Shown here one piece after another: positions 1 to 55,176 of a stretch of DNA of 55,176 bases. How positions within the stretch are numbered: position 1 is the first letter of the stretch; each line of letters begins with the position of its first letter. The DNA comes from an uncultured Ectothiorhodospiraceae bacterium (GTDB lineage: Bacteria; Pseudomonadota; Gammaproteobacteria; UBA9214). Where the stretch lies: contig CAMYIO010000019.1 in the NCBI GenBank assembly GCA_947258515.1, positions 1 to 55,176 on the forward strand, given 5' to 3'. The notes beneath the pieces were generated by a model. That model saw nothing but the letters and a program-made list of their open reading frames with translations. It had not been told where the DNA came from and ran no database searches. Both the position numbers and the translations under genes were made by a program.

Positions 1-1844
1 CATTTGTAGCTGTAGTAACCGGCCGCATAGCCACCCCCGAATATATGCGTGAATCCGTTTTCAAAACGATTGAATGCCGGCGCTTGCAGGACGGCAACCT
101 GTTCGCGGACAGCATTCAGCGTGTCATGAATACGCGCGCCGCTTGCATGGCTGTAATCACGGTGAATGCGCAAGTCGAAGATGGCGAACTCGAGCTGCCG
201 GATCATTTGCATGGCAGACTGGAAATTCCTCGCCTGCTGCATGCGTTGGTAGAGTGTTTCGGGGATCTTTTCGCCGGATTCGAAGTGACCGGAAAACAGG
301 TCCAGTGCCTCGCGCTCCCAGCACCAGTTCTCCATGAACTGGCTGGGAAGTTCCACTGCATCCCAGGCGACACCGCTGATACCGGATACGCCGGCATAGT
401 CTATCCTTGTGAGCATGTGGTGCAGCCCGTGTCCGAATTCATGGAACAGCGTGATGACCTCATCATGGGTAAACAGCGCGGGTTTAGCACCGATCGGCGG
501 TGAAAAATTACAGGTCAGGTAGGCGACCGGGATCTGCAGCCCTGCAGTGCTGCGGCGTCGCGAAATACATTCATCCATCCAGGCGCCACCGCGTTTGTGC
601 GGGCGCGCATACAGGTCAAGATAGAATTCTCCCCGCAGTTCGCCGGCGGCATCCCGGATACGATAGAAGGCCACGTCTTCATGCCAGCTGTCGACGCCTG
701 CAACGGTCTCGATTTGCAGTCCGTATAACCGTGCCACGATGGCAAACAATCCGCTGACAACGCGGGGTTCAGGAAAGTAGGGTTTCAGCTCCTCCTGCGA
801 GATGGCATACTTCTTCTGCCGCAGTTTTTCCGAGTAGTAGGCGATGTCCCAGGCACGTAGCTCGTCATGCCCCTGGAGGTCGCTGGCAAAATCGCGAACT
901 TCTACCAGTTCTTTTTGTGCGGCAGGTCTTGAGCGCTGCGCGAGGTCTTCCAGAAAACTCATGACATGTTCGGTTGATTCCGCCATCTTGGTGGCCAGTG
1001 AGCGCTCCGCGTAGTTGCTGTACTCCAGTAATTGCGCCGCTTCGTGGCGCAGCGCCATGATCTGCTCCATGGTTTCGGTGTTGTCCCACTGGCCGGCTTG
1101 CGGTCCCTGGTCGGAGGCGCGGGTTACGTACGCCGTATACAGTTCCTCGCGCAATTCACGGTTGTCGGCATAGGTCAAAACCGGGTAATACGAGGGAAAC
1201 TCCAGTGTGAACACCCAGCCTTCCAAATCGCGCTGCGCGGCGGTTTGTTTTGCCAGTGAGCGGGCGCTCTCGGGTAAACCCGCCAGCAGCGACTCATCCA
1301 CAAGCTGTTTATGCCAGCCATTGGTGGCATCCAGCACGTTGTCACTGTACTGCGAGGTGAGACTGGAAAGTTCCTGCTGTATGCTCTTGTAGCGGTCGCG
1401 TGCCGTCTGCTCGAGCTCGATACCGGAGAGGCGGAAATCACGCAGCGCGTTATCGATAACTTTTTTCTGTGCCGTGTCGAGTCGCTGGTATTCAGCGCCA
1501 TCCGCTATTTGCCGGTAGGCCCTGAAGAGTCCCTGGTGTTGTCCCATCTCGGTGCCGTATTCACTGAGGACAGGCAGGCATTCGTTATAGGCGTCACGCA
1601 ATGATTCACTGTTCACGACCGAGTTCATATGACTGACCGGTGACCAGGCGCGATTGATGCGGTCATCCATCGCATCCAGCGGCTCAACAAGATTATCCCA
1701 GCTGTACTGGCTATGTTGCTGCAGCAATTCTTCAACCAGCTGTCGACTCTCGGCAAGCAGGGCTTCAATGGCCGGTTTCACGTGTTCCGGTTTGATCTTT
1801 GAAAAAGGTGGCAGGCCATTCTGGTCCAGCAGGGGATTTGTCAT
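1..1844 (-). CDS. prlC: Oligopeptidase A (M3 zinc metallopeptidase), C-terminus cut by window edge
   Basis: Cytosolic zinc peptidase of the M3 (thimet) family, which degrades short peptides including cleaved signal peptides. The reading frame is open from an ATG at 1844 to base 1, about 614 of the usual roughly 680 residues, so only the C-terminal end is missing. The zinc motif HEFGH lies at about residue 467 (bases 428-445), followed by GLHHMLTR and the family block SGVAWDAVELPSQFMENW. The N-terminus begins MTNPLLDQNGLPPF as in other OpdA proteins. No frameshift is seen. The carbonic anhydrase-like gene is divergent and starts about 150 bp away. Confidence 0.95.
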   Translation of the reverse strand, partial: MTNPLLDQNGLPPFSKIKPEHVKPAIEALLAESRQLVEELLQQHSQYSWDNLVEPLDAMDDRINRAWSPVSHMNSVVNSESLRDAYNECLPVLSEYGTEMGQHQGLFRAYRQIADGAEYQRLDTAQKKVIDNALRDFRLSGIELEQTARDRYKSIQQELSSLTSQYSDNVLDATNGWHKQLVDESLLAGLPESARSLAKQTAAQRDLEGWVFTLEFPSYYPVLTYADNRELREELYTAYVTRASDQGPQAGQWDNTETMEQIMALRHEAAQLLEYSNYAERSLATKMAESTEHVMSFLEDLAQRSRPAAQKELVEVRDFASDLQGHDELRAWDIAYYSEKLRQKKYAISQEELKPYFPEPRVVSGLFAIVARLYGLQIETVAGVDSWHEDVAFYRIRDAAGELRGEFYLDLYARPHKRGGAWMDECISRRRSTAGLQIPVAYLTCNFSPPIGAKPALFTHDEVITLFHEFGHGLHHMLTRIDYAGVSGISGVAWDAVELPSQFMENWCWEREALDLFSGHFESGEKIPETLYQRMQQARNFQSAMQMIRQLEFAIFDLRIHRDYSHASGARIHDTLNAVREQVAVLQAPAFNRFENGFTHIFGGGYAAGYYSYK

Positions 1845-1995
1845 TCGTTTATAACCTCGTAATTTGCGGGTGTAATGCATACACCGGGTTCGCTCGTGAA
1901 AGTGTACTGTCTGATACTATTTAGCGGTAGTTCTTTCAGGCGAGCGCAGTGTCCGGCAGCAGCCGGTATTGCCAGATAGACAGCAGGGGTATTTT

Positions 1996-2532
1996 GTGAC
2001 GGTAAGAAACTTTGAAGGCATGAAACCATGCATCGCGAAGAGTGCCTACGTGGATGAAACCGCGCTGGTTATAGGTGATGTCACGCTCGGGGAAGATGTA
2101 TCGTTATGGCCAAAGGTTGTCGTCCGCGGTGATGTCAATTCCATTTATGTCGGCGCGCGTACCAACATCCAGGATGGCACTATATTGCATGTCAGTCATG
2201 ACAGTGAGTTTGCACCCGGTGGCTTTCCACTGCACATCGGCACCGATATAACCGTCGGACACCAGGCCATATTGCATGGCTGCACCGTGGAGGACCGTTG
2301 CCTGATCGGCATGGCGGCCACGGTCATGGATGGCGTGGTTGTCCGTTCAGGTGCCATTGTCGGTGCCGGTAGCCTGGTGCCACCCGGTCGTGAGCTTGAG
2401 GGTGGCTATCTCTGGGTCGGTTCGCCTGCCCGCAAGGTACGCGCGCTGCGGCCGGAGGAAGAAGGGTTCCTGGCGTATTCAGCGGCCCATTACGTGGAAC
2501 TGAAAAACCGCCACAAAGCCGGTACCAGTTAG
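1996..2532 (+). CDS. Gamma-class carbonic anhydrase-like hexapeptide protein (YrdA family)
   Basis: Left-handed beta-helix protein of the gamma carbonic anhydrase/YrdA/CaiE group, 178 aa. Hexapeptide-type repeats run through most of the chain (GDVTLGEDVSLWP, RTNIQDGTILHVSHDS, VGHQAILHGCTVED, GMAATVMDGVVV). Histidines in HVSHDS and VGHQAILHG fit the family's metal ligands at the trimer interface. The GTG at 1996 is preferred because AGGGGT lies five bases upstream; a further in-frame codon at 1969 and an ATG at 2020 are alternatives. Enzymatic activity is unproven for many YrdA proteins. Its stop overlaps the convergent aroE stop by 4 bp. Confidence 0.88.
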   Translation: MTVRNFEGMKPCIAKSAYVDETALVIGDVTLGEDVSLWPKVVVRGDVNSIYVGARTNIQDGTILHVSHDSEFAPGGFPLHIGTDITVGHQAILHGCTVEDRCLIGMAATVMDGVVVRSGAIVGAGSLVPPGRELEGGYLWVGSPARKVRALRPEEEGFLAYSAAHYVELKNRHKAGTS

Positions 2533-3347
2533 GATGGATGGCGTATTTCCTCTATGACCGGGCGGGTATCCGGCCGCACGGCGCGCCACAGATAAAATGA
2601 TTCGGCGGCCTGTTCCACCAGCATGCCCAGGCCATCCAGGCAGCGTGCTGCACCGCGCTGCTGTGCCCAGTCCATGAAGGCAGTGGGCCTGTCAGCGTAC
2701 ATCATGTCGTAACAGCAGCTGTCTGTTGTCACGACACTGTCCGGCAGTGCAGGTACCTGTCCTGCCAGGCTGGCGGCCGTCGCATTGATGATGAGATCGA
2801 AATGCTGGCCGGCGACGTCTTCCAGCCCGCAGCCCTCGGTATGGCCAAGATCACAGAACAGGCGTGCCAGTTCGACTGCCTTTTCAGGGGTGCGGTTGGC
2901 GATTACCAGCAGCGCCGGCTTTTCCAGCAGCAGCGGTTCGATAACGCCACGTGCGGCACCACCGGCGCCAACCAGTAATAAACGTTTTTGTTGCAGCGTG
3001 CTGCCGTGGTTGTGTAACAGGTCACGTACCAGGCCGGCGCCATCGGTGTTGTCTCCGAAGTGCTTCCCGGATGGATCCAGCACCAGGGTGTTGACCGCAC
3101 CGGCACGTTCGGCGCGGCCGCTGCGTGTCTGCGCCAGCGACCAGGCCTCTTCCTTGAGCGGTACCGTGATATTCAGGCCTTTGCCGCCGGCGTCAAGGAA
3201 TTCGCCAACGGCCGCCGCCAGCTTTCCGGACTCGACCCGGATGGCCTCGTATTGCAGTTGCTGGCCGGTCTGATGGGCAAACAGTGCATGGATGCGGGGT
3301 GACTGGCTGTGGGCAACGGGGTTGCCCATGACGGCATAACGATCCAT
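2529..3347 (-). CDS. aroE: Shikimate dehydrogenase (NADP+)
   Basis: Reduces 3-dehydroshikimate to shikimate with NADPH in the chorismate pathway. The 272-aa length is normal. The N-terminal substrate domain carries GNPVAHSQSPRIH, the catalytic Lys in NITVPLKEEA and the catalytic Asp in GDNTDGAG. The Rossmann domain begins with LLVGAGGAARGV followed by ANRTPEKA, typical of NADP-dependent AroE. The gene starts 17 bp after hemB on the same strand, so the two are probably co-transcribed. Its 3' end overlaps the convergent carbonic anhydrase-like gene by 4 bp. Confidence 0.97.
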   Translation of the reverse strand: MDRYAVMGNPVAHSQSPRIHALFAHQTGQQLQYEAIRVESGKLAAAVGEFLDAGGKGLNITVPLKEEAWSLAQTRSGRAERAGAVNTLVLDPSGKHFGDNTDGAGLVRDLLHNHGSTLQQKRLLLVGAGGAARGVIEPLLLEKPALLVIANRTPEKAVELARLFCDLGHTEGCGLEDVAGQHFDLIINATAASLAGQVPALPDSVVTTDSCCYDMMYADRPTAFMDWAQQRGAARCLDGLGMLVEQAAESFYLWRAVRPDTRPVIEEIRHPS

Positions 3348-3364
3348 TTCCGTGGGTGGGCCTG

Positions 3365-4474
<1,110 letters not shown>

Positions 4475-4552
4475 TTACCGCAATGTGCGTGTAAGCTCGG
4501 TTCACCTGGAGCGGTTAAAATAACCACTCCTGCAGGTCTTCCCGGTGAAGTA

Positions 4553-5491
4553 ATGAATGTCATACTCAGTGTCTGCAGCTTCATCGCCAACCGGCTGGCC
4601 CTGCTTACCCTGCTGGGTGCCGTGCTGGCGTATGTCCATCCGCCACTGTTCCTGGTCTTCAAGTCCAGCTTTCTGTGGTTCTTCGCGGCCACGATGTTTG
4701 CCATGGGCATTGTGCTGGATACGGATGAACTGCAGCAGACCCTGCGCAGGCCCTGGCAAATTGGCCTGGGCGTCATGACGCAATTTACGGTGATGCCACT
4801 GTTGGGGTTTGGTCTGGCATTACTGAGTCCACTGTCTGCGGAACTGAAGCTGGGTTTTATCATCGTCGCCTGCGCGCCCGGTGCCATGGCGAGTAACGTC
4901 ATGGTCTATCTCGCCGGTGGCGCCGTGGCATTTTCGGTGGCCATGACAACCGTGGCGACGTTTCTTTCGCCGCTACTCACACCGCTGCTGGTCGAGTTGC
5001 TGGGTGGCGAACTGTTGCTTATTCCCTTCTGGCCGATGATGGAAACCATCATCCTGACCGTGGTGCTGCCCCTGGTTGCAGGTATGTCGTTACGTGGCTA
5101 CCTGGGGCGCAACCTGGAGGCGGCGCGCAGTGTCTCGCCGGCAGTGGCTGCGGTTGCGATTATCATCATCTGCAGCTATGCCGTGGCAGCCAACCAGGCA
5201 CGCATTGCCACCGTAGGGGCTGGGATCATAGCCCTGGTGGTGTTGCTGAATGCACTGGGGTATCTCGCTGGCTGGTGGCTGGGACGATTGTATGGTTTTG
5301 ATGGACAGCACCGGCTCACGCTGGCGATTGAAATCGGCATGCAGAATGCCGGTCTGGGTGTGGCGCTGGCGCTGGCGCATTTTTCGCCGCAAACCGCTCT
5401 GCCGGGGGCCTTGTTTGCCGTGTGGTGCATTCTTACGGCAACGGGCGCCAGTGCCTGGCTGAGGCAGCATGGCGACTTGCTGAAAACATAA
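4553..5491 (+). CDS. Bile acid:sodium symporter (BASS) family transporter
   Basis: Integral inner-membrane protein of 312 aa with about nine to ten hydrophobic helices. Family hallmarks are FAATMFAMGIVLDTDEL in the third helix region, CAPGAMASNVMVYLAGG in the substrate/Na site, and AIEIGMQNAGLGVALALAHF near the C-terminus. The family co-transports organic anions such as bile acids, pantoate or pyruvate with sodium; the substrate here cannot be told. It starts at the ATG at 4553. It is monocistronic, with a rho-independent terminator about 230 bp downstream that may belong to a separate small RNA. Confidence 0.9.
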   Translation: MNVILSVCSFIANRLALLTLLGAVLAYVHPPLFLVFKSSFLWFFAATMFAMGIVLDTDELQQTLRRPWQIGLGVMTQFTVMPLLGFGLALLSPLSAELKLGFIIVACAPGAMASNVMVYLAGGAVAFSVAMTTVATFLSPLLTPLLVELLGGELLLIPFWPMMETIILTVVLPLVAGMSLRGYLGRNLEAARSVSPAVAAVAIIIICSYAVAANQARIATVGAGIIALVVLLNALGYLAGWWLGRLYGFDGQHRLTLAIEIGMQNAGLGVALALAHFSPQTALPGALFAVWCILTATGASAWLRQHGDLLKT

Positions 5492-5721
5492 AAATAATTA
5501 TTAAAACAGCAACTTGTAATCTGATCGCCGCCTGCAATGCTGGCGCAGAATCAAGGCTAAAGATCTCCCAACTGTCGCCGATGACCTTACCAGACAGTGA
5601 TACTACAGTGCACTGTGACATGGTTCCCGAAAGTAGAATGCAGGTCAGGAACCATCTCAGAGTAGATTTTGTCATGCACAGTAGCAGTAAAGGCTCCTCC
5701 GACGCTGAAAAGCGTTTTCAA
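5492..5721 (+). ncRNA. Structured intergenic stretch ending in a terminator: possible small RNA or long 3' UTR
   Basis: The stretch between the BASS gene and hemF has no convincing protein gene. It contains a perfect 12-bp palindrome (5605-5616) and a hairpin with eight perfect base pairs, ATGGTTCC at 5620-5627 pairing with GGAACCAT at 5648-5655. It ends at a strong plus-strand terminator. This is consistent with an sRNA or a processed 3' UTR, but no known RNA family was recognised and no promoter was defined. Confidence 0.25.
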
Positions 5722-5745
5722 CCCGCCGCAAGGCGGGTTTTTTTT
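5722..5745 (+). terminator. Rho-independent terminator
   Basis: The stem CCCGCC / GGCGGG with a GCAA tetraloop is followed by eight T residues on the plus strand. It would end transcription from the BASS gene or from the structured stretch upstream. The orientation is wrong for hemF, which reads the other way. Confidence 0.88.
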
Positions 5746-5814
5746 GCCCGCAGGGAGGGTTGTGCAAGGGGCAGGGATGTTGTTACGTCAAGGTGCTTAG
5801 TAATGAATTTAGGC

Positions 5815-6747
5815 TTACTGCTGTGCCAGCCAGTCTGTCGGTTTCAGAAACACATCATAGAGTTCGGCTTCTGCCGTGTCGGGCCCGGGGTGCCAGTCGT
5901 AACGCCAGGTCACTTCCGGTGGCAGTGACATCAGAATGGCCTCGGTGCGACCGCCGGATTGCAGGCCAAACAGGGTGCCGCGGTCATAGACCAGGTTGAA
6001 CTCCACATAGCGGCCGCGGCGGTAACGCTGGAACGCCTTTTCACGCTCACCGTAGGTGATGTCCTTGCGTCGTTCAACAATGGGCAGGTAGGCCGGCAGG
6101 TAATGATTGCCAATACTGATCATCAATGAGCAGCACTTTTCGAAGCCACCTTCATTCAGATCATCAAAGAACAGGCCGCCTATACCGCGCGGTTCATTGC
6201 GGTGCTTGAGGTAGAAATAGTCATCACACCATTGTTTGTAACGTGGATAAACGTCCTCACCAAAGGGTGTGCAGGCCTCCTTCGCCAGCCGGTGCCAGTG
6301 CACGGCATCTTCCCTGAAGCCATAGTAGGGAGTCAGATCAAAGCCGCCACCAAACCACCAGACCGGATCGGCATCCGGTTTTTCCGCAACGAAAAAACGT
6401 ACATTTGCATGTGATGTCGGTACATAGGGATTATGCGGATGAATCACCAGCGATACACCCATCGCCTGAAAGGAGCGGCCGGCAAGCTCGGGGCGTGTGG
6501 CAGTCGCCGATGCGGGTAATTCTGCTCCGTGCACGTGCGAAAAATTGATGCCGGCTTTCTCGAATACATCGCCACCTTCCATGACACGTGAACGGCCACC
6601 TCCGCCTTCATCACGCGTCCAGCTGTCTTCACGGAACGCGCCGCTGCTGTCCAGTTTCTGCAATGCATTGCAGATGGTGTCCTGCAGCGTCACAAGGTAG
6701 TTACGTACCAGTTCAATCTGCGCGGTGCCAATTTGAGTGTCAGCCAT
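5815..6747 (-). CDS. hemF: Oxygen-dependent coproporphyrinogen III oxidase
   Basis: Oxidative decarboxylation of coproporphyrinogen III to protoporphyrinogen IX using O2, in the cytosol. At 310 aa it is the usual length. Signature stretches include [66 protein letters not shown] and the C-terminal [13 protein letters not shown]. The O2-dependent enzyme implies at least partly aerobic growth. tsaC starts upstream on the same strand, 38 bp away, so the two may form a short operon. Confidence 0.98.
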
Positions 6748-6785
6748 TACGGTTACCTGTCCTGGAGTGTTTGCTTGTGCGGGAT

Positions 6786-7343
6786 TCAGGTGTTTCCGCG
6801 CAACAGTTCGCCCGTCAGGCCATTGCGTATCTCGCTGGGTCTGTTGGTGCTGCCGTGCATTCCGTGCAGAATGTAGTCCAGCTGTCCGTTAAATGCCTTG
6901 CGTACGGCAAGTGGACTGGTCGCGGGCGGTTTGCCGTGAATGTTGGCGCTGCTGGAAACCAGTGGCCCACCCCAACACTCGCAAAGCGTGAAGGTAACCG
7001 GGTGATTACTCACCCGGAAAGCCAGTGAGTCATGCCTGCCGCGCAGCCAAAAAGGTATTTCCGGCCGGCAGGGCAGTACCCATGTGACGGGGGACTTGCG
7101 TGCTTGCGTGACACGTCTTCTGGTCACCGTGCTCAAGGGCAACAACAGCGGCTGCAGTTGTTCAAAATGACTGGCGACGAGGATAAGACCCTGATCAATA
7201 TTGCGCTGCTTCAGGTCAATCAGGTGCAGCGCAGCGTGGCCATTGAACGGATCGCACCCCAGGCCGTATAGCGTTTCTGTCGGATAGGCGATAACGCCAC
7301 CGGCATCGAGCTGACGGACGGCTTCCCTGATATGCCAGCTCAT
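6786..7343 (-). CDS. tsaC: Threonylcarbamoyl-AMP synthase (TsaC/YrdC family)
   Basis: Makes threonylcarbamoyl-AMP from Thr, bicarbonate and ATP for t6A37 modification of ANN-decoding tRNAs. The 185-aa length matches the short TsaC type without a Sua5 C-terminal domain. The YrdC fold is shown by [30 protein letters not shown] and [17 protein letters not shown]. It lies in the conserved neighbourhood with topA, smg and dprA, all on this strand, with a gap of 45 bp from topA. Confidence 0.95.
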
Positions 7344-7388
7344 GATGTCGCGCTATCGGACCCTTGTCACATCGAGCATTAACGCGGG

Positions 7389-9680
7389 CTAGGCCTCAAC
7401 GTTTTCCGCAGTGGCCAAGGGTTCATCCCAGGGTTCGACGAATTTGCAGTCCTGCTGCGGACAGACGCGTTGCGTACCGGAACGCTTGGTGGTCTTGATA
7501 GACGTGATTGGCCAGTGACATTGCGGACAGGGCTGTGCCAGTGGCTGGTTCCAGATGGCGTATGTGCAATCGGGATAGCGCTCGCAGGAGTAGAAGATTT
7601 TACCACGCCTTGATTTGCGTTTGAGGATGTTGCCTTTCTTGCATTCCGGACACTGCACACCGGTATCTTCCGGCTTTTCCAGTGGCTCGATAAATTTGCA
7701 ATTAGGGTAATTGCTGCAGCCGATAAACTTGCCATAGCGGCCGGAGCGGATGATCAGATCAGAATCGCATTGCGGGCAGCTGCGGCCTTCGACCACTTCC
7801 GGTGCCGCGCTTTCATGGGATTCATCAACATTGCGCGTGTATTTACAGTCCGGGTAGCCGGAACAACCGATAAAGAAACCGCCGCGGCCCAGACTCATTT
7901 GCAATTGCTTGCTGCATTCCGGGCATTTCTCTTCAATGGGTTTCGGATAGGGTCGCGAATAGTCCTTGCCCAGAAGCCGGTTGAACGGTTTCCAGAACTC
8001 GTTCATTAACGGAATCCATTCTTTTTCTCCGCGTGCAACGGCATCCAGCTCGTCTTCCAGACCGGCGGTAAAGTCATAGTCCACATAGGAGGTGAAATTG
8101 TCGGTCAGGAACTCGATAACGACACGGCCGACGTCTGTCGGATAGAAACGTTTCTTCTCGAGAGTGACATATTCGCGTGCCTGCAATGTGGAGATGATGG
8201 TGGCGTAAGTCGACGGGCGTCCGATGCCATGTTCTTCCAGTGTCTTGACCAGGCTTGCCTCCGAATACCGGGGTGGAGGCTCGGTAAAATGCTGGTCGGC
8301 GCGAATTTCATTCAGTGTACAGCTGTCACCTTTTTCAAGGGGCGGCAGCATCGTTTCATCGCCGCCACTTTTTTTGTCATCCACGCCTTCCTGGTAGACC
8401 GCCATGAAACCAGGGTCGACGATGGTTGATCCATTGGCGCGAAACAGGTTGCCCTCGCCACATTTGAAGTCCACGCTTACGGTATTAATGGTCGCGTGTA
8501 TCATCTGGCAGCTGATGGTGCGTTTCCAGATCAGGTCATAGAGCTTGAACTGTTCTGCAGATAAATATTTTTTGATTTCCTCCGGTGTATTGCGAATGGA
8601 GGTGGGCCGGATTGCCTCGTGGGCTTCCTGGGCATTTTTTGCCTTGGTTTTATAGGTGCGTGCTTCGGCAGGTAACGCGTTTTTGCCATAGCGTTCCGGT
8701 ATGAATGCACGCAGTTCATCCAGTGCATCCTGCGCGAGGTTTACTGAATCGGTACGCATATAGGTAATCAGGCCGGCCGTGTCGCCGCCGATTTCCATAC
8801 CTTCATAGAGTTGTTGTGCGACGCGCATGGTGCGGCTGGCGGTAAACCCCAGTTTGCGCGAGGCTTCCTGTTGCAGTGTCGAGGTTGTAAACGGTGCGGT
8901 CGGGTTGCGCTTGCGCTGTTTCTTTTCAACAGTCTCGACGATCAGCTTGCCATCGGCTGCCTTGAGCAACTCGTCCCTGGCATTGCGGGCGCTGCTTTCA
9001 TCAGTGATAGAAAACTGCTTGAGTTTTTCACCATGCAATTGCGTCAGTCGCGCAACAATTGCCTGGCCATCATGTGCAAGATCGCTCTCCAGCGTCCAGT
9101 ATTCGCGTGCCTTGAAATTTTCTATTTCTATTTCGCGCTCTACAATCATCCGCAGTGCCGGCGTTTGCACGCGACCGGCGGAGAGTCCGCGGCGAATTTT
9201 TTTCCATAGCAGGGGTGACAGGTTGAAGCCGACCAGGTAATCCAGGGCGCGCCGTGCCTGTTGTGCGTTGATAAGCTCTGTTGACAGTTCCCGCGGATGT
9301 TCAATCGCCTCGTTGACGGCGCGCTTGGTAATTTCGTTGAAAACAACACGGTGAACCGGCTTTTCCATGATAGCTTTTCGGTCCCTGAGCAATTCACACA
9401 GATGCCATGAAATGGCCTCGCCCTCGCGATCAGGGTCAGTTGCCAGGTAGAGGGCATCTGATTTTTTCATTGCCTTGACGATGGCATCGACATGCCTTGA
9501 ATTGCGGTCGATCATCTGGTACTTCATGGCGAAGTCCTGTTCGGTGTCGACGGCACCTTCCTTGGGAATCAGATCACGGACGTGACCATAGGATGCCATG
9601 ACGTCATAGTCTTTCCCGAGGTACTTCTTTATGGTCTTGCACTTGGCGGGTGACTCAACGATTACGAGGTTTTTGCTCAT
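7389..9680 (-). CDS. topA: DNA topoisomerase I (type IA)
   Basis: Relaxes negative supercoils by single-strand passage. It is 763 aa. The N-terminal TOPRIM domain (LVIVESPAKCKTIKKYLG and DPDREGEAISWH) is followed by the type IA core with the active-site tyrosine in GLITYMRTDSVNL at about residue 310. The C-terminus has Cys4 zinc modules near residues 590-740 (CPECSKQLQMSLGRGGFFIGCSGYPDC, CPQCDSDLI, CPECKKGNIL, CPQCHWPI), as in E. coli TopA. The start is a canonical MSKNLVIVESPAK. Confidence 0.98.
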   Translation of the reverse strand: MSKNLVIVESPAKCKTIKKYLGKDYDVMASYGHVRDLIPKEGAVDTEQDFAMKYQMIDRNSRHVDAIVKAMKKSDALYLATDPDREGEAISWHLCELLRDRKAIMEKPVHRVVFNEITKRAVNEAIEHPRELSTELINAQQARRALDYLVGFNLSPLLWKKIRRGLSAGRVQTPALRMIVEREIEIENFKAREYWTLESDLAHDGQAIVARLTQLHGEKLKQFSITDESSARNARDELLKAADGKLIVETVEKKQRKRNPTAPFTTSTLQQEASRKLGFTASRTMRVAQQLYEGMEIGGDTAGLITYMRTDSVNLAQDALDELRAFIPERYGKNALPAEARTYKTKAKNAQEAHEAIRPTSIRNTPEEIKKYLSAEQFKLYDLIWKRTISCQMIHATINTVSVDFKCGEGNLFRANGSTIVDPGFMAVYQEGVDDKKSGGDETMLPPLEKGDSCTLNEIRADQHFTEPPPRYSEASLVKTLEEHGIGRPSTYATIISTLQAREYVTLEKKRFYPTDVGRVVIEFLTDNFTSYVDYDFTAGLEDELDAVARGEKEWIPLMNEFWKPFNRLLGKDYSRPYPKPIEEKCPECSKQLQMSLGRGGFFIGCSGYPDCKYTRNVDESHESAAPEVVEGRSCPQCDSDLIIRSGRYGKFIGCSNYPNCKFIEPLEKPEDTGVQCPECKKGNILKRKSRRGKIFYSCERYPDCTYAIWNQPLAQPCPQCHWPITSIKTTKRSGTQRVCPQQDCKFVEPWDEPLATAENVEA

Positions 9681-9716
9681 AGAAATCTGTTAGCGGCAGA
9701 CGGATTGGCCAGCGTG

Positions 9717-10190
9717 TCAGTGCAGGCAGTTTGCGTTGTCATCGAACACCAGGTCTTCGACCCAGGTGTAGGCCGCTTCCTGACCGGGTTGGTTAAACAG
9801 CACCATCAGGATGACCCACTTGAGTTGGTCAAGGTCGAAATCCTCGCTCTCCAGTGCCATGGCACGATCTATTGCCAGTTCACGACTGGCCGGTGTCAGC
9901 ACACCCATCTGTTCCAGGAACAGGATAAAACCCCGACAGGTGGTATCGAGCCGTTCCATTTCATGGCTTGAGAACAGGCGCATGGAGCGCTCGGCCTGCA
10001 TGCTGGGTGGATTATCTTCTCCAGACAATCCCTCCATCCACAGGAAGGCGCGATCGATTTGCAGTGCCGGGAAACCTGCCTGACTGAGTTCCTGCTGAAC
10101 AATGTCGCGATCCGGTGTCATCGAACCGTCATCGTCCATATAGTAATTTTCGAACAGATACATGAGGACGTCGAAGACGTTTTCTTTCAT
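9717..10190 (-). CDS. smg: Smg family protein (DUF494)
   Basis: 157-aa member of the Smg/DUF494 family, which sits next to dprA in many gamma- and betaproteobacteria. It begins MKENVFDVLMYLFENY, as family members do, and ends with the conserved WVILMVLFNQPGQEAAYTWVEDLVF. The chain is acidic and helical with no catalytic motif. The family's biochemical role is not established. It lies 11 bp from dprA on the same strand, so co-transcription is likely. Confidence 0.93.
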   Translation of the reverse strand: MKENVFDVLMYLFENYYMDDDGSMTPDRDIVQQELSQAGFPALQIDRAFLWMEGLSGEDNPPSMQAERSMRLFSSHEMERLDTTCRGFILFLEQMGVLTPASRELAIDRAMALESEDFDLDQLKWVILMVLFNQPGQEAAYTWVEDLVFDDNANCLH

Positions 10191-10201
10191 ATTTTAACCT
10201 G

Positions 10202-11335
10202 TTATTTCAGCCGGTTATATATTCCACCGTGGCTCGATGAGATATAACCGCTCATTTCCAGCTGCAGGAGCATGGAGGAAACTTCGGCTGGCGTCAATCC
10301 GCTGCTGCATACGAGCTGGTCAATGGATGTATTGTCGAAACCAATAAAATCAATAAGTTGCTGATAATCCGGGTCGAGTTTAAGGGGGTCGTCAGCCATT
10401 TCAGTGTCAACAGTGGCCTGACCCGATGGGTAGCAGCCCTGCGCCAGCATACCAAGCTCGTCCATGACATCCTGAGCGGTCTCGACCAGTTTTGCGCCCT
10501 GCCGTATCAGGTAGTGACAGCCACGGGCCAGCGGATTATGAATCGATCCAGGAATGGCGAAAACTTCCCGACCCTGATCACCGGCATAACGGGCTGTGAT
10601 CAGTGAGCCGGAGCGGATCGCCGCTTCGACCACCAGGGTGCCCAGGCTCAGGCCGCTGATGATGCGATTCCTGCGCGGGAAATTCTCTGCACGGGGTGCT
10701 GTGCCGATGGGGAATTCCGAAACCAGCGCACCCCGTTCGGCGATTTTCCGTGCCAGGTCACGGTGACGCGCCGGGTACACACGGTCCAGACCGGTACCCA
10801 TGACGGCGACAGTAGGCGCGTCTGCATCCAGTGCGCCCCGGTGACAGGCAGCGTCGATGCCCAGTGCCATGCCGCTGCTGATCACCAGTCCGGCCGCTGA
10901 CAGGTGCCGTGCGAAGTCTGTGGCTGTCCGCTCGCCGGCGGCTGACGGGTTGCGGCTGCCAACCATGGCCAGCAGGGGTTCGCTGAGGATGTCGCTATGA
11001 CCATGAATATAAAGTAGCGGAGGGGGGGACGCGATCTGTAACAGCAAGGCCGGGTAGTCCGGGTCATGACAGGTCATGATGCGGTTGCCCGGCTTGTCAT
11101 GCCACTCCAGATCACGCATGACGGCTGCCGTGTCCGGTTGCTGCAGGGCATTAATGGCTTTTTGCGACAGTCCCAGTTTATGCAGTACTCCAGGGTCTGT
11201 GTGCGGAAGTTCCTGCAGGTTCGGAAAGGCCTCCAGCAGCTGGTGGAACGTGACTGCACCCACGCCCGCCGTGTGATACAGGGCGAGCCAGCGTTTCAGG
11301 GTGTCTGTATTGGTCGCTTGAGAGGGGGCCGCCAT
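10202..11335 (-). CDS. dprA: DNA-processing protein DprA (Smf)
   Basis: Binds incoming single-stranded DNA and loads RecA in natural transformation. It is 377 aa. An N-terminal SAM-like helical region (to about residue 80) is followed by the Rossmann-like core with MVGSRNPSAAGERTA, GMALGIDAACHRGALDA, RNRIISGLSLGTLVVEAAIRSGSLITARYA and IPGSIHNPLARGCHYLIRQGAKLV. A C-terminal winged-helix (DprA-WH) spans about 320-377. Competence is possible but cannot be concluded from this gene alone. It is flanked by lysM and smg on the same strand. Confidence 0.96.
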   Translation of the reverse strand: MAAPSQATNTDTLKRWLALYHTAGVGAVTFHQLLEAFPNLQELPHTDPGVLHKLGLSQKAINALQQPDTAAVMRDLEWHDKPGNRIMTCHDPDYPALLLQIASPPPLLYIHGHSDILSEPLLAMVGSRNPSAAGERTATDFARHLSAAGLVISSGMALGIDAACHRGALDADAPTVAVMGTGLDRVYPARHRDLARKIAERGALVSEFPIGTAPRAENFPRRNRIISGLSLGTLVVEAAIRSGSLITARYAGDQGREVFAIPGSIHNPLARGCHYLIRQGAKLVETAQDVMDELGMLAQGCYPSGQATVDTEMADDPLKLDPDYQQLIDFIGFDNTSIDQLVCSSGLTPAEVSSMLLQLEMSGYISSSHGGIYNRLK

Positions 11336-11422
11336 GAGGGCTAGCCGTTTCTCTCTGCCACGCGGGCTGTGTCTGAATTCATGTGTTCACCGTCCCTGGC
11401 GATTGCTGTGTGTGCTGCGTTT

Positions 11423-12454
11423 TCAGGGCGTCCGTACAAAATCATTGATATGAATAGCACGGGTCGCTTTCATAACCAGTCCGAAGCTGACTTTTTCAAA
11501 GCTGCGGAACACAATGACCAGGCCGGCATCTTCATCCGGCAGCTTGACCCTGTCATTACGCTTGCCGCTGACGGTATCCTTGACGACCGCACCATCCTGG
11601 TAGACACGGAAGATATGGCCTGACTCGATGCCTTCACGTGTACCGAGATTAATGGCGATGACGTTAAACTGGCCTATCTGTGTGACACCGTCCAGCACTG
11701 AAATAATGCGGCCTTCGGTGTTCTCAGGTGGCACATGGGGCTGAAAGTGCGTGACCGCGGTTGCGCGATCGGCAGGTCGCAAACGGTCACCGACGCGTAC
11801 TTCTCGCGTAGTTTCAGCCAGATACAGGGTCGCCGGATCACCATACTGTTCTACCGGACCGCGCCCCACAAAGAGGGCCTGATAGCCAAGCACTTCCTTG
11901 GTATCCGGATCGATATAGGGGCCACCGGGATTAAAAATATCATAGACAGGATAGACATTATCCTCGATACCCCGGGCATAGACGCGATCACCGACACCTG
12001 TGACCACGTGCTCACCGGCACTCTGTACAACATAAGGTGCGGTTTCGAGTTCATTTTCACCGACCACAATGGTGCGTGTCAGGAACTGTTGTATGGCATC
12101 CAGCGGGATTGTGGCTATGGCTTTTTCAAGGTTTTCCTCTCGCACCTGTGGAGACAGGTTGACGGTCGGATAGCCGCGGGTCATCTGCAGTTGCGGTTTA
12201 CCGTCGACGTAGACCAGTGTGAGGATATCGCCGGGATAGATCAGATGCGGGTTTGTTACCTGCGGGTTGACGTACCAGATCTCCGGCCAGAGCCAGGGAT
12301 CACGCAGGAACATGGTTGATATATCCCAGAGGGTGTCACCTTTAACGACCACATAGCGGTCCGGGTGTTCCGGGTTAAGAACCACATCAGCAGCAAACAG
12401 TGAACTTGCGAGTAATGCGGCGAAGACCATTCCGATCAATTTCTTGGTTGTCAT
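11423..12454 (-). CDS. Periplasmic LysM-domain protein of the dprA/def neighbourhood
   Basis: 343-aa exported protein. The signal peptide (residues 1-21) ends near SSLFAADV. It is followed by a LysM peptidoglycan-binding domain around residues 28-78 (RYVVVKGDTLWDISTMFL, NPHLIYPGDIL) and a long C-terminal part with no recognised catalytic motif. The ATG at 12454 is chosen because AAGGA sits five bases upstream and the signal peptide then starts MTTKKLIG; an in-frame codon ten residues earlier exists. LysM proteins at this position, divergent from def, are common in gammaproteobacteria. The function is probably envelope-related and otherwise unknown. Confidence 0.9.
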   Translation of the reverse strand: MTTKKLIGMVFAALLASSLFAADVVLNPEHPDRYVVVKGDTLWDISTMFLRDPWLWPEIWYVNPQVTNPHLIYPGDILTLVYVDGKPQLQMTRGYPTVNLSPQVREENLEKAIATIPLDAIQQFLTRTIVVGENELETAPYVVQSAGEHVVTGVGDRVYARGIEDNVYPVYDIFNPGGPYIDPDTKEVLGYQALFVGRGPVEQYGDPATLYLAETTREVRVGDRLRPADRATAVTHFQPHVPPENTEGRIISVLDGVTQIGQFNVIAINLGTREGIESGHIFRVYQDGAVVKDTVSGKRNDRVKLPDEDAGLVIVFRSFEKVSFGLVMKATRAIHINDFVRTP

Positions 12455-12661
12455 GGGTGTCCTTTTACGTCGAGTGTGTATCACTTCCAGTCCAGTTTGC
12501 CATCGCCGGGATGTTGTGTGGCTGGTGTCTTCAGGTCATGCGCGAGTCTAGCGGAAAACCCACACAGAACAAAACCTTTTGTCGTTATCCGGTGATCGCC
12601 ACGCGCATGATTGTGGTACAGTATATTCGATACGTTGATTCTGAATCGTGACGGCAATCAC

Positions 12662-13201
12662 ATGGCTATCCTTGGAATTCTGCATTTTCCCGACCCCCGT
12701 TTGCGTAACGTCGCCCAACCGGTAACTACGGTTGATGACAGCGTTCGGCAGCTGCTGGATGATATGCTTGACACCATGTACGAGGCTCCCGGTATTGGTT
12801 TGGCGGCCACGCAGGTGAATGTTGACAAGCGGGCTGTAGTCATTGATGTATCGGAAGAAAAAGACCAACCTTTATGCCTGATTAACCCGGAAATACTGGA
12901 TCTCGAGGGCGTTGAAGAAATGGAGGAAGGCTGTCTCTCCGTACCCGGTGTCTATGAGGTGGTGCAACGTGCAGACCATATACGGCTGCGGGCGCTGGAT
13001 CGCAATGGCCAACCGTTTGAGATGCAGGCTGACGGTTTAATGGCGGTCTGTATCCAGCATGAGATCGATCACCTCGATGGCAAGCTGTTTGTTGACTACC
13101 TGTCACAACTGAAGCGCACGCGAATCCGGAATAAACTGGAAAAAGAGCAACGACAGACAAGCACGGTCGCAGACGCACGGTCGAGTCATCGGGTCATCTG
13201 A
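12662..13201 (+). CDS. def: Peptide deformylase
   Basis: Removes the formyl group from N-terminal fMet of nascent proteins. It is 179 aa from the ATG at 12662 ([18 protein letters not shown]); the frame stays open upstream but no better start exists. All three metal/active-site motifs are present: [18 protein letters not shown] (Cys ligand) and QHEIDHLDG (two His ligands plus the catalytic Glu). It is the first gene of the def-fmt-rsmB-DUF4390-ntrYX run and is divergent from the LysM gene across about 200 bp that must hold both promoters. Confidence 0.98.
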
Positions 13202-13252
13202 TCGAGTTTGCCTCGCCCCTGTCCGGGAATTGTCTGGCTGACGGGCGATACC

Positions 13253-14185
13253 ATGAAAATAGTATTTGCGGGTACACCGGATTTTTCCGTGCCATCACTG
13301 CAGGCGCTGCTGGACAGTCCGCATGATGTGGTGGCGGTCTATACACAGCCGGACCGCCCCGCCGGACGTGGTCGGCAAACAGTCGCCAGTCCCGTTAAAC
13401 AGCTGGCCATGCAGCATGATCTTCCCGTTTGCCAGCCTGATTCACTGAAACCGGATGCGGCACAGCAGCAGCTTGCGCAATGGCAGCCGGAACTGATGGT
13501 GGTGGTCGCCTATGGCCTGTTATTGCCGGCGGCAGTGCTGGGGATGCCCGGACTGGGCTGCATCAATGTGCATGCATCATTGCTGCCCCGCTGGCGTGGT
13601 GCGGCACCGATACAAAGAGCGATTCTTGCTGGTGACACCGAGACCGGAGTCTGCCTGATGCAGATGGATGCAGGACTGGATACGGGGCCGGTGCTTGTCT
13701 GTTCACGCTGTGAGATTGCCGCGGACGATACCGGGGAGCGCTTGCATGACAAGCTCTCGTTGCTGGGCGCGCGCTTGCTGTCGCGGAATCTGGCTGCGCT
13801 GGAGAAAGCTGAACTCGAGGCACATCCACAAGACGAGTCATTGGCCAGCTATGCCGGCAAGCTGCAGAAGTCTGAAGCTCGTATCGACTGGAAAGCTTCT
13901 GCTATTGATATTGCCAACAAGATAAGGGCATTCAATTCATGGCCGGTGGCTGAAACACGTTATGAAGGACGCCAGCTGCGAATCTGGGAGGCGTACCCAC
14001 TGCCTGCGGACAGCGATACTCTACCCGGCACCGTCCTGTCTGCATCCAGAGCCGGTATTGAAGTGGCCTGTGGTAGTGGGCGGCTGTGCATTAACAAGGT
14101 GCAGTTGCCGGGGGCACGTGTCCTGGATGCCGCTGATTTCATCAATGCACATGCACTGGAAGGCGAACTTCTTGGAGGCGAATAG
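13253..14185 (+). CDS. fmt: Methionyl-tRNA formyltransferase
   Basis: Formylates initiator Met-tRNA using 10-formyl-THF. It is 310 aa from the ATG at 13253 (MKIVFAGTPDFSVPSLQALL). The catalytic domain shows INVHASLLPRWRGAAPIQRAI and TGVCLMQMDAGLDTGPVL, with the active-site Asn/His/Asp expected for the family. The C-terminal OB-like tRNA-binding domain starts near residue 205 (KLQKSEARIDW). It lies 51 bp downstream of def and 21 bp before rsmB. Confidence 0.97.
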   Translation: MKIVFAGTPDFSVPSLQALLDSPHDVVAVYTQPDRPAGRGRQTVASPVKQLAMQHDLPVCQPDSLKPDAAQQQLAQWQPELMVVVAYGLLLPAAVLGMPGLGCINVHASLLPRWRGAAPIQRAILAGDTETGVCLMQMDAGLDTGPVLVCSRCEIAADDTGERLHDKLSLLGARLLSRNLAALEKAELEAHPQDESLASYAGKLQKSEARIDWKASAIDIANKIRAFNSWPVAETRYEGRQLRIWEAYPLPADSDTLPGTVLSASRAGIEVACGSGRLCINKVQLPGARVLDAADFINAHALEGELLGGE

Positions 14186-14206
14186 CATCCTGGCTAACGG
14201 CTTGAC

Positions 14207-15514
14207 ATGACGATTGACGCGCGTGCGTGCGCTGCCAGGGTGCTGGTACGGGTTGTTGCCGGCGGGGAATCACTGGCAGATGCCTTGCCGGATGCACTGC
14301 AAGCCGTGAGTGATGCCCGCCAGCGGGCGCTGATCCAGGAATTGGTCTATGGCACATTGCGCTGGTTTTACCGGCTGGATGCCCTGCTCCAGCAGCTCTT
14401 GCAAAAGCCACTGAAACAGCGGAATGCCGATGTTCGCTGTCTGCTGTTGACTGGTTTGTACCAGTTAACGCAGCTGGCAATGCCACAGCGGGTGGCAGTC
14501 AATGAGACGGTGCAGGCAACTGAGGCACTGAAGAAAGCCTGGGCACGTGGCCTGGTGAATGCCGTGTTACGCAACTATCAGCGCCGCGCCGGCTCCCTTG
14601 CTGTGGCGGATGATGCTGATGCCGAGGTGAAATTTGCGCATCCAGCATGGTTCATCGCGCGGCTGCAAACTGACTGGCCGAATGATTGGGAGGCTATTCT
14701 CACTGCAAATAATGAACGGCCGCCATTCAGCTTGCGTGTTAATCAACGCCGCGTCACCCGCGATGAGTACCTTGATGGATTGAATGCGCGGTCGATAGAG
14801 GCGCAACCGCTGCCGTACGTGGAAACAGGCCTGATGTTGAAAAAGCCGGTGCCTGTGGAGAAGTTGCCCGGTTTTTCTGAAGGTGTGGTGTCGGTGCAGG
14901 ATGGAGCCGCCCAGCTGGCTGCCGGGCTGCTGGCACTCGCGCCTGGTCTGCGGGTACTGGATGCCTGTGCGGCACCGGGTGGTAAAACGGCGCACATACT
15001 GGAAGTCGAGCCAGAATTAAACGGCTTGACCGCGATTGATATCAATGAGCGTCGTCTGCAGCGCATTGAAGAGAACCTGTCGCGCCTGTCACTGCATGCG
15101 GATTTGCAGCTGGGTGATGCCGCAGAGCCAGCAGCGTGGTGGGATGGACGACCGTATGACCGTATTCTGCTGGATGTGCCATGTTCGGCAACGGGTGTGA
15201 TTCGCCGGCATCCGGATATCAAATTGTTGCGTAAGCCGGGTGACGTTGCGACACTGGTGAACCGGCAGGAACGCCTGCTGCAGGCGCTGTGGCCCTTGCT
15301 GGTGCCAGGCGGTATGCTTTTGTACAGTACCTGCTCGGTACTGTTTGATGAAAACAGTGGTCAGGTCGCCCGTTTTCTGGAACGCCAGGCTGATGCCGCA
15401 GAGGTGTCAATAAATGCGGCATGGGGGCGGGGCTGCCAGCATGGCAGACAGTTATTACCGGGTGAAGATGAAATGGATGGATTTTTTTTCGCATGTTTGC
15501 AGAAGCTCGGATAA
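14207..15514 (+). CDS. rsmB: 16S rRNA (cytosine967-C5)-methyltransferase
   Basis: SAM-dependent m5C methyltransferase acting on 16S rRNA. It is 435 aa. The N-terminal NusB-like RNA-binding domain occupies about residues 1-145 (RQRALIQELVYGTLRWFYRLD). The methyltransferase domain has the SAM loop LDACAAPGGKT and the two catalytic cysteine motifs, DVPCSATGVIRRHPDIK and YSTCSVLFDEN. The 3' end overlaps the next gene by 22 bp, which points to translational coupling. Confidence 0.97.
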   Translation: MTIDARACAARVLVRVVAGGESLADALPDALQAVSDARQRALIQELVYGTLRWFYRLDALLQQLLQKPLKQRNADVRCLLLTGLYQLTQLAMPQRVAVNETVQATEALKKAWARGLVNAVLRNYQRRAGSLAVADDADAEVKFAHPAWFIARLQTDWPNDWEAILTANNERPPFSLRVNQRRVTRDEYLDGLNARSIEAQPLPYVETGLMLKKPVPVEKLPGFSEGVVSVQDGAAQLAAGLLALAPGLRVLDACAAPGGKTAHILEVEPELNGLTAIDINERRLQRIEENLSRLSLHADLQLGDAAEPAAWWDGRPYDRILLDVPCSATGVIRRHPDIKLLRKPGDVATLVNRQERLLQALWPLLVPGGMLLYSTCSVLFDENSGQVARFLERQADAAEVSINAAWGRGCQHGRQLLPGEDEMDGFFFACLQKLG

Positions 15515-16110
15515 CAGGCTCATTATCATTATCCACTGTCGCCGTTTTTATACGGCGTCGGGCTAATGTGCTGCTGCTGTCCGTCATCTGCTGTTTACCG
15601 GCACAGGTCTGTGCCGGACATCCAGGCATCATCAAGCTTGAGGATGCGCACACATTCCGAATCGATAGCAGTGATTTTCTGGATGCCCAGTTTGCCATCG
15701 AGTTGAGTTCGGGTGCCGAGGAGGCCGTGCAAAACTCGGTTCCGCTGCTATTCGAGCTGCAGGTGCAGGTGGTTGAGGCACATACCTGGCTATGGGATTC
15801 CGTTGTCATCGAAATCACCGAGCGGCGCTTGCTGCAATATCATGCGCTCAGCGAAAGTTACCAGGTCAAGGATCTTAACGCCGGTACACAGGGTAATTAC
15901 CGTCGTCTTGATGATGCGCTACGGGCGGCAGGAAAAATCAGCAACTTGCTGCTCACAGACCAGTCGCTGGACCGGGGACCCACATACAGCATCCGCCTCA
16001 GGGGCAGCCTGGATGTTGAGTCATTACCGACGCCGGTTCAGTTGATCGCCTATATATCTTCGGACTGGAGCATGGTGAGCAAGTGGTACAAATGGCAGCT
16101 GGTTCGATAG
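15493..16110 (+). CDS. DUF4390 domain-containing exported protein
   Basis: 205-aa protein of the DUF4390 family, found between rsmB and the ntrYX pair in many gamma- and betaproteobacteria. An N-terminal hydrophobic segment (about residues 25-41, ending PAQVCAG) looks like a signal peptide, so the body is probably periplasmic. The C-terminus ISSDWSMVSKWYKWQLVR is typical. Function is unknown; the tight overlaps with rsmB (22 bp) and with the kinase gene (28 bp) suggest it may modulate the NtrY-like sensor. That link is inference from position. Confidence 0.88.
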   Translation: MFAEARITGSLSLSTVAVFIRRRANVLLLSVICCLPAQVCAGHPGIIKLEDAHTFRIDSSDFLDAQFAIELSSGAEEAVQNSVPLLFELQVQVVEAHTWLWDSVVIEITERRLLQYHALSESYQVKDLNAGTQGNYRRLDDALRAAGKISNLLLTDQSLDRGPTYSIRLRGSLDVESLPTPVQLIAYISSDWSMVSKWYKWQLVR

Positions 16111-18299
16111 CACGCATCGGCTTCGGCATTTTACCGATGCTGGTACTGTTCGCGCTGTTGCTGGTGTCGCTCTCCCTGCTCAGTGACGCAACCCATAATT
16201 CTGAACGGTTCGGCCAGATGTATTCCATGCTGCTGCTGATCAATGCAGCCGCGCTGGTGTTTCTCGGTGCACTGGTGATAGTGAATATTATCGGCCTGAT
16301 ACGGCAGCAGCGCATGAAGGTCCCCGGTGCCCGCATGACCAGCCGCCTGGTGGTGATGTTCGTCGTGCTCACCGTGGTGCCGGTATCGATTGTTTACTAC
16401 TTCTCGCTACAGTTTTTGCAGCGCGGCATCGACAGCTGGTTTGATGTGCGCATCGAACAGGGGCTGGATGATGCGCTTGAACTCAGTCGTGCAGCACTGG
16501 ATGTCAGGCTGGCCGATATCCTGAACCTGACTGTTCGTATGGCAGAAAATTTATCCGATGCAGCACCGGCCACGCTGTCACTGACACTCTATGACCAACG
16601 TGTCAGGAGCGGTGCCGCGGAGCTGACATTGCTCGGTGGCGATGGGCGGATTGTCGCCTCCAGCAGCTCGGACATTACCGATATTATTCCTGACCAGCCT
16701 CCCGGTGAGATGATGATGTTGATGCGTAATCGCAAGCATTACATCGGTCTCGACCCGCTTGGCGAAAGTGGTCTGTATGCGCGCGCGCTGGTACCGGTAC
16801 TGTCATCACGTTCGGACAGCGAGGTCTACACGCTGCAGGCGCTGTATGAAGTCTCCGAACGTTTCAGCCTGCTTGCGGAGAGTGTCCAGTCGGCGTACAC
16901 CCGCTACAAGGAACTGGCCTATCTGCGCATACCACTCAAGTTCAGCTATAGCCTGACACTGTCAATTGTGCTGGTATTGAGTTTGCTGGCGGCTATCTGG
17001 GCTGCATTTCATTCCGCACGTCGCCTGGTGGCACCGGTGCGTGATCTTGCTGAAGCAACGCATGCGGTTGCTGACGGTGATTACAGCAAACGGCTGTCGG
17101 TTGCCAGCGAAGACGAGCTCGGTTTTCTGGTGCGCTCGTTCAATGACATGACGCGCCGACTTGCCAGGTCGCGCGAGCAGACAGTTCGAGGGCAGCAGCA
17201 GATTGAAGGGCAACGTGCCTACCTGGAAGCCGTGCTGGCCAATCTTTCATCGGGTGTTATCAGCATGAGTGCTGATTCAGTGTTGCGCGCCATTAACCAT
17301 ACTGCCAGCAAGGGCCTTGGTATTGATGCCAGGCAGTACCTGGGACGGGAGATGTCTGTTCTTGCATCGGAACATGCCTATCTGGGCCCGTTTGTTGATG
17401 CAGTCAACAGGCACCGTAGCCAGGGTGACAAGAGCTGGGAGGAAGAAATAGCCTTGCTCGGAGACGGCGGTTACCAGGTGCTGATGTGTCGGGGTACGGT
17501 ACTGGGTGGCAAGGGCAAGCGCGCCGGTGGTCTGGTGATTGTATTTGATGACGTCACCGCACTGATACAGGCGCAGCGTGATGCGGCATGGGGTGAAGTG
17601 GCGCGCCGCCTGGCACATGAAATAAAGAATCCACTGACACCGATACAATTGTCTGCGGAACGCATACGGCGGCGTTATCTGGGGCGAATGGATGCGGAAG
17701 AGGCAGAGTTGCTTGACCGGGCAACGCATACTATTGTCAACCAGGTTGATGCCATGAAGAAGATGGTCAATGCCTTCAGTGAATATGCGAGAGCACCGAA
17801 CCTGAACATGGCCGCCATGAACTTCAATAAGCTCGTACAGGAGGTCCTGGATCTATATCGAAGCAAAGATCTGAAGGTGAAGGTGATAGAGCGGCTGGAT
17901 GCAGAGAATGACACTATAGAGGGTGATGCAGGACGATTGCGACAGCTCTTGCATAACCTGATCAAGAATGCGCTGGAGGCCGTCAAGGGAATGCCTGATG
18001 CACGGGTAACCGTATCGACCCGTAGAGTGGATGGCGTGAAAAACAACCAGATTGAGCTTTGTGTTGAAGATAACGGACCTGGCTTCAAGACGGATGTGCT
18101 GGAAAATATTTTTGAGCCCTATGTTTCGACAAAGCCCAAAGGGAGCGGGCTCGGTCTTGCGATTGTCAAGAAGATTGTCGAGGAACATGGCGGAACGATC
18201 AGTGCTGAATCAGGTGAGGCGGGTGGGGCGCTTGTCAGGGTTCAACTGTTACTTTCCAATGAAAGCAGATCGGTATCAGACAGGCAGGCGCTTTCCTGA
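16083..18299 (+). CDS. NtrY-like membrane sensor histidine kinase
   Basis: 738-aa sensor kinase. The N-terminus has three hydrophobic helices (about residues 10-100), then a periplasmic or sensor segment, another helix near 290-312, HAMP (RRLVAPVRDLAEATHAVADGDYSKRL), a PAS region (about 370-480), a HisKA domain with H-box RRLAHEIKNPLTPIQLSAERI, and HATPase_c with HNLIKNALEAV, EDNGPGF and KGSGLGLAIVKKIVEEHGG. It resembles NtrY of NtrYX systems. The start is a GTG at 16083 inside the DUF4390 gene; an ATG three codons later is equally possible. The partner regulator follows 113 bp downstream. Confidence 0.93.
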   Translation: MVQMAAGSIARIGFGILPMLVLFALLLVSLSLLSDATHNSERFGQMYSMLLLINAAALVFLGALVIVNIIGLIRQQRMKVPGARMTSRLVVMFVVLTVVPVSIVYYFSLQFLQRGIDSWFDVRIEQGLDDALELSRAALDVRLADILNLTVRMAENLSDAAPATLSLTLYDQRVRSGAAELTLLGGDGRIVASSSSDITDIIPDQPPGEMMMLMRNRKHYIGLDPLGESGLYARALVPVLSSRSDSEVYTLQALYEVSERFSLLAESVQSAYTRYKELAYLRIPLKFSYSLTLSIVLVLSLLAAIWAAFHSARRLVAPVRDLAEATHAVADGDYSKRLSVASEDELGFLVRSFNDMTRRLARSREQTVRGQQQIEGQRAYLEAVLANLSSGVISMSADSVLRAINHTASKGLGIDARQYLGREMSVLASEHAYLGPFVDAVNRHRSQGDKSWEEEIALLGDGGYQVLMCRGTVLGGKGKRAGGLVIVFDDVTALIQAQRDAAWGEVARRLAHEIKNPLTPIQLSAERIRRRYLGRMDAEEAELLDRATHTIVNQVDAMKKMVNAFSEYARAPNLNMAAMNFNKLVQEVLDLYRSKDLKVKVIERLDAENDTIEGDAGRLRQLLHNLIKNALEAVKGMPDARVTVSTRRVDGVKNNQIELCVEDNGPGFKTDVLENIFEPYVSTKPKGSGLGLAIVKKIVEEHGGTISAESGEAGGALVRVQLLLSNESRSVSDRQALS

Positions 18300-18412
18300 G
18301 TAGCGACATCTGCCGTCAAGTGTGGGCTATAATTGATTTCTTGCAGGACGACTGTTCGTTCATGCATCAGCGCGGGCACAAACATGAACTTCATGAATAA
18401 CGAATACGGTAT

Positions 18413-19780
18413 ATGACGAGTCGACACATACTCGTTGTTGATGATGAGCCTGATATCCGCAGCCTTGTCCAGGAAATCCTCGAGGATGAGGGTTACTCTG
18501 TCTCGACGGCTGACGGCGGAGAGGCTGCGCGCAAGGCGCGACGGGTACGTCGTCCGGACCTGATCCTGCTTGATATCTGGATGGAGGGAGTCGATGGTAT
18601 TACCTTGCTGCGTGAATGGTCCGAGGACGGTGATCTGCCCTGCCCGGTAGTGATGATGTCGGGGCATGGTACGGTGGAGACTGCGGTCGAGGCCACCCGG
18701 CTGGGGGCCTACGACTTTATCGAAAAACCGATCTCGCTGGCAAAACTGCTATTGACGGTGGAGCGTGCTTTTGAGAGTGATCGGCTGCAGCGTGAAAACG
18801 TGGATTTGCGTGAGCATGCGCAACCGATCATAGAGCCGCAAGGCAAATCACCGGTAATGACGCAGTTGCGTGAACAGGCGAAGAAACTCGCGCAACACAA
18901 TAGCTGGGTACTGATTAGCGGTGAAGCCGGTGCTGGCAAGGGTACCTTCGCACACTACATACATGCCCAGAGCGCGCGTCGTGACGGCCCGTTTGTCGAA
19001 ATTGCTGTGGGATCCATTTCAGAGGAAAACTCCGCTGCCGAGTTGTTCGGTACGGAGGACGGCGAGGCGGTTCATTACGGACGCTTTGAACAGGCTAACG
19101 GCGGGACACTCTGTATCGGTGATATTGCGGATATGGATTTACAGACGCAGGCACGCTTGTTGAGTGTATTCCAGACGCATTCCTTTACCCGTCTGGGTGG
19201 CAGCGAAGATGTCGATGTCGACTTGCGGGTGATTGCCACAACCCAGCGTAATCTGGAGGATGAAGTTGCCTCTGGCCGGTTCAGGGATGACCTCTTTTAC
19301 CATTTGAACGTTGTGCCACTGCATATTCCCGCGTTGCGTGACCATGCAGACGATGTGCACGAGTTGCTGGATTTCTACATAAATTACCTCGTTACCCATG
19401 AGCGTCTTGCCTACAGGCATTTCACCGTGGCGGCACAGAACCGGTTGCGTAACTATGACTGGCCCGGGAATATACGTGAGTTGAAGAACCTGGTGCAGCG
19501 CCTGCTGATACTGGGTTCAGGCGAAGAGATCGAGGTTGCAGAGATTGAGCAGGCGATCAGCACGAATCCGGCAGCTGCTGTTTCAGCGGCACCGTCAGTG
19601 CCCTATGACCTGCCACTTCGCGAGGCACGTGAAAAGTTCGAGCATGATTACCTGCTTCACCAGTTGATGGAAGTAGGTGGCAGTGTCGGCAAGCTATCAA
19701 AACGTGTGGGAATGGAGCGTACGCACCTGTATAGAAAGTTGCGTGCACTCGGCATTGATCACAAAAAGGGTAACGAGTAG
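18413..19780 (+). CDS. NtrX-like response regulator with a degenerate sigma-54 activator domain
   Basis: 455 aa: receiver domain (residues 1-120, phospho-acceptor Asp in [10 protein letters not shown], Lys in FIEKPISL), AAA+ domain (about 145-380) and a Fis-type HTH C-terminus ([24 protein letters not shown]). The ATPase domain is unusual. Walker A is present as [10 protein letters not shown], but the loop that should carry GAFTGA reads [17 protein letters not shown], and the Walker B region reads [11 protein letters not shown] with the usual DE pair replaced. It probably binds DNA without acting as a sigma-54 activator. It forms a pair with the upstream kinase. Confidence 0.9.
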
Positions 19781-19836
19781 ATGCTAGCAGGCTGCGTTCC
19801 AGTACGGCAGGAAATCCAGATCGGGAAAACTGCAAC

Positions 19837-21210
19837 ATGAAAATCATTATCCTGGGTGCCGGCCAGGTCGGTGCCTCGGTTGCTGCAAACCTCGCCAGTG
19901 AGGCCAACGACATTACTGTCGTTGATGAAAATTCGACCACCTTGCAGGATTTGCAGGACCGTCTCGATATTCGCACTATCGTGGGGCATGCATCGCATCC
20001 CGACACGCTGGTGCAGGCCGGTGCTGATGATGCCGATATGATCATCGCTGTCACGCACAGTGATGAAACCAACATGATTGCCTGCCAGGTCGCCTATACC
20101 CTGTTTCATACACCCACGAAGATTGCGCGAGTGCGTTCGGTTGAGTACCTGAATCATATGCGCCTGTTTGCACAGGAAGCCCTCCCCATTGATGTACTCA
20201 TCAGCCCCGAGCAGTTGGTGACCGATTACATTCAGCGCCTGATAGAAAATCCAGGCGCCTTGCAGGTGCTCGATTTTGCGGGAGGCAAGGTACAGCTGGT
20301 GGCGGTGCATGCCTACTATGGCGGCCCGCTGGTTGGACATGAGTTGCGCGACTTGAAGGAACATATGCCGGGTATTGATGCACGCGTGGCGTCTATCTTT
20401 CGCCAGGGCAAACCTATAACGCCTGTAGGCGACACCATTATCGAGGCTGACGATGAAGTGTTTTTTGTCGCGGCCCGAAAACATATTCGCACTGTAATGG
20501 GTGAACTGCGCAAAATGGACAAGCCGGTCAAGCGTGTGATGCTGGCTGGCGGTGGCAACATCGGTATGCGTCTGGCCTCTGCAATCGAGGGCAACTACCA
20601 GGTCAAGATTATCGAGCGATTGCAAGACCGCGCCAGGATGCTGTCAGAAACACTTGATAAAACGATCGTGTTGCTGGGCGATGCGGCAGATGAAGAACTG
20701 TTGCAGGAAGAGAACATCGAGAACACCGATGTCTTCTGTGCGCTGACCAATGATGAGGAAGCCAATATACTTTCAGCAATGCTTGCCAAACGCCTCGGTG
20801 CACGCAAGGTCATGTCGCTGATCAATCGCGCCTCCTACGTCAACCTCGTGCAAAGTGGCACCATCGACGTTGCGATCTCGCCGCAGCAGGCCACCATAGG
20901 TAGTTTGCTGACACATATCCGGCGCGGCGATGTCGTCATGGTGCACTCGTTACGGCGCGGCGCCGCCGAAGCGATTGAAGCGGTTGCGCATGGAGATAGC
21001 AGCAGTTCGAAGGTGGTGGGAAGGGCCATTGATGAAATTAAGCTGCCTAAAGGTACAACCATTGGCGCTATCGTCCGCGGCGAGGAAGTGATCATTGCGC
21101 ACCACGATACGGTGATCGAAATTGACGATCACGTGATCTTGTTTCTCGCCGATAAAAAATGTATTCAGCAAGTCGAACGCTTGTTCCAGGTTGGAGTGAC
21201 CTTTTTCTGA
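19837..21210 (+). CDS. trkA: Trk system potassium uptake regulatory protein
   Basis: Peripheral cytosolic subunit that gates the TrkH K+ channel in response to nucleotides. It is 457 aa with the duplicated RCK architecture: RCK_N/Rossmann ([22 protein letters not shown]) and RCK_C (to about 230), then a second pair starting [17 protein letters not shown]. The ends of both RCK_C modules are present. The gene follows ntrX by 56 bp and precedes trkH by 58 bp, so the potassium genes are probably transcribed with or directly after the NtrYX pair. Confidence 0.97.
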
Positions 21211-21268
21211 TATGTGCAGCGGCAATATTGCTGTGTACGTATTGCTGATTATGGCGGGTGCCTGATCC

Positions 21269-22667
21269 GTGCATCTGCTTTCCATTCAACGACTGCTTGG
21301 TTTGTTGCTGATGCTGTTCAGCATCACACTGCTGCCACCCGCAGCCGTGTCATGGCTTTACAGTGACGGACAAATGCTGGTCTTTCTTGATGGCATGCTT
21401 GCAGCACTGCGTGCGGGACGGATTTCTGATCGTCGTATTGTTCTGGTTGGTCCTCGGGCTGGCGGGTGCCTTGCCGCTGGCTTTTTCCTTAAGACCTGAG
21501 ATGTCTATAACGGATGCCGTGTTCGAGTCCTTTTCCGGTCTGACTACGACGGGTGCCACGGTTATTACCGGGCTGGATGGTTTACCCGAGTCAATCCTGT
21601 TCTATCGCCAGCAACTGCAATGGCTGGGAGGTATGGGCATTATCGTTCTGGCTGTCGCCATTATGCCGATGCTCGGTGTGGGTGGCATGCAATTGTACCG
21701 CGCTGAAACGCCGGGTCCGCTGAAAGACAACAAGCTGACGCCGCGTATCACAGAAACGGCAAAGGCGCTTTGGTATATATACGTGACGTTGACCATCATA
21801 TGTGCCGTCTGTTACTGGCTCGCCGGGATGAGTGGATTTGATGCCATCAGCCACAGTTTTTCCACTATCGCGATTGGCGGCTTTTCGACGCATGACGAAA
21901 GCATCGGTTTTTTTCAAAGCACCAGTATCGAGATGATTGCCGTGGTGTTCATGCTGGTTGCAGGCATGAACTTCGCTTTACATTTCATTGCCTGGCGATC
22001 ACTCAGCCTGAAGGCCTATCTGCATGACTCGGAGCTGAAGGCGTATTTGTCCCTGCTGGCGCTGGTAACATGCATCATAGTGGTTTTTCTCTACTACACG
22101 GACACCTTTATATTTTTTGATGATGCGCTGTTTGCCGGCCTGTTTCAGGCTGTTTCCATCGGCACGACAACAGGGTTTACTACCGCGGATTACGTTAACT
22201 GGCCCGGATTCCTGCCGGTGATGCTGTTGTTTGTGAGTTTCGTCGGCGGCTGTGCGGGTTCAACGGGTGGCGGGATGAAGGTTATCCGCTTTGTGTTGCT
22301 GCTCAAGCAGGGACACCGGGAGACCATTCGTCTGATTCGGCCAAATGCGCAGATACCCGTCAAGGTCGGGGGCAAACCCATGCCGGACCGTGTCATCAGT
22401 GCGGTATGGGGCTTCTTTGCTGCCTACGTGGCCAGCTTCGTTATCCTTATGCTATTCCTGATGGCCACCGGCCTGGATCAGATAACGGCCTTTTCGGCGG
22501 TCGCCGCCTGCATGAATAATCTTGGCCCCGGACTGGCGGGGGTGGCGGAGAATTTCATTGGTCTGACTGATCCTGCAAAGTGGGCATTGTCGTTCGCCAT
22601 GATGCTCGGCAGACTGGAAATATTTACCTTGCTGATCCTGTTCACGGGTGCTTTCTGGCGACGCTAG
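21269..22667 (+). pseudogene. trkH: Trk potassium channel subunit TrkH, broken by a 5' deletion/frameshift
   Basis: Membrane K+ channel subunit. The first frame (GTG at 21269) encodes MHLLSIQRLLGLLLMLFS and a normal first helix up to about 21400. The second frame, open through 21363-22667, carries everything from RDGFLIVVLFW onward, including FSGLTTTGATVITGLD, the P-loops FSTIAIGGFSTHD and GTTTGFTTADY, GGCAGSTGGGMKV and LNNLGPGL. Compared with E. coli TrkH, about 17 residues between the two parts are missing and the frame changes, so the total of 1399 nt is not a multiple of three. It is a pseudogene, an assembly error, or a downstream restart at the GTG at 21363. The stop TAG lies in the MITE target site. 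Confidence 0.85.
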
Positions 22668-22827
22668 GAGCCTGTCGGACTTAGGCAATCGTAGCGAGCA
22701 TGATGGGAGAGTGAGAACAAATGGTCACAATTTTGAGGCGCATAGTGGGCCTACGTAACGATAAATTGGGGGCATTTGAGCCGCTCTCCCATCAGCGCAG
22801 TAGATTGTTCCTAAGTCCGACAGGCTC
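22668..22827. mobile_element. 160-bp MITE-like hairpin element with 18-bp perfect terminal inverted repeats
   Basis: The termini GAGCCTGTCGGACTTAGG and its exact reverse complement bound a 160-bp non-coding element. They are flanked by a perfect 4-bp duplication CTAG (22664-22667 and 22828-22831). The inner sequence continues the dyad imperfectly (GATGGGAGAG left, CTCTCCCATC right), so the whole element folds into a long hairpin. It has no transposase. A 4-bp CTAG duplication fits IS5-group (YTAR-target) elements, which is an inference. It separates convergent trkH and the LPLAT gene and could work as a bidirectional terminator. Confidence 0.88.
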
Positions 22828-23748
22828 CTAGCTATCAACCTGTTTAATGGCCGGGCGTTTCTTTTTGTAGAACGAGGCTTCACCCTCTGGCCGCGTTTTG
22901 AAGCGACGATAACTCCACTGGTACTGTTCCGGGCATTCCCGTACACAGTCTTCAACGGCCTGATTGGTTGCTGTAACCGCGGTATGAATGTCTACGTGGT
23001 CGCCTTCGGGTAGCGCCCTGAAATGCAGGTGATAGCCGCGACCCCACGGCAGTCGTTCGCACCATACAAAGATGATCGGTGTATCTGTCCTGGCGGCGAG
23101 TCGTGCCAGGAAAACCATACTGTAGGCCGGTACACCGAAGAACGGTGCGAACATCCCGGCGCCGGCTTTTGGCTCCTGGTCCGGTAGCATGGCGACTACA
23201 CCCCCCTGATCGAGTGCCTTATAGAGCAGGCGAATACCGCTGGCTGTGGCCGGTATATAGTTGCCGCCGAGACGGTTGCGCGCGTTTTGCACCAGATTCT
23301 CCAGCTCTGATATTTTTAATGGACGGTACAGGCAGGTGATTTTGAAGTGCGCCGAGGCATACAGGCCGGCGGCTTCCCATGCACCTAGATGTGGTGTTGC
23401 GAGGATGGCACCGGACCCTTTTGCAATGGCCTGTTCAACCAGTTCGTTACCATCGACGCGCTTGATTAATCGCAGCACCCTGTCACCGGGACGCAACCAC
23501 AAGGCACTGGTTTCTATGATGGTCTTGCCGGTTTCCCTGAGGCTTTTTCGAAGCAGTGTGCGCTGCTCACGGATGGAGAGTTCCGGCCAGCACAAGGCAA
23601 TATTAATTTCACTCGTCAGCCGGGAACGGTTAGGGATCAGCAAGAGCCCCCAGCCGATGCAGACCCCGATGCCGTGGAGGATTGGCAAGGGCAGGTAGGC
23701 ACAGAGGTGCAGGATGGATTTAATTAGTATGGGGCGTATATCGGGCAT
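22828..23748 (-). CDS. Lysophospholipid acyltransferase-superfamily protein, lipid A lauroyl/myristoyl transferase type
   Basis: 306-aa LpxL/HtrB-like acyltransferase that would add a secondary acyl chain to lipid A precursors at the inner membrane. An N-terminal hydrophobic anchor spans about residues 8-36. The catalytic HxxxxE motif is HLGAWE at about residue 120, followed by CLYRPLKISELENLV, the GVVAMLPDQEPKAGAG block and FLARLAARTDTPIIFVW. The C-terminal HTAVTATNQAVEDCVRE and PEQYQWSYRRFKTRP are family-typical. Its stop codon is the TAG supplied by the MITE target duplication. lpxL versus lpxM specificity cannot be decided. Confidence 0.92.
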   Translation of the reverse strand: MPDIRPILIKSILHLCAYLPLPILHGIGVCIGWGLLLIPNRSRLTSEINIALCWPELSIREQRTLLRKSLRETGKTIIETSALWLRPGDRVLRLIKRVDGNELVEQAIAKGSGAILATPHLGAWEAAGLYASAHFKITCLYRPLKISELENLVQNARNRLGGNYIPATASGIRLLYKALDQGGVVAMLPDQEPKAGAGMFAPFFGVPAYSMVFLARLAARTDTPIIFVWCERLPWGRGYHLHFRALPEGDHVDIHTAVTATNQAVEDCVRECPEQYQWSYRRFKTRPEGEASFYKKKRPAIKQVDS

Positions 23749-23760
23749 TATTCAATGATA

Positions 23761-23880
23761 ATTAACCACATAAATGCATATTGACATCAAAATATAAATA
23801 ACATTAACCACAAATGACTAATAATTTATTTATGTGGGAAAAATTATATACTTAATCCATAAAATAATAGATTTTGTGGG
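23761..23880. promoter_or_regulatory. AT-rich intergenic region with four copies of a CCACA(T)AAAT-like motif
   Basis: The gap between the divergent LPLAT and rhodanese genes (23749-24056) is very A+T-rich at its left end. The 10-mer ATTAACCACA occurs exactly at 23761 and 23803. CCACATAAAT at 23766-23775 has a perfect inverted copy ATTTATGTGG at 23828-23837, and a fourth related copy ATTTTGTGGG lies at 23871-23880. The arrangement looks like a multi-site operator; the binding protein is not known. The remainder up to 24056 holds the rhodanese leader with ribosome site CAGGAG. Confidence 0.4.
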
Positions 23881-24056
23881 GTGTATTGTATATTTTTGGC
23901 CGCGGGTATTCATCCTCGGCACGTATCGATAAGTTGTTTTCCGGCACTGCCAGACTATAGTCCAAATAAAATTAATTCATAACAGTAATTTGCCTCGCAG
24001 GGCGGTTAGCTAGAGAATGCACGCTACCGCTACCTAAAGAATCAGGAGATTACCCA

Positions 24057-24482
24057 ATGGCCAGCGAAGTTCAGTCCGTCACGCCAGCGGAGGCATATAG
24101 ATTAGTCGAGAAAGATCAGCGAGTTGTGTTGATCGATGTGCGTTCCAGTATGGAATTCCTGTTTGTGGGGCATCCCCGGGGCAGCGTTCATGTACCCTGG
24201 ATAGATGAGCCGGACTGGATTGTAAACCCGGATTTTGTCACCGAGGTGCGCAAGGTGATGCTCGGCGGGGTCGGCATGGATGATCACGGCAGTGATGCGC
24301 CGGTTGTGCTTATATGCCGCAGTGGTAAACGCTCGCTGGAGGCTGGTAAACTATTGATAGTAAGAGGATTTATTGAGGTTTACAATGTATCAGAGGGTTT
24401 TGAGGGGGAACTGGATGATAGCCACCACCGTTCGACTCGGGGTGGTTGGCGTTTTCATGGGCTACCTTGGGAACAGTGTTAA
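24057..24482 (+). CDS. Single-domain rhodanese-like sulfurtransferase
   Basis: 141-aa cytosolic protein with one rhodanese domain. The substrate-binding aspartate and arginine region reads VVLIDVRSSMEFLFVGHPRGSVHVPW, and the active-site loop is CRSGKRS with the persulfide-carrying cysteine. The insertion before the loop and the C-terminal GGWRFHGLPWEQC are characteristic of rhodaneses encoded near dsrE2 in sulfur oxidisers. The DsrE2 gene lies 204 bp downstream on the same strand; no tusA lies between them, although rhd-tusA-dsrE2 is the usual order. A sulfur-relay role is inferred from this context. Confidence 0.9.
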   Translation: MASEVQSVTPAEAYRLVEKDQRVVLIDVRSSMEFLFVGHPRGSVHVPWIDEPDWIVNPDFVTEVRKVMLGGVGMDDHGSDAPVVLICRSGKRSLEAGKLLIVRGFIEVYNVSEGFEGELDDSHHRSTRGGWRFHGLPWEQC

Positions 24483-24686
24483 GCTAAAATTGACCGTAGT
24501 AGAACAGATAAATATACTTATACGTTCATATAAAAACTCACAATCGATTATGACTCATAGGTAGGTAAAGATCCTGAGTCACAGGTGAGGTCAATAAACG
24601 CTGCAGGGTTTTAGGTCCTGTTCTTAAGCTAATCATTCCAGGGCATCTTGTCGGTGTTGCGGAGTGGCCTTTGAGGAGTACAACTT

Positions 24687-25295
24687 ATGTCAACAGAAAA
24701 CATGCCGGACACTGCACAGCTGGACGCATGGCTGGACAAGAAACTGGACGAACTTTTACCCACCAAACTGGAAGCAATCGATGCATCCAGGACGCCGTCC
24801 ATGTCCATTATTGCCACCAAGGGAACGCTGGACTGGGCCTACCCGCCCTTTATCCTGGCATCAACTGCTGCCGCGCTTGGCTGGGATGTTGAGGTGTTCT
24901 TTACCTTTTACGGTCTGCTGTTGCTGAAAAAGGATCTTGACGCCAAGGTCAGCCCGCTGGGCAACCCGGCGATGCCGATGAAGATGCCGTTTGGCCCGAA
25001 GTGGTTTCAGGATTTTGACTGGCCGATGCCGAACCTGCTGATGGCAGGTGTCCCGGGATTCGAGAATGTCGCCACCGGGCTGATGAAGAAGACCTTCAAG
25101 AACAAGGGTGTGGCCACGGTAGAGGAATTGCGCGGCCTGTGTCTGGAAGCAGAGGTGAAAATGGTTGCCTGTCAGATGACCGTTGATGTTTTCGGTTTCG
25201 ATGCCAGTGAATTTATACCGGAAGTCACTGACTTCGTCGGCGCTACCTCGTTCCTGCCGGTCGCACAGAAGTCAGACGTTTGCCTGTTCATCTAG
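24687..25295 (+). CDS. dsrE2: DsrE/DsrF/DrsH-like (DsrE2) sulfur carrier family protein
   Basis: 202-aa DsrE2-type protein. The core begins PSMSIIATKGTLDWAYPPFILASTAAALGWDVEVFFTFYGL and contains the conserved cysteine in MVACQMTVDVFGF, the presumed persulfide site. A hydrophobic stretch in the first half is normal for DsrE2, which is often membrane-associated. In sulfur oxidisers the protein works with rhodanese and TusA to pass sulfane sulfur to cytoplasmic oxidation. It has ribosome site TGAGGAG about six bases before the ATG. A strong terminator follows. Confidence 0.88.
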   Translation: MSTENMPDTAQLDAWLDKKLDELLPTKLEAIDASRTPSMSIIATKGTLDWAYPPFILASTAAALGWDVEVFFTFYGLLLLKKDLDAKVSPLGNPAMPMKMPFGPKWFQDFDWPMPNLLMAGVPGFENVATGLMKKTFKNKGVATVEELRGLCLEAEVKMVACQMTVDVFGFDASEFIPEVTDFVGATSFLPVAQKSDVCLFI

Positions 25296-25363
25296 CAACA
25301 GGCGATTTTGACTGCTAGCAACTGATACGACCAGGCTGTATCAGGGCCGGTCTGAAACTCATG

Positions 25364-25396
25364 AAGGGCGTGCAATTGCACGCCCTTTGTTTTTAG
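25364..25396 (+). terminator. Rho-independent terminator after dsrE2
   Basis: A perfect self-complementary stem, AAGGGCGTGCAATTGCACGCCCTT, is followed by TGTTTTT on the plus strand. It closes the rhodanese/dsrE2 unit and separates it from pip, which starts 29 bp later. A smaller dyad, CTGATAC/GTATCAG, lies just before it at 25322-25343. Confidence 0.88.
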
Positions 25397-25424
25397 CTTT
25401 CTGCAAGCAGGGTTTTATAAACAT

Positions 25425-26375
25425 ATGCAACAGTTATATCCACCCATTGAACCCTACAGGGTGCACACCGTATCCGTATCAGGCGGGCATCGTCTGTACG
25501 TCGAGGAATGCGGCCGGGCAGATGGACTGCCTGTAGTCTTTTTACACGGCGGTCCGGGCGCGGCCTGCGAAAGCTATCACCGGCAATTTTTCAATCCGGA
25601 GATTTACCGGATAGTGCTGTTTGATCAGCGTGGTTGCGGGCGCTCGACTCCGCACGCCTCATTGCAGGGTAATACCACGCAGGCGCTGGTTTCTGACATG
25701 GAGATTATTCGTACAACACTGGGTATCGAGCGCTGGGTGGTGTTCGGCGGCTCATGGGGGTCAACGCTTGGTCTGGTGTATGCAGAGACACATTATGAAA
25801 ATGTACTGGGACTGATTCTGCGCGGCATCTTTCTTTGCCGGCCGCGCGATATTCACTGGTTTTACCAGGAGGGTGCCTCGTACCTGTTGCCGGACCAGTG
25901 GCAGGAGTTCCTCAAGCCGATAGCGGAAGCGGAGCGGCATGACATGGTCAGTGCCTATTATCGACGTCTGACGGGTGATGACGAGATAGCAAAGATGGCG
26001 GCTGCCAAGGCCTGGTCGTTATGGGAAGGGCGCGCTTCAACGCTGTTGCCCAAAGCCGCGGTTGTCGATCATTTTGGCAATTCGAAAACGGCATTAAGCC
26101 TGGCGCGTATAGAGTGTCACTACTTCATGAATGAGAGTTTTCTGCAGACGAATCAGATCCTGAGAGATGCAGTGCGATTGAAAAAGATTCCCGGTGTCAT
26201 TGTGCATGGTCGCTACGATGTGGTTTGCCCGCTGCAACAGGCATGGATGCTGAACCAGTCCTGGCCACAGTCGCGTTTGCAGATTATTCAGGATGCCGGC
26301 CATTCAGCAACAGAGCCCGGGATTATCGATGCGCTGCTGACGGCCACAGACCAGTTTGCGCTGCGTTTTCGATGA
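25425..26375 (+). CDS. pip: Proline iminopeptidase (S33 alpha/beta hydrolase)
   Basis: Releases N-terminal proline from peptides; cytosolic. It is 316 aa. The fold motifs are present: the oxyanion region [25 protein letters not shown], and the nucleophile elbow [16 protein letters not shown] with the catalytic Ser. The C-terminal [17 protein letters not shown] carries the Asp, and [11 protein letters not shown] the His. The length and all three catalytic residues fit the family. The 3' end overlaps dtd by 4 bp (ATGA), so the two are translationally coupled. Confidence 0.95.
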
Positions 26376-26821
26376 TTGGCTTGTTGCAGCGTGTGCGACA
26401 TGCTCAGGTCGAGATCGGTACTGAACGAGTAGCGGCAATAGGCGCCGGCATGCTGGTAATGGTCGGGATACAGCGAGATGATACCGAGGCCACTGCCGCG
26501 CGTTTGCTGGAGCGCTTGCTCGGATACCGGGTATTTGCGGATGCAAACGGCAAGATGAACCTGAATATCAAACAGGCAGGTGGAGAATTACTGCTGGTAC
26601 CGCAGTTCACCCTGGCGGCCGATACCCGTAACGGCATGCGCCCCGGCTTTTCCACGGCGGCGTGTCCTGCGGTGGGGCAGCGTTTGTTTTCCTATTTGCT
26701 GGCACAGGCGCAATTACAGCCCCTTGCGGTGGCGGCTGGACGATTCGGTGGAGATATGCAGGTATCCTTGCAGAATGATGGACCGGTAACTTTCTGGCTG
26801 GAGGTTAATCCTCGGCAGTAA
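26372..26821 (+). CDS. dtd: D-aminoacyl-tRNA deacylase
   Basis: Hydrolyses D-aminoacyl-tRNA and glycyl-tRNA(Ala) to keep D-amino acids out of translation. It is 149 aa from the ATG at 26372, which overlaps the pip stop as ATGA. It begins [16 protein letters not shown]. Signature motifs are [21 protein letters not shown], corresponding to the SQFTL block with Pro-Gln here, and [11 protein letters not shown], corresponding to the NxGPVT cross-subunit Gly-Pro motif. The frame stays open 147 bases upstream inside pip, but that extension is unrelated to the family. Confidence 0.95.
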
Positions 26822-26889
26822 CCTGTTAATATAGTTGTTGCATAGGCGCAAATTTCGGGCAACTATCTATTTTTAAATGGTAATTTATT

Positions 26890-27483
26890 ATGTCACAGCG
26901 ACAGGCGGACGTTAGCCGCGATACACTGGAAACGCAAATCAGTGTCTCTGTAAACCTTGATGGAACGGGGAATGCCACTTTTGACACAGGGCTGCCGTTT
27001 CTCGAGCACATGCTCGACCAGGTGGCGCGCCACGGTATGCTGGACATCGAAATCAGGGCGCAGGGTGATCTGCATATCGATGGCCACCACACGGTTGAAG
27101 ATATCGGTATTACCTTCGGTCAGGCGGTTGCCACTGCACTGTCCGACAAGCGAGGAATTCGCCGTTACGGACATGCCTATGTCCCGCTTGACGAGGCCTT
27201 GTCGCGGGTTGTCATCGACTTCTCCGGGCGCCCGGGACTTGAATACCATGCCGAGTATCCCCGGGCACGCATTGGTGACTTTGATGTGGATTTGCTGCAC
27301 GAGTTTTTTCAGGGATTCTGTAATCATGCACTGGTCACGTTACACATTGACTGTTTGCGAGGTGACAATGCGCATCATATTGCCGAGACGATTTTCAAGG
27401 CATTTGGACGTGCCATGCGCATGGCGCTTGCAGCGGATGTCGCACTGGGAAACCAGTTGCCTTCGACCAAGGGAAGCCTTTAA
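26890..27483 (+). CDS. hisB: Imidazoleglycerol-phosphate dehydratase (monofunctional)
   Basis: Sixth step of histidine synthesis: dehydrates IGP to imidazole acetol phosphate. At 197 aa it is the dehydratase domain only, without the N-terminal phosphatase domain of enterobacterial HisB. Metal-binding motifs are visible ([24 protein letters not shown], and the C-terminal [20 protein letters not shown]-type block followed by [18 protein letters not shown]). It is the first gene of the local his run; hisG, hisD and hisC are not in the window. Confidence 0.98.
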
Positions 27484-27536
27484 ACAGACCTGATGATCAG
27501 ACCTCAGTGGCCACTGATATTACGTGATGATCCACA

Positions 27537-28184
27537 ATGACCAGTATTGTAATTATTGATTATGGCATGGGTAACCTGCATTCCATTGCCAAGGCGCTGG
27601 AACATGTGGCCGGCAAGGAGCGCGTCATCGTCAGCCGTGAGCATGCACAAATTCTTGCCGCTGACCGTGTGGTGTTCCCGGGCGTCGGTGCTATCCGTGA
27701 TTGTATGACCGAGCTCAAGCGCAGCGGGCTGGATGACGTCGTTATGCAGGCTGCCGCTGAAAAACCACTGCTTGGCGTCTGCCTGGGCATGCAGGCGTTG
27801 CTGGGTATCAGCGAGGAAAACCAGGGAACAGAATGCCTTGGCGTCATCCCCGGAAAAGTCGTGCGTTTCGCCGATGACATGCGCGACGATGCATCGGGAG
27901 ACCGCCTGAAGATACCGCACATGGGCTGGAACCAGGTGCATCAGCAGGGTGATCATGCCATGTGGGCCGATATCACGACGGATAGCCGTTTTTATTTCGT
28001 CCACAGTTACTACGCGCTGCCTGAACGTGAGGAAGACGTCGCTGCAATGACGCCCTACGGAATTGAGTTTGCCTCTGTGCTTGCGCATCAGAATATTTTC
28101 GCAGTGCAGTTTCACCCGGAGAAGAGTCAGCACGCCGGATTACAGCTGTTGTCTAATTTTGTTCGTTGGAATGGAGACGCCTGA
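27537..28184 (+). CDS. hisH: Imidazole glycerol phosphate synthase, glutaminase subunit
   Basis: Class I glutamine amidotransferase that supplies ammonia to HisF. It is 215 aa. The catalytic triad is present: Cys in [12 protein letters not shown] (residue about 82) and His/Glu in [14 protein letters not shown]. The N-terminal [18 protein letters not shown] is family-typical. It starts 53 bp after hisB, with no strong ribosome site visible, and ends 2 bp before hisA. Confidence 0.97.
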
Positions 28185-28186
28185 AG

Positions 28187-28930
28187 ATGTTGTTGATACC
28201 CGCGATTGATCTGAAAGATGGCAAGTGCGTGCGTCTGCGCCAGGGCCGTATGGAAGATGAAACTGTGTTTGGTGACGATCCTGTTGAAGTGGCACAACGC
28301 TGGGTAGATGCGGGTGCACGCCGTTTGCACATGGTCGATCTAAACGGGGCTTTTCAAGGCAAGCCGGTAAATGCATTCGCGATCAAGGCGGTTGCGGAAG
28401 CGTTTCCCGATCTTCCCATTCAGGTCGGTGGTGGCATCCGTGACGAGGAAACGGTGCAGGCCTATCTTGATGCCGGTGTCCAGTATGTCATTATCGGTAC
28501 CAAGGCCGTCAGTGCGCCGCACTTCGTCAATGACCTGTGTCTCGAGTTTCCCGGCCATATTATCGTGGGTCTGGATGCAAAAGACGGCAAGGTGGCAATA
28601 GAAGGCTGGTCAAAGCTGTCTCATCATTCCGTAATCGATATGGCACAGCGCTTCGAACAGGACGGCGTGGAGGCGATTGTGTTCACCGATATCGGCCGTG
28701 ATGGCATGATGAGCGGTGTCAACGTGGATTCAACGGTAGAGTTGGCACAGGCCATTCATATCCCGGTTATCGCATCCGGTGGCATCACTGATATCGACGA
28801 TGTGCGGGTATTATGTGCCGTGTCCGATGAGGGCATCATGGGAGCGATTACCGGCCGTGCAATCTATGAAGGGACGCTGGACCTCGCGGCCGCACAACAA
28901 CTGGCTGACGAGCTGTGCGGTAGCGGATGA
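28187..28930 (+). CDS. hisA: ProFAR isomerase (phosphoribosylformimino-AICAR-P isomerase)
   Basis: TIM-barrel isomerase of histidine synthesis. It is 247 aa from the ATG at 28187 ([17 protein letters not shown]). Catalytic aspartates lie in PAIDLKDGK and [12 protein letters not shown]. Phosphate-binding loops are [13 protein letters not shown] and [13 protein letters not shown]. The gene follows hisH almost without a gap, as in the standard hisHAF order. Confidence 0.98.
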
Positions 28931-28944
28931 GACCGGGATAAATA

Positions 28945-29718
28945 ATGGGCCTCGCAAAACGTATTATTCCCTGCATGGATGTTGATGCCGGTCGTGTCGT
29001 CAAGGGGGTACAGTTCGTCGATATCCGTGATGCCGGTGACCCGGTGGAAATAGCGCGGCGTTACGACGAGGAAGGCGCTGATGAACTGACATTCCTCGAT
29101 ATCACCGCGAGTTCTGATCAGCGTGAGACAATGGTGCACGTGGTTGAAGAGGTTGCCGGCGAGGTTTTCATACCGCTCACGGTTGGTGGTGGTATTCGCG
29201 AGGTTGCTGATATCCAGCGCATGCTGAATGCTGGCGCGGATAAAGTTGGCATCAATACTGCGGCGGTGTTCAAGCCGGAGTTTGTGAAACAGGCAGCAGA
29301 CCGTTTTGGTTCCCAGTGCATCGTTGTTGCCATCGATGCCAAGCGGGTCAGCAGTGGTGAGCAGGCATCACGCTGGGAGATATTTACACACGGTGGACGC
29401 AAACCCACCGGTATCGATGCGGTTGAGTGGGCACAACGAATGGTTGTCTACGGTGCTGGAGAGATCCTCCTGACGAGCATGGACCGTGACGGTACCCGCG
29501 ATGGATTTGATATCGAGTTGACGCGCACCATCAGTGACGCGGTAGGCGTGCCGGTTATTGCCTCGGGTGGCGTGGGTACACTGGAACACCTTGCGCAAGG
29601 GGTCATCGAGGGTAAGGCCGACGCGGTACTGGCAGCCAGTATCTTTCATTTTGGCGAATACACTATTGGCGAAGCCAAGCAGCATATGGCTGATCGGGGT
29701 ATCGAGGTAAGGCTGTAG
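28945..29718 (+). CDS. hisF: Imidazole glycerol phosphate synthase, cyclase subunit
   Basis: TIM-barrel cyclase that uses HisH-derived ammonia to form IGP and AICAR. It is 257 aa. The start is [24 protein letters not shown], with the catalytic Asp in PCMDVD; the second catalytic Asp is in [15 protein letters not shown]. Phosphate loops are [12 protein letters not shown] and [13 protein letters not shown]. It lies 14 bp after hisA and 45 bp before hisI. Confidence 0.98.
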
Positions 29719-29763
29719 CCGCGTTGCCGTGGCTCCTTTTTATCAACATGAAGACAGACACAC

Positions 29764-30159
29764 ATGAATAGTGAGGCCTGGCTGGACGCAGTCAAATGGA
29801 CAGACGATGGACTGGTGCCGGCTGTTGCACAGGATGCCGGTGACGGCAGGATCCTGATGATGGCATGGATGAATCGTGAGGCGCTGATGTTGACAGCGCA
29901 GGGTGGCAAGGCCGTCTACTGGTCCCGTTCCCGGAAAAAGCTCTGGCACAAGGGTGAAGAATCCGGCCACCAGCAGATCATCAGGGAAATCCGGCTGGAC
30001 TGTGATAATGATGTCGTGGTGCTGCAGGTTGAACAGCAGGGCGGCATTGCCTGTCACACCGGGCGACGCAGTTGTTTTTATCAGCGACTGGAAGACAGCT
30101 GCTGGGTCACGGTTGAACCGGTGCTGAAAGACCCGGCTACAATTTACGGGGAAGGCTGA
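29764..30159 (+). CDS. hisI: Phosphoribosyl-AMP cyclohydrolase
   Basis: Opens the purine ring of PR-AMP in histidine synthesis. It is 131 aa. Conserved motifs are [32 protein letters not shown], the metal-binding [13 protein letters not shown] and the zinc-ligand block [16 protein letters not shown]. It is a separate protein here, not fused to HisE as in enterobacteria; hisE follows 15 bp downstream. Confidence 0.97.
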
Positions 30160-30174
30160 GAAAGGGTCTGTAGT

Positions 30175-30498
30175 ATGAGTGATATATTGAAAAGACTGGC
30201 TGCAGTGATTGAATCGAGAAAGTCGGCTAGTGCCGATTCTTCCTATGTTGCCAGTCTGTTTGCAAAAGGCATGAACAGCATTCTCAAAAAGGTCGGTGAG
30301 GAAGCAACGGAGACCATCGTTGCGGCGAAGGACGACGACGATTCACAGCTGGTTTATGAAACAGCCGACCTGTGGTTTCACACGCTGGTGATGTTGTCTG
30401 CGCGCGGACTGGGCCCGGAGGATGTATTGTCAGAGCTGGAGCGGCGTTTCGATCTGTCAGGGCTTGAAGAAAAGGCATCGAGAAACATTCGAACATAG
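30175..30498 (+). CDS. hisE: Phosphoribosyl-ATP pyrophosphatase
   Basis: All-alpha MazG-like pyrophosphohydrolase that acts before HisI. It is 107 aa. The motifs [33 protein letters not shown] and [21 protein letters not shown] contain the acidic E-E-E/D metal-binding residues. It is the last his gene; tatA starts 40 bp later after a small dyad (CTGTGTTAGCACAG at 30511-30524), so read-through into tat is possible. Confidence 0.97.
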
Positions 30499-30538
30499 GT
30501 ATTTACAGTTTCTGTGTTAGCACAGATGGAGAATTATT

Positions 30539-30769
30539 ATGGGTATAAGTATCTGGCAATTATTGATTATTCTGGCCATCGTGCTGGTGCTCTTTGGCGC
30601 CAAGCGGTTGCGCAACGTGGGTTCGGACCTGGGCGGTGCCATCAAGGGATTCAAACAGTCCATGCGTGAAGGTGAAGAGGAGGCCGGTGACAAGAAATCA
30701 CTGGATGACAAGGATGAGGGCCGCGTGATTGATGGCGAGGTGACCAGCCGCAACAAGGACAAGGTGTAG
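30539..30769 (+). CDS. tatA: Twin-arginine translocase subunit TatA
   Basis: Small pore-forming subunit of the Tat system for folded-protein export. It is 76 aa. An N-terminal transmembrane helix ([22 protein letters not shown]) is followed by the hinge [21 protein letters not shown] amphipathic helix and a charged tail. Ribosome site GGAG sits seven bases before the ATG. It is the first gene of tatABC, directly downstream of the his operon as in several proteobacteria. Confidence 0.97.
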
Positions 30770-30803
30770 GTGTTATCAGAGCACCCGGCCTGACGCTGTT
30801 CTC

Positions 30804-31157
30804 ATGTTTGATATCGGATTTTGGGAAATCATATTTATCCTGGTGATAACCCTGCTGGTCGTGGGGCCGGAAAGGTTACCGCGAATTGCAAGGACAGCCG
30901 GGTTATGGGTCGGAAAAATGCGCGGCTTTGTCGCCTCTGTGAAGGCGGATATTGACCAGGAACTGGCGACGGAAGAACTCAAGAAGGCGCTGGCAAAACA
31001 GGCATCGGTTCCTGAACTTGAAGAATTGATCAATGAAGTAACAGGCGCACCGCTCGCGGCGATGGAGAGCCAGCCAGAAACAGCGAGAAACAAACTGGCT
31101 GACGAACGTAACGACAAGCCTGCTGAAACACCGGCCGCTGATGACAAAGAAAAATAA
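30804..31157 (+). CDS. tatB: Twin-arginine translocase subunit TatB
   Basis: Receptor-complex subunit of the Tat translocase. It is 117 aa. The start MFDIGFWEIIFILVITLLVVGPERLP is diagnostic: one helix with the GPERLP hinge, followed by a long amphipathic helix (RTAGLWVGKMRGFVASVKADIDQEL) and a disordered acidic tail. The 3' end overlaps tatC by 17 bp, indicating coupled translation. Confidence 0.97.
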   Translation: MFDIGFWEIIFILVITLLVVGPERLPRIARTAGLWVGKMRGFVASVKADIDQELATEELKKALAKQASVPELEELINEVTGAPLAAMESQPETARNKLADERNDKPAETPAADDKEK

Positions 31158-32001
31158 TCAGGACCCGGCGTTGTCAGACGACACTGAACAACCACTGATG
31201 TATCACCTTATTGAATTGCGTGACCGCCTGTTGCGCATCGTGCTGGTGGTTGGTGTGGTTTTTATCGCCCTGGTGCCGTTTTCGAATACCCTTTTTTCCG
31301 TGTTGTCAGGGCCACTGATGGCGCACATGCCGGATGACAGCAGCATGATTGCCATTGAAGTGGCGTCGCCCTTTCTAATACCGTTCAAATTGACACTCTT
31401 CCTGGCGCTGTTTATCGCGATCCCCTACGTACTCTATCATTTGTGGTCGTTTGTGGCGCCCGGCCTGTACAAACACGAGCGGCGGCTGGCCATGCCGCTG
31501 CTGGTATCAAGCACGGTGCTGTTTTACACCGGTGCGGCATTTGCCTATTTTGTTGTCTTTCCTCTGGTTTTTGCTTTTTTTACCGGGACTGCGCCTGAAG
31601 GTGTCGCGGTGATGACGGATATCAGCCGCTATCTTGATTTTGTACTAACACTTTTTTTCGCTTTTGGAGCCGCCTTTGAGGTGCCGGTTTTTACTGTACT
31701 GCTGGTGTGGACAGGGATGGCGACACAGGAAAGTTTACGTGAAAAACGCCCCTACGTTATCGTGGGTGCCTTTGTTATCGGTATGCTGCTAACGCCACCG
31801 GATATTATTTCGCAGACATTGCTCGCAGTACCCGTCTGGCTGTTATTTGAACTGGGGGTTTATTTCTCCGGATGGTTTATAAAGCAGCGAGAGGATGTGT
31901 CGGACAGCGAGAATGATTCAGCGGTCGCACATTACAAACCCATGAGCGATAGTGAGATGGAGGCGGAGCTGGATCGTATGGAGAACGAAGACAAAAATTA
32001 G
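31141..32001 (+). CDS. tatC: Twin-arginine translocase subunit TatC
   Basis: Polytopic signal-peptide receptor of the Tat system. It is 286 aa with six helices. Family motifs are the N-terminal HLIELRDRLLRI, the conserved SPFLIPFKLTLFLALFIAIPYVLYHLWSFVAPGLYKHER, FAFGAAFEVPVFTVLLV and IVGAFVIGMLLTPPDIISQTLLAVPVWLLFE. The C-terminal acidic tail after the last helix is longer than in E. coli. Its stop overlaps the convergent GGDEF-EAL gene by 4 bp (TTAG). Confidence 0.98.
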   Translation: MTKKNNQDPALSDDTEQPLMYHLIELRDRLLRIVLVVGVVFIALVPFSNTLFSVLSGPLMAHMPDDSSMIAIEVASPFLIPFKLTLFLALFIAIPYVLYHLWSFVAPGLYKHERRLAMPLLVSSTVLFYTGAAFAYFVVFPLVFAFFTGTAPEGVAVMTDISRYLDFVLTLFFAFGAAFEVPVFTVLLVWTGMATQESLREKRPYVIVGAFVIGMLLTPPDIISQTLLAVPVWLLFELGVYFSGWFIKQREDVSDSENDSAVAHYKPMSDSEMEAELDRMENEDKN

Positions 32002-34940
32002 TGTATTGTCGATCCTGCCTTGAGACTGGCCGGTTGCTGCTGTTCTTCAGGACACCTGAAATCAATTGGTTCGTTATACAGGGCTATCTCTATAGGTATT
32101 GGTTTTGCGATGATAAAGCCCTGTGCATAGTCAACACCGACATTGCGTACGGCATCGAGTGTTGCTTCGTCTTCAACATATTCAGCGATGGTTTTGATGC
32201 CCATGGTATGACCAATCTGGTTGATCGCCTTCACCATTGATTGATCAATGTTATCAACAACCATGTTTTTCACGAAGCAGCCGTCAAGTTTCAGGTAGTC
32301 AACGGCAAGGTTTTTGAGATAGCCAAAGGAACTCAAGCCAACTCCAAAATCATCCAGTGCAAACCGACATCCCATTTCACGTAGAGTGGAAATTAATTTT
32401 GATGCATTACACAGATTTTCAATAACAGCCGTCTCGGTAATTTCAAAGACCAGTAATTCCGGTCGTACCCCGCTGTTGCTTATTTCGCCGATCAAAAAAT
32501 CCATAAACCGCATATCGGATATTGACTGCCCTGAAAGATTGATGCAGCAGGAACTGACATGTTCTGCAACCTTTTCCTTGTCCTGCGTCAGCGTCTTCAA
32601 GGTGTTTGTTACAACCCATTGATCGATTGCAGGCATCAACTGGTATCGCTCTGCAGCAGGAATAAATGATCCAGGGCCAACAATTTTATTGTCCTCATCG
32701 AGCATGCGAAGAAGAACTTCCCCGTGCGTCAGGTTTTTCTCGTCAGCTTCGCGGTGAAGTTTCGCAATTGGTTGAAAGAACAACCTGAAACGATTCTGTT
32801 CAAGTACATCCTGTATACGTTGTACCCATTGCATCTGGCCATGACGTTCGCTGACGGCCTCGTCGTCGGGTTGATAGACATGCACACGATTTCGGCCCTG
32901 TTCCTTGGCTATGTAGCAGGCAGAATCAGCCGCACTTAACAAGTCAGTGAGGGTGCCACTGTCCCTGGTGATTTGAACCAGCCCGATGCTGGCGCCAATT
33001 CGGAATGATCTGTTATCCCAGACGAACCTGAAATCCTCGACGACTTTTCTGATTGCCTCGGCTGGTTCGCGTGCATTCTCCGTTGAACAGCCTTCCAGGA
33101 GTATGCCGAATTCGTCACCACCCAGCCTGGCGAGGGTGTCCGCCTCGCGCAGTTCCATGCGCAGCTTGATGGTTAGTTGCTTGAGCAATTCATCGCCGGC
33201 AAAGTGACCGCTTGTATCATTCACGACCTTGAAGTTATCCAGGTCCAGGTAGCAAATAGCATGTCGTACGTCTTCGGTGCGTGCGTTTTCAATCGCCTGT
33301 GTAACCCGGTTCTCGAATTCGCGTCGATTCAGAAGCCCGGTCAGGGAATCATGGGTTGCCTGGTATGACATCTTCTTGGCAAGTCCACGCAGTTCTGTCA
33401 CATCATGGAAAACCAGCACGACACCGGAAATATCCGCTTTCGAATCACGAATGGGGGAGGCGTTTACTTCGACTGACAGTTTCTGGTCTCTGTAACGGTG
33501 GAGCAGTAACAGGTGTCCTGCAAGCATGGTGCTTTTGCCGTGTTCAAGACAGAGTACAGCGGCATCCGGCGGTGGTTCCAGGGATTTTTCTTCAACAAGC
33601 CTGAATACCTTGATCATCGGTTTGCTGCGGGCGTCCTGCAGTTTCCAGCCGGTCGACTGTTCGGCAACTGTGTTCATATACTCGATGTTGCCCTGCAGGT
33701 CGGTGGTGATCACGCCGTCACCAATTGATCCGAGAGTAACCTGGGCGCGTTCTTTCTCCTGGTGCAGTGCTTCTTTCGCCTGCTTAAGGGCTGTAATATC
33801 GCGGATGGTTCCTTCTATGCCAATGGGGTTGCCGTTTTCATCGTACTTGTAGTGAGAGTTTTCCGATATCCATATATGTGTGCCGTCCTTGTGTTGCAGA
33901 CATGTCTCGAAGTGCTGTAAACGGCCGTGATTGACATCCAGTGTGTGCCTCAGATTGTCGTGCTCGGTGATGCTTACGTAAAAGTCCTTGATATTATTAT
34001 CCTGTAATTCATGCGATTCATAGCCCAGTAACTGTTTGATAGAGGGCGTGGCCCACTGAATATGACCCTCGATATCGGTTTGGTAAATGATATCCTGCAT
34101 GCTGTCAAAGATGGCGCTCATGCGTTGCTCGGATTTGCGTGTTCGTTCTTCTGCCAGTTGCCTTACATGCATTTGTTCCTGAAGCTTTAGATTCATTTCC
34201 TCAGCATGTCTCCTGGATTTTTCAGCGGATTCACGGGTGACAACAAGCTTCTTGATGAGATCGGTGTTGTGTGAGCCAAGACTGAAAGATTTAGTGAGAA
34301 TATTGCGCATGGTTCGTGATGAAAACAGCATCACGGTTGTAAAGATAGTTGCGACTGTCCCTATTGCCAGTGAAAACGTTGTGCCCTGATAAAAAAACCA
34401 GGTGGTTGAGGGTAATAATGTCGGGATCACGAAGGCGCTGACGGTCCTGGTCGATGATTGCATGGAGACATATGCAGTCACAGATATTCCCGCCAGTACG
34501 ACGAGAACAAATAACTGTTGTGTCAGATTGGCGTGTATCGATGTGATAATACCGAGACTGCCCCAGCACATACCCGAAATGGTGACGCCGGTTATATAGT
34601 GCTGCCCCCATACATTAACCCTGTCTTTGTTGCTGTCAGCTGATTTGCCTGATATGAACAGTATGCGCATGCCAACACTGACAATAACGGCGCAAGCCCA
34701 TCCAATGAGGTGTGAGTGCGGTACGCTGTTCCAGAGCACTGTTGTAACAATGACGGAAAACAGTATGCTGATGGTTAATTCTAGTTGTACCTGCTGGTAC
34801 AGCATCTGGACCTGGTCGGCACGAAACTGCCAACGGCTGATAGCGCGGTGTTCGTTTGTAGAGGGTCCGGTAGCGGCAGACGACTTCTGTCGTTCTGTTA
34901 GCTGGCCAGGAGAGTCCCTGTTATCGTTATCCCCATACAT
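31998..34940 (-). CDS. Membrane PAS-GGDEF-EAL protein (cyclic-di-GMP turnover)
   Basis: 980 aa. An N-terminal hydrophobic domain of about five to six helices (residues 50-215) is followed by a coiled coil (about 225-270), two PAS domains (about 275-390 and 400-520), GGDEF (about 530-690) and EAL (about 710-960). The cyclase site is RLGGDEFG, with an RxxD inhibitory site (READ) five residues before it. The EAL signature reads EVLLRM with the glutamate kept, and NLSGQS, EITETAVIEN, DDFGVGLSSFG, LKLDG and AEYVE keep the other metal and catalytic residues. Both activities look possible; which dominates cannot be read from sequence. It is monocistronic. Confidence 0.93.
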   Translation of the reverse strand: MYGDNDNRDSPGQLTERQKSSAATGPSTNEHRAISRWQFRADQVQMLYQQVQLELTISILFSVIVTTVLWNSVPHSHLIGWACAVIVSVGMRILFISGKSADSNKDRVNVWGQHYITGVTISGMCWGSLGIITSIHANLTQQLFVLVVLAGISVTAYVSMQSSTRTVSAFVIPTLLPSTTWFFYQGTTFSLAIGTVATIFTTVMLFSSRTMRNILTKSFSLGSHNTDLIKKLVVTRESAEKSRRHAEEMNLKLQEQMHVRQLAEERTRKSEQRMSAIFDSMQDIIYQTDIEGHIQWATPSIKQLLGYESHELQDNNIKDFYVSITEHDNLRHTLDVNHGRLQHFETCLQHKDGTHIWISENSHYKYDENGNPIGIEGTIRDITALKQAKEALHQEKERAQVTLGSIGDGVITTDLQGNIEYMNTVAEQSTGWKLQDARSKPMIKVFRLVEEKSLEPPPDAAVLCLEHGKSTMLAGHLLLLHRYRDQKLSVEVNASPIRDSKADISGVVLVFHDVTELRGLAKKMSYQATHDSLTGLLNRREFENRVTQAIENARTEDVRHAICYLDLDNFKVVNDTSGHFAGDELLKQLTIKLRMELREADTLARLGGDEFGILLEGCSTENAREPAEAIRKVVEDFRFVWDNRSFRIGASIGLVQITRDSGTLTDLLSAADSACYIAKEQGRNRVHVYQPDDEAVSERHGQMQWVQRIQDVLEQNRFRLFFQPIAKLHREADEKNLTHGEVLLRMLDEDNKIVGPGSFIPAAERYQLMPAIDQWVVTNTLKTLTQDKEKVAEHVSSCCINLSGQSISDMRFMDFLIGEISNSGVRPELLVFEITETAVIENLCNASKLISTLREMGCRFALDDFGVGLSSFGYLKNLAVDYLKLDGCFVKNMVVDNIDQSMVKAINQIGHTMGIKTIAEYVEDEATLDAVRNVGVDYAQGFIIAKPIPIEIALYNEPIDFRCPEEQQQPASLKAGSTIH

Positions 34941-35367
34941 CGTGTTGCTCGCCCATCCTTTTACGCCTGACAGCTATGAAGTTATTAAGCAAGATGACGA
35001 ACTCCGCAGAATGCGGTCATCTCTCAGACACAATCGGGCAAACGGGTGCAAACTTTAATAGTGTTCAGCCTGAATCAATAAGTAATTCAGTGTATTACGT
35101 GGAAATGACGGTCTATGGCCAGGACAATTCTCGTGAAAACATGTGGTTATGACTTATATGTCGGCGATGGTGTCACAATGTGGTGTGTGTGGACCATTAC
35201 AGTGGTGACTACTGATTGTCATGTAATGATTAAAGTGATGGTTTGATTTCCGTTAGTCTTCAATTGGCTGGGACTGGTGAAGAAGGTAGTATTAATTATT
35301 TCAGCGGCCATAAGTAGAGCTGTTCTTCATGTGGCTGTCAGGAAAAGAACTGAAAAATTGAGAATAA
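34941..35367. other. Intergenic region upstream of the GGDEF-EAL gene, with one strong dyad
   Basis: No gene is recognised. A hairpin-forming dyad lies at 34993-35021 (GATGAC...GTCATC with inner CCGC/GCGG), about 50-80 bp upstream of the GGDEF-EAL start and on its promoter side. It could be an operator or a leader hairpin. The rest is A+T-rich without open frames of interest. Confidence 0.35.
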
Positions 35368-35778
35368 TATTTCGGGTTTGAACTGGCCAACGTATTAGCC
35401 GGCGACAATGTTGTTTCTGTAACGTTGCCGGCAGGGATATCACCCGATCAGTTCTTTAACAATGGTCTGACACCGGATGATAATAACCCTCAGTACTATG
35501 AATTTAATTTCGATGGCGAGACAGGGGCAGAATTCAGTGACAAAAAAGTGATATTGCATCTTGTCGATGGGAAAAGAGGTGACTCGGACCTGACAGCCAA
35601 TGGAGTTATTGTAGACCCCGGCACGCCTGCGATCAGGGCAAGTAACACGGCAAACAGTGGTGGTGGCGGGGGTTGTAGCATGGCTGTGCATTACTCTGCT
35701 TCGAGGAGGGCCGGCGACTGGTTACAGGTTGCTGTCTGTATTCTTATGTTGGGGCTGTACCGCAAGATATATCGATGA
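35368..35778 (+). pseudogene. 3' relic of a choice-of-anchor-U surface protein with a C-terminal sorting tail
   Basis: The open frame starts abruptly after a stop at 35365 and encodes only a C-terminal piece. It contains the choice-of-anchor-U block (VVSVTLPAGISPDQF, YYEFNFDGETGAEF, VDGKRGDSDLTANGVIVDPGTPA), then a Gly-rich GGGGGCSM motif, a hydrophobic helix (WLQVAVCILMLGLY) and a basic end (RKIYR). That layout matches Cys-containing CTERM sorting signals such as JDVT-CTERM. The N-terminal domains are missing and no signal peptide is present, so the piece is a truncated remnant; a TTG at 35425 is only a nominal start. Confidence 0.7.
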
Positions 35779-36187
35779 AGAAGTGGTAGACGTGCCACGA
35801 CTGAGTTTTGGATCAAGTGATTGTGAGTCTTGCGCAACCACAACCTACACCCGCACCCCTCAACACAAGGTTAACCAGTAACTGGATTATTTTGCAGTGA
35901 GCGGAAGTGAGTTTGCCGCGGGTTTATGGCGTTCACCTGAGTGCCAAAAGTATTACCAAACAGGCAGGATGGACTCGGGTGCTAACTACCTTCTCATGCA
36001 CTGAGTGGCGGACTTATTTCCCGAGGGTATTGTATTCGCCCACACCCGAGTACTTATAAAGATAATTCACAGTATCACTGATGCACATTGTCCATAGGTA
36101 CAAGCGGGCTGACTTGTACTTTCGAACAATAGTACGTCTTGCCAGAATTGGACATGATTGTAACAGTACAACTTTCTGGGAGGCATC
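35779..36187. other. Intergenic region without a recognised gene
   Basis: No conserved protein or RNA was recognised. An inverted repeat GTACAAG/CTTGTAC with an 8-bp spacer lies at about 36097-36118, roughly 70 bp upstream of the 39-aa ORF. It may be part of that ORF's promoter. Confidence 0.3.
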
Positions 36188-36307
36188 ATGGAAATATTCA
36201 GTAGTCTGGCGCTGGTATGCGCTTCAGTAGGAATGGTTGCAGCGGCTGCCGGCCTGGTCTGGTTCTGGATGAGGTTTTCGCGAATATTTCGAAAGCATTT
36301 TCGCTGA
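36188..36307 (+). CDS. Putative 39-aa single-helix membrane protein
   Basis: A short ORF begins MEIFSSLALVCASVGM and ends with a strongly basic tail (RFSRIFRKHFR). Residues 5-29 form one hydrophobic helix with Ala/Gly packing faces, then positive charges, so the C-terminus should lie in the cytoplasm. Support for translation is the near-ideal ribosome site GGGAGG six bases before the ATG. There is no homology call. It sits alone among non-coding sequence. Confidence 0.5.
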   Translation: MEIFSSLALVCASVGMVAAAAGLVWFWMRFSRIFRKHFR

Positions 36308-36475
36308 AGCAGGCTTAATCAACAGGGCAACAATGGCAGGCAGACAACCCCGGGCCGGGGTACATCTTCAACCCTCTACTGCTGGTAACCGACAGGCAAA
36401 GACAAAAGATTTATGTTCAAACACGATTCAGATTAATAAACAGGTGAATCTCTGAACCCTGTGGGAGTTATTGTG

Positions 36476-36489
36476 TTGACGTGCGTCAA
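36476..36489. promoter_or_regulatory. Palindrome TTGAC-N4-GTCAA (Crp/Fnr-family type site)
   Basis: A perfect 5-bp inverted repeat with a 4-bp spacer, the half-site spacing used by FNR/DNR-type regulators. Unlike the site at 36733, neither strand shows a good -10 hexamer at the right distance, and no gene start follows closely. It lies about 90 bp past the 3' end of the 29-aa ORF. Confidence 0.3.
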
Positions 36490-36578
36490 TGGGGTGACTT
36501 GAGACGTTTGAATACCGGAAAGAAAGACATAACCCAGGCAGGATAGTCCTGTCTTGACTGGCCTCCTGCGGTCATCTG

Positions 36579-36668
36579 TCAAAGTGCCATAACAATCGAA
36601 ATCGCAAGCACTATCAGAAAGGCCAACACCAGGTCTTCCTTGAGATGCGATGGTCTGCGAATGCCCAT
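36579..36668 (-). CDS. Putative 29-aa single-helix membrane protein under an FNR-type promoter
   Basis: The ORF begins MGIRRPSHLKEDL with a short basic/polar N-terminus. It is followed by one hydrophobic helix of about 17 residues (VLAFLIVLAISIVMAL), and the chain stops with TGA directly after the helix. Translation support is AAAAGGTGAT with the core AGG about six bases before the ATG. Transcription support is the promoter described at 36705-36746. The predicted 5' UTR is 30 nt. Small bitopic proteins of this type often regulate membrane enzymes, but no partner can be named. Confidence 0.6.
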   Translation of the reverse strand: MGIRRPSHLKEDLVLAFLIVLAISIVMAL

Positions 36669-36704
36669 ATATCACCTTTTGACTGTATTTCAAAGACTGA
36701 GAAT

Positions 36705-36746
36705 ATTATAAATAACTGTATTTGAACGTGCCTTGATCCACGTCAA
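36705..36746 (-). promoter_or_regulatory. Class II FNR/Crp-type promoter: TTGAC-N4-ATCAA box plus TATAAT
   Basis: On the minus strand TTGACGTGGATCAA (36746-36733) matches the FNR consensus TTGAT-N4-ATCAA in nine of ten positions. After 22 bases comes a perfect TATAAT (36710-36705). With that hexamer at -12 to -7, the start is at 36698 and the box is centred at exactly -41.5, the position for class II activation. The 29-aa ORF starts 30 bases downstream of the predicted start site. Confidence 0.7.
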
Positions 36747-36867
36747 CACTGAAACCAAAAAACTTCTCAATACGATTTCCAGGCTTTTCTGACAGCACTC
36801 GAACCTGTAGCCAATGGACTATAAAGCGCATGACAAGCAAGGGCCTGCTTCATTCACTCGGTCAATT

Positions 36868-37395
36868 TTAAACGTTTGATTTGCATCCCTCAGGATTCGA
36901 TCCATCAACAAGAACATGTCCGAATACCGGAGGGCTTTCATCACCGTAATATTGGATATAGTTCTCCCAGTCATTCAGCTTGGCCCGGTCACGTGCATTA
37001 CCCCGGAGAGCAAGTCTGCGCCTGCGGATCTCATGTGCACACTGTACATAGTGAACTTCTATTGAACTGCCAAGGAGCTGGTAAAGTGTCGACGGCCAGG
37101 CCGGATCCTTAATCTCCTTTGTGAAGGGACCGACAATGACCGCGTCCAGGAAAGGCAGGTTTTCCCTGGCTATATCGAAGAGTGTTTCGTAAACAGGCTC
37201 GCGGAAGCTTCGCTTGAAGTACCCGGAGTCGCGATCATCCTGGCTACGCCCGGATTGAACAAGTGCAATTCGAACCAGCCGCTCAGTCACCGTGTCAATG
37301 TCCAGCAGGGCCGCATGCCTGGCGGCAGCTAGTTGTCTGGCATACGTTGATTTACCTGAACCGGGACTGCCGCAAACTATATAGGAGGTGTGCAT
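36868..37395 (-). CDS. P-loop kinase/ATPase-like protein of unknown substrate
   Basis: 175-aa nucleotide-binding protein. The Walker A motif is CGSPGSGKSTYARQLA at the N-terminus, followed by ALLDIDTVTERL, where the Asp is probably part of the base-recognition or catalytic site, and VIVGPFTKEI as the likely Walker B strand. The C-terminal EIRRRRLALRGNARDRAKLNDWENY resembles the arginine-rich lid of AAA_33/shikimate-kinase-like kinases. The ATG at 37395 is chosen because it places the P-loop at residue 8; the longer frame to 37518 has no homologous look. It is monocistronic. The substrate is unknown. Confidence 0.7.
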   Translation of the reverse strand: MHTSYIVCGSPGSGKSTYARQLAAARHAALLDIDTVTERLVRIALVQSGRSQDDRDSGYFKRSFREPVYETLFDIARENLPFLDAVIVGPFTKEIKDPAWPSTLYQLLGSSIEVHYVQCAHEIRRRRLALRGNARDRAKLNDWENYIQYYGDESPPVFGHVLVDGSNPEGCKSNV

Positions 37396-37880
37396 TCTGT
37401 CTTTCAAAACCTGTACAGGCACTATCAGAAAAAGAGTGTGGGATGATATATCGTTTAGACTGTTCGCAATACAGTAATCACCCCTTGGATCCTGACGTGC
37501 TCTTGAAGTTATTGGCACACGCTAGAGTTGACTGAGCCTGGTGGTTTTTAAGGAGAACACCGCTGCAGTGCGTCGTTACAAACGACTCGTATACGAAATT
37601 ATTGAGTATTTCGTGTCCTGGACGTGCGCTACCTAAAATGGCCCATAGGCCATAACACCATGATCTCTATGAGGGCTGTTTGGCCTGGAGCCGCAAAGCA
37701 AACCACGGCAGAACCTGCCATCAGCTGAGCGCGGGAACAGCGGTTTGAAACAACGCTGTATAGGCGTTTTTACCTCCGGCTTGCATGCAGGTGTTGGTAT
37801 CTCTCACCGTTTACCGTAAAATTCCCCAAATTGAAGGTGGACCACAACATATTGTGATAATTAACCATCAGGGGCACTAT
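37396..37880. other. Intergenic region with a possible weak third copy of the tRNA-flank repeat
   Basis: No gene is recognised. The 25-base stretch 37651-37675 (CATAACACCATGATCTCTAT...) resembles the repeat found at 54,170 and 55,135, with about six mismatches. The remainder carries the leader of the 165-aa hypothetical gene. Confidence 0.3.
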
Positions 37881-38378
37881 ATGAAGATATCTGAATTGGA
37901 ACTTCCACCGCAGCTCTATACAGAGACAACAAGCCCTGGTGGTGCTATGGACAGGTTAATTGCACCTGAGAAGCTGGTTTCCTGGGCGGAGCAGGGACGG
38001 GGTGACGCTATATTCAGATTGTGCCAAACAGTCTATGCAAGGAAGCTGGCAAGCATCAGCGCGTGGGAAAGTGACCGGATTCAGCAACTGGAAGATGAAA
38101 TGATGGCCACCGGAAGTGACGAGGACATGTCCGGTTGCAAGTACGTAACCGTAAGACACTACCATACGACCCGTGAGGACGTTGCCAGGGAGGCGGAGTC
38201 GAAGCGTGCCAGCGTCAGGGAACGTATGACCAAACACCAGACCGCGATTGAGGAACTTGTACAAGAGGCCAGGGAGTTCATCTCAGCCTTTACGGTGCAG
38301 CAGGATGAGGGCGATATGCTCACTTACTTGTTTGTCGTCGTCGTCGTTGTCGCGGCAGGTTATGCACTCTTCACCTGA
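37881..38378 (+). CDS. Hypothetical tail-anchored coiled-coil protein
   Basis: 165 aa, no family recognised. The ATG at 37881 has AGGGGC about six bases upstream; the frame extends further 5' without support. The N-terminal half is soluble (ISELELPPQLYTETTSPGGAMDRL). The middle (residues 90-145) is highly charged and helical (REDVAREAESKRASVRERM), a likely coiled coil. The C-terminus is one hydrophobic helix rich in Val (LFVVVVVVAAGYALF) ending the protein, so it should be a tail-anchored membrane protein. It is convergent with the ParA operon across a strong dyad. Confidence 0.65.
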   Translation: MKISELELPPQLYTETTSPGGAMDRLIAPEKLVSWAEQGRGDAIFRLCQTVYARKLASISAWESDRIQQLEDEMMATGSDEDMSGCKYVTVRHYHTTREDVAREAESKRASVRERMTKHQTAIEELVQEAREFISAFTVQQDEGDMLTYLFVVVVVVAAGYALFT

Positions 38379-38388
38379 TTGCCGGCCC

Positions 38389-38430
38389 CAGGTACCTTGT
38401 TCATTTACATAGTGTCGAACAGGGTACCTG
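38389..38430. terminator. Hairpin between convergent genes, possible bidirectional terminator
   Basis: CAGGTACC-TT-GTTC (38389-38402) pairs with GAAC-AG-GGTACCTG (38417-38430), a 12-bp stem with a 2-nt internal loop and a 14-nt loop. No long T-tract follows on either strand, so it may attenuate rather than terminate fully. It lies between the stops of the 165-aa gene and the last gene of the ParA operon. Confidence 0.45.
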
Positions 38431-38457
38431 AGGCACGCGCGCGTGCAACACAGAGGG

Positions 38458-38976
38458 CTACAGCTGACTGAAGTGCTGCTCTTCTTCCGGGTTGAGTACC
38501 GATTCGACGATCGTGGGCTGACGCTGCAGGGGGATGGGTTCTGCAGCAGTCGTTTCTTCAGCGACCGGGTTAATCACCATGCCAAACTCGCCATTTACGG
38601 ATAGCACCTGGATGTGCCGCCAACTGACAGGGCATGCTCTGCTAAAGAGTGTCAGCCCGGGAGGTGCCGCAGGTGCAAGTACCAGTAACTCTGCGGGCGG
38701 CTGGTAATCCTGCAGGAATAGCGCCGCCATTTCACTGCCCAGCTGATCCACCCTGGCGAGACCGGTGAGCAATGCCCGCTGCGGATCGACCGCATCGAAA
38801 CTGAGCAACACTGACCCGTTATGCGTATCCGATGTCGCAAGGCAGCAACCATCTATTTGCGGCATATTCTCGACGAGCCTGGCCCCTTCCCCAAGCAATG
38901 CGCCGAGGTTATCGACTACCAGGCTTCGCAGGTCAGATGGTTCGATTTCGGTGACAGCATGAATTTGCAATGTCAT
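38458..38976 (-). CDS. Hypothetical protein, fourth gene of the MerR-ParA operon
   Basis: 172 aa, no confident family. Residues 10-110 read as alternating helix/strand (IEPSDLRSLVVDNLGALL, IDGCCLATSDTHNGSVLLSFDAVDPQRALLTGLARVDQLGSEMAALF). This has the outline of a RecB/NucS-like PD-(D/E)xK fold, in which a strand with E-x-K precedes a long helix, but the E-x-K position reads S-F-D, so nuclease activity would be absent. The C-terminal third is Pro/Glu-rich and probably disordered. The start overlaps the previous gene by 4 bp (ATGA), so translation is coupled. Confidence 0.6.
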   Translation of the reverse strand: MTLQIHAVTEIEPSDLRSLVVDNLGALLGEGARLVENMPQIDGCCLATSDTHNGSVLLSFDAVDPQRALLTGLARVDQLGSEMAALFLQDYQPPAELLVLAPAAPPGLTLFSRACPVSWRHIQVLSVNGEFGMVINPVAEETTAAEPIPLQRQPTIVESVLNPEEEQHFSQL

Positions 38977-39590
38977 GTGTGATCAACCTCCAGTTGGTTA
39001 TGTATAGAATGAGTTCCCCAAAGCCGGTGAACCGCTTCGGCCAGACGTGCCAGATCCGCACTGAAATTCGGCCCGGGCGCTGACAACTGTCCCAGTTCAT
39101 GAAGACGGATGCCAAGAAACCGCCTGGCGCCCGATGCCAGTCGTTCCTGACAGAGGCGCGCGAACTCCGCGTCGCGGGCACCACTGAATAGCACCCCGAA
39201 TCGACGTGACGGGGTAGCAGAAAGCATTTTGATACCGCTATACGCAAGCCGGACACCCTCGAGATTCGCTGTCGCAAAGACCAGAATGAAACCCTGGTTG
39301 GCATTCGTAGCTTCATGCTCCAGTGGAATGGTTTCCAGGTGCCAGTCGGGGTGCTCCGTTATCGCGGATGTTTGTATATTAAGCTGACGGGTCAAGGCAT
39401 CCACAAGGTAGTGCGGTTGCAATGCATTGGAGGGATGCCCTGCCGCGACCGCCATGTGGACTGGCAGGGTATGGGTGACCCCTGGCTTCCCGGTGTTGGA
39501 ATCTGCCGGGCGTTCATCGATAAAGTGATGCTGGATACTGGCCAGACGCTCGGTATGCAACTGGGCTGGCCGCCAGGCTGGACTGTGCAT
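38973..39590 (-). CDS. MinD/FlhG-like protein lacking the P-loop, third gene of the ParA operon
   Basis: 205 aa. The N-terminal 80 residues match nothing known. From about residue 95 on, GFILVFATANLEGVRLAYSGIKML, RRFGVLFSGARDAEFARLCQERLASGARRFLGIRLHELGQL follows the second half of MinD/FlhG ATPases (the strand-helix after the switch II region, the NRV strand, the pilus-like helix and the yLG strand). No Walker A motif is present, so it cannot be an ATPase by itself. It starts 14 bp after the ParA-CBM gene with GGAGGAG at good distance. It may form a complex with the ParA protein. Confidence 0.6.
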   Translation of the reverse strand: MHSPAWRPAQLHTERLASIQHHFIDERPADSNTGKPGVTHTLPVHMAVAAGHPSNALQPHYLVDALTRQLNIQTSAITEHPDWHLETIPLEHEATNANQGFILVFATANLEGVRLAYSGIKMLSATPSRRFGVLFSGARDAEFARLCQERLASGARRFLGIRLHELGQLSAPGPNFSADLARLAEAVHRLWGTHSIHNQLEVDHT

Positions 39591-39603
39591 GGCTTCTCCT
39601 CCG

Positions 39604-40698
39604 TCAAACGTTTATCAGCGAGTTGTACTCCCCCATGTTGTTGGGTGTTGCCTCCGGATTGGCCGGGTCCTGTTGCCATACACCGTCGATAACCAGACGA
39701 TATTCATAGCCACCAGGGCTCACACGAAGTTTTTTCTGCACTGACCCATCCCGAATTTCTGTTTCCACGTCCTTGTCGTCAGGAATCCAGTTATTGAATT
39801 CTCCGGCAATCTGCACCCGCTTGAACTTCGTGTTATCGAAGCGGAACACCACTTCTTTCAGATTGTGGGTTTCATCAACTTTTCTGGCGGCAGGCGGGTT
39901 ATCGGGTTGCATCTCGATGGCTTGTGCCTTTTCGCTACGCACGCGCTGCAGCATGCTACCAAGCAGTTCCTCCGCCAGTTCCCGGAAATCTCCAGTTACC
40001 GGAGCACGTGGCGCATGATCGGTTAACGGGGCCCCGTGACAGGCTGCTTCACGCACGCGCACAGAATTACGAATCCGGGTAGCACACAGATCGGTCGGCA
40101 GTGATTCCAGCATCTCGAACATATTGCGAGCGATGCGAGTGCGGACATCGAACATGTTGGCAAGCAGGGTAACGGATGGCTGAATATCATACTGGCTGGC
40201 AAGCAAGTGGATGGTCTCACGCAAGCGCTCGATACCATCCAGTGAATAGAGGCTGGGCTCAACCGGTATCACGACCCGGTCCGCGGCCCGTAATGCATTC
40301 ACCGACAGCAGTCCCAGCGCCGGCGGGCAATCGAGGACAACACAGTCATAACGCCCCTCGAGCGTCGCCAGATGCTGCGCCAGCTGACGATCCCTGTCCG
40401 GCCGCTCGGCAAGCAGATGTTCGGCTGCGGCGAGTGAGATATTACCCGGGATGAGATCTACACCCCGGGTGACACCCGACTGGATGACTTCATCCAGTCG
40501 GTACTCGCCCTTCAGGAGCTCGTAGAGACCCGCCAGTTCGGCGCCCGCCACCCCGAGTCCCAGTGAGGCATGCCCCTGGGGATCCATGTCGATGAGTAAA
40601 ACCCGGGCATTCTGTTGCCCCAGCGTCGCGGAAAGGTTGATGGCCGTGGTGGTTTTTCCACAGCCTCCCTTCTGGTTGACAATCGCAATGATGTGCAT
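39604..40698 (-). CDS. ParA/MinD-type ATPase fused to a C-terminal glycogen-binding (CBM48/AMPK-beta-like) domain
   Basis: 364 aa. The N-terminal 250 residues are a ParA ATPase: deviant Walker A NQKGGCGKTTTAINL, switch I DMDPQGHAS, Walker B CVVLDCPPALGLLS. The C-terminal 85 residues form a carbohydrate-binding early-set domain (VVFRFDNTKFKRVQIAGEFNNWIPD, SPGGYEYRLVIDGVWQQDP, NNMGEYNSLINV) with the Trp and Asn positions used by AMPK-beta to bind alpha-glucan. The ATG at 40698 is chosen because GGAGGAAG lies at ideal distance; an ATG five codons earlier overlaps that site. It is flanked by a MerR regulator upstream and two partner genes downstream. Confidence 0.88.
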   Translation of the reverse strand: MHIIAIVNQKGGCGKTTTAINLSATLGQQNARVLLIDMDPQGHASLGLGVAGAELAGLYELLKGEYRLDEVIQSGVTRGVDLIPGNISLAAAEHLLAERPDRDRQLAQHLATLEGRYDCVVLDCPPALGLLSVNALRAADRVVIPVEPSLYSLDGIERLRETIHLLASQYDIQPSVTLLANMFDVRTRIARNMFEMLESLPTDLCATRIRNSVRVREAACHGAPLTDHAPRAPVTGDFRELAEELLGSMLQRVRSEKAQAIEMQPDNPPAARKVDETHNLKEVVFRFDNTKFKRVQIAGEFNNWIPDDKDVETEIRDGSVQKKLRVSPGGYEYRLVIDGVWQQDPANPEATPNNMGEYNSLINV

Positions 40699-40800
40699 GT
40701 CTGCTTCCTCCATTGTGGTCTGTTACAAACCACTCTTTAACGGGTATCCGGGCACTGGCGGCCCCCACCGGTATCGGTTAACCCTGATTATTAGCAACGG

Positions 40801-41277
40801 CTATCCCTGGCTTAATCGATTTATTTCTTCCAAATCTGGTTCGTCAGCGTCCCTGAAAAGTTTCCCCTGATGTGGTACTTCACGGTCACTTAACAGCAGC
40901 CGTGCCTCGAGTTCGAGATCCGCCACATGGAGTATCCACTCCTGTCCTGTCAGTGCATCAAAGGCAGCGTCACTACGCAAAACCAGCACTACATCACCGG
41001 TGGCCACCAGTGAAAGTTCCTGAAGCGGGGTATCAATATTGGGGAGAAATCGACTTAACGACTGCAAGCATTGGCGGATGCGTTGTACGGAAACCCCGGC
41101 ATCGATTAGCCGGCTAGCCGTTTTCAATGAAACGAGGTCGACAAAGCTGTAACGGGCATGTCCGCCAGGTGTTTGCTGCGCCGGGGAGAGTAGACCGGTC
41201 TTGCGCCAGTATCCCAGCTGTCGCGCGCTTAGTCCGGTGATACTGCAGACCTGGCGTGTAGAAAACCCCTGATCCAA
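40801..41277 (-). CDS. MerR-family transcriptional regulator
   Basis: 158 aa. The N-terminal winged-helix HTH (FSTRQVCSITGLSARQLGYWRKTGLLSPAQ, HARYSFVDLVSLKTASRLIDAGVSVQRI) is typical MerR. The C-terminal half (VATGDVVLVLRSDAAFDALTGQEWILHVADLEL) is not a known metal- or drug-sensing domain and lacks Cys ligands. The start is a TTG at 41277, the only candidate in frame, with a run of G residues eight bases upstream. A dyad GTTGA-GG-TCAAC lies just upstream (41292-41303). The gene precedes the ParA-CBM gene by 102 bp on the same strand, so it probably controls that operon. Confidence 0.85.
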   Translation of the reverse strand: MDQGFSTRQVCSITGLSARQLGYWRKTGLLSPAQQTPGGHARYSFVDLVSLKTASRLIDAGVSVQRIRQCLQSLSRFLPNIDTPLQELSLVATGDVVLVLRSDAAFDALTGQEWILHVADLELEARLLLSDREVPHQGKLFRDADEPDLEEINRLSQG

Positions 41278-41564
41278 TAGAAACCCCCCTTGTTGAGGTC
41301 AACGGATTGTGGGTGATTATCCCTGAGCAACCGCTTTTGTCAAGAAATACAACAATAAATACTGATTTTGTCGGCTTTTTATGTTTGTGGGACGGCATGA
41401 TCTGCGATCTCGCGTAGCGACTACTTACCGCCGGGACTCGCCGCGGTGACAGTGGAGGATCCTGGTAAGTCATGGAATTACAGGTGGTGGTCCAATTGTG
41501 CCCATTGCCGCATTTAAAACGTCCTGTGATAAGGTGATAAATATAAGGACAAGGGATACTTGCC
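41278..41564. promoter_or_regulatory. Divergent promoter region between the MerR and Rap1a genes, with a dyad
   Basis: The 12-bp palindrome GTTGAGGTCAAC at 41292-41303 sits directly before the TTG start of the MerR gene. On the minus strand TTGACC overlaps it and could be a -35 element. The region also carries the Rap1a leader with AAGGGA eight bases before its ATG. Assignment of the operator to the MerR protein is inference. Confidence 0.35.
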
Positions 41565-41924
41565 ATGAAACGAACAACAATAATCGGCGCAGCGGTACTA
41601 CTTGGCATGGTCATGTGCAGCTCAGTTGCTGCAGCGATGGAGAATGTAAGTGGTGCGTTGCTGAAAAAGATCTGTACTTCTTATATTGACAGGCCAGCAA
41701 GTACTTCTGACGGCATGTGTATCGGCTATGTGGTAGGCGTAATGAGTGTTGTGGTGTATACGAATTATTTTTGTCTCCCCGGTAAATCTACACACTCGCA
41801 AGCGACCCTTGTCGTAAAGAAATACTTGTCCGGGCATCCCGAGAAGCTGCATTTAGATGCTGACGGGTTAGTGCTTGAGGCACTTATAGAAGCATTTCCC
41901 TGTAGTAGCTCACCCACGGACTAA
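41565..41924 (+). CDS. Rap1a/Tai-like immunity-family protein
   Basis: 119-aa exported protein. The signal peptide (residues 1-24, ending VAAAMEN) is followed by the Rap1a domain: the hallmark CIGYVVGVMSVV helix, a disulfide-type cysteine in NYFCLPGKSTHSQATLVVKKYLSGHPEKLHLDADGLVLEALIEAFPC, and the C-terminal Cys. Tai/Rap1a proteins neutralise type VI secretion amidases in the periplasm. No amidase effector or T6SS gene is in the window, so it is an orphan immunity protein or has another periplasmic role. It is divergent from the MerR gene. Confidence 0.82.
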   Translation: MKRTTIIGAAVLLGMVMCSSVAAAMENVSGALLKKICTSYIDRPASTSDGMCIGYVVGVMSVVVYTNYFCLPGKSTHSQATLVVKKYLSGHPEKLHLDADGLVLEALIEAFPCSSSPTD

Positions 41925-42008
41925 GCCGTTTATGATCTTCCCCCGGTTTCGTAATCATTCCCGCACATTCCATGTTCAAGGCAGTATTCAAATGACAAGA
42001 CCAGGCTG

Positions 42009-45000
42009 TTATCTGCCGGTACCTTCTGTGGCGCCGGTCGAGCCGGGCCCGGAAGGCTCGTCATAGGTGGCACGCGATTTTCTGCAGGTATACAGGCCGT
42101 AAAATATCGGTACGGACACTGCCAGCAGGAACCAGGGCAGATAGACCTGCTCCCGGGCAAATAAAGAGTGAATGGTCACGGTGATAAACAGCGCGCCGGC
42201 GATGCCCACAAAGACTGCATCACGGCAGAGAAAAACAGTCGTCCTTCTGGCGTAACGCATGGGGAAGAACTGGCTGTCCCATGTCTTCAGCACCGCGCCG
42301 AGGAGAAGAATGGTCAAAATACCGGAGGTGAGCAGGATAATGGCAATCAGGGTCCCGACCGTATTGTATGGAACCAGTGGCGCCGCCAGCAACGGCAGGA
42401 AGCCAACCGCCACCACCAGCATGTTACGCAGAATGGCACGCACCGGCTCCGCGAACATGATTTCCATTGCCCGCTGCCAGGAACCTGTCTGGCTGACCAC
42501 GTGACGGATACGCACCAGGAAGTGAATGGTAAAGTCCACTGCGAGCCCGATCGACAGTGATGACAGCACCGCCACCGGCATATCGTAGGGTTTTCCTACC
42601 AGGCCAAGCACGCCATAGATAACCAGCATGGTGCAGGTCAGTGGCACCATGGCCAACATACCCCACAAGGTGGAGCGCAGCAGAAACACCATTAATACAA
42701 GGACGGCGAGATAGCCGCTGGCAATGGAATCCATCATCCCGGACACCATCTTTTCCTGCCAGACAACATTGATATAGGTAAGGCCAAACCAGCCCGGTGA
42801 CAGGTCAACGGGCGGCGGGTTGTCATGCATGTAGGACTCGACTGCCTCGACCACCGCGGACATGTCGACATTATCCCCGCTGTTGAGCAACACCCAGATC
42901 GACGCCTTGCGGTAATCGGGTGTGACGAAACGCCACAGATCCTGTGGCCGGTGTCCGCTCTGTGTGGTCAGATAGGTCTGTGCGACGCCCTGGGCGGTTT
43001 CGGGGATTCGGTAGTCCTCACTGCGCCCGCCCAGCAGTTCCCGGTAAACGGTTTTTGAATAATCGGCAACTGAAATGGATTTCCCCACGATTCCGGTAGC
43101 AGCGAGCACCTCCTGAAGCTCGCTGATGTATGCAAGGACTTGCGGATCCTTGAAGTGCTGGCGTCCTTGCAGTTCGGCCTCAACGGCGAACTGCAGCTCT
43201 TCCCAGAACTCAATCTCGTCGCCCGTACCGGCGTCGATTGCATCTTCCACCTGCGTTTCCAGTGCACGCAGCAACTCATCCGGTGATGGCGAGCCCCGCA
43301 GAAGCCCGCGGGCCTGGTCCATGAGATTCCCGGCAAGGGACCGGTATTGCGGTGAGCTGCCGGAAAATTCATCCAGCCTGTCCTGCAAGCGATCCAGTAT
43401 TGCCTGCGGCTCATCCTCCATGTCCGTGGCCTCCAGTGCGAGATAGGCCATGTACGTGCCGGCAAAGTGCTCGTTCAGGACCTCATCAGCGACGCGAATC
43501 GGGTGCTCGTCCGCGAACCAGCGCACCGGGTTGTCATTCACGACAATGCGCTGCACTCCGAACAGGCACAGCAGCACCATGACCAGGGTGACGGCGATAA
43601 TGCCCCGGGAACGGCGCAGGGTGAACAGTCGCGTGCGCTGCAGCCAGCCACCGCTGCCGTCGGCAGAACCGCTGTTGCCACGCGCGCCGGCAACGGACAG
43701 TGATGCAAACTTTTCCTTCGGTATCAGCATCACATAGGCCGGAATAAAACTGATGGAAAGCAGAAATGCCAGTACCACACCCAGACTCACAAAAATACCG
43801 AACACCTGCACCGGCGGGATGGGAACCAGCGCCAGTGAGGCGAAGCCGACGGCTGTGGTTAACGAGGTATACAGCATGGGCGTGAACAGCTCGCGCATGA
43901 CGTGATCCATGGTCAGACGACGGTCCTTGATGCGGGGGTAGTAATCGAAAAACTCCGACAGGATATGTATAGAGTCCAGCACGGCGATCGGCATGACGAA
44001 GATCGGAATCATCGAACTCATGATATGCAGGGTGTTGCCCGTGATGATGAGCAAGGCCATGGTACAAAGTACCGACACCATGGCAACCAGCATCGATGAA
44101 ATCACCAGTGTCAGGTTACGAAAGAAATAATACATCAGCAGGAATATCACCAGCATTGCGGCAGGTGCCGAGATCGCCATCTGAATAAACATCTCGACCC
44201 CGAAGGAATCCTCGGCCACCGGCAGGCCGGTGATAAAGTACTGCTCGTCGCCTTCCTGTTCCGCGATGAATCCCTTCAATGCCTGGTAGACCCTGAAGCT
44301 GATGTCTTTTGAGGTCAGCGGCAGGTAGAGGCTGACGGCCCTGCCGTCTTCGGAGATCAGGGTCCCGTCCATGGTGGGATAACGTTTTAGTTTCCTGTGT
44401 ATCTCCAGGGCCTCGGCATCACTGGCCGGAGGCTCGGGCATCAGCCATGAGAAGCGCACCGCGCCCACGCCTGCCTGTTCAACAACATCCATGCTCGACG
44501 GTGACATCATGTCCGCCGCCAGTACGCCGCGCACCTCACCGGGGCGCTCCTCGTCCTCCCAGGTGAGGGTCCGGGCAAACTCGCTCAGCGCATGGATCTT
44601 GCCCAGTGAGCCGGCGTTGAAGACGCCATTTGGATGCGTGTCATTGACCACGCCGACGACCATGATGTCGTGCAGGGTCATCTCCTCCTTCATGCGGTTG
44701 TGAAATACCCGTGTCGACTCGTCGGCAGACAGCATGTTTTCCGGGTCGGTATCAACGACCAGGGGATGAAGCGAGGAGAACCGGTCGGGAAACAGGGTCG
44801 GCAACGCCGCCGCAAGGATCAACACGAGGGTGATCATGCCCATTATCCAGTTGACCTTCGCGGGCCGGTTCATGGCCAGGGTCGGGATGGTGAGATAGGC
44901 TTCCCTGCCATAGAAAAATGGCAGGACTGTATTCAGCCAGCCACTTTCCGGAAGATTGAACGAGATACCCGGATAACGGCGCAACAACCGGCGAAAGCGC

Positions 45001-45701
45001 TTCTTCTCCAGAACCAGCACTTTTGCGGCATCTTCAAAAACGACTGAATACTCGTGACTCAAGCGCGCCAGCAGTCCGCGGCTACCGCTATGTGACCCTG
45101 GACGCATATAGCCGGAGGTGGTTTCATTGCCTTCCGGGCCGGTGGAAAATGTTCGGGCATTACCCTTGAGGATCAGATACAGTGCATCCTCCGCGTCACC
45201 TTCACTAAGCAGTGTCTCACCGGCCTGGTACTCTTTCAGCGTCAGTTCGTCCCGGATTTTGAGCAGCGCATCATCATCCAGCTTGTGAAACGCAGGTATA
45301 CCCTGCAACAGCCGCAAGGTATGGAGCCTGTCAAGCAATGCCGAGAAGGCAGGATTGCACTCCAGCAGGTCAAAAAAGTCGGCCTTGCTCAGCTCGTAAA
45401 TCTGTGTATCAGTGATCGCCTTGATGGTGGCAATCCGCGGAATATCCTGAAGCAGGCCGACTTCGCCAAACAACTCGCCGGGGCCGAGGACCTTCAGCAC
45501 CTTTTCCTGGCGGTCACTGGACAATCTCGAGGCGGTCAGTTCACCCGACCTGATGAAATAAAATGTTTCTGCAAGGTCACCTTCACTCATGACCGTATCA
45601 CCGGCGCGAAACTGCTTTAGCGTGAAGCGGTCCCTGAATGTCTCGTATTGCTCCCGGGTTAACTCGTATTTTTCAAAAATATTTTCGAGTTCCATTTCCA
45701 T
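42009..45701 (-). CDS. RND/MMPL transporter with two N-terminal cyclic-nucleotide-binding domains
   Basis: 1230 aa. CNB1 spans about residues 1-125 (FRAGDTVMSEGDLAETFYFIRSGEL, GPGELFGEVGLLQDIPRIATI), and CNB2 about 130-250 (YQAGETLLSEGDAEDALYLILKGNA), the latter degenerate after RPGSHSGSRG. An RND superfamily exporter of COG1033 type follows, with helix 1 at about 285-305, two large periplasmic loops and two SSD-like bundles (VISSMLVAMVSVLCTMALLIITG, FVMPIAVLDSIHILSEFF, VLSSLSIGLAVDFTIHFLVRI). The ATG at 45701 is preferred over ATGs at 45704 and 45695 because AAGGAG lies six bases upstream. It is the third gene after the LolA-like and barrel genes, so it probably moves lipid-like cargo. Confidence 0.88.
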   Translation of the reverse strand: MEMELENIFEKYELTREQYETFRDRFTLKQFRAGDTVMSEGDLAETFYFIRSGELTASRLSSDRQEKVLKVLGPGELFGEVGLLQDIPRIATIKAITDTQIYELSKADFFDLLECNPAFSALLDRLHTLRLLQGIPAFHKLDDDALLKIRDELTLKEYQAGETLLSEGDAEDALYLILKGNARTFSTGPEGNETTSGYMRPGSHSGSRGLLARLSHEYSVVFEDAAKVLVLEKKRFRRLLRRYPGISFNLPESGWLNTVLPFFYGREAYLTIPTLAMNRPAKVNWIMGMITLVLILAAALPTLFPDRFSSLHPLVVDTDPENMLSADESTRVFHNRMKEEMTLHDIMVVGVVNDTHPNGVFNAGSLGKIHALSEFARTLTWEDEERPGEVRGVLAADMMSPSSMDVVEQAGVGAVRFSWLMPEPPASDAEALEIHRKLKRYPTMDGTLISEDGRAVSLYLPLTSKDISFRVYQALKGFIAEQEGDEQYFITGLPVAEDSFGVEMFIQMAISAPAAMLVIFLLMYYFFRNLTLVISSMLVAMVSVLCTMALLIITGNTLHIMSSMIPIFVMPIAVLDSIHILSEFFDYYPRIKDRRLTMDHVMRELFTPMLYTSLTTAVGFASLALVPIPPVQVFGIFVSLGVVLAFLLSISFIPAYVMLIPKEKFASLSVAGARGNSGSADGSGGWLQRTRLFTLRRSRGIIAVTLVMVLLCLFGVQRIVVNDNPVRWFADEHPIRVADEVLNEHFAGTYMAYLALEATDMEDEPQAILDRLQDRLDEFSGSSPQYRSLAGNLMDQARGLLRGSPSPDELLRALETQVEDAIDAGTGDEIEFWEELQFAVEAELQGRQHFKDPQVLAYISELQEVLAATGIVGKSISVADYSKTVYRELLGGRSEDYRIPETAQGVAQTYLTTQSGHRPQDLWRFVTPDYRKASIWVLLNSGDNVDMSAVVEAVESYMHDNPPPVDLSPGWFGLTYINVVWQEKMVSGMMDSIASGYLAVLVLMVFLLRSTLWGMLAMVPLTCTMLVIYGVLGLVGKPYDMPVAVLSSLSIGLAVDFTIHFLVRIRHVVSQTGSWQRAMEIMFAEPVRAILRNMLVVAVGFLPLLAAPLVPYNTVGTLIAIILLTSGILTILLLGAVLKTWDSQFFPMRYARRTTVFLCRDAVFVGIAGALFITVTIHSLFAREQVYLPWFLLAVSVPIFYGLYTCRKSRATYDEPSGPGSTGATEGTGR

Positions 45702-45791
45702 CATCGACTCCTTGTGCAATACCGGTACATGCAGCTTGTATGGATTTTAATGGTGCACCCTGTGCGTGAATGTATTCACTACCGATTAACT

Positions 45792-47168
45792 TCAGAAGCT
45801 TTCAAAACCGTAGCGAATCGCCGTATAGACGTTTGAATTTTTTTCAAGCTGACCGAAAAAAGTATGCTCTTCATCCCCGTAAAACAGGTTCAGCCCGGCG
45901 GACAGCGTCCAGTTGTCATCCAGCCGGTAGCTGGCAGCAGCGCGCAGGTAGCCATCTTCGTCAGAAGTTGAATAGTAGTTGAATGCCGAAAGCCTCAGGT
46001 TTTGCTGCAGTGCCAGCCAGACAAGCCGGACCGTGAAGACATGCCGGTTGTGCACGCGTGCAGGAGAACCCGATGGCAAGCTGTCCCTGTAGCGGTCGTA
46101 ATTCTGCATGTGTTCCAGGTAATACTGCAGACCGAGTGTCGTTTCCCGGGCAACCTCCTGCTCGTAGCCGGCCAGAAACCGAAACTCACTGTTGGCGATA
46201 GCGGGATCCCGCCCACTCGAGTCGTCACGGGAATAGTAATAACCGAGTTCAGCGTGTCCGATCCCGGGCCCGAGTGTGCCCCGGCCACTCAGGCCCGCGA
46301 CATCCAGTTCGGGAAAGAGGGCCACGCCCGATACCGGGTCAATACCGGCAGGGTTCTTCCAGAATCCCGTGTATCCGTAGGCAGCCAGTTCGTAGCCATG
46401 CCAGTTGGTGTACAGGCGTGCCGCGACCTCGTCGTCAGAAAACCAGTCGTCTGGCACCGAGGTATTGAGGATGTTATCCCTGCCGTTGATGCTGTCTGTC
46501 GCGGGGTTGTAAAAGGAAATACGGCTGCCATCGATATAGCGGTTTGGATCGAAGCGCGGCGTATAGACAAGGTCCAGGCTGACGGCATCGAAAAACAGCG
46601 ACAGCTTGATGGCATCCGACGGCGCCTTGAGATATTCATCGTCCCTGCCAATAAAAAAAGACCTGAAGTCCTTCGGAAACAGGTCATTGATAAACAGCAG
46701 GTCACCGGTCCCCCAGGTCAGCACCTGGCGGCCGGCCTTGATATCGACCCTGTCCGCAGGGCGATAGAACAGCCATGCCTCCCTGAGGTCGAAAAAGCCG
46801 GCGCCGGTCTCCACATCGACCTTGTGTGACTCGGCGACCGCGTCATACAGTAAGTCACCGGTCAGTTTCAGGCTGACGGTGTCTCCCGGACGCTCGATGC
46901 TCAACTGGAGCCTGCTCTCCAGTAGCGATGTTTGCCTTTCATAGGGGTCATTCCGCGTTCTGGTTCCGGCGGCAGCCTCCCAGAATCCGCTTACATCAAC
47001 AGGTGAAACAGCAGGGGCAGTTGATTCGTATTCAGTGTCCGATACTTCGGCACCCAGCCCTGCAGGTAGTGGCGGTGGATCGCCCGCAAGGGCGGGTGAC
47101 AGCGGACAAAGAACAACAAGGAACAGCAGAATCCCTCTGACGGAAAAGGCGTCATCGCAGCAGGTCAT
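45792..47168 (-). CDS. Outer-membrane beta-barrel protein, partner of the RND exporter
   Basis: 458 aa. A signal peptide (to about residue 28, LSPALAGDPP) is followed by a Pro-rich linker and a series of amphipathic beta strands that ends in Phe (AIRYGFESF), the usual barrel terminus. It resembles DUF1302-like porins encoded with COG1033 RND genes (DLREAWLFYRPADRVDIKAGRQVLTWGTGDLLFINDLFPKDF). The start overlaps the upstream LolA-like gene by 17 bp, so translation is coupled. It has no enzymatic motif. Confidence 0.8.
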   Translation of the reverse strand: MTCCDDAFSVRGILLFLVVLCPLSPALAGDPPPLPAGLGAEVSDTEYESTAPAVSPVDVSGFWEAAAGTRTRNDPYERQTSLLESRLQLSIERPGDTVSLKLTGDLLYDAVAESHKVDVETGAGFFDLREAWLFYRPADRVDIKAGRQVLTWGTGDLLFINDLFPKDFRSFFIGRDDEYLKAPSDAIKLSLFFDAVSLDLVYTPRFDPNRYIDGSRISFYNPATDSINGRDNILNTSVPDDWFSDDEVAARLYTNWHGYELAAYGYTGFWKNPAGIDPVSGVALFPELDVAGLSGRGTLGPGIGHAELGYYYSRDDSSGRDPAIANSEFRFLAGYEQEVARETTLGLQYYLEHMQNYDRYRDSLPSGSPARVHNRHVFTVRLVWLALQQNLRLSAFNYYSTSDEDGYLRAAASYRLDDNWTLSAGLNLFYGDEEHTFFGQLEKNSNVYTAIRYGFESF

Positions 47169-47991
47169 GGGGCGGATTACGCAGATAACGCTCGGTGAAA
47201 ATATCTTCAGGCAAGTCCCGGTCGTACCTGATATTGGTGAATTCCATTGTGGTTTCCTGCTTTAGCGCGAGGTCCTGCATACGCGAGCGGGTGATAGTCG
47301 GGTAGCCCTGCAGGGTCTCTACCCCGAGGGCGTCGTAGACGCGGTATTTTTTCCCCTGCTTGTCCAGGTATTCCACCTTGACGGGCAGGAAGGTCTGGCG
47401 GTGAATCCACATCGTGTACTCTGAGAATTCAACCGTACCCGCTTCTCTGGGTATATTTTTTATTACGTAATAGTCTTTTGTTGTTTCAATCAGCTCGTGG
47501 GTATCGGCGTTCATACCACGGCCCGAGATGTCCTCGTAAAGATAATCCGACCCCAGAAAGCTGGTGCGTTTGTCGCTGGCGGCAATGCGCTTGGCCAGGT
47601 CCAGTGCAGGCAGATATAACCAGCGGTCATCATCCCCGCCTGGATGCTTCCAGACCAGCAGTACGGTGTTTTTCAGATCCGACGGAGCATCAATGTGGAG
47701 GTAGTATTTCTGGTTACCGGAGGAAGCCTGCTGATCTTGCTGCTCTGTTTGCTCATCCATGCGCAGAATGGAAAACCTGCGCTTGCGCTCCCTGCCCTGG
47801 CTGTCCGTTATTGTCATTTTTACCCGGGCAGTGCCATCATTGCCCAGATAATAGGCGGTATGTTCTGTCTTGCTGATAATCTCGTCGAGAGATGGCGTGG
47901 CGGCGTATAACTGGCAAGGGATGCAGAGTTGCAGGAAAAGAAGGAAAACAATCCCGCGGTGGCAATACCTTTCCCTGGATGAAATTTTCAT
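47152..47991 (-). CDS. LolA-like outer-membrane lipoprotein-sorting family protein
   Basis: 279-aa exported protein. A hydrophobic signal segment (IVFLLFLQLCIPCQLYAAT) is followed by a LolA/LolB-like half-barrel of the outer membrane lipoprotein-sorting type (LDEIISKTEHTAYYLGNDGTARVKMTI, DDRWLYLPALDLAKRI, EDISGRGM, LPVKVEYLDKQGKKYRVY). Such proteins bind acyl chains and are often encoded beside RND/MMPL exporters. The ATG at 47991 gives a normal signal peptide; an in-frame TTG at 48036 is an alternative, and neither has a good ribosome site. It is the first gene of the three-gene operon. Confidence 0.82.
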   Translation of the reverse strand: MKISSRERYCHRGIVFLLFLQLCIPCQLYAATPSLDEIISKTEHTAYYLGNDGTARVKMTITDSQGRERKRRFSILRMDEQTEQQDQQASSGNQKYYLHIDAPSDLKNTVLLVWKHPGGDDDRWLYLPALDLAKRIAASDKRTSFLGSDYLYEDISGRGMNADTHELIETTKDYYVIKNIPREAGTVEFSEYTMWIHRQTFLPVKVEYLDKQGKKYRVYDALGVETLQGYPTITRSRMQDLALKQETTMEFTNIRYDRDLPEDIFTERYLRNPPHDLLR

Positions 47992-47999
47992 GGTCACGT

Positions 48000-48364
48000 G
48001 TATCCCGGCTCGGTAGTTCTTGTTATTCCCTGGCAAACGTTACTTGTCAGAATTGATAAAAAATACGTGGCATATTCAGCTGCTGATGTTATCTACAGTG
48101 AACAGACATAGCAACAATCAGCCTTATCCCAATCAATGCAAAAAGTCTTATTGCAGGAGCGGCGGCGCCTGCAGGATGCAGGTGAGGAGCGTAAGCAGGA
48201 CGCGGAAGCTTCTCGCCGCGATTTTCGCCGGGGACGGCGCTCCTGGCGCACTGATCCAGAACCTCACGGGTGGTGAACTCCAGGATCAAAATGAAATATT
48301 CATTTCATCCTGTCAATCATGTGGCGAAACCAGCTTTCAGGTCGGGATTTATTATTCCCGGACA
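48000..48364. other. Gene-poor gap between the RND operon and the CpaF gene
   Basis: A 46-codon open frame at 48136-48276 (MQKVLLQERRRLQDAGEERK...) is Arg/Glu-rich but has no ribosome site and no family, so it is not called. An imperfect dyad around 48282-48314 (CAGGATcAAAATGAAAT / ATTTCATCCTG) and a small CGGGA/TCCCG hairpin (about 48342-48360) sit near the end of the CpaF gene and may act as its terminator. Confidence 0.3.
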
Positions 48365-49459
48365 TTAGTATCCTTTTTTCGCAAATACATGGCCGATAGA
48401 CAATCCAAGCTTTTCAAATTTATTTAAAAATTTTGGATAGTGCTTAATCACGGATCTTAACTCCCCTTTTACCTTGCCATCGGATTCCAGCTTTTCAATC
48501 TGGAATTCAAACAAATCGTGTAATTTAATTACGTTCAAGCCATCATTGCTCAAACCCTCAATCTCCGTTATGTGAGTGATCTTTTTAGACCCATCCGTCA
48601 TCCTTTGTTGATGAACGATTAGATTGATATTTGAAGCGATCATCTTTCTGATTTCCAAAAGAGGCAAATCCAGGCCGCTCATCAAAATCATGGTCTCCAT
48701 ACGAGCCAAAACATCATACGGAGAGCTACCGTGCACAACCCCAAGACATCCATCATGGCCAGTCGCCATTGCATTAATAATATCTAAAACCTCTTCGCTT
48801 CTTGCTTCGCCAAAAATCAATCGATCCGGCCTCATACGAAGAGAATTCCTTGACAAATCCTTTAAGGTCACCCCTCCTCGGCCATGCTCATCAGCAGCCC
48901 TGGTCTCAAGATTCACAACGTGTTCTTGTATGGGGCGTAGCTCAGAAGTATCCTCAATAACAATAATTCGCTCATTAGTATCTATATACGAAGAAAGGAT
49001 CTGAAGAGTTGTCGTCTTGCCGACACCGGTACCTCCAGAGAAGAATATATTCAGACGTCCCTTTATACATGCGATTAACAAATCAGCGGCCGGTCTGGTA
49101 ATTGTCCCCCAACTTATCAGATCGTCGATACTTGTAACGGTCTTCATAAATTTTCTTATAGTTAAAATGCTACCTTGCTTTGCAACTGGAGGAAGGATGG
49201 CATTTAAACGAGTACCGTCTGCAAATGTCGCGTCTCCATAGGGGGTTTCATTACTGATTGTTTTACCGACAGACTTGTAAAGCAACTGAATGTACTTCTG
49301 CAAATCCTTCTCATCCTTGAACTTGAACTCCACTAAAATCTTTTTTCCTGACTTCTCAACATAGATTTGATGAGGTCCGTTTACCATTATCTCGGATATC
49401 TCGCCGTCATTCATAATGTCTTCGAAAGAGCTATATCTTGCTTCTGAAGACTCTGTCAT
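48365..49459 (-). CDS. Orphan CpaF/TadA-family secretion ATPase
   Basis: 364-aa hexameric type II/IV secretion ATPase of the CpaF/TadA/VirB11 group. The N-terminal domain (EISEIMVNGPHQIYVEKSGKKI, GDATFADGTRLNAILPP) is followed by Walker A FFSGGTGVGKTTTLQ, an Asp box IIVIEDTSELRP, Walker B DRLIFGEARSEEVLDIINAMATGHDGCLGVVHGSSP, and a His box. The protein looks intact. No other tad/pil genes are near. Its sequence is visibly more A+T-rich and Lys/Ile-rich than its neighbours, and it begins 30 bp past a decayed tRNA-Val, all pointing to horizontal acquisition. Confidence 0.9.
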   Translation of the reverse strand: MTESSEARYSSFEDIMNDGEISEIMVNGPHQIYVEKSGKKILVEFKFKDEKDLQKYIQLLYKSVGKTISNETPYGDATFADGTRLNAILPPVAKQGSILTIRKFMKTVTSIDDLISWGTITRPAADLLIACIKGRLNIFFSGGTGVGKTTTLQILSSYIDTNERIIVIEDTSELRPIQEHVVNLETRAADEHGRGGVTLKDLSRNSLRMRPDRLIFGEARSEEVLDIINAMATGHDGCLGVVHGSSPYDVLARMETMILMSGLDLPLLEIRKMIASNINLIVHQQRMTDGSKKITHITEIEGLSNDGLNVIKLHDLFEFQIEKLESDGKVKGELRSVIKHYPKFLNKFEKLGLSIGHVFAKKGY

Positions 49460-49488
49460 GTCTCCTCCTGAATTTTTGTTATATCAAA

Positions 49489-49561
49489 TGGGCGATACAG
49501 GTTTGTACCTGTGACCTTTCGCATGTCAAGAAAATGTTCTAACCAACTGAGCTAACCGCAT
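49489..49561 (-). pseudogene. Decayed tRNA-Val(GAC)
   Basis: On the minus strand TAGCTCAGTTGGTTAGAACA is a D-arm, TTGACAT an anticodon loop with GAC, and AGGTC a variable loop. ACAGG/CCTGT is the T-stem with loop TACAAAC, where functional tRNAs have TTC. The 3' strand ATCGCCCA matches gammaproteobacterial tRNA-Val, but the 5' strand pairs in only five of seven positions, the anticodon stem has mismatches, and no CCA follows. It is a remnant, probably left by integration at a tRNA-Val site. Confidence 0.7.
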
Positions 49562-49817
49562 TGCGGTGGGTCCTCAGCGAGGGCGCAAAGTATACACGTC
49601 ATGCCCCTGTCGGGAACGCCGGAGAGCTGGATACTCCGCTCCTGGGGCGTGCGCCCTTGCACCCCGTGCCTTGGCTTCTACGGGCTGCCCGGCGGTGATG
49701 GGTTGTCAGGTCGTTAAATGTTGGGAGAGGGTGCAATTCCAAGTGACTGCATTGGAGTGCAAATCGCGCAATACACGACAGTGAGTACCTGCAAAAACGG
49801 CGACCAACGAGCGGTTC

Positions 49818-50282
49818 TCAGGGCGCCCTGCCAAATACCATTTCTTTGGGAATCCGGTCTGCGATAGTACCACCCAACTGTTCCAAATCGGCATAGCCCT
49901 CCAGGCGTATACCCCGATTATTCCTCAATTTCAGTTGAATGTGCTCAACCTGTCCTTTCCTGCGATAAAAAGTCAGCGCAACAATCTCTTTAGTATTCAG
50001 CATGGATTTTTCGGCTCCGGTAAAAAAGGAGACTTCATCGCCGTCAATTTCAATCGAATGATCTTCGACTAGACGCAGGTAGCGGCGATATCGGTAGTAA
50101 TTGACAAGATTGCCAACGACCACGACGATAATAACGGACCAAAAGACCATGTTATTGTAGGTTTCCGGATATTGAAAGTGTCCGGCGGAGATAACAGCCG
50201 CCAATAACAGAGCGAACAGTGCGCCCAAGAAAATGTTTTTCTTGCGGGTTTGGAGTGACGATTTACTGATGGTGTAGCGCAT
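49818..50282 (-). CDS. Hypothetical membrane protein with a bacterial PH-like C-terminal domain
   Basis: 154 aa. Two transmembrane helices (residues about 17-35, IFLGALFALLLAAVISA, and 45-62, MVFWSVIIVVVVGNLVNYY) are followed by a basic stretch (YRYRRYLR) and a beta-rich soluble domain (residues 72-150, SIEIDGDEVSFFTGAEKSMLNTKEIVALTFYRRKGQVEHIQLKL) that resembles bacterial PH-type domains. No enzymatic motif is seen and the specific function is unknown. Between its 3' end and the tRNA-Val remnant lie about 255 bp with no gene. Confidence 0.6.
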   Translation of the reverse strand: MRYTISKSSLQTRKKNIFLGALFALLLAAVISAGHFQYPETYNNMVFWSVIIVVVVGNLVNYYRYRRYLRLVEDHSIEIDGDEVSFFTGAEKSMLNTKEIVALTFYRRKGQVEHIQLKLRNNRGIRLEGYADLEQLGGTIADRIPKEMVFGRAP

Positions 50283-50393
50283 AGAATATTTCGGTGGTTA
50301 CATTAACAAATTGCCAGACACTAATCGAAACGAGTACAGCAAGCATATAACGAATGTCGTATTTGAAGGACATGTTCGAATATTCCACCGCTC

Positions 50394-50419
50394 GGGGGTG
50401 ACTTTTGAGAGTCGCCCCC
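50394..50419. terminator. Hairpin just past the sulfur-globule-like gene
   Basis: GGGGGTGACT (50394-50403) pairs with AGTCGCCCCC (50410-50419) in the plus-strand reading, with one T-G wobble. It sits about 30 bp downstream of the sulfur-globule gene's stop. No T-tract follows on the minus strand, so it may protect the 3' end rather than terminate alone. Confidence 0.4.
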
Positions 50420-50447
50420 GGTTGGCAATTTTGGTAGCAAGTGTTAC

Positions 50448-50825
50448 TTACTGTGCAGTTGTAGCAGGTGCTACCGGTGCAACAGTTGCGACTGGCGCAT
50501 AACCATAAGGCGCGTACCCGTAGCCATACGGCGCGTAGCCGTAGCCGTAGCCGTATGGACCGTATCCATAATGATGGCCATAGTAATCGCCATAGCCACG
50601 ACCATAGCCACGACCATAGCCACGACCACGCCCGTAGCCGCCGCCACCAAAGTGCATGCTGAAGCCGAAATCGGCGTCACCAAAGAAATCGCCAAAGCCA
50701 TCACCCCAGCCATCTCCCCAGCCATCGTTGTAACCTCGATAAGGACCCCAACCACCCCAAGCAGAAACGGCGCTTGAAGCAACTACCAAAGTAAGAGCAG
50801 TCATTGCTGTAGTTAGCTTTTTCAT
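50448..50825 (-). CDS. Sulfur globule protein-like exported Gly/Tyr-rich protein
   Basis: 125 aa. The signal peptide ([22 protein letters not shown]) is followed by a low-complexity mature part made of Gly-Tyr-rich repeats ([38 protein letters not shown]) and a Val/Ala/Pro tail. This matches SgpA/B-type proteins that coat periplasmic sulfur globules in purple sulfur bacteria. The ATG at 50825 has GGAG about 7 bases upstream; an adjacent ATG at 50828 is also possible. The identity is a composition-based call. The A+T-rich upstream region carries a dyad. Confidence 0.75.
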
Positions 50826-50895
50826 CATGTTTCTCCAAAGTAAATGTAACAAGGTTATTCCCGAAAAATGGTTCCTGGTTGTTACGGTCATATAG

Positions 50896-50913
50896 TATAA
50901 GAATATACTTATA
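50896..50913. promoter_or_regulatory. AT-rich dyad upstream of the sulfur-globule-like gene
   Basis: TATAAG and CTTATA form perfect 6-bp arms around a 6-bp A+T spacer, about 70 bp before the start codon. It may be a promoter or an operator; no regulator can be assigned. Confidence 0.3.
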
Positions 50914-51072
50914 TAGTAAATCTCTCTATTGGGGAGGGTTGAACCACACTCTCTTCGAACCAGCAACACCGCACCACTTAACGTGCGACCGTAGCAGGTT
51001 GAAAATAAACATCTGGATTCCGGGTTTCCGCTGCGCTGTGCCCGGAATGACGAATTAATCAGAGTTTCCCTA

Positions 51073-51903
51073 TTAGAGTCTCTCTTTCAACTGATCGTCA
51101 GTTATTTCTTTTCCGCAATGAGGGCATGTGGTGACTTTCTTTGCATGGCGAATTTCTTCGAGAAACGCGGCCCCCAGAACGCCTGTCGGCAGAGCGAACA
51201 TACCGATCCCGAAGATTGATATCAGTGCTCCAAATAATTTCCCCCACGCGGTCACAGGGTAGATATCTCCATAGCCCACGGTGGTGAGCGTGGCGATGGC
51301 CCACCACATGGCCGCCGGTATGCTGGAAAAAGCCTCGGGTTGGGCCTGTTGTTCTACCGCGTACAGCAGGCTGGATGACAGCAACAGCAGTACGCCCATC
51401 AGCATTAGTGTGAGCAGTAGCTGTGTGCGGGTTGCCACCAGAACCCGGCCGAAAATCTGAAGGGTTTGCGAATAACGGGCAATCTTTGCCATTCGGAGCA
51501 GCCGGAATACCCGGAGGACTCTCAGTATGCGTAGATCCGTGGTTATGAACGACAAGTAAAATGGCAGTACAGCCAGGAGATCGATGAGTGCCAGTGGTGT
51601 CAGGATATAACGTATGCGGCCTTTAACAGGATGGCAATAACGTGGATCTTCCACGCAGGTCCACACCCTGAGCACATATTCAATTGAGAAGATGGCAACG
51701 GAGAATGTCTCAAAGCCCTGGAACTGGAGCGCATACTGGGAACCGAATGGCTGAACACTAGCTGCAACGACTGCGGCAACATTGAAGAGAATCAGTACAA
51801 GAAGGAATCGATCAAAGTTACGGCTGAGTGGGTCACTCTCAGTTGCCACCGTCAATACCTTGTGTACACGTACCCGGGAAGCTGACTTGGGTCCACCTAG
51901 CAT
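51073..51903 (-). CDS. Voltage-gated potassium channel with a C-terminal zinc ribbon
   Basis: 276-aa six-helix K+ channel. The S4 voltage sensor is [20 protein letters not shown] with arginines at three-residue spacing; the pore helix and selectivity filter are [20 protein letters not shown]6 follows ([25 protein letters not shown]). After S6 the chain ends with [22 protein letters not shown] suggests a half zinc ribbon that could bind metal by dimerising, which is unusual for this family. Length and motifs are otherwise normal. It is monocistronic. Confidence 0.92.
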
Positions 51904-52438
51904 AACTCCCCCTTATCACGCTCCCTTTTAATTATAAGTTCAAGTCTAACATAATGAATTGATGATCAAACAATGGGTCTGAGGCCATCTCATATACAAA
52001 TTCCAGTAACATAGCCGCGCTGTGTAACCCAGGTGTTGTCAAATGCCGGATTCCTATCGGTAAGCAGGGTCTTTGCAGTTATTGCCTGTAGCAAATTAAC
52101 GCTGTTTCGTTCCTTTCCCGTTGATTTGCAAAAATATTGATCCAGTCCCGGTAGATAGTTGCATGTTACTCTGAACAACTGCAAGCAGGAATATCCGCGC
52201 TTGCACAAGGCAATTGGCCATTGATGTAGTGGTTCTTTTTGAATGCAAACGGTGGCCAACGGATGAACGAAGGCCGCCGCGATGAAAGTAAAACTGTTAA
52301 GCCGCTTTCTTGAGTGTTGCCATGCATCCCCAGTCTCTGGACGCTAAATATCAACCCTGATATGCCGATAACCAGCATGCGACAATTGGCAGTTACACGT
52401 CCCGGCAATCGGGGTAGTTGGTAACAAACGAGGACACA
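51904..52438. other. Intergenic region between the K+ channel and the CNB-rhodanese gene
   Basis: 535 bp with no recognised gene. Short open frames on both strands lack ribosome sites and family resemblance. It should contain divergent promoters for the channel gene and the CNB-rhodanese gene. Confidence 0.4.
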
Positions 52439-53883
52439 GTGGATCAATTGAATATGCACGCTGCGAATAAGGTAACAATAGATCAAAATATCCTGCAGGA
52501 GTTCGTTCCACTGAATGCGCTCTCAGCAGAGCGATTCCGGGACGTGTCGGAAAAAATCATTATTGAAGAGGTGCTGGCGGGTCATTACCTGTTCCGCAAG
52601 GGTGACAGGGACAATCAGACCATCTATTTGATAGAGGGCAAGATCAACTTGATTGACGGTTTCCGCAAGGTCATCGGCGAGATTGAGGCCGGGACGGACA
52701 TGGACCGCTATGCCATTGCCAATCAGCAGCCAAGGCATCTGTCAGCGCGGGCCGTCAAGAAGTGCGTCATTGCACGGATAGACTCGGGATTGCTGGATGT
52801 GTTTTTGACCTGGGACCAGTCCAGTTGTGCCGAAGTTGTTGAAATCGGGGCTGATGACAACCAGGACTGGATGACCCGTATCCTGCAGACGGAGGCATTT
52901 ATAAAGATTCCTCCGGCAATGATACAAAGTCTGCTGCTCAAAATGCAGAAACACCCGGTAATGGCCGGTGAGGTCGTTATCCAGCAGGGGGACCCCCTAT
53001 CCATGAAGGCCGTTGTGCTGTAACCCGCAAGGATTCGCCGAACGCTGAAGCGCGGTTCCTCGCTGAGCTTGGTAGCGGTGCCTCCTTCGGTGAGGATGCC
53101 CTGGTATCAGATGCAATGCGTAATGCAACAGTAACCATGCTTACTAATGGTTTACTGATGCGTTTGGCAAAAGAAGAATTTATCGAGTTACTCAAGAACC
53201 AGCTGGTCAAGCGTGTTGATTACGCACAGGCGGCTGCGATGGTTGATGAAGGTGCTGTCTGGGTGGATGTCCGAACTGTAGATGAATTTGAGTGCGGATC
53301 ATTTGAAGACAGTGTAAATATACCGCTATCGAACCTGCGCGATGAAATGTCCGAGGTTGTCTTTAATACAAAATATATCATTTGTTGTGACACAGGCCGG
53401 CGCAGTGAATCAGCAGGTTTTTTGTTGAGTCACAATGGTTTTGATGTGTATGTGCTTGAGGGTGGCATTCCTGTAACCTCTGCTGAAACTACACCAGCCG
53501 ATGCATCGGATACCGGTGAGCCTTCAGAAGAAGTAACAGATACCGACTTCGACAGTCAGGCGATTGCGGAAAGTGCCGGAGTGCCGGGTGGATTTGCAGC
53601 ACAAGATGAGGAACTGGTGTCATTACGTGCGGAGAACAAAAAACTGCTTGCTGAGATAAGTGAAAACCATTCAGCTGAATCCCGGCTGAAGGAGCAGATA
53701 GAGCAACAGCGCGGTGAGCTTTGCGAGTCAGCAGAGAAACTGGGCTCGCTGTATGCGCAGGCGCAAAGCGATAAGGTAAAAATGCAGTTACTGCAGGACC
53801 AGTATGCCGCCTTACGGGATGCATTGAAAGAAGCCAATGAGCGTTTGTCCCTGCTTGAATCCGATGTTGTTAAATCAGAGTGA
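52439..53883 (+). pseudogene. CNB-CNB-rhodanese-coiled-coil protein, interrupted by a frameshift
   Basis: First frame: GTG at 52439 with GAGG five bases upstream, encoding a degenerate CNB domain (FVPLNALSAERF, HYLFRKGDRDNQTIYLIEG) and the start of a second (MAGEVVIQQGDP). The second frame continues it from IHEGRCAVTRKDSPNAEARFLAELGSGASFGEDALVSDAMRNATV, then a rhodanese domain (residues about 60-150 of that part; VWVDVRTVDEFECGSFEDSVNIPL, active-site loop CDTGRRS) and a C-terminal coiled coil (EEL...KSE). About five codons are missing at 52988-53000 and the frame shifts. The total of 1445 nt is not a multiple of three. Confidence 0.82.
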
Positions 53884-54111
53884 GCAGGTACAGAATTATA
53901 GTCTGAATAAGCAAGCAAATTGCGAGAAGAATTGACCGCAGCTGGTTAGGCGTTTGCAGATTTCAGTACTCTTGGTGCTCTGTCAAGAGCGTCGAGTAAG
54001 AACTTCCGCACCCCCAAAGCTGCTGTTCGAGATTAAGATAGAGATACTTAATTACATTTTTGTGAACGGGTAACTCCGGCCACTTTCCCTCTCTGTCAGG
54101 TGAGTTGTCGC
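53884..54111. other. Non-coding gap before the tRNA-flank repeat
   Basis: No gene recognised. Together with repeat copy A it fills the stretch between the CNB-rhodanese gene and the tRNA-like remnant. Confidence 0.35.
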
Positions 54112-54198
54112 CTGTGCATGCCCCGCCATGAGATGCACCAAGAGACTATGGATCCATCGGTCTTAACGACATAACGCCATGAAATCTATGGGAAGTGG
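54112..54198. repeat. tRNA-flank repeat, copy A
   Basis: About 87 bp that align with copy B near 55,078-55,163 at roughly 75% identity, including CCGCCATGA near the left end and CGACATAACGCCATGAAATC/TCTATGGG near the right end. Both copies end at the CCA of a tRNA-like 3' end reading on the minus strand, so the repeat lies just downstream of those tRNA ends. Confidence 0.65.
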
Positions 54199-54269
54199 TG
54201 TGCCCGCCAGGACTCGAACCTGGGGACGTCGAATATGAGAGCCTGCTCGGCGTCCTGAGTTACACTGCC
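54196..54269 (-). pseudogene. tRNA-like remnant with an intact T-arm and 3' CCA
   Basis: The minus strand reads CCAGG TTCGAGT CCTGG as a perfect T-arm, then CGGGCAC, A and CCA. Upstream, TAACTCAGG...GAGCA resembles a D-arm, and CTCATAT resembles an elongator tRNA-Met anticodon loop (CAT). The anticodon stem and the 5' acceptor strand do not pair, and a base seems lost before the loop. It is a relic, possibly of tRNA-Met, or a tRNA 3' end carried by an integrated element. Confidence 0.55.
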
Positions 54270-54314
54270 CTGAGTGATACAGTGCCTGGATTTCGCCATG
54301 CAGGGCTCTATGCA

Positions 54315-54908
54315 TTACACAAGCTTTCTGACCATGGCTCGCACTCGTTCCTGGACCTTGTCAGGCAATTTGGGATGCTCCTGCTGAGACATTAACCCAA
54401 CGAATACAGAGTCGATCGGTTTTGCGCCAATGGTTTTTGCCGTCACCTTTAACTGTTTCATTGTCGCGTAAATCATGCGACCCATAAAACCTGGGGCTGC
54501 GCTCGAGGCAATCAGTATGGCCTTTTTAGTGGCTTTCTTTCTTCTAAATTTCGGGGCATGCGCTCCCCATGGCCAGTAGGCATATACCACCAGCCTTTCC
54601 ATGAATCGCTTGAATAGAGCAGTTACCGAATAAAAGTTTGTCGGGGAAGCAAGGATATAGCCATCGGCAGCTTCTATCTTATCGATCACTTCTCGCATGC
54701 CATCTTGATGAACGCACTCGCCGGGAGCCTCACCCGGTACCTGTGTGCAATGACGGCAATTTCGGCAAAATTCTATGGGAAAGTCACGAAGATAGATGAC
54801 TTCAATAGTTGCCCCACTCGCTGAGGCTGTCTGAACGGCCATATCCACCGCTTGGTCTATTGCGCCATTCTCTCTATAGGAGCCATTTACGGCAAGCAGT
54901 TGAGTCAT
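54315..54908 (-). CDS. Flavodoxin-like NAD(P)H-dependent FMN oxidoreductase
   Basis: 197 aa. The FMN phosphate-binding loop is NGSYRENGAIDQAVDMA at the N-terminus. The central CRNCRHCTQVPGEAPGECVHQDGM is the Cys-containing insert common in this NADPH-dependent FMN reductase group, and SPTNFYSVTALFKRFMERL is the second flavin-binding loop. The C-terminal IGAKPIDSVFVGLM is typical. The ATG at 54908 has GAGGGA about five bases upstream; a TTG four codons earlier is less likely. It is the only gene between the two tRNA-flank repeats. Its physiological electron acceptor is unknown. Confidence 0.85.
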   Translation of the reverse strand: MTQLLAVNGSYRENGAIDQAVDMAVQTASASGATIEVIYLRDFPIEFCRNCRHCTQVPGEAPGECVHQDGMREVIDKIEAADGYILASPTNFYSVTALFKRFMERLVVYAYWPWGAHAPKFRRKKATKKAILIASSAAPGFMGRMIYATMKQLKVTAKTIGAKPIDSVFVGLMSQQEHPKLPDKVQERVRAMVRKLV

Positions 54909-55077
54909 AGCGTCCCTCAAGAGACATACAGCGGGTTGTCTTACGAGCCACGAATATACACTTTGCTGATTTGAAGAGGATAGAATTTGAACTTCCGACT
55001 ATGAGTGTGCGCCGTGCAAAGATGAAATACAGTGATCATATACCAGTGGTGTTTTCTGTAGCCTGCTGAGAATTCCC

Positions 55078-55163
55078 CGTCCATCCCCCCGCCATGACCC
55101 ACACCAGGGGACCATGATCCCTTGATCACGGCGACATAATGCCATGAATTCTATGGGGATTGG
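55078..55163. repeat. tRNA-flank repeat, copy B, at a second tRNA 3' end cut by the window
   Basis: Copy B carries CCGCCATGACCC, CGACATAATGCCATGAATTC and TCTATGGGG, then TGG (CCA on the minus strand) at 55161-55163, exactly as in copy A. The last bases are a C-rich run (GCGGGGGGGGGCACCA on the minus strand), which looks like the acceptor end of another tRNA but may include a homopolymer error. The two CCA positions are 965 bp apart. Confidence 0.6.
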
Positions 55164-55176
55164 TGCCCCCCCCCGC

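Follow-up and report, generated by a model that had tools for sequence, protein, structure and literature searches.

A conserved 29-residue predicted membrane protein encoded behind an FNR-type promoter in an uncultured gammaproteobacterium

A stretch of 55,176 nucleotides from an uncultured Ectothiorhodospiraceae bacterium (the window) contains an open reading frame of 29 codons preceded by what resembles a promoter for the oxygen sensor FNR. The question raised by this locus is whether a gene this small is real, whether it answers to oxygen and what its product may do. Annotation overlooks proteins of such a size, and one of them in E. coli proved to be an oxidase subunit. An earlier note on this DNA had described an FNR-type box with 9 of 10 consensus bases, a TATAAT element 22 bp further on, a 30-base leader, an ORF of 29 residues and a box centre at −41.5, and all of these parts were recovered at the locus, the transcription start being an inferred one (Table 1). 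Transcription was assumed to begin 7 bases past the −10 element, at 36698, and both the value of −41.5 and the length of the leader follow from this assumption.

Table 1. Features of the 29-codon gene, its promoter and its family. Positions are those of the window; G000 is the genome from which the window derives.
Feature	Position	Strand	Remarks
FNR-type box, TTGACGTGGATCAA	36733–36746	−	9/10 consensus bases; centre −41.5 from inferred start (class II position)
−10 element, TATAAT	36705–36710	−	22 bp past box
Leader, 30 bases, inferred	36669–36698	−	Start site placed 7 bases past TATAAT
Shine-Dalgarno sequence, AAAAGGTGAT	36671–36680	−	AGGT-N5-ATG spacing
29-codon ORF, product MGIRRPSHLKEDLVLAFLIVLAISIVMAL	36579–36668	−	ATG at 36668, stop ends at 36579
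Another tiny membrane gene, encoding 39 aa, MEIFSSLALVCASVGMVAAAAGLVWFWMRFSRIFRKHFR	36188–36307	+	Convergent with the 29-codon gene
Shared DNA element, GGYAACCGAYAGRC (0–2 mismatches)	36384–36397	+	Copies in L096, L101, L095, L068, L060
Paralogues of the 29-codon gene			G000 C36 (three tandem ORFs), G000 C13, G004 C43, G003 C157
Five family promoters with a box			Window, G013, G020, G000 C36 (box at 194 bp), G003 C157 (102 bp)

The box was the sole site with no more than one mismatch in a one-strand scan of the window for the palindromic motif, and shuffled sequences averaged 2.2 such sites, so the box by itself is unremarkable. Its combination with a perfect TATAAT at a distance of 21–23 bp occurred a single time in the window, and 100 dinucleotide shuffles yielded no instance, which bears out the earlier contention that these parts were unlikely to have come together at random. 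Across the whole genome, a perfect TATAAT at 22 bp was found at one of 51 oriented TTGAYN4ATCAA sites, and that site belongs to the 29-codon gene. The arrangement, with the box centred near −41.5 of the inferred start and 22 bp to the −10 element, is that of a class II promoter. A further symmetrical FNR-like site, TTGACGTGCGTCAA, matching at 8 of 10 positions, was read by eye at 36476–36489, between the 29-codon gene and the convergent 39-aa gene.

The first third of the 29-residue protein, MGIRRPSHLKED, is polar and basic, and the remainder is a single hydrophobic stretch that reaches the C-terminus, with a Kyte-Doolittle maximum of 3.25 (15-residue mean). Since the hydrophobic stretch follows a basic N-terminus, the protein is expected to cross the membrane once and to keep its N-terminus inside, and the product is predicted to be a single-span membrane protein on the strength of its composition. 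No family in Pfam or NCBIfam fitted it at E-values up to 1, and a literature search, largely of open-access papers, returned no description of the family. The gene is unannotated, and its product constitutes a protein family that is new but of a familiar type.

Relatives were sought at several depths. A protein search of 96 genomes, comprising the host genome and its relatives, detected the protein in four genomes beyond its own with E-values of 9e-9 to 2e-4; two of these (G004 and G003) belong to the same genus and two (G013 and G020) to two other genera. A profile search of the order gave orthologues in the same five of 23 genomes (E 4e-17 to 1.3e-14), many of the order genomes without a detected gene being incomplete. 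In a sample of 369 genomes of the class, strong matches were confined to this order, all others having an E-value of 0.0048 or worse. A strict DNA pattern, which demands AGGT-N5-ATG and would let looser relatives escape, was run against a named genome collection and recovered four contigs of metagenome-assembled genomes (CAJQNP010000253, JAJDNX010000089, CP070821 and CAMYJI010000011), labelled Gammaproteobacteria or Ectothiorhodospiraceae, which match the four genomes already found. The ribosome site AGGT-N5-ATG was present ahead of all ten listed ORFs of the family, while an eleventh ORF (G003 C157) lacked it.

M1, P6, H8, D12, F17, L18 and V26 are invariant in the alignment of the five orthologues. 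Among the ten pairs of orthologues dN/dS was between 0.20 and 0.61 in seven, 0.98 and 0.87 in two and undefined in one. These values, drawn from just 29 codons, indicate purifying selection overall, which is weak where G020 is compared with the host genome and with G013. Conservation of the ORF in relatives excludes chance as its origin and, judged by that conservation, the gene is real.

The promoter followed the gene less faithfully. The earlier note had proposed that box, −10 element and ORF be looked for together in related genomes, and of these the ORF recurred, as above, in five of 23 genomes of the order, the box in three of the five orthologues (window, G013 and G020), and the −10 element in altered form in one. 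In G013 the box reads TTGACATGGATCAA and in G020 TTGACATGAATCAA, and it precedes the ATG by a similar distance, 70 and 69 bp respectively, compared with 64 bp in the window. At 22 bp past the box G013 has AATAAT, while G020 has GAAGTA (1/6), nothing resembling a −10 element. No box was found within 250 bp of the gene in G004 or G003, the two orthologues from the same genus. The original reading is thus upheld, as far as sequence can do so, for a conserved single-span protein behind an FNR-type promoter, and amended in that the box is not universal.

When the paralogues were included, a box (no more than one mismatch, within 250 bp) was present in five of nine family promoter regions, against a mean of 0.15 and a maximum of 2 in 1000 shuffle sets. 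The window, G013 and G020 genes are orthologues, so these five boxed promoters are not independent events. The box of the G003 C157 paralogue lies 51 bp ahead of a TATAAT (by eye), which would place it near −70.5, a distance of the class I type.

The host genome was also inspected for a wider set of such sites. TTGAYN4ATCAA gave 52 matches on both strands (37 distinct sites) compared with seven for a reversed control, and a box with TANNNT 20–24 bp downstream occurred 18 times genome-wide, two of the 18 being the same site, compared with none for the control. In an offset scan covering 51 of the 52 oriented sites, TANNNT lay at exactly 22 bp in ten; each of the remaining offsets between 10 and 44 accounted for zero to three. 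Genes downstream of boxes included hemN (TIGR00538, over cut-off), hypC and the gene of a hydrogenase maturation protease. A molybdopterin oxidoreductase and a protein resembling NuoE/NuoF are also encoded downstream of boxes, both as matches below their models' cut-offs. Boxes further precede genes for a CBS protein and for a Yip1 protein; the Yip1 gene is followed, on its own contig and strand, by a ccoN fragment, with which it would share one operon. Several box sites inside large ORFs are probably due to chance.

The FNR model NF008365 was matched over its cut-off in all 23 genomes of the order. The FNR of the host genome has cysteines at 17, 20, 26 and 119, which we take to be the cluster cysteines by the assignment in E. 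coli FNR, and the same pattern was seen in the FNR of G013 and G020. The host genome therefore appears, by sequence, to possess a working FNR regulon, in which the 29-codon gene has the best −10 element. The predicted control of this gene by FNR, switched on at low oxygen, is well supported by sequence: the box is kept in two other genera, though not in the two orthologues of the same genus, boxes recur within the family, and the genome has both an FNR regulon and an FNR with its cysteines.

The box could in principle be read mainly by another regulator of the CRP/FNR family, of the nitric oxide-responsive Dnr/NnrR type, in place of the oxygen sensor. Such paralogues often use TTGAT-N4-ATCAA too, and the host genome has five matches to the FNR model, of which the four below the cut-off offer candidates. 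However, an FNR with cluster cysteines is present, and the same motif precedes hemN and hydrogenase maturation genes, which are classical FNR/ANR targets; we consider this explanation improbable.

It is far less probable still that the locus acts as a small RNA, in the manner of SicX, with the ORF incidental. Folding of 199 nt spanning leader, ORF and 3′ flank revealed nothing beyond chance (z −0.07), and Rfam gave no match at the gene itself, so neither a conserved RNA structure nor a known RNA family was found. It is the protein that is conserved while the DNA diverges, and the family has paralogues and a ribosome site of fixed form.

What the protein might act upon was sought in its surroundings. 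In G013, G020, G004 and G003 none of the ORFs of 90 aa or more that surround the gene matched the window, and an all-against-all comparison of the neighbour ORFs yielded one pair (G020 and G003, 32% over 161 aa), situated near the ends of the stretches and away from the gene. As the window locus has no neighbours in common with the other four loci, the context names no partner. Co-occurrence with ccoN among the order genomes gave no contrast, ccoN being present in most genomes with or without the 29-codon gene. Two RNA features were observed in these regions: an RtT RNA adjoins a tRNA near the G020 orthologue (L036 8867–9016, minus strand), and a weak Rfam match to sRNA-Xcc1, which at 37.8 bits falls short of the gathering score of 53, lies at 35966–36051 of the window, minus strand (L002 885–970).

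We favour a reading in which the gene is an FNR-activated orphan whose product binds a larger low-oxygen membrane complex and stabilises or tunes it, and assign this a probability of about 0.45. Falling oxygen would lead FNR to activate the gene from its class II promoter, and the product would be translated from a strong ribosome site and enter the inner membrane, where by the positive-inside rule its basic N-terminus would face the cytoplasm. There it would bind a larger membrane protein whose synthesis also goes with low oxygen. The likeliest candidate is a respiratory or envelope complex of the low-oxygen state, which the small protein would stabilise or tune, much as CydY (YnhF, also named CydH) forms part of the bd oxidase of E. 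coli; the partner is a guess by analogy. On this likeness, a role in tuning a respiratory complex is plausible.

The main rival, which we regard as possible but doubtful, is a stress peptide under FNR control that accumulates when oxygen is depleted and, with no specific partner, reduces the potential or the fluidity of the membrane and thereby slows metabolism, like YohP or TisB. Sequence cannot separate a tuning subunit from such a membrane-acting peptide. The size and single span of the protein fit it, as do the tandem paralogues (three ORFs at C36), the patchy presence and the scattering over loci without conserved neighbours. The polar N-terminus, however, contains the invariant P6, H8 and D12, for which a pure membrane disruptor would have no obvious need. 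Typical type I toxins have a structured transcript, an occluded ribosome site and an antisense RNA antitoxin, whereas the 29-codon gene has a strong ribosome site and no special transcript structure, its leader and ORF folding no better than shuffles. The precedent is YohP, a protein of 27 aa reported to reduce the membrane potential and to bring about metabolic silencing (PMC12719787).

The 29-codon gene is not the only tiny membrane gene in this lineage. Homologues of the 39-aa gene that converges on it were found at C8 and C93 of the host genome, C157 and C149 of G003, C341 of G014 (two), C14 of G004 and C1 of G013; at G003 C157 the homologue lies near the paralogue of the 29-codon gene. 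GGYAACCGAYAGRC, followed about 37–40 bp on by a sequence resembling CGGTTCAAA, was found at six places near tiny membrane genes; in the window the spacing is 29 bp, and in L095 the second sequence is weak. Rfam gave no match at the scanned copies of this GGYAACCG element. A common RNA fold was also considered for it, and the single-sequence folds of the six copies had no obvious joint structure by eye; the alignment of the element took in two copies only.

Further arrangements were observed in the host genome. At C36 (L040 4398–5127) the three tandem family ORFs and a divergent 43-aa membrane ORF are separated by a perfect FNR palindrome, and a near copy of this 43-aa ORF, again with the palindrome, is found at C93 (L091 6362–6531), divergent there from a 39-aa-family gene. 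The palindrome stands too near the start of the 43-aa gene to activate it in the class II manner. At C14 a membrane ORF of 32–38 aa (L090 2570–2665, minus strand) lies downstream of an FNR box, with a divergent 67-aa membrane ORF (2977–3177, plus strand), a homologue of which (54% over 59 aa) is beside the G003 C8 orthologue of the 29-codon gene.

It is conceivable, though we think it unlikely, that the lineage has built a low-oxygen set of tiny membrane proteins from unrelated families (29–37 aa 'RPSH', 39–42 aa 'SLALV', 43-aa and 32-aa), several of them placed beside FNR boxes and the second shared DNA element, each tuning its own complex or all jointly remodelling the membrane at the loss of oxygen. 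Among these families the 29-codon gene is the one with a textbook promoter. That genes for tiny membrane proteins of several unrelated families stand near FNR boxes may be the more unusual aspect of the setting.

The host belongs to a little-known group of gammaproteobacteria, in which the 29-residue protein probably tunes something in the cell membrane. Because a conserved family stands at a textbook oxygen-sensor promoter, the condition under which to seek the protein is given and its function is directly testable. The case also shows that knowing where FNR motifs lie in a draft genome can aid the validation of unannotated genes.

The locus may be set beside systems already described. Class II FNR-dependent promoters have the same −41.5 centre and a −10 element at 22 bp, and with the start inferred no architectural difference was apparent. 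SicX/PA1414 of Pseudomonas aeruginosa is likewise a short gene behind a box for Anr, an FNR-type regulator, and SicX is induced at low oxygen; SicX differs in working as an RNA and, in the accessible text, is reported in P. aeruginosa only (PMC10247376), whereas the 29-codon locus conserves a protein. YohP of E. coli is also a tiny membrane protein made under stress, but is tied to starvation and stationary phase, FNR being unmentioned in that paper (PMC12719787). CydY/YnhF, by the accessible text, is the fourth subunit of the E. coli cytochrome bd oxidase, an orphan single-helix protein made at low oxygen (PMC6853902). The 29-residue family differs from CydY in being multi-copy and found in one order only, and the likeness drawn is one of description; in its very small size, single predicted helix, apparent link to low oxygen and, should it serve a complex, a gene away from that complex's operon, it would resemble CydY as described in the accessible text (PMC6853902).

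Follow-up and report, generated by a model that had tools for sequence, protein, structure and literature searches.

A gammaproteobacterial operon joining a ParA-type ATPase with a glycogen-binding domain to two degenerate enzymes, a candidate glucan-positioning system

Why would a ParA-type ATPase carry a glycogen-binding domain (CBM)? In E. coli csrA mutants, glycogen aggregates at old poles can keep the chromosome out and bring division to an end (PMC4836754), and no bacterial system for spacing glycogen was found in the literature searched, with preprints and most subscription journals outside the search. A search of the same scope retrieved no earlier description of a ParA-CBM system, and the gene set examined here, which encodes a MerR-family regulator, a ParA-CBM fusion, and two proteins designated P2 and P3, is apparently undescribed. 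It lies in the window, by which we mean the whole 55,176-nucleotide stretch of DNA that was analysed. Our leading reading, to which we give a probability of about 0.48, is that the locus encodes a ParA-type positioning system whose cargo in glycogen-storing lineages would be a glucan.

Gene order and conservation of the locus

The initial annotation had described four genes on one strand, and these ORFs were all confirmed at their positions (Table 1). The MerR and ParA-CBM genes are 87 bp apart, the ParA-CBM and P2 genes are separated by 13 bp, and P2 and P3 overlap by 4 bp, the last two spacings being as annotated. The four genes stand in the same order in genome G020 and in seven genomes from other families, one of which (G102) lacks the ParA part. 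The dN/dS values against G020 were 0.11 for MerR, 0.17 for ParA-CBM, 0.42 for P2, and 0.31 for P3, indicating purifying selection on all four genes. Together, the shared gene order and these values indicate that the locus is more than a chance arrangement.

Table 1. Features of the locus and its flanks in the window
Feature	Position	Strand	Basis
Four-gene locus	38458-41277	-	MerR, ParA-CBM, P2, and P3 ORFs
Sigma-70-like promoter, TTGACA-16-GATAAT (putative)	41316..41343	-	11/12 consensus matches
MerR-family regulator, 158 aa, TTG start	40801..41277	-	PF13411, E 2.8e-15
ParA-CBM fusion, 369 aa	39604..40713	-	PF13614, E 1.8e-50, and PF16561; Walker A KGGCGKTT intact
Soj/ParA-type ATPase domain, residues 6-254	39952..40698	-	Pfam and PDB profile matches
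AMPK-beta-type glycogen-binding domain, residues 288-369	39607..39852	-	PF16561 AMPK1_CBM
P2, FlhG/FleN-like, without Walker A, 205 aa	38973..39590	-	Family profile; AlphaFold2 and Foldseek
P2 N-terminal peptide, RLASIQHHFIDE	39513..39548	-	Most conserved P2 element across phyla
P3, EndoMS/NucS (PDDEXK)-fold, without catalytic [DE]xK, 172 aa	38458..38976	-	AlphaFold2, Foldseek, and family profile
P3 C-terminal motif, VLNPEEEQHFSQL (family LSxEExxFxxL), after a variable linker	38461..38499	-	Family alignment
Near-perfect inverted repeat, CAGGTACCTTGTTC ... GAACAGGGTACCTG	38389..38431	.	Direct reading of the sequence; unscored in the terminator scan

Scanning genome contigs with an alignment of the CBM yielded at least 80 loci; a contig scan with a single ParA-CBM protein as the query gave no matches. 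The four-gene order is kept in divergent Gammaproteobacteria, including families beyond that of the host, and in Nitrospirota and Myxococcota, and further ParA-CBM fusions, frequently accompanied by P2 and P3, are present in Planctomycetota, Omnitrophota, Rokubacteria, and Auribacterota. Among the matches listed, about 31 of the 68 ParA-CBM loci, mostly from Planctomycetota, had no recognisable adjacent P2, which speaks against the leading reading. The earlier suggestion that these co-occurring genes form an operon is strongly supported by an order conserved across phyla. Neither P2 nor the CBM found a match among 72,556 plasmid records, and a plasmid or mobile-element origin was rejected on this ground.

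At the downstream end of the locus, the inverted repeat sits between P3 and a converging plus-strand gene and is possibly a bidirectional terminator. Upstream, the promoter-like sequence lies approximately 38 bp from MerR; because about two such sites are expected by chance in the sequence scanned, it is only suggestive. MerR, as the first gene, probably controls the operon.

The ATPase and its glycogen-binding domain

When a profile of the ParA-CBM family was compared with the PDB, the ParA part matched the structures of DNA-segregation ParA/Soj proteins, with the ParA family protein 8ray as the best match (E 4e-66) and Soj (1wcv) at E 2.5e-54. The deviant Walker A motif KGGxGK[ST] is intact in 64 of the 68 ParA-CBM proteins among the matches listed; of the four exceptions, three are truncated by contig ends, and L020 no longer has a ParA domain. 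The fusion is presumably a Soj-like ATPase that binds the nucleoid.

The C-terminus of the protein matched PF16561 (AMPK1_CBM) at E 2.2e-8, with 34.6 bits against a cut-off of 26.8, and the closest comparison in the PDB was with AMPK-beta2 (4y0g, E 3.8e-10). Glycogen is bound in AMPK-beta by W100, K126, W133, and N150 (PMC4032982, PMC2642990); in the window CBM, these positions are occupied by W309, R339, W346, and N364, the replacement at K126 being conservative. In the alignment of 69 CBMs among the matches listed, W133 is kept in all 69, as is W100 (partly selected for by the scan), the K126 position is R or K in all 69, and the N150 position is N or D in 68. A C-terminal CBM48/AMPK-beta-like domain with Trp/Asn ligand positions had been annotated from the start, and a glucan-type CBM on ParA, which would bind glucan, is now strongly supported. 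The domain shares its family and the four positions with AMPK beta and with the glucan-binding domains of plant SnRK1/SEX4; unlike them, it is fused to a bacterial ParA and is accompanied by neither a kinase nor a beta C-terminal domain.

No part is better conserved than the CBM, which outlasts the loss of ParA. In two Gammaproteobacteria, G102 (a complete genome) and L026, the ParA domain has been lost, whereas MerR, the CBM, P2, and P3 have been kept; part of the function is thus independent of ParA, a point against the leading reading.

P2 and P3 as degenerate partners

Neither P2 nor P3 matched any Pfam or NCBIfam family, and no ParB-type Pfam match (the ParB/Srx CTPase or the HTH body) was found in either. 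The P2 family profile matched FleN (5j1j, E 2.6e-15) and FlhG (4rz2, E 7.8e-14) in the PDB, and FlhG was also the top Foldseek match (E 4.2e-6) of its AlphaFold2 model (pLDDT 76). Because the profile comparison with the ParA-CBM alignment was weak and that with FleN/FlhG strong, we rejected the idea that P2 is a degenerate copy of the adjoining ParA. Although the fold and the full-length profile match are those of the FlhG/FleN flagellar number regulators, no Walker A was found in any of 37 P2 proteins among the matches listed, the N-terminal peptide is short and of another kind, and the context is not flagellar.

Divergent members of the module carry peptides resembling the ParB N-terminus, namely KLGKGLEDISYLFLSS in the P2 of L085 and PLGRGLEDVSHLFLS in the P3 of L071, the comparison sequence being the peptide RGLGRGLDALLG of the host genome's own ParB. 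The motif LG[KR]GL[DE] is present in the L051, L071, and L085 members, and a scan of the first 60 residues of every ORF in the loci compared found it only in ParB and module proteins. The window P2 peptide is degenerate, lacking the LGxGL core, and is linked to the ParB peptide only through intermediates. A ParA-binding peptide of the ParB type is recognised by a central R/K with hydrophobic residues on either side. ParB binds ParA through such a hydrophobic/basic peptide (PMC12462528), and the N-terminus is a general contact used by the partners of ParA/MinD ATPases (PMC10241942). We therefore propose that the P2 N-terminal peptide binds and activates ParA. The locus resembles ParABS (Soj-ParB) in its Soj-type ATPase, in the partner gene that directly follows, and in the LG[KR]GL-type peptide of divergent members; however, the body of its partner is an FlhG-like pseudo-ATPase rather than a ParB CTPase/HTH, its ParA has a CBM, and the host encodes a separate ParAB.

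The AlphaFold2 model of P3 (pLDDT 87) matched EndoMS/NucS in Foldseek (5gkj/2vld, E 1.6e-4, probability 1.00, TM approximately 0.48), and its family profile matched the UPF0102 protein 3fov (E 7.6e-4). Unlike EndoMS/NucS, with which it shares the PDDEXK fold, P3 lacks the EndoMS N-terminal domain and occurs in a different context. No member among the matches listed has [DE]xK after the ID strand, on which ground a working nuclease was rejected, and those of Gammaproteobacteria also lack the catalytic D. P2 and P3 are one ORF in many Phycisphaerae (L053, L064, L075, L076, L079, L081, L082, L086, L089, L102, and L104); fusion of this kind usually points to proteins that interact physically.

The closest structural match of P2, FleN/FlhG, is an antiactivator whose binding partner is a transcription factor (FleQ-FleN structure, PMC10723142), and this also suggests a regulatory module. 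In such a module the CBM would, like AMPK-beta, signal the state of the carbohydrate reserve, P2 and P3 would pass the signal on as FleN does to FleQ, and the output would be MerR-controlled transcription, with cargo movement secondary or absent. Consistent with this, the operon is accompanied in three phyla by a MerR whose family-specific C-terminal region (TGDVVLV...FDALTGQEW in an alignment of nine operons) is conserved, and the CBM, P2, P3, and MerR persist where ParA has been lost. However, carriers other than these retain the ATPase motifs of ParA, the P2 peptide resembles one that activates ParA, and, among the matches listed, MerR could not be recognised at any locus from Planctomycetota, Omnitrophota, Rokubacteria, or Auribacterota. 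We consider this explanation unlikely.

Glycogen association and the proposed function

All 15 operon-bearing Gammaproteobacteria identified encode GlgA, and all 15 encode GlgB. Against a class background of 149/274 genomes with GlgA (54%), the enzyme was present in 8/8 operon-bearing genomes and 141/266 others (Fisher p 0.007, kinship ignored); in the host's own order, 16 of 23 genomes have GlgA and only two have a ParA-CBM fusion. As GlgA is common, its co-occurrence is only suggestive. In Omnitrophota, the locus of L085 reads ParA-CBM, P2, P3, a DUF4912 protein that bears this ParA-type peptide as well, and GH57. Among the matches listed, a GH57 gene also lies near ParA-CBM in four further Omnitrophota and in one planctomycete; the peptide was found in DUF4912 proteins in one of nine genomes, only in that of the L085 operon. 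A link to glycogen is thus supported in Gammaproteobacteria and Omnitrophota, but the expectation that operon-bearing genomes always encode glgA/glgB does not hold. Three Myxococcota (G299, G304, and G308) with a complete operon lack GT5, GT3, GT35, GlgB, GH13, and GH57, which rules out a universal dependence on glycogen, and a fourth (G319) has only a weak GT5-like match.

These Myxococcota favour a positioning system with a cargo other than alpha-glucan, in which the ligand of the CBM would be a different saccharide or else a protein, with the gammaproteobacterial association incidental, as do the adjoining genes in Gammaproteobacteria and Phycisphaerae, which are not glycogen genes, and the position of AMPK T148, which is mostly E or G in the CBM family among the matches listed. 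We regard this as rather improbable: even in Myxococcota, the residues through which AMPK binds glucan hardly vary, a pattern not expected of a domain that binds protein, and the GH57/DUF4912 linkage in Omnitrophota also argues against it. A role of ParA with P2 and P3 in DNA partition or repair, in which the EndoMS-like P3 would provide the action on DNA and the CBM would serve for dimerisation or decoration, agrees with the mismatch-endonuclease fold of P3 and the closeness of the ParA part to chromosome-segregation ParA, but is highly improbable given the missing nuclease motif, the separate Soj-ParB at its usual place in the host, the empty plasmid search, and a CBM that is better conserved than any other part and survives the loss of ParA.

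Under the preferred reading of a self-contained ParA-type system for glucan cargo, ParA-CBM would carry its own cargo-recognition part, the C-terminal CBM. The peptide of the pseudo-ATPase P2 would take the role of the ParB N-terminus, docking on ParA-CBM and stimulating ATP hydrolysis, with the catalytically dead P3 as the obligate partner of P2. In glycogen-storing lineages, including that of the host, the cargo would most likely be alpha-glucan granules or enzymes on them. ParA may cycle between binding to nucleoid and glucan and P2-stimulated release, so that the granules would stay distributed over the nucleoid and pass to both daughter cells. The McdAB carboxysome system and other ParA/MinD systems for cargo positioning (PMC10241942) likewise combine a ParA-type ATPase with a small operon partner, and a non-DNA cargo is proposed here too; they differ in that the present locus has the cargo-recognition domain on the ATPase itself and two degenerate-enzyme partners.

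In its fullest form, a storage-polysaccharide partition machine whose ATPase grips alpha-glucan, is reset by a pseudo-FlhG/pseudo-EndoMS pair in place of ParB, and spreads granules over the nucleoid for inheritance by both daughters, the proposal is tentative and somewhat doubtful; if it is true, this would be the first case of a ParA ATPase that itself holds alpha-glucan. It would also be a new ParA layout, with the cargo domain on the ATPase and pseudo-enzymes as the activator. The analysis provides folds and a working hypothesis for P2 and P3, two protein families that lack Pfam and NCBIfam annotation and extend over several phyla. A ParA bearing a glucan-binding domain would be a direct candidate for glycogen spacing and makes the question of how bacteria space glycogen testable.

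The four-gene operon and its distribution

The four ORFs described in the initial annotation were all found in place, with the last three genes separated, as claimed, by 13 bp and then by a 4-bp overlap; the MerR and ParA genes are 87 bp apart. The fusion of a ParA-type ATPase to a C-terminal AMPK-type glycogen-binding domain (CBM) also held, with ParA and AMPK1_CBM each above the Pfam curated cut-offs. The MerR gene product is a clear MerR_1 protein, and neither partner protein, P2 nor P3, matched Pfam or NCBIfam. A genome of the same genus (G020) has an identical operon make-up, and because its proteins share 75–86% identity with those of the window, with dN/dS of 0.11–0.42, the operon genes are real.

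Features in the window and in other loci
Feature	Location	Strand	Match
MerR	window 40801-41277	-	MerR_1
ParA-CBM	window 39604-40713	-	ParA, AMPK1_CBM
P2	window 38973-39590	-	
P3	window 38458-38976	-	
1236-aa protein: two N-terminal cyclic-nucleotide-binding domains and MMPL/Patched-like transporter	window 42009-45719	-	
Small secreted-looking protein, Rap1a immunity domain	window 41565-41924	+	PF18602, E 4e-18
Small AAA_33 kinase-like protein	window 36868-37518	-	E 5.9e-14; Zeta-toxin match borderline
ParA-less operon: free-standing CBM, P2, P3, MerR	L020:6360-6920		
ParA-less operon: free-standing CBM, P2, P3, MerR	L026:6444-7255		
DUF4912 and GH57 genes	L085:9867-13177		

The 1236-aa protein has an unusual architecture. 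The Rap1a-domain gene is divergent from the MerR gene, and G020 has a different gene there.

A P2 search across the class yielded seven further gammaproteobacterial genomes (families f23, f81, f100, and f123). Six retained all four genes in unchanged order, bearing out the proposed co-occurrence, and the seventh (G102) lacked only the ParA domain. A CBM-alignment scan of named genomes gave at least 80 loci; the listed loci, pooled with those from genome searches, formed a set of 68 ParA-CBM-anchored loci (one of which, L020, has the CBM alone) from Gammaproteobacteria, Nitrospirota, Myxococcota, Planctomycetota, Omnitrophota, Rokubacteria, and Auribacterota. Of these loci, 37 had a P2 and 36 a P3 recognisable by iterated profiles from a small sequence set; in many Phycisphaerae, a single protein comprises both. 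Loci with a MerR gene beside the operon belong to Gammaproteobacteria, Nitrospirota, Myxococcota, and one unclassified bacterium. In five Myxococcota loci (L034, L035, L036, L040, and L046), an ECF-type sigma factor gene lies downstream of P3, often followed by an alpha/beta-hydrolase-like gene. The ParA-domain tree grouped members largely by phylum, with several weak deep forks, and P2-less loci were interspersed among P2-bearing loci, a mixture that fits an old P2 association, moved or lost repeatedly.

The ATPase, its partners, and the N-terminal peptide

By sequence, the ParA part is Soj-like: its family profile matched the structures of ParA 8ray (4e-66) and Thermus Soj (2.5e-54), and the motor motif was intact at 64 of the 68 loci, the exceptions being three truncated at contig ends and the ParA-less L020. 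The P2 profile matched FleN (E 2.6e-15) and FlhG (E 7.8e-14) over the full length, and FlhG was the top Foldseek match of the AlphaFold2 model of the window P2 (pLDDT 76). As none of the 37 P2 proteins contains a Walker A motif, P2 is a predicted pseudo-ATPase. The good AlphaFold2 model of P3 (pLDDT 87) matched EndoMS/NucS in Foldseek at a TM of about 0.48, a likeness at fold level only; its profile also touches UPF0102, a PDDEXK protein, and the [DE]xK motif was found in no P3 member.

P2 is best conserved at its N-terminus. For most Gammaproteobacteria this segment reads RLxxISHHFLSE, for Myxococcota RDLxDVLHYFLPE, and for an omnitrophote KLGKGLEDISYLFLSS. P3 carries the same peptide (PLGRGLEDVSHLFLS) in Rokubacteria, whose loci showed no separate P2. 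The N-terminus of the window bacterium's own ParB is MAAKKRGLGRGLDALLG, and in a survey of every ORF in the loci collected up to that point, LG[KR]GL[DE] near the N-terminus was confined to ParB and the module proteins. The ParB peptide, with hydrophobic residues around a single Arg/Lys, binds and activates ParA (PMC12462528), and other ParA/MinD partners likewise act via their N-termini (PMC10241942); by this analogy, P2, or P3 in Rokubacteria, would activate ParA-CBM. The natural test offered by ParA loss is ambiguous, because the peptide is degraded in L026 (GRPARAHGQIPDG) but largely retained in L020. At five loci (L067, L072, L073, L087, and L054), a protein of ~190 aa encoded immediately upstream of ParA-CBM combines a P2-peptide-like N-terminus (IYEHLANIYLDAS) with a putative transmembrane helix and another domain, and is a possible alternative membrane partner at P2-less loci.

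Predicted glucan-binding residues and the association with glycogen

The CBM is a genuine member of PF16561. AMPK-beta binds glucan through W100, K126, W133, and N150 (PMC4032982, PMC2642990); the Trp/Asn ligand positions claimed for the window CBM are W309, W346, and N364, which indeed correspond to W100, W133, and N150, and R339 corresponds to K126. Among 69 CBM sequences, both Trp were invariant, K126 was R or K, and N150 was N or D in 68, with only W133 and N150 unbiased, as the search patterns included W100 and K126. T148 is not retained. Myxococcota and Rokubacteria keep the same residues, but with D at N150 in the two Rokubacteria.

The expectation that operon carriers always encode glgA/glgB held in Gammaproteobacteria (GlgA, scored as a strong GT5 match, 15/15; GlgB 15/15), and failed in three Myxococcota. 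The 15 include L031, a ParA-CBM without recognisable P2, P3, or MerR alongside, and the ParA-less L026 and G102. GlgA occurs in 149 of 274 genomes of the class, and in 8/8 carriers versus 141/266 others within this sample (Fisher p 0.007, uncorrected for relatedness; five families). A GH57 enzyme is encoded two genes upstream of ParA-CBM in four Omnitrophota and one planctomycete. The omnitrophote locus L085 has the order ParA-CBM, P2, P3, YfiH-type gene, DUF4912 protein, and GH57 protein; the DUF4912 protein bears the same ParA-type N-terminal peptide, and the GH57 gene directly after it encodes what we take, by resemblance, to be a branching enzyme. Other genomes' DUF4912 genes mostly adjoin GH57, with the peptide absent. 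Seven Planctomycetota have a GT3 glycogen synthase.

Loss of ParA and the proposed mechanism

No GT5, GT3, GT35, GlgB, GH13 (the family of GlgE), or GH57 was found in the three Myxococcota (G299, G304, and G308; 4.5–6.6 Mb, of unstated completeness), all with a complete operon; shared among related genomes, this absence is difficult to attribute to assembly gaps. A fourth, G319, had only a weak GT5-like match. The complete genome G102 and L026 have lost the ParA domain and retained MerR, CBM, P2, and P3; a short reading frame in G102, MNIMTIAK...YRRLAEAL, appears to be what remains of ParA after its deletion, and a short ParA-like scar was noted under L020. Within the order of the window bacterium, the fusion was found in just 2 of 23 genomes and GlgA in 16. 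Because of the Myxococcota absences, the ParA-less operons, and this sparse occurrence, the system is accessory, without a universal tie to glycogen, and CBM-P2-P3 can persist after ParA is lost. The ParA-less operons favour the main rival explanation, a glucan sensor working via MerR.

Domain assignments, conservation, and motif losses are computational results; a ParA-type positioning system is the interpretation we favour. A working mode similar to those of ParABS and McdAB is proposed, but the system is a member of neither, because neither P2 nor P3 is of the ParB or McdB type; no earlier description was found in the literature searched. The ATPase, putatively nucleoid-bound, would itself carry the cargo-recognition domain, P2, with P3, would serve as the ParB-like activator, and in glycogen-storing hosts the cargo would be alpha-glucan granules.
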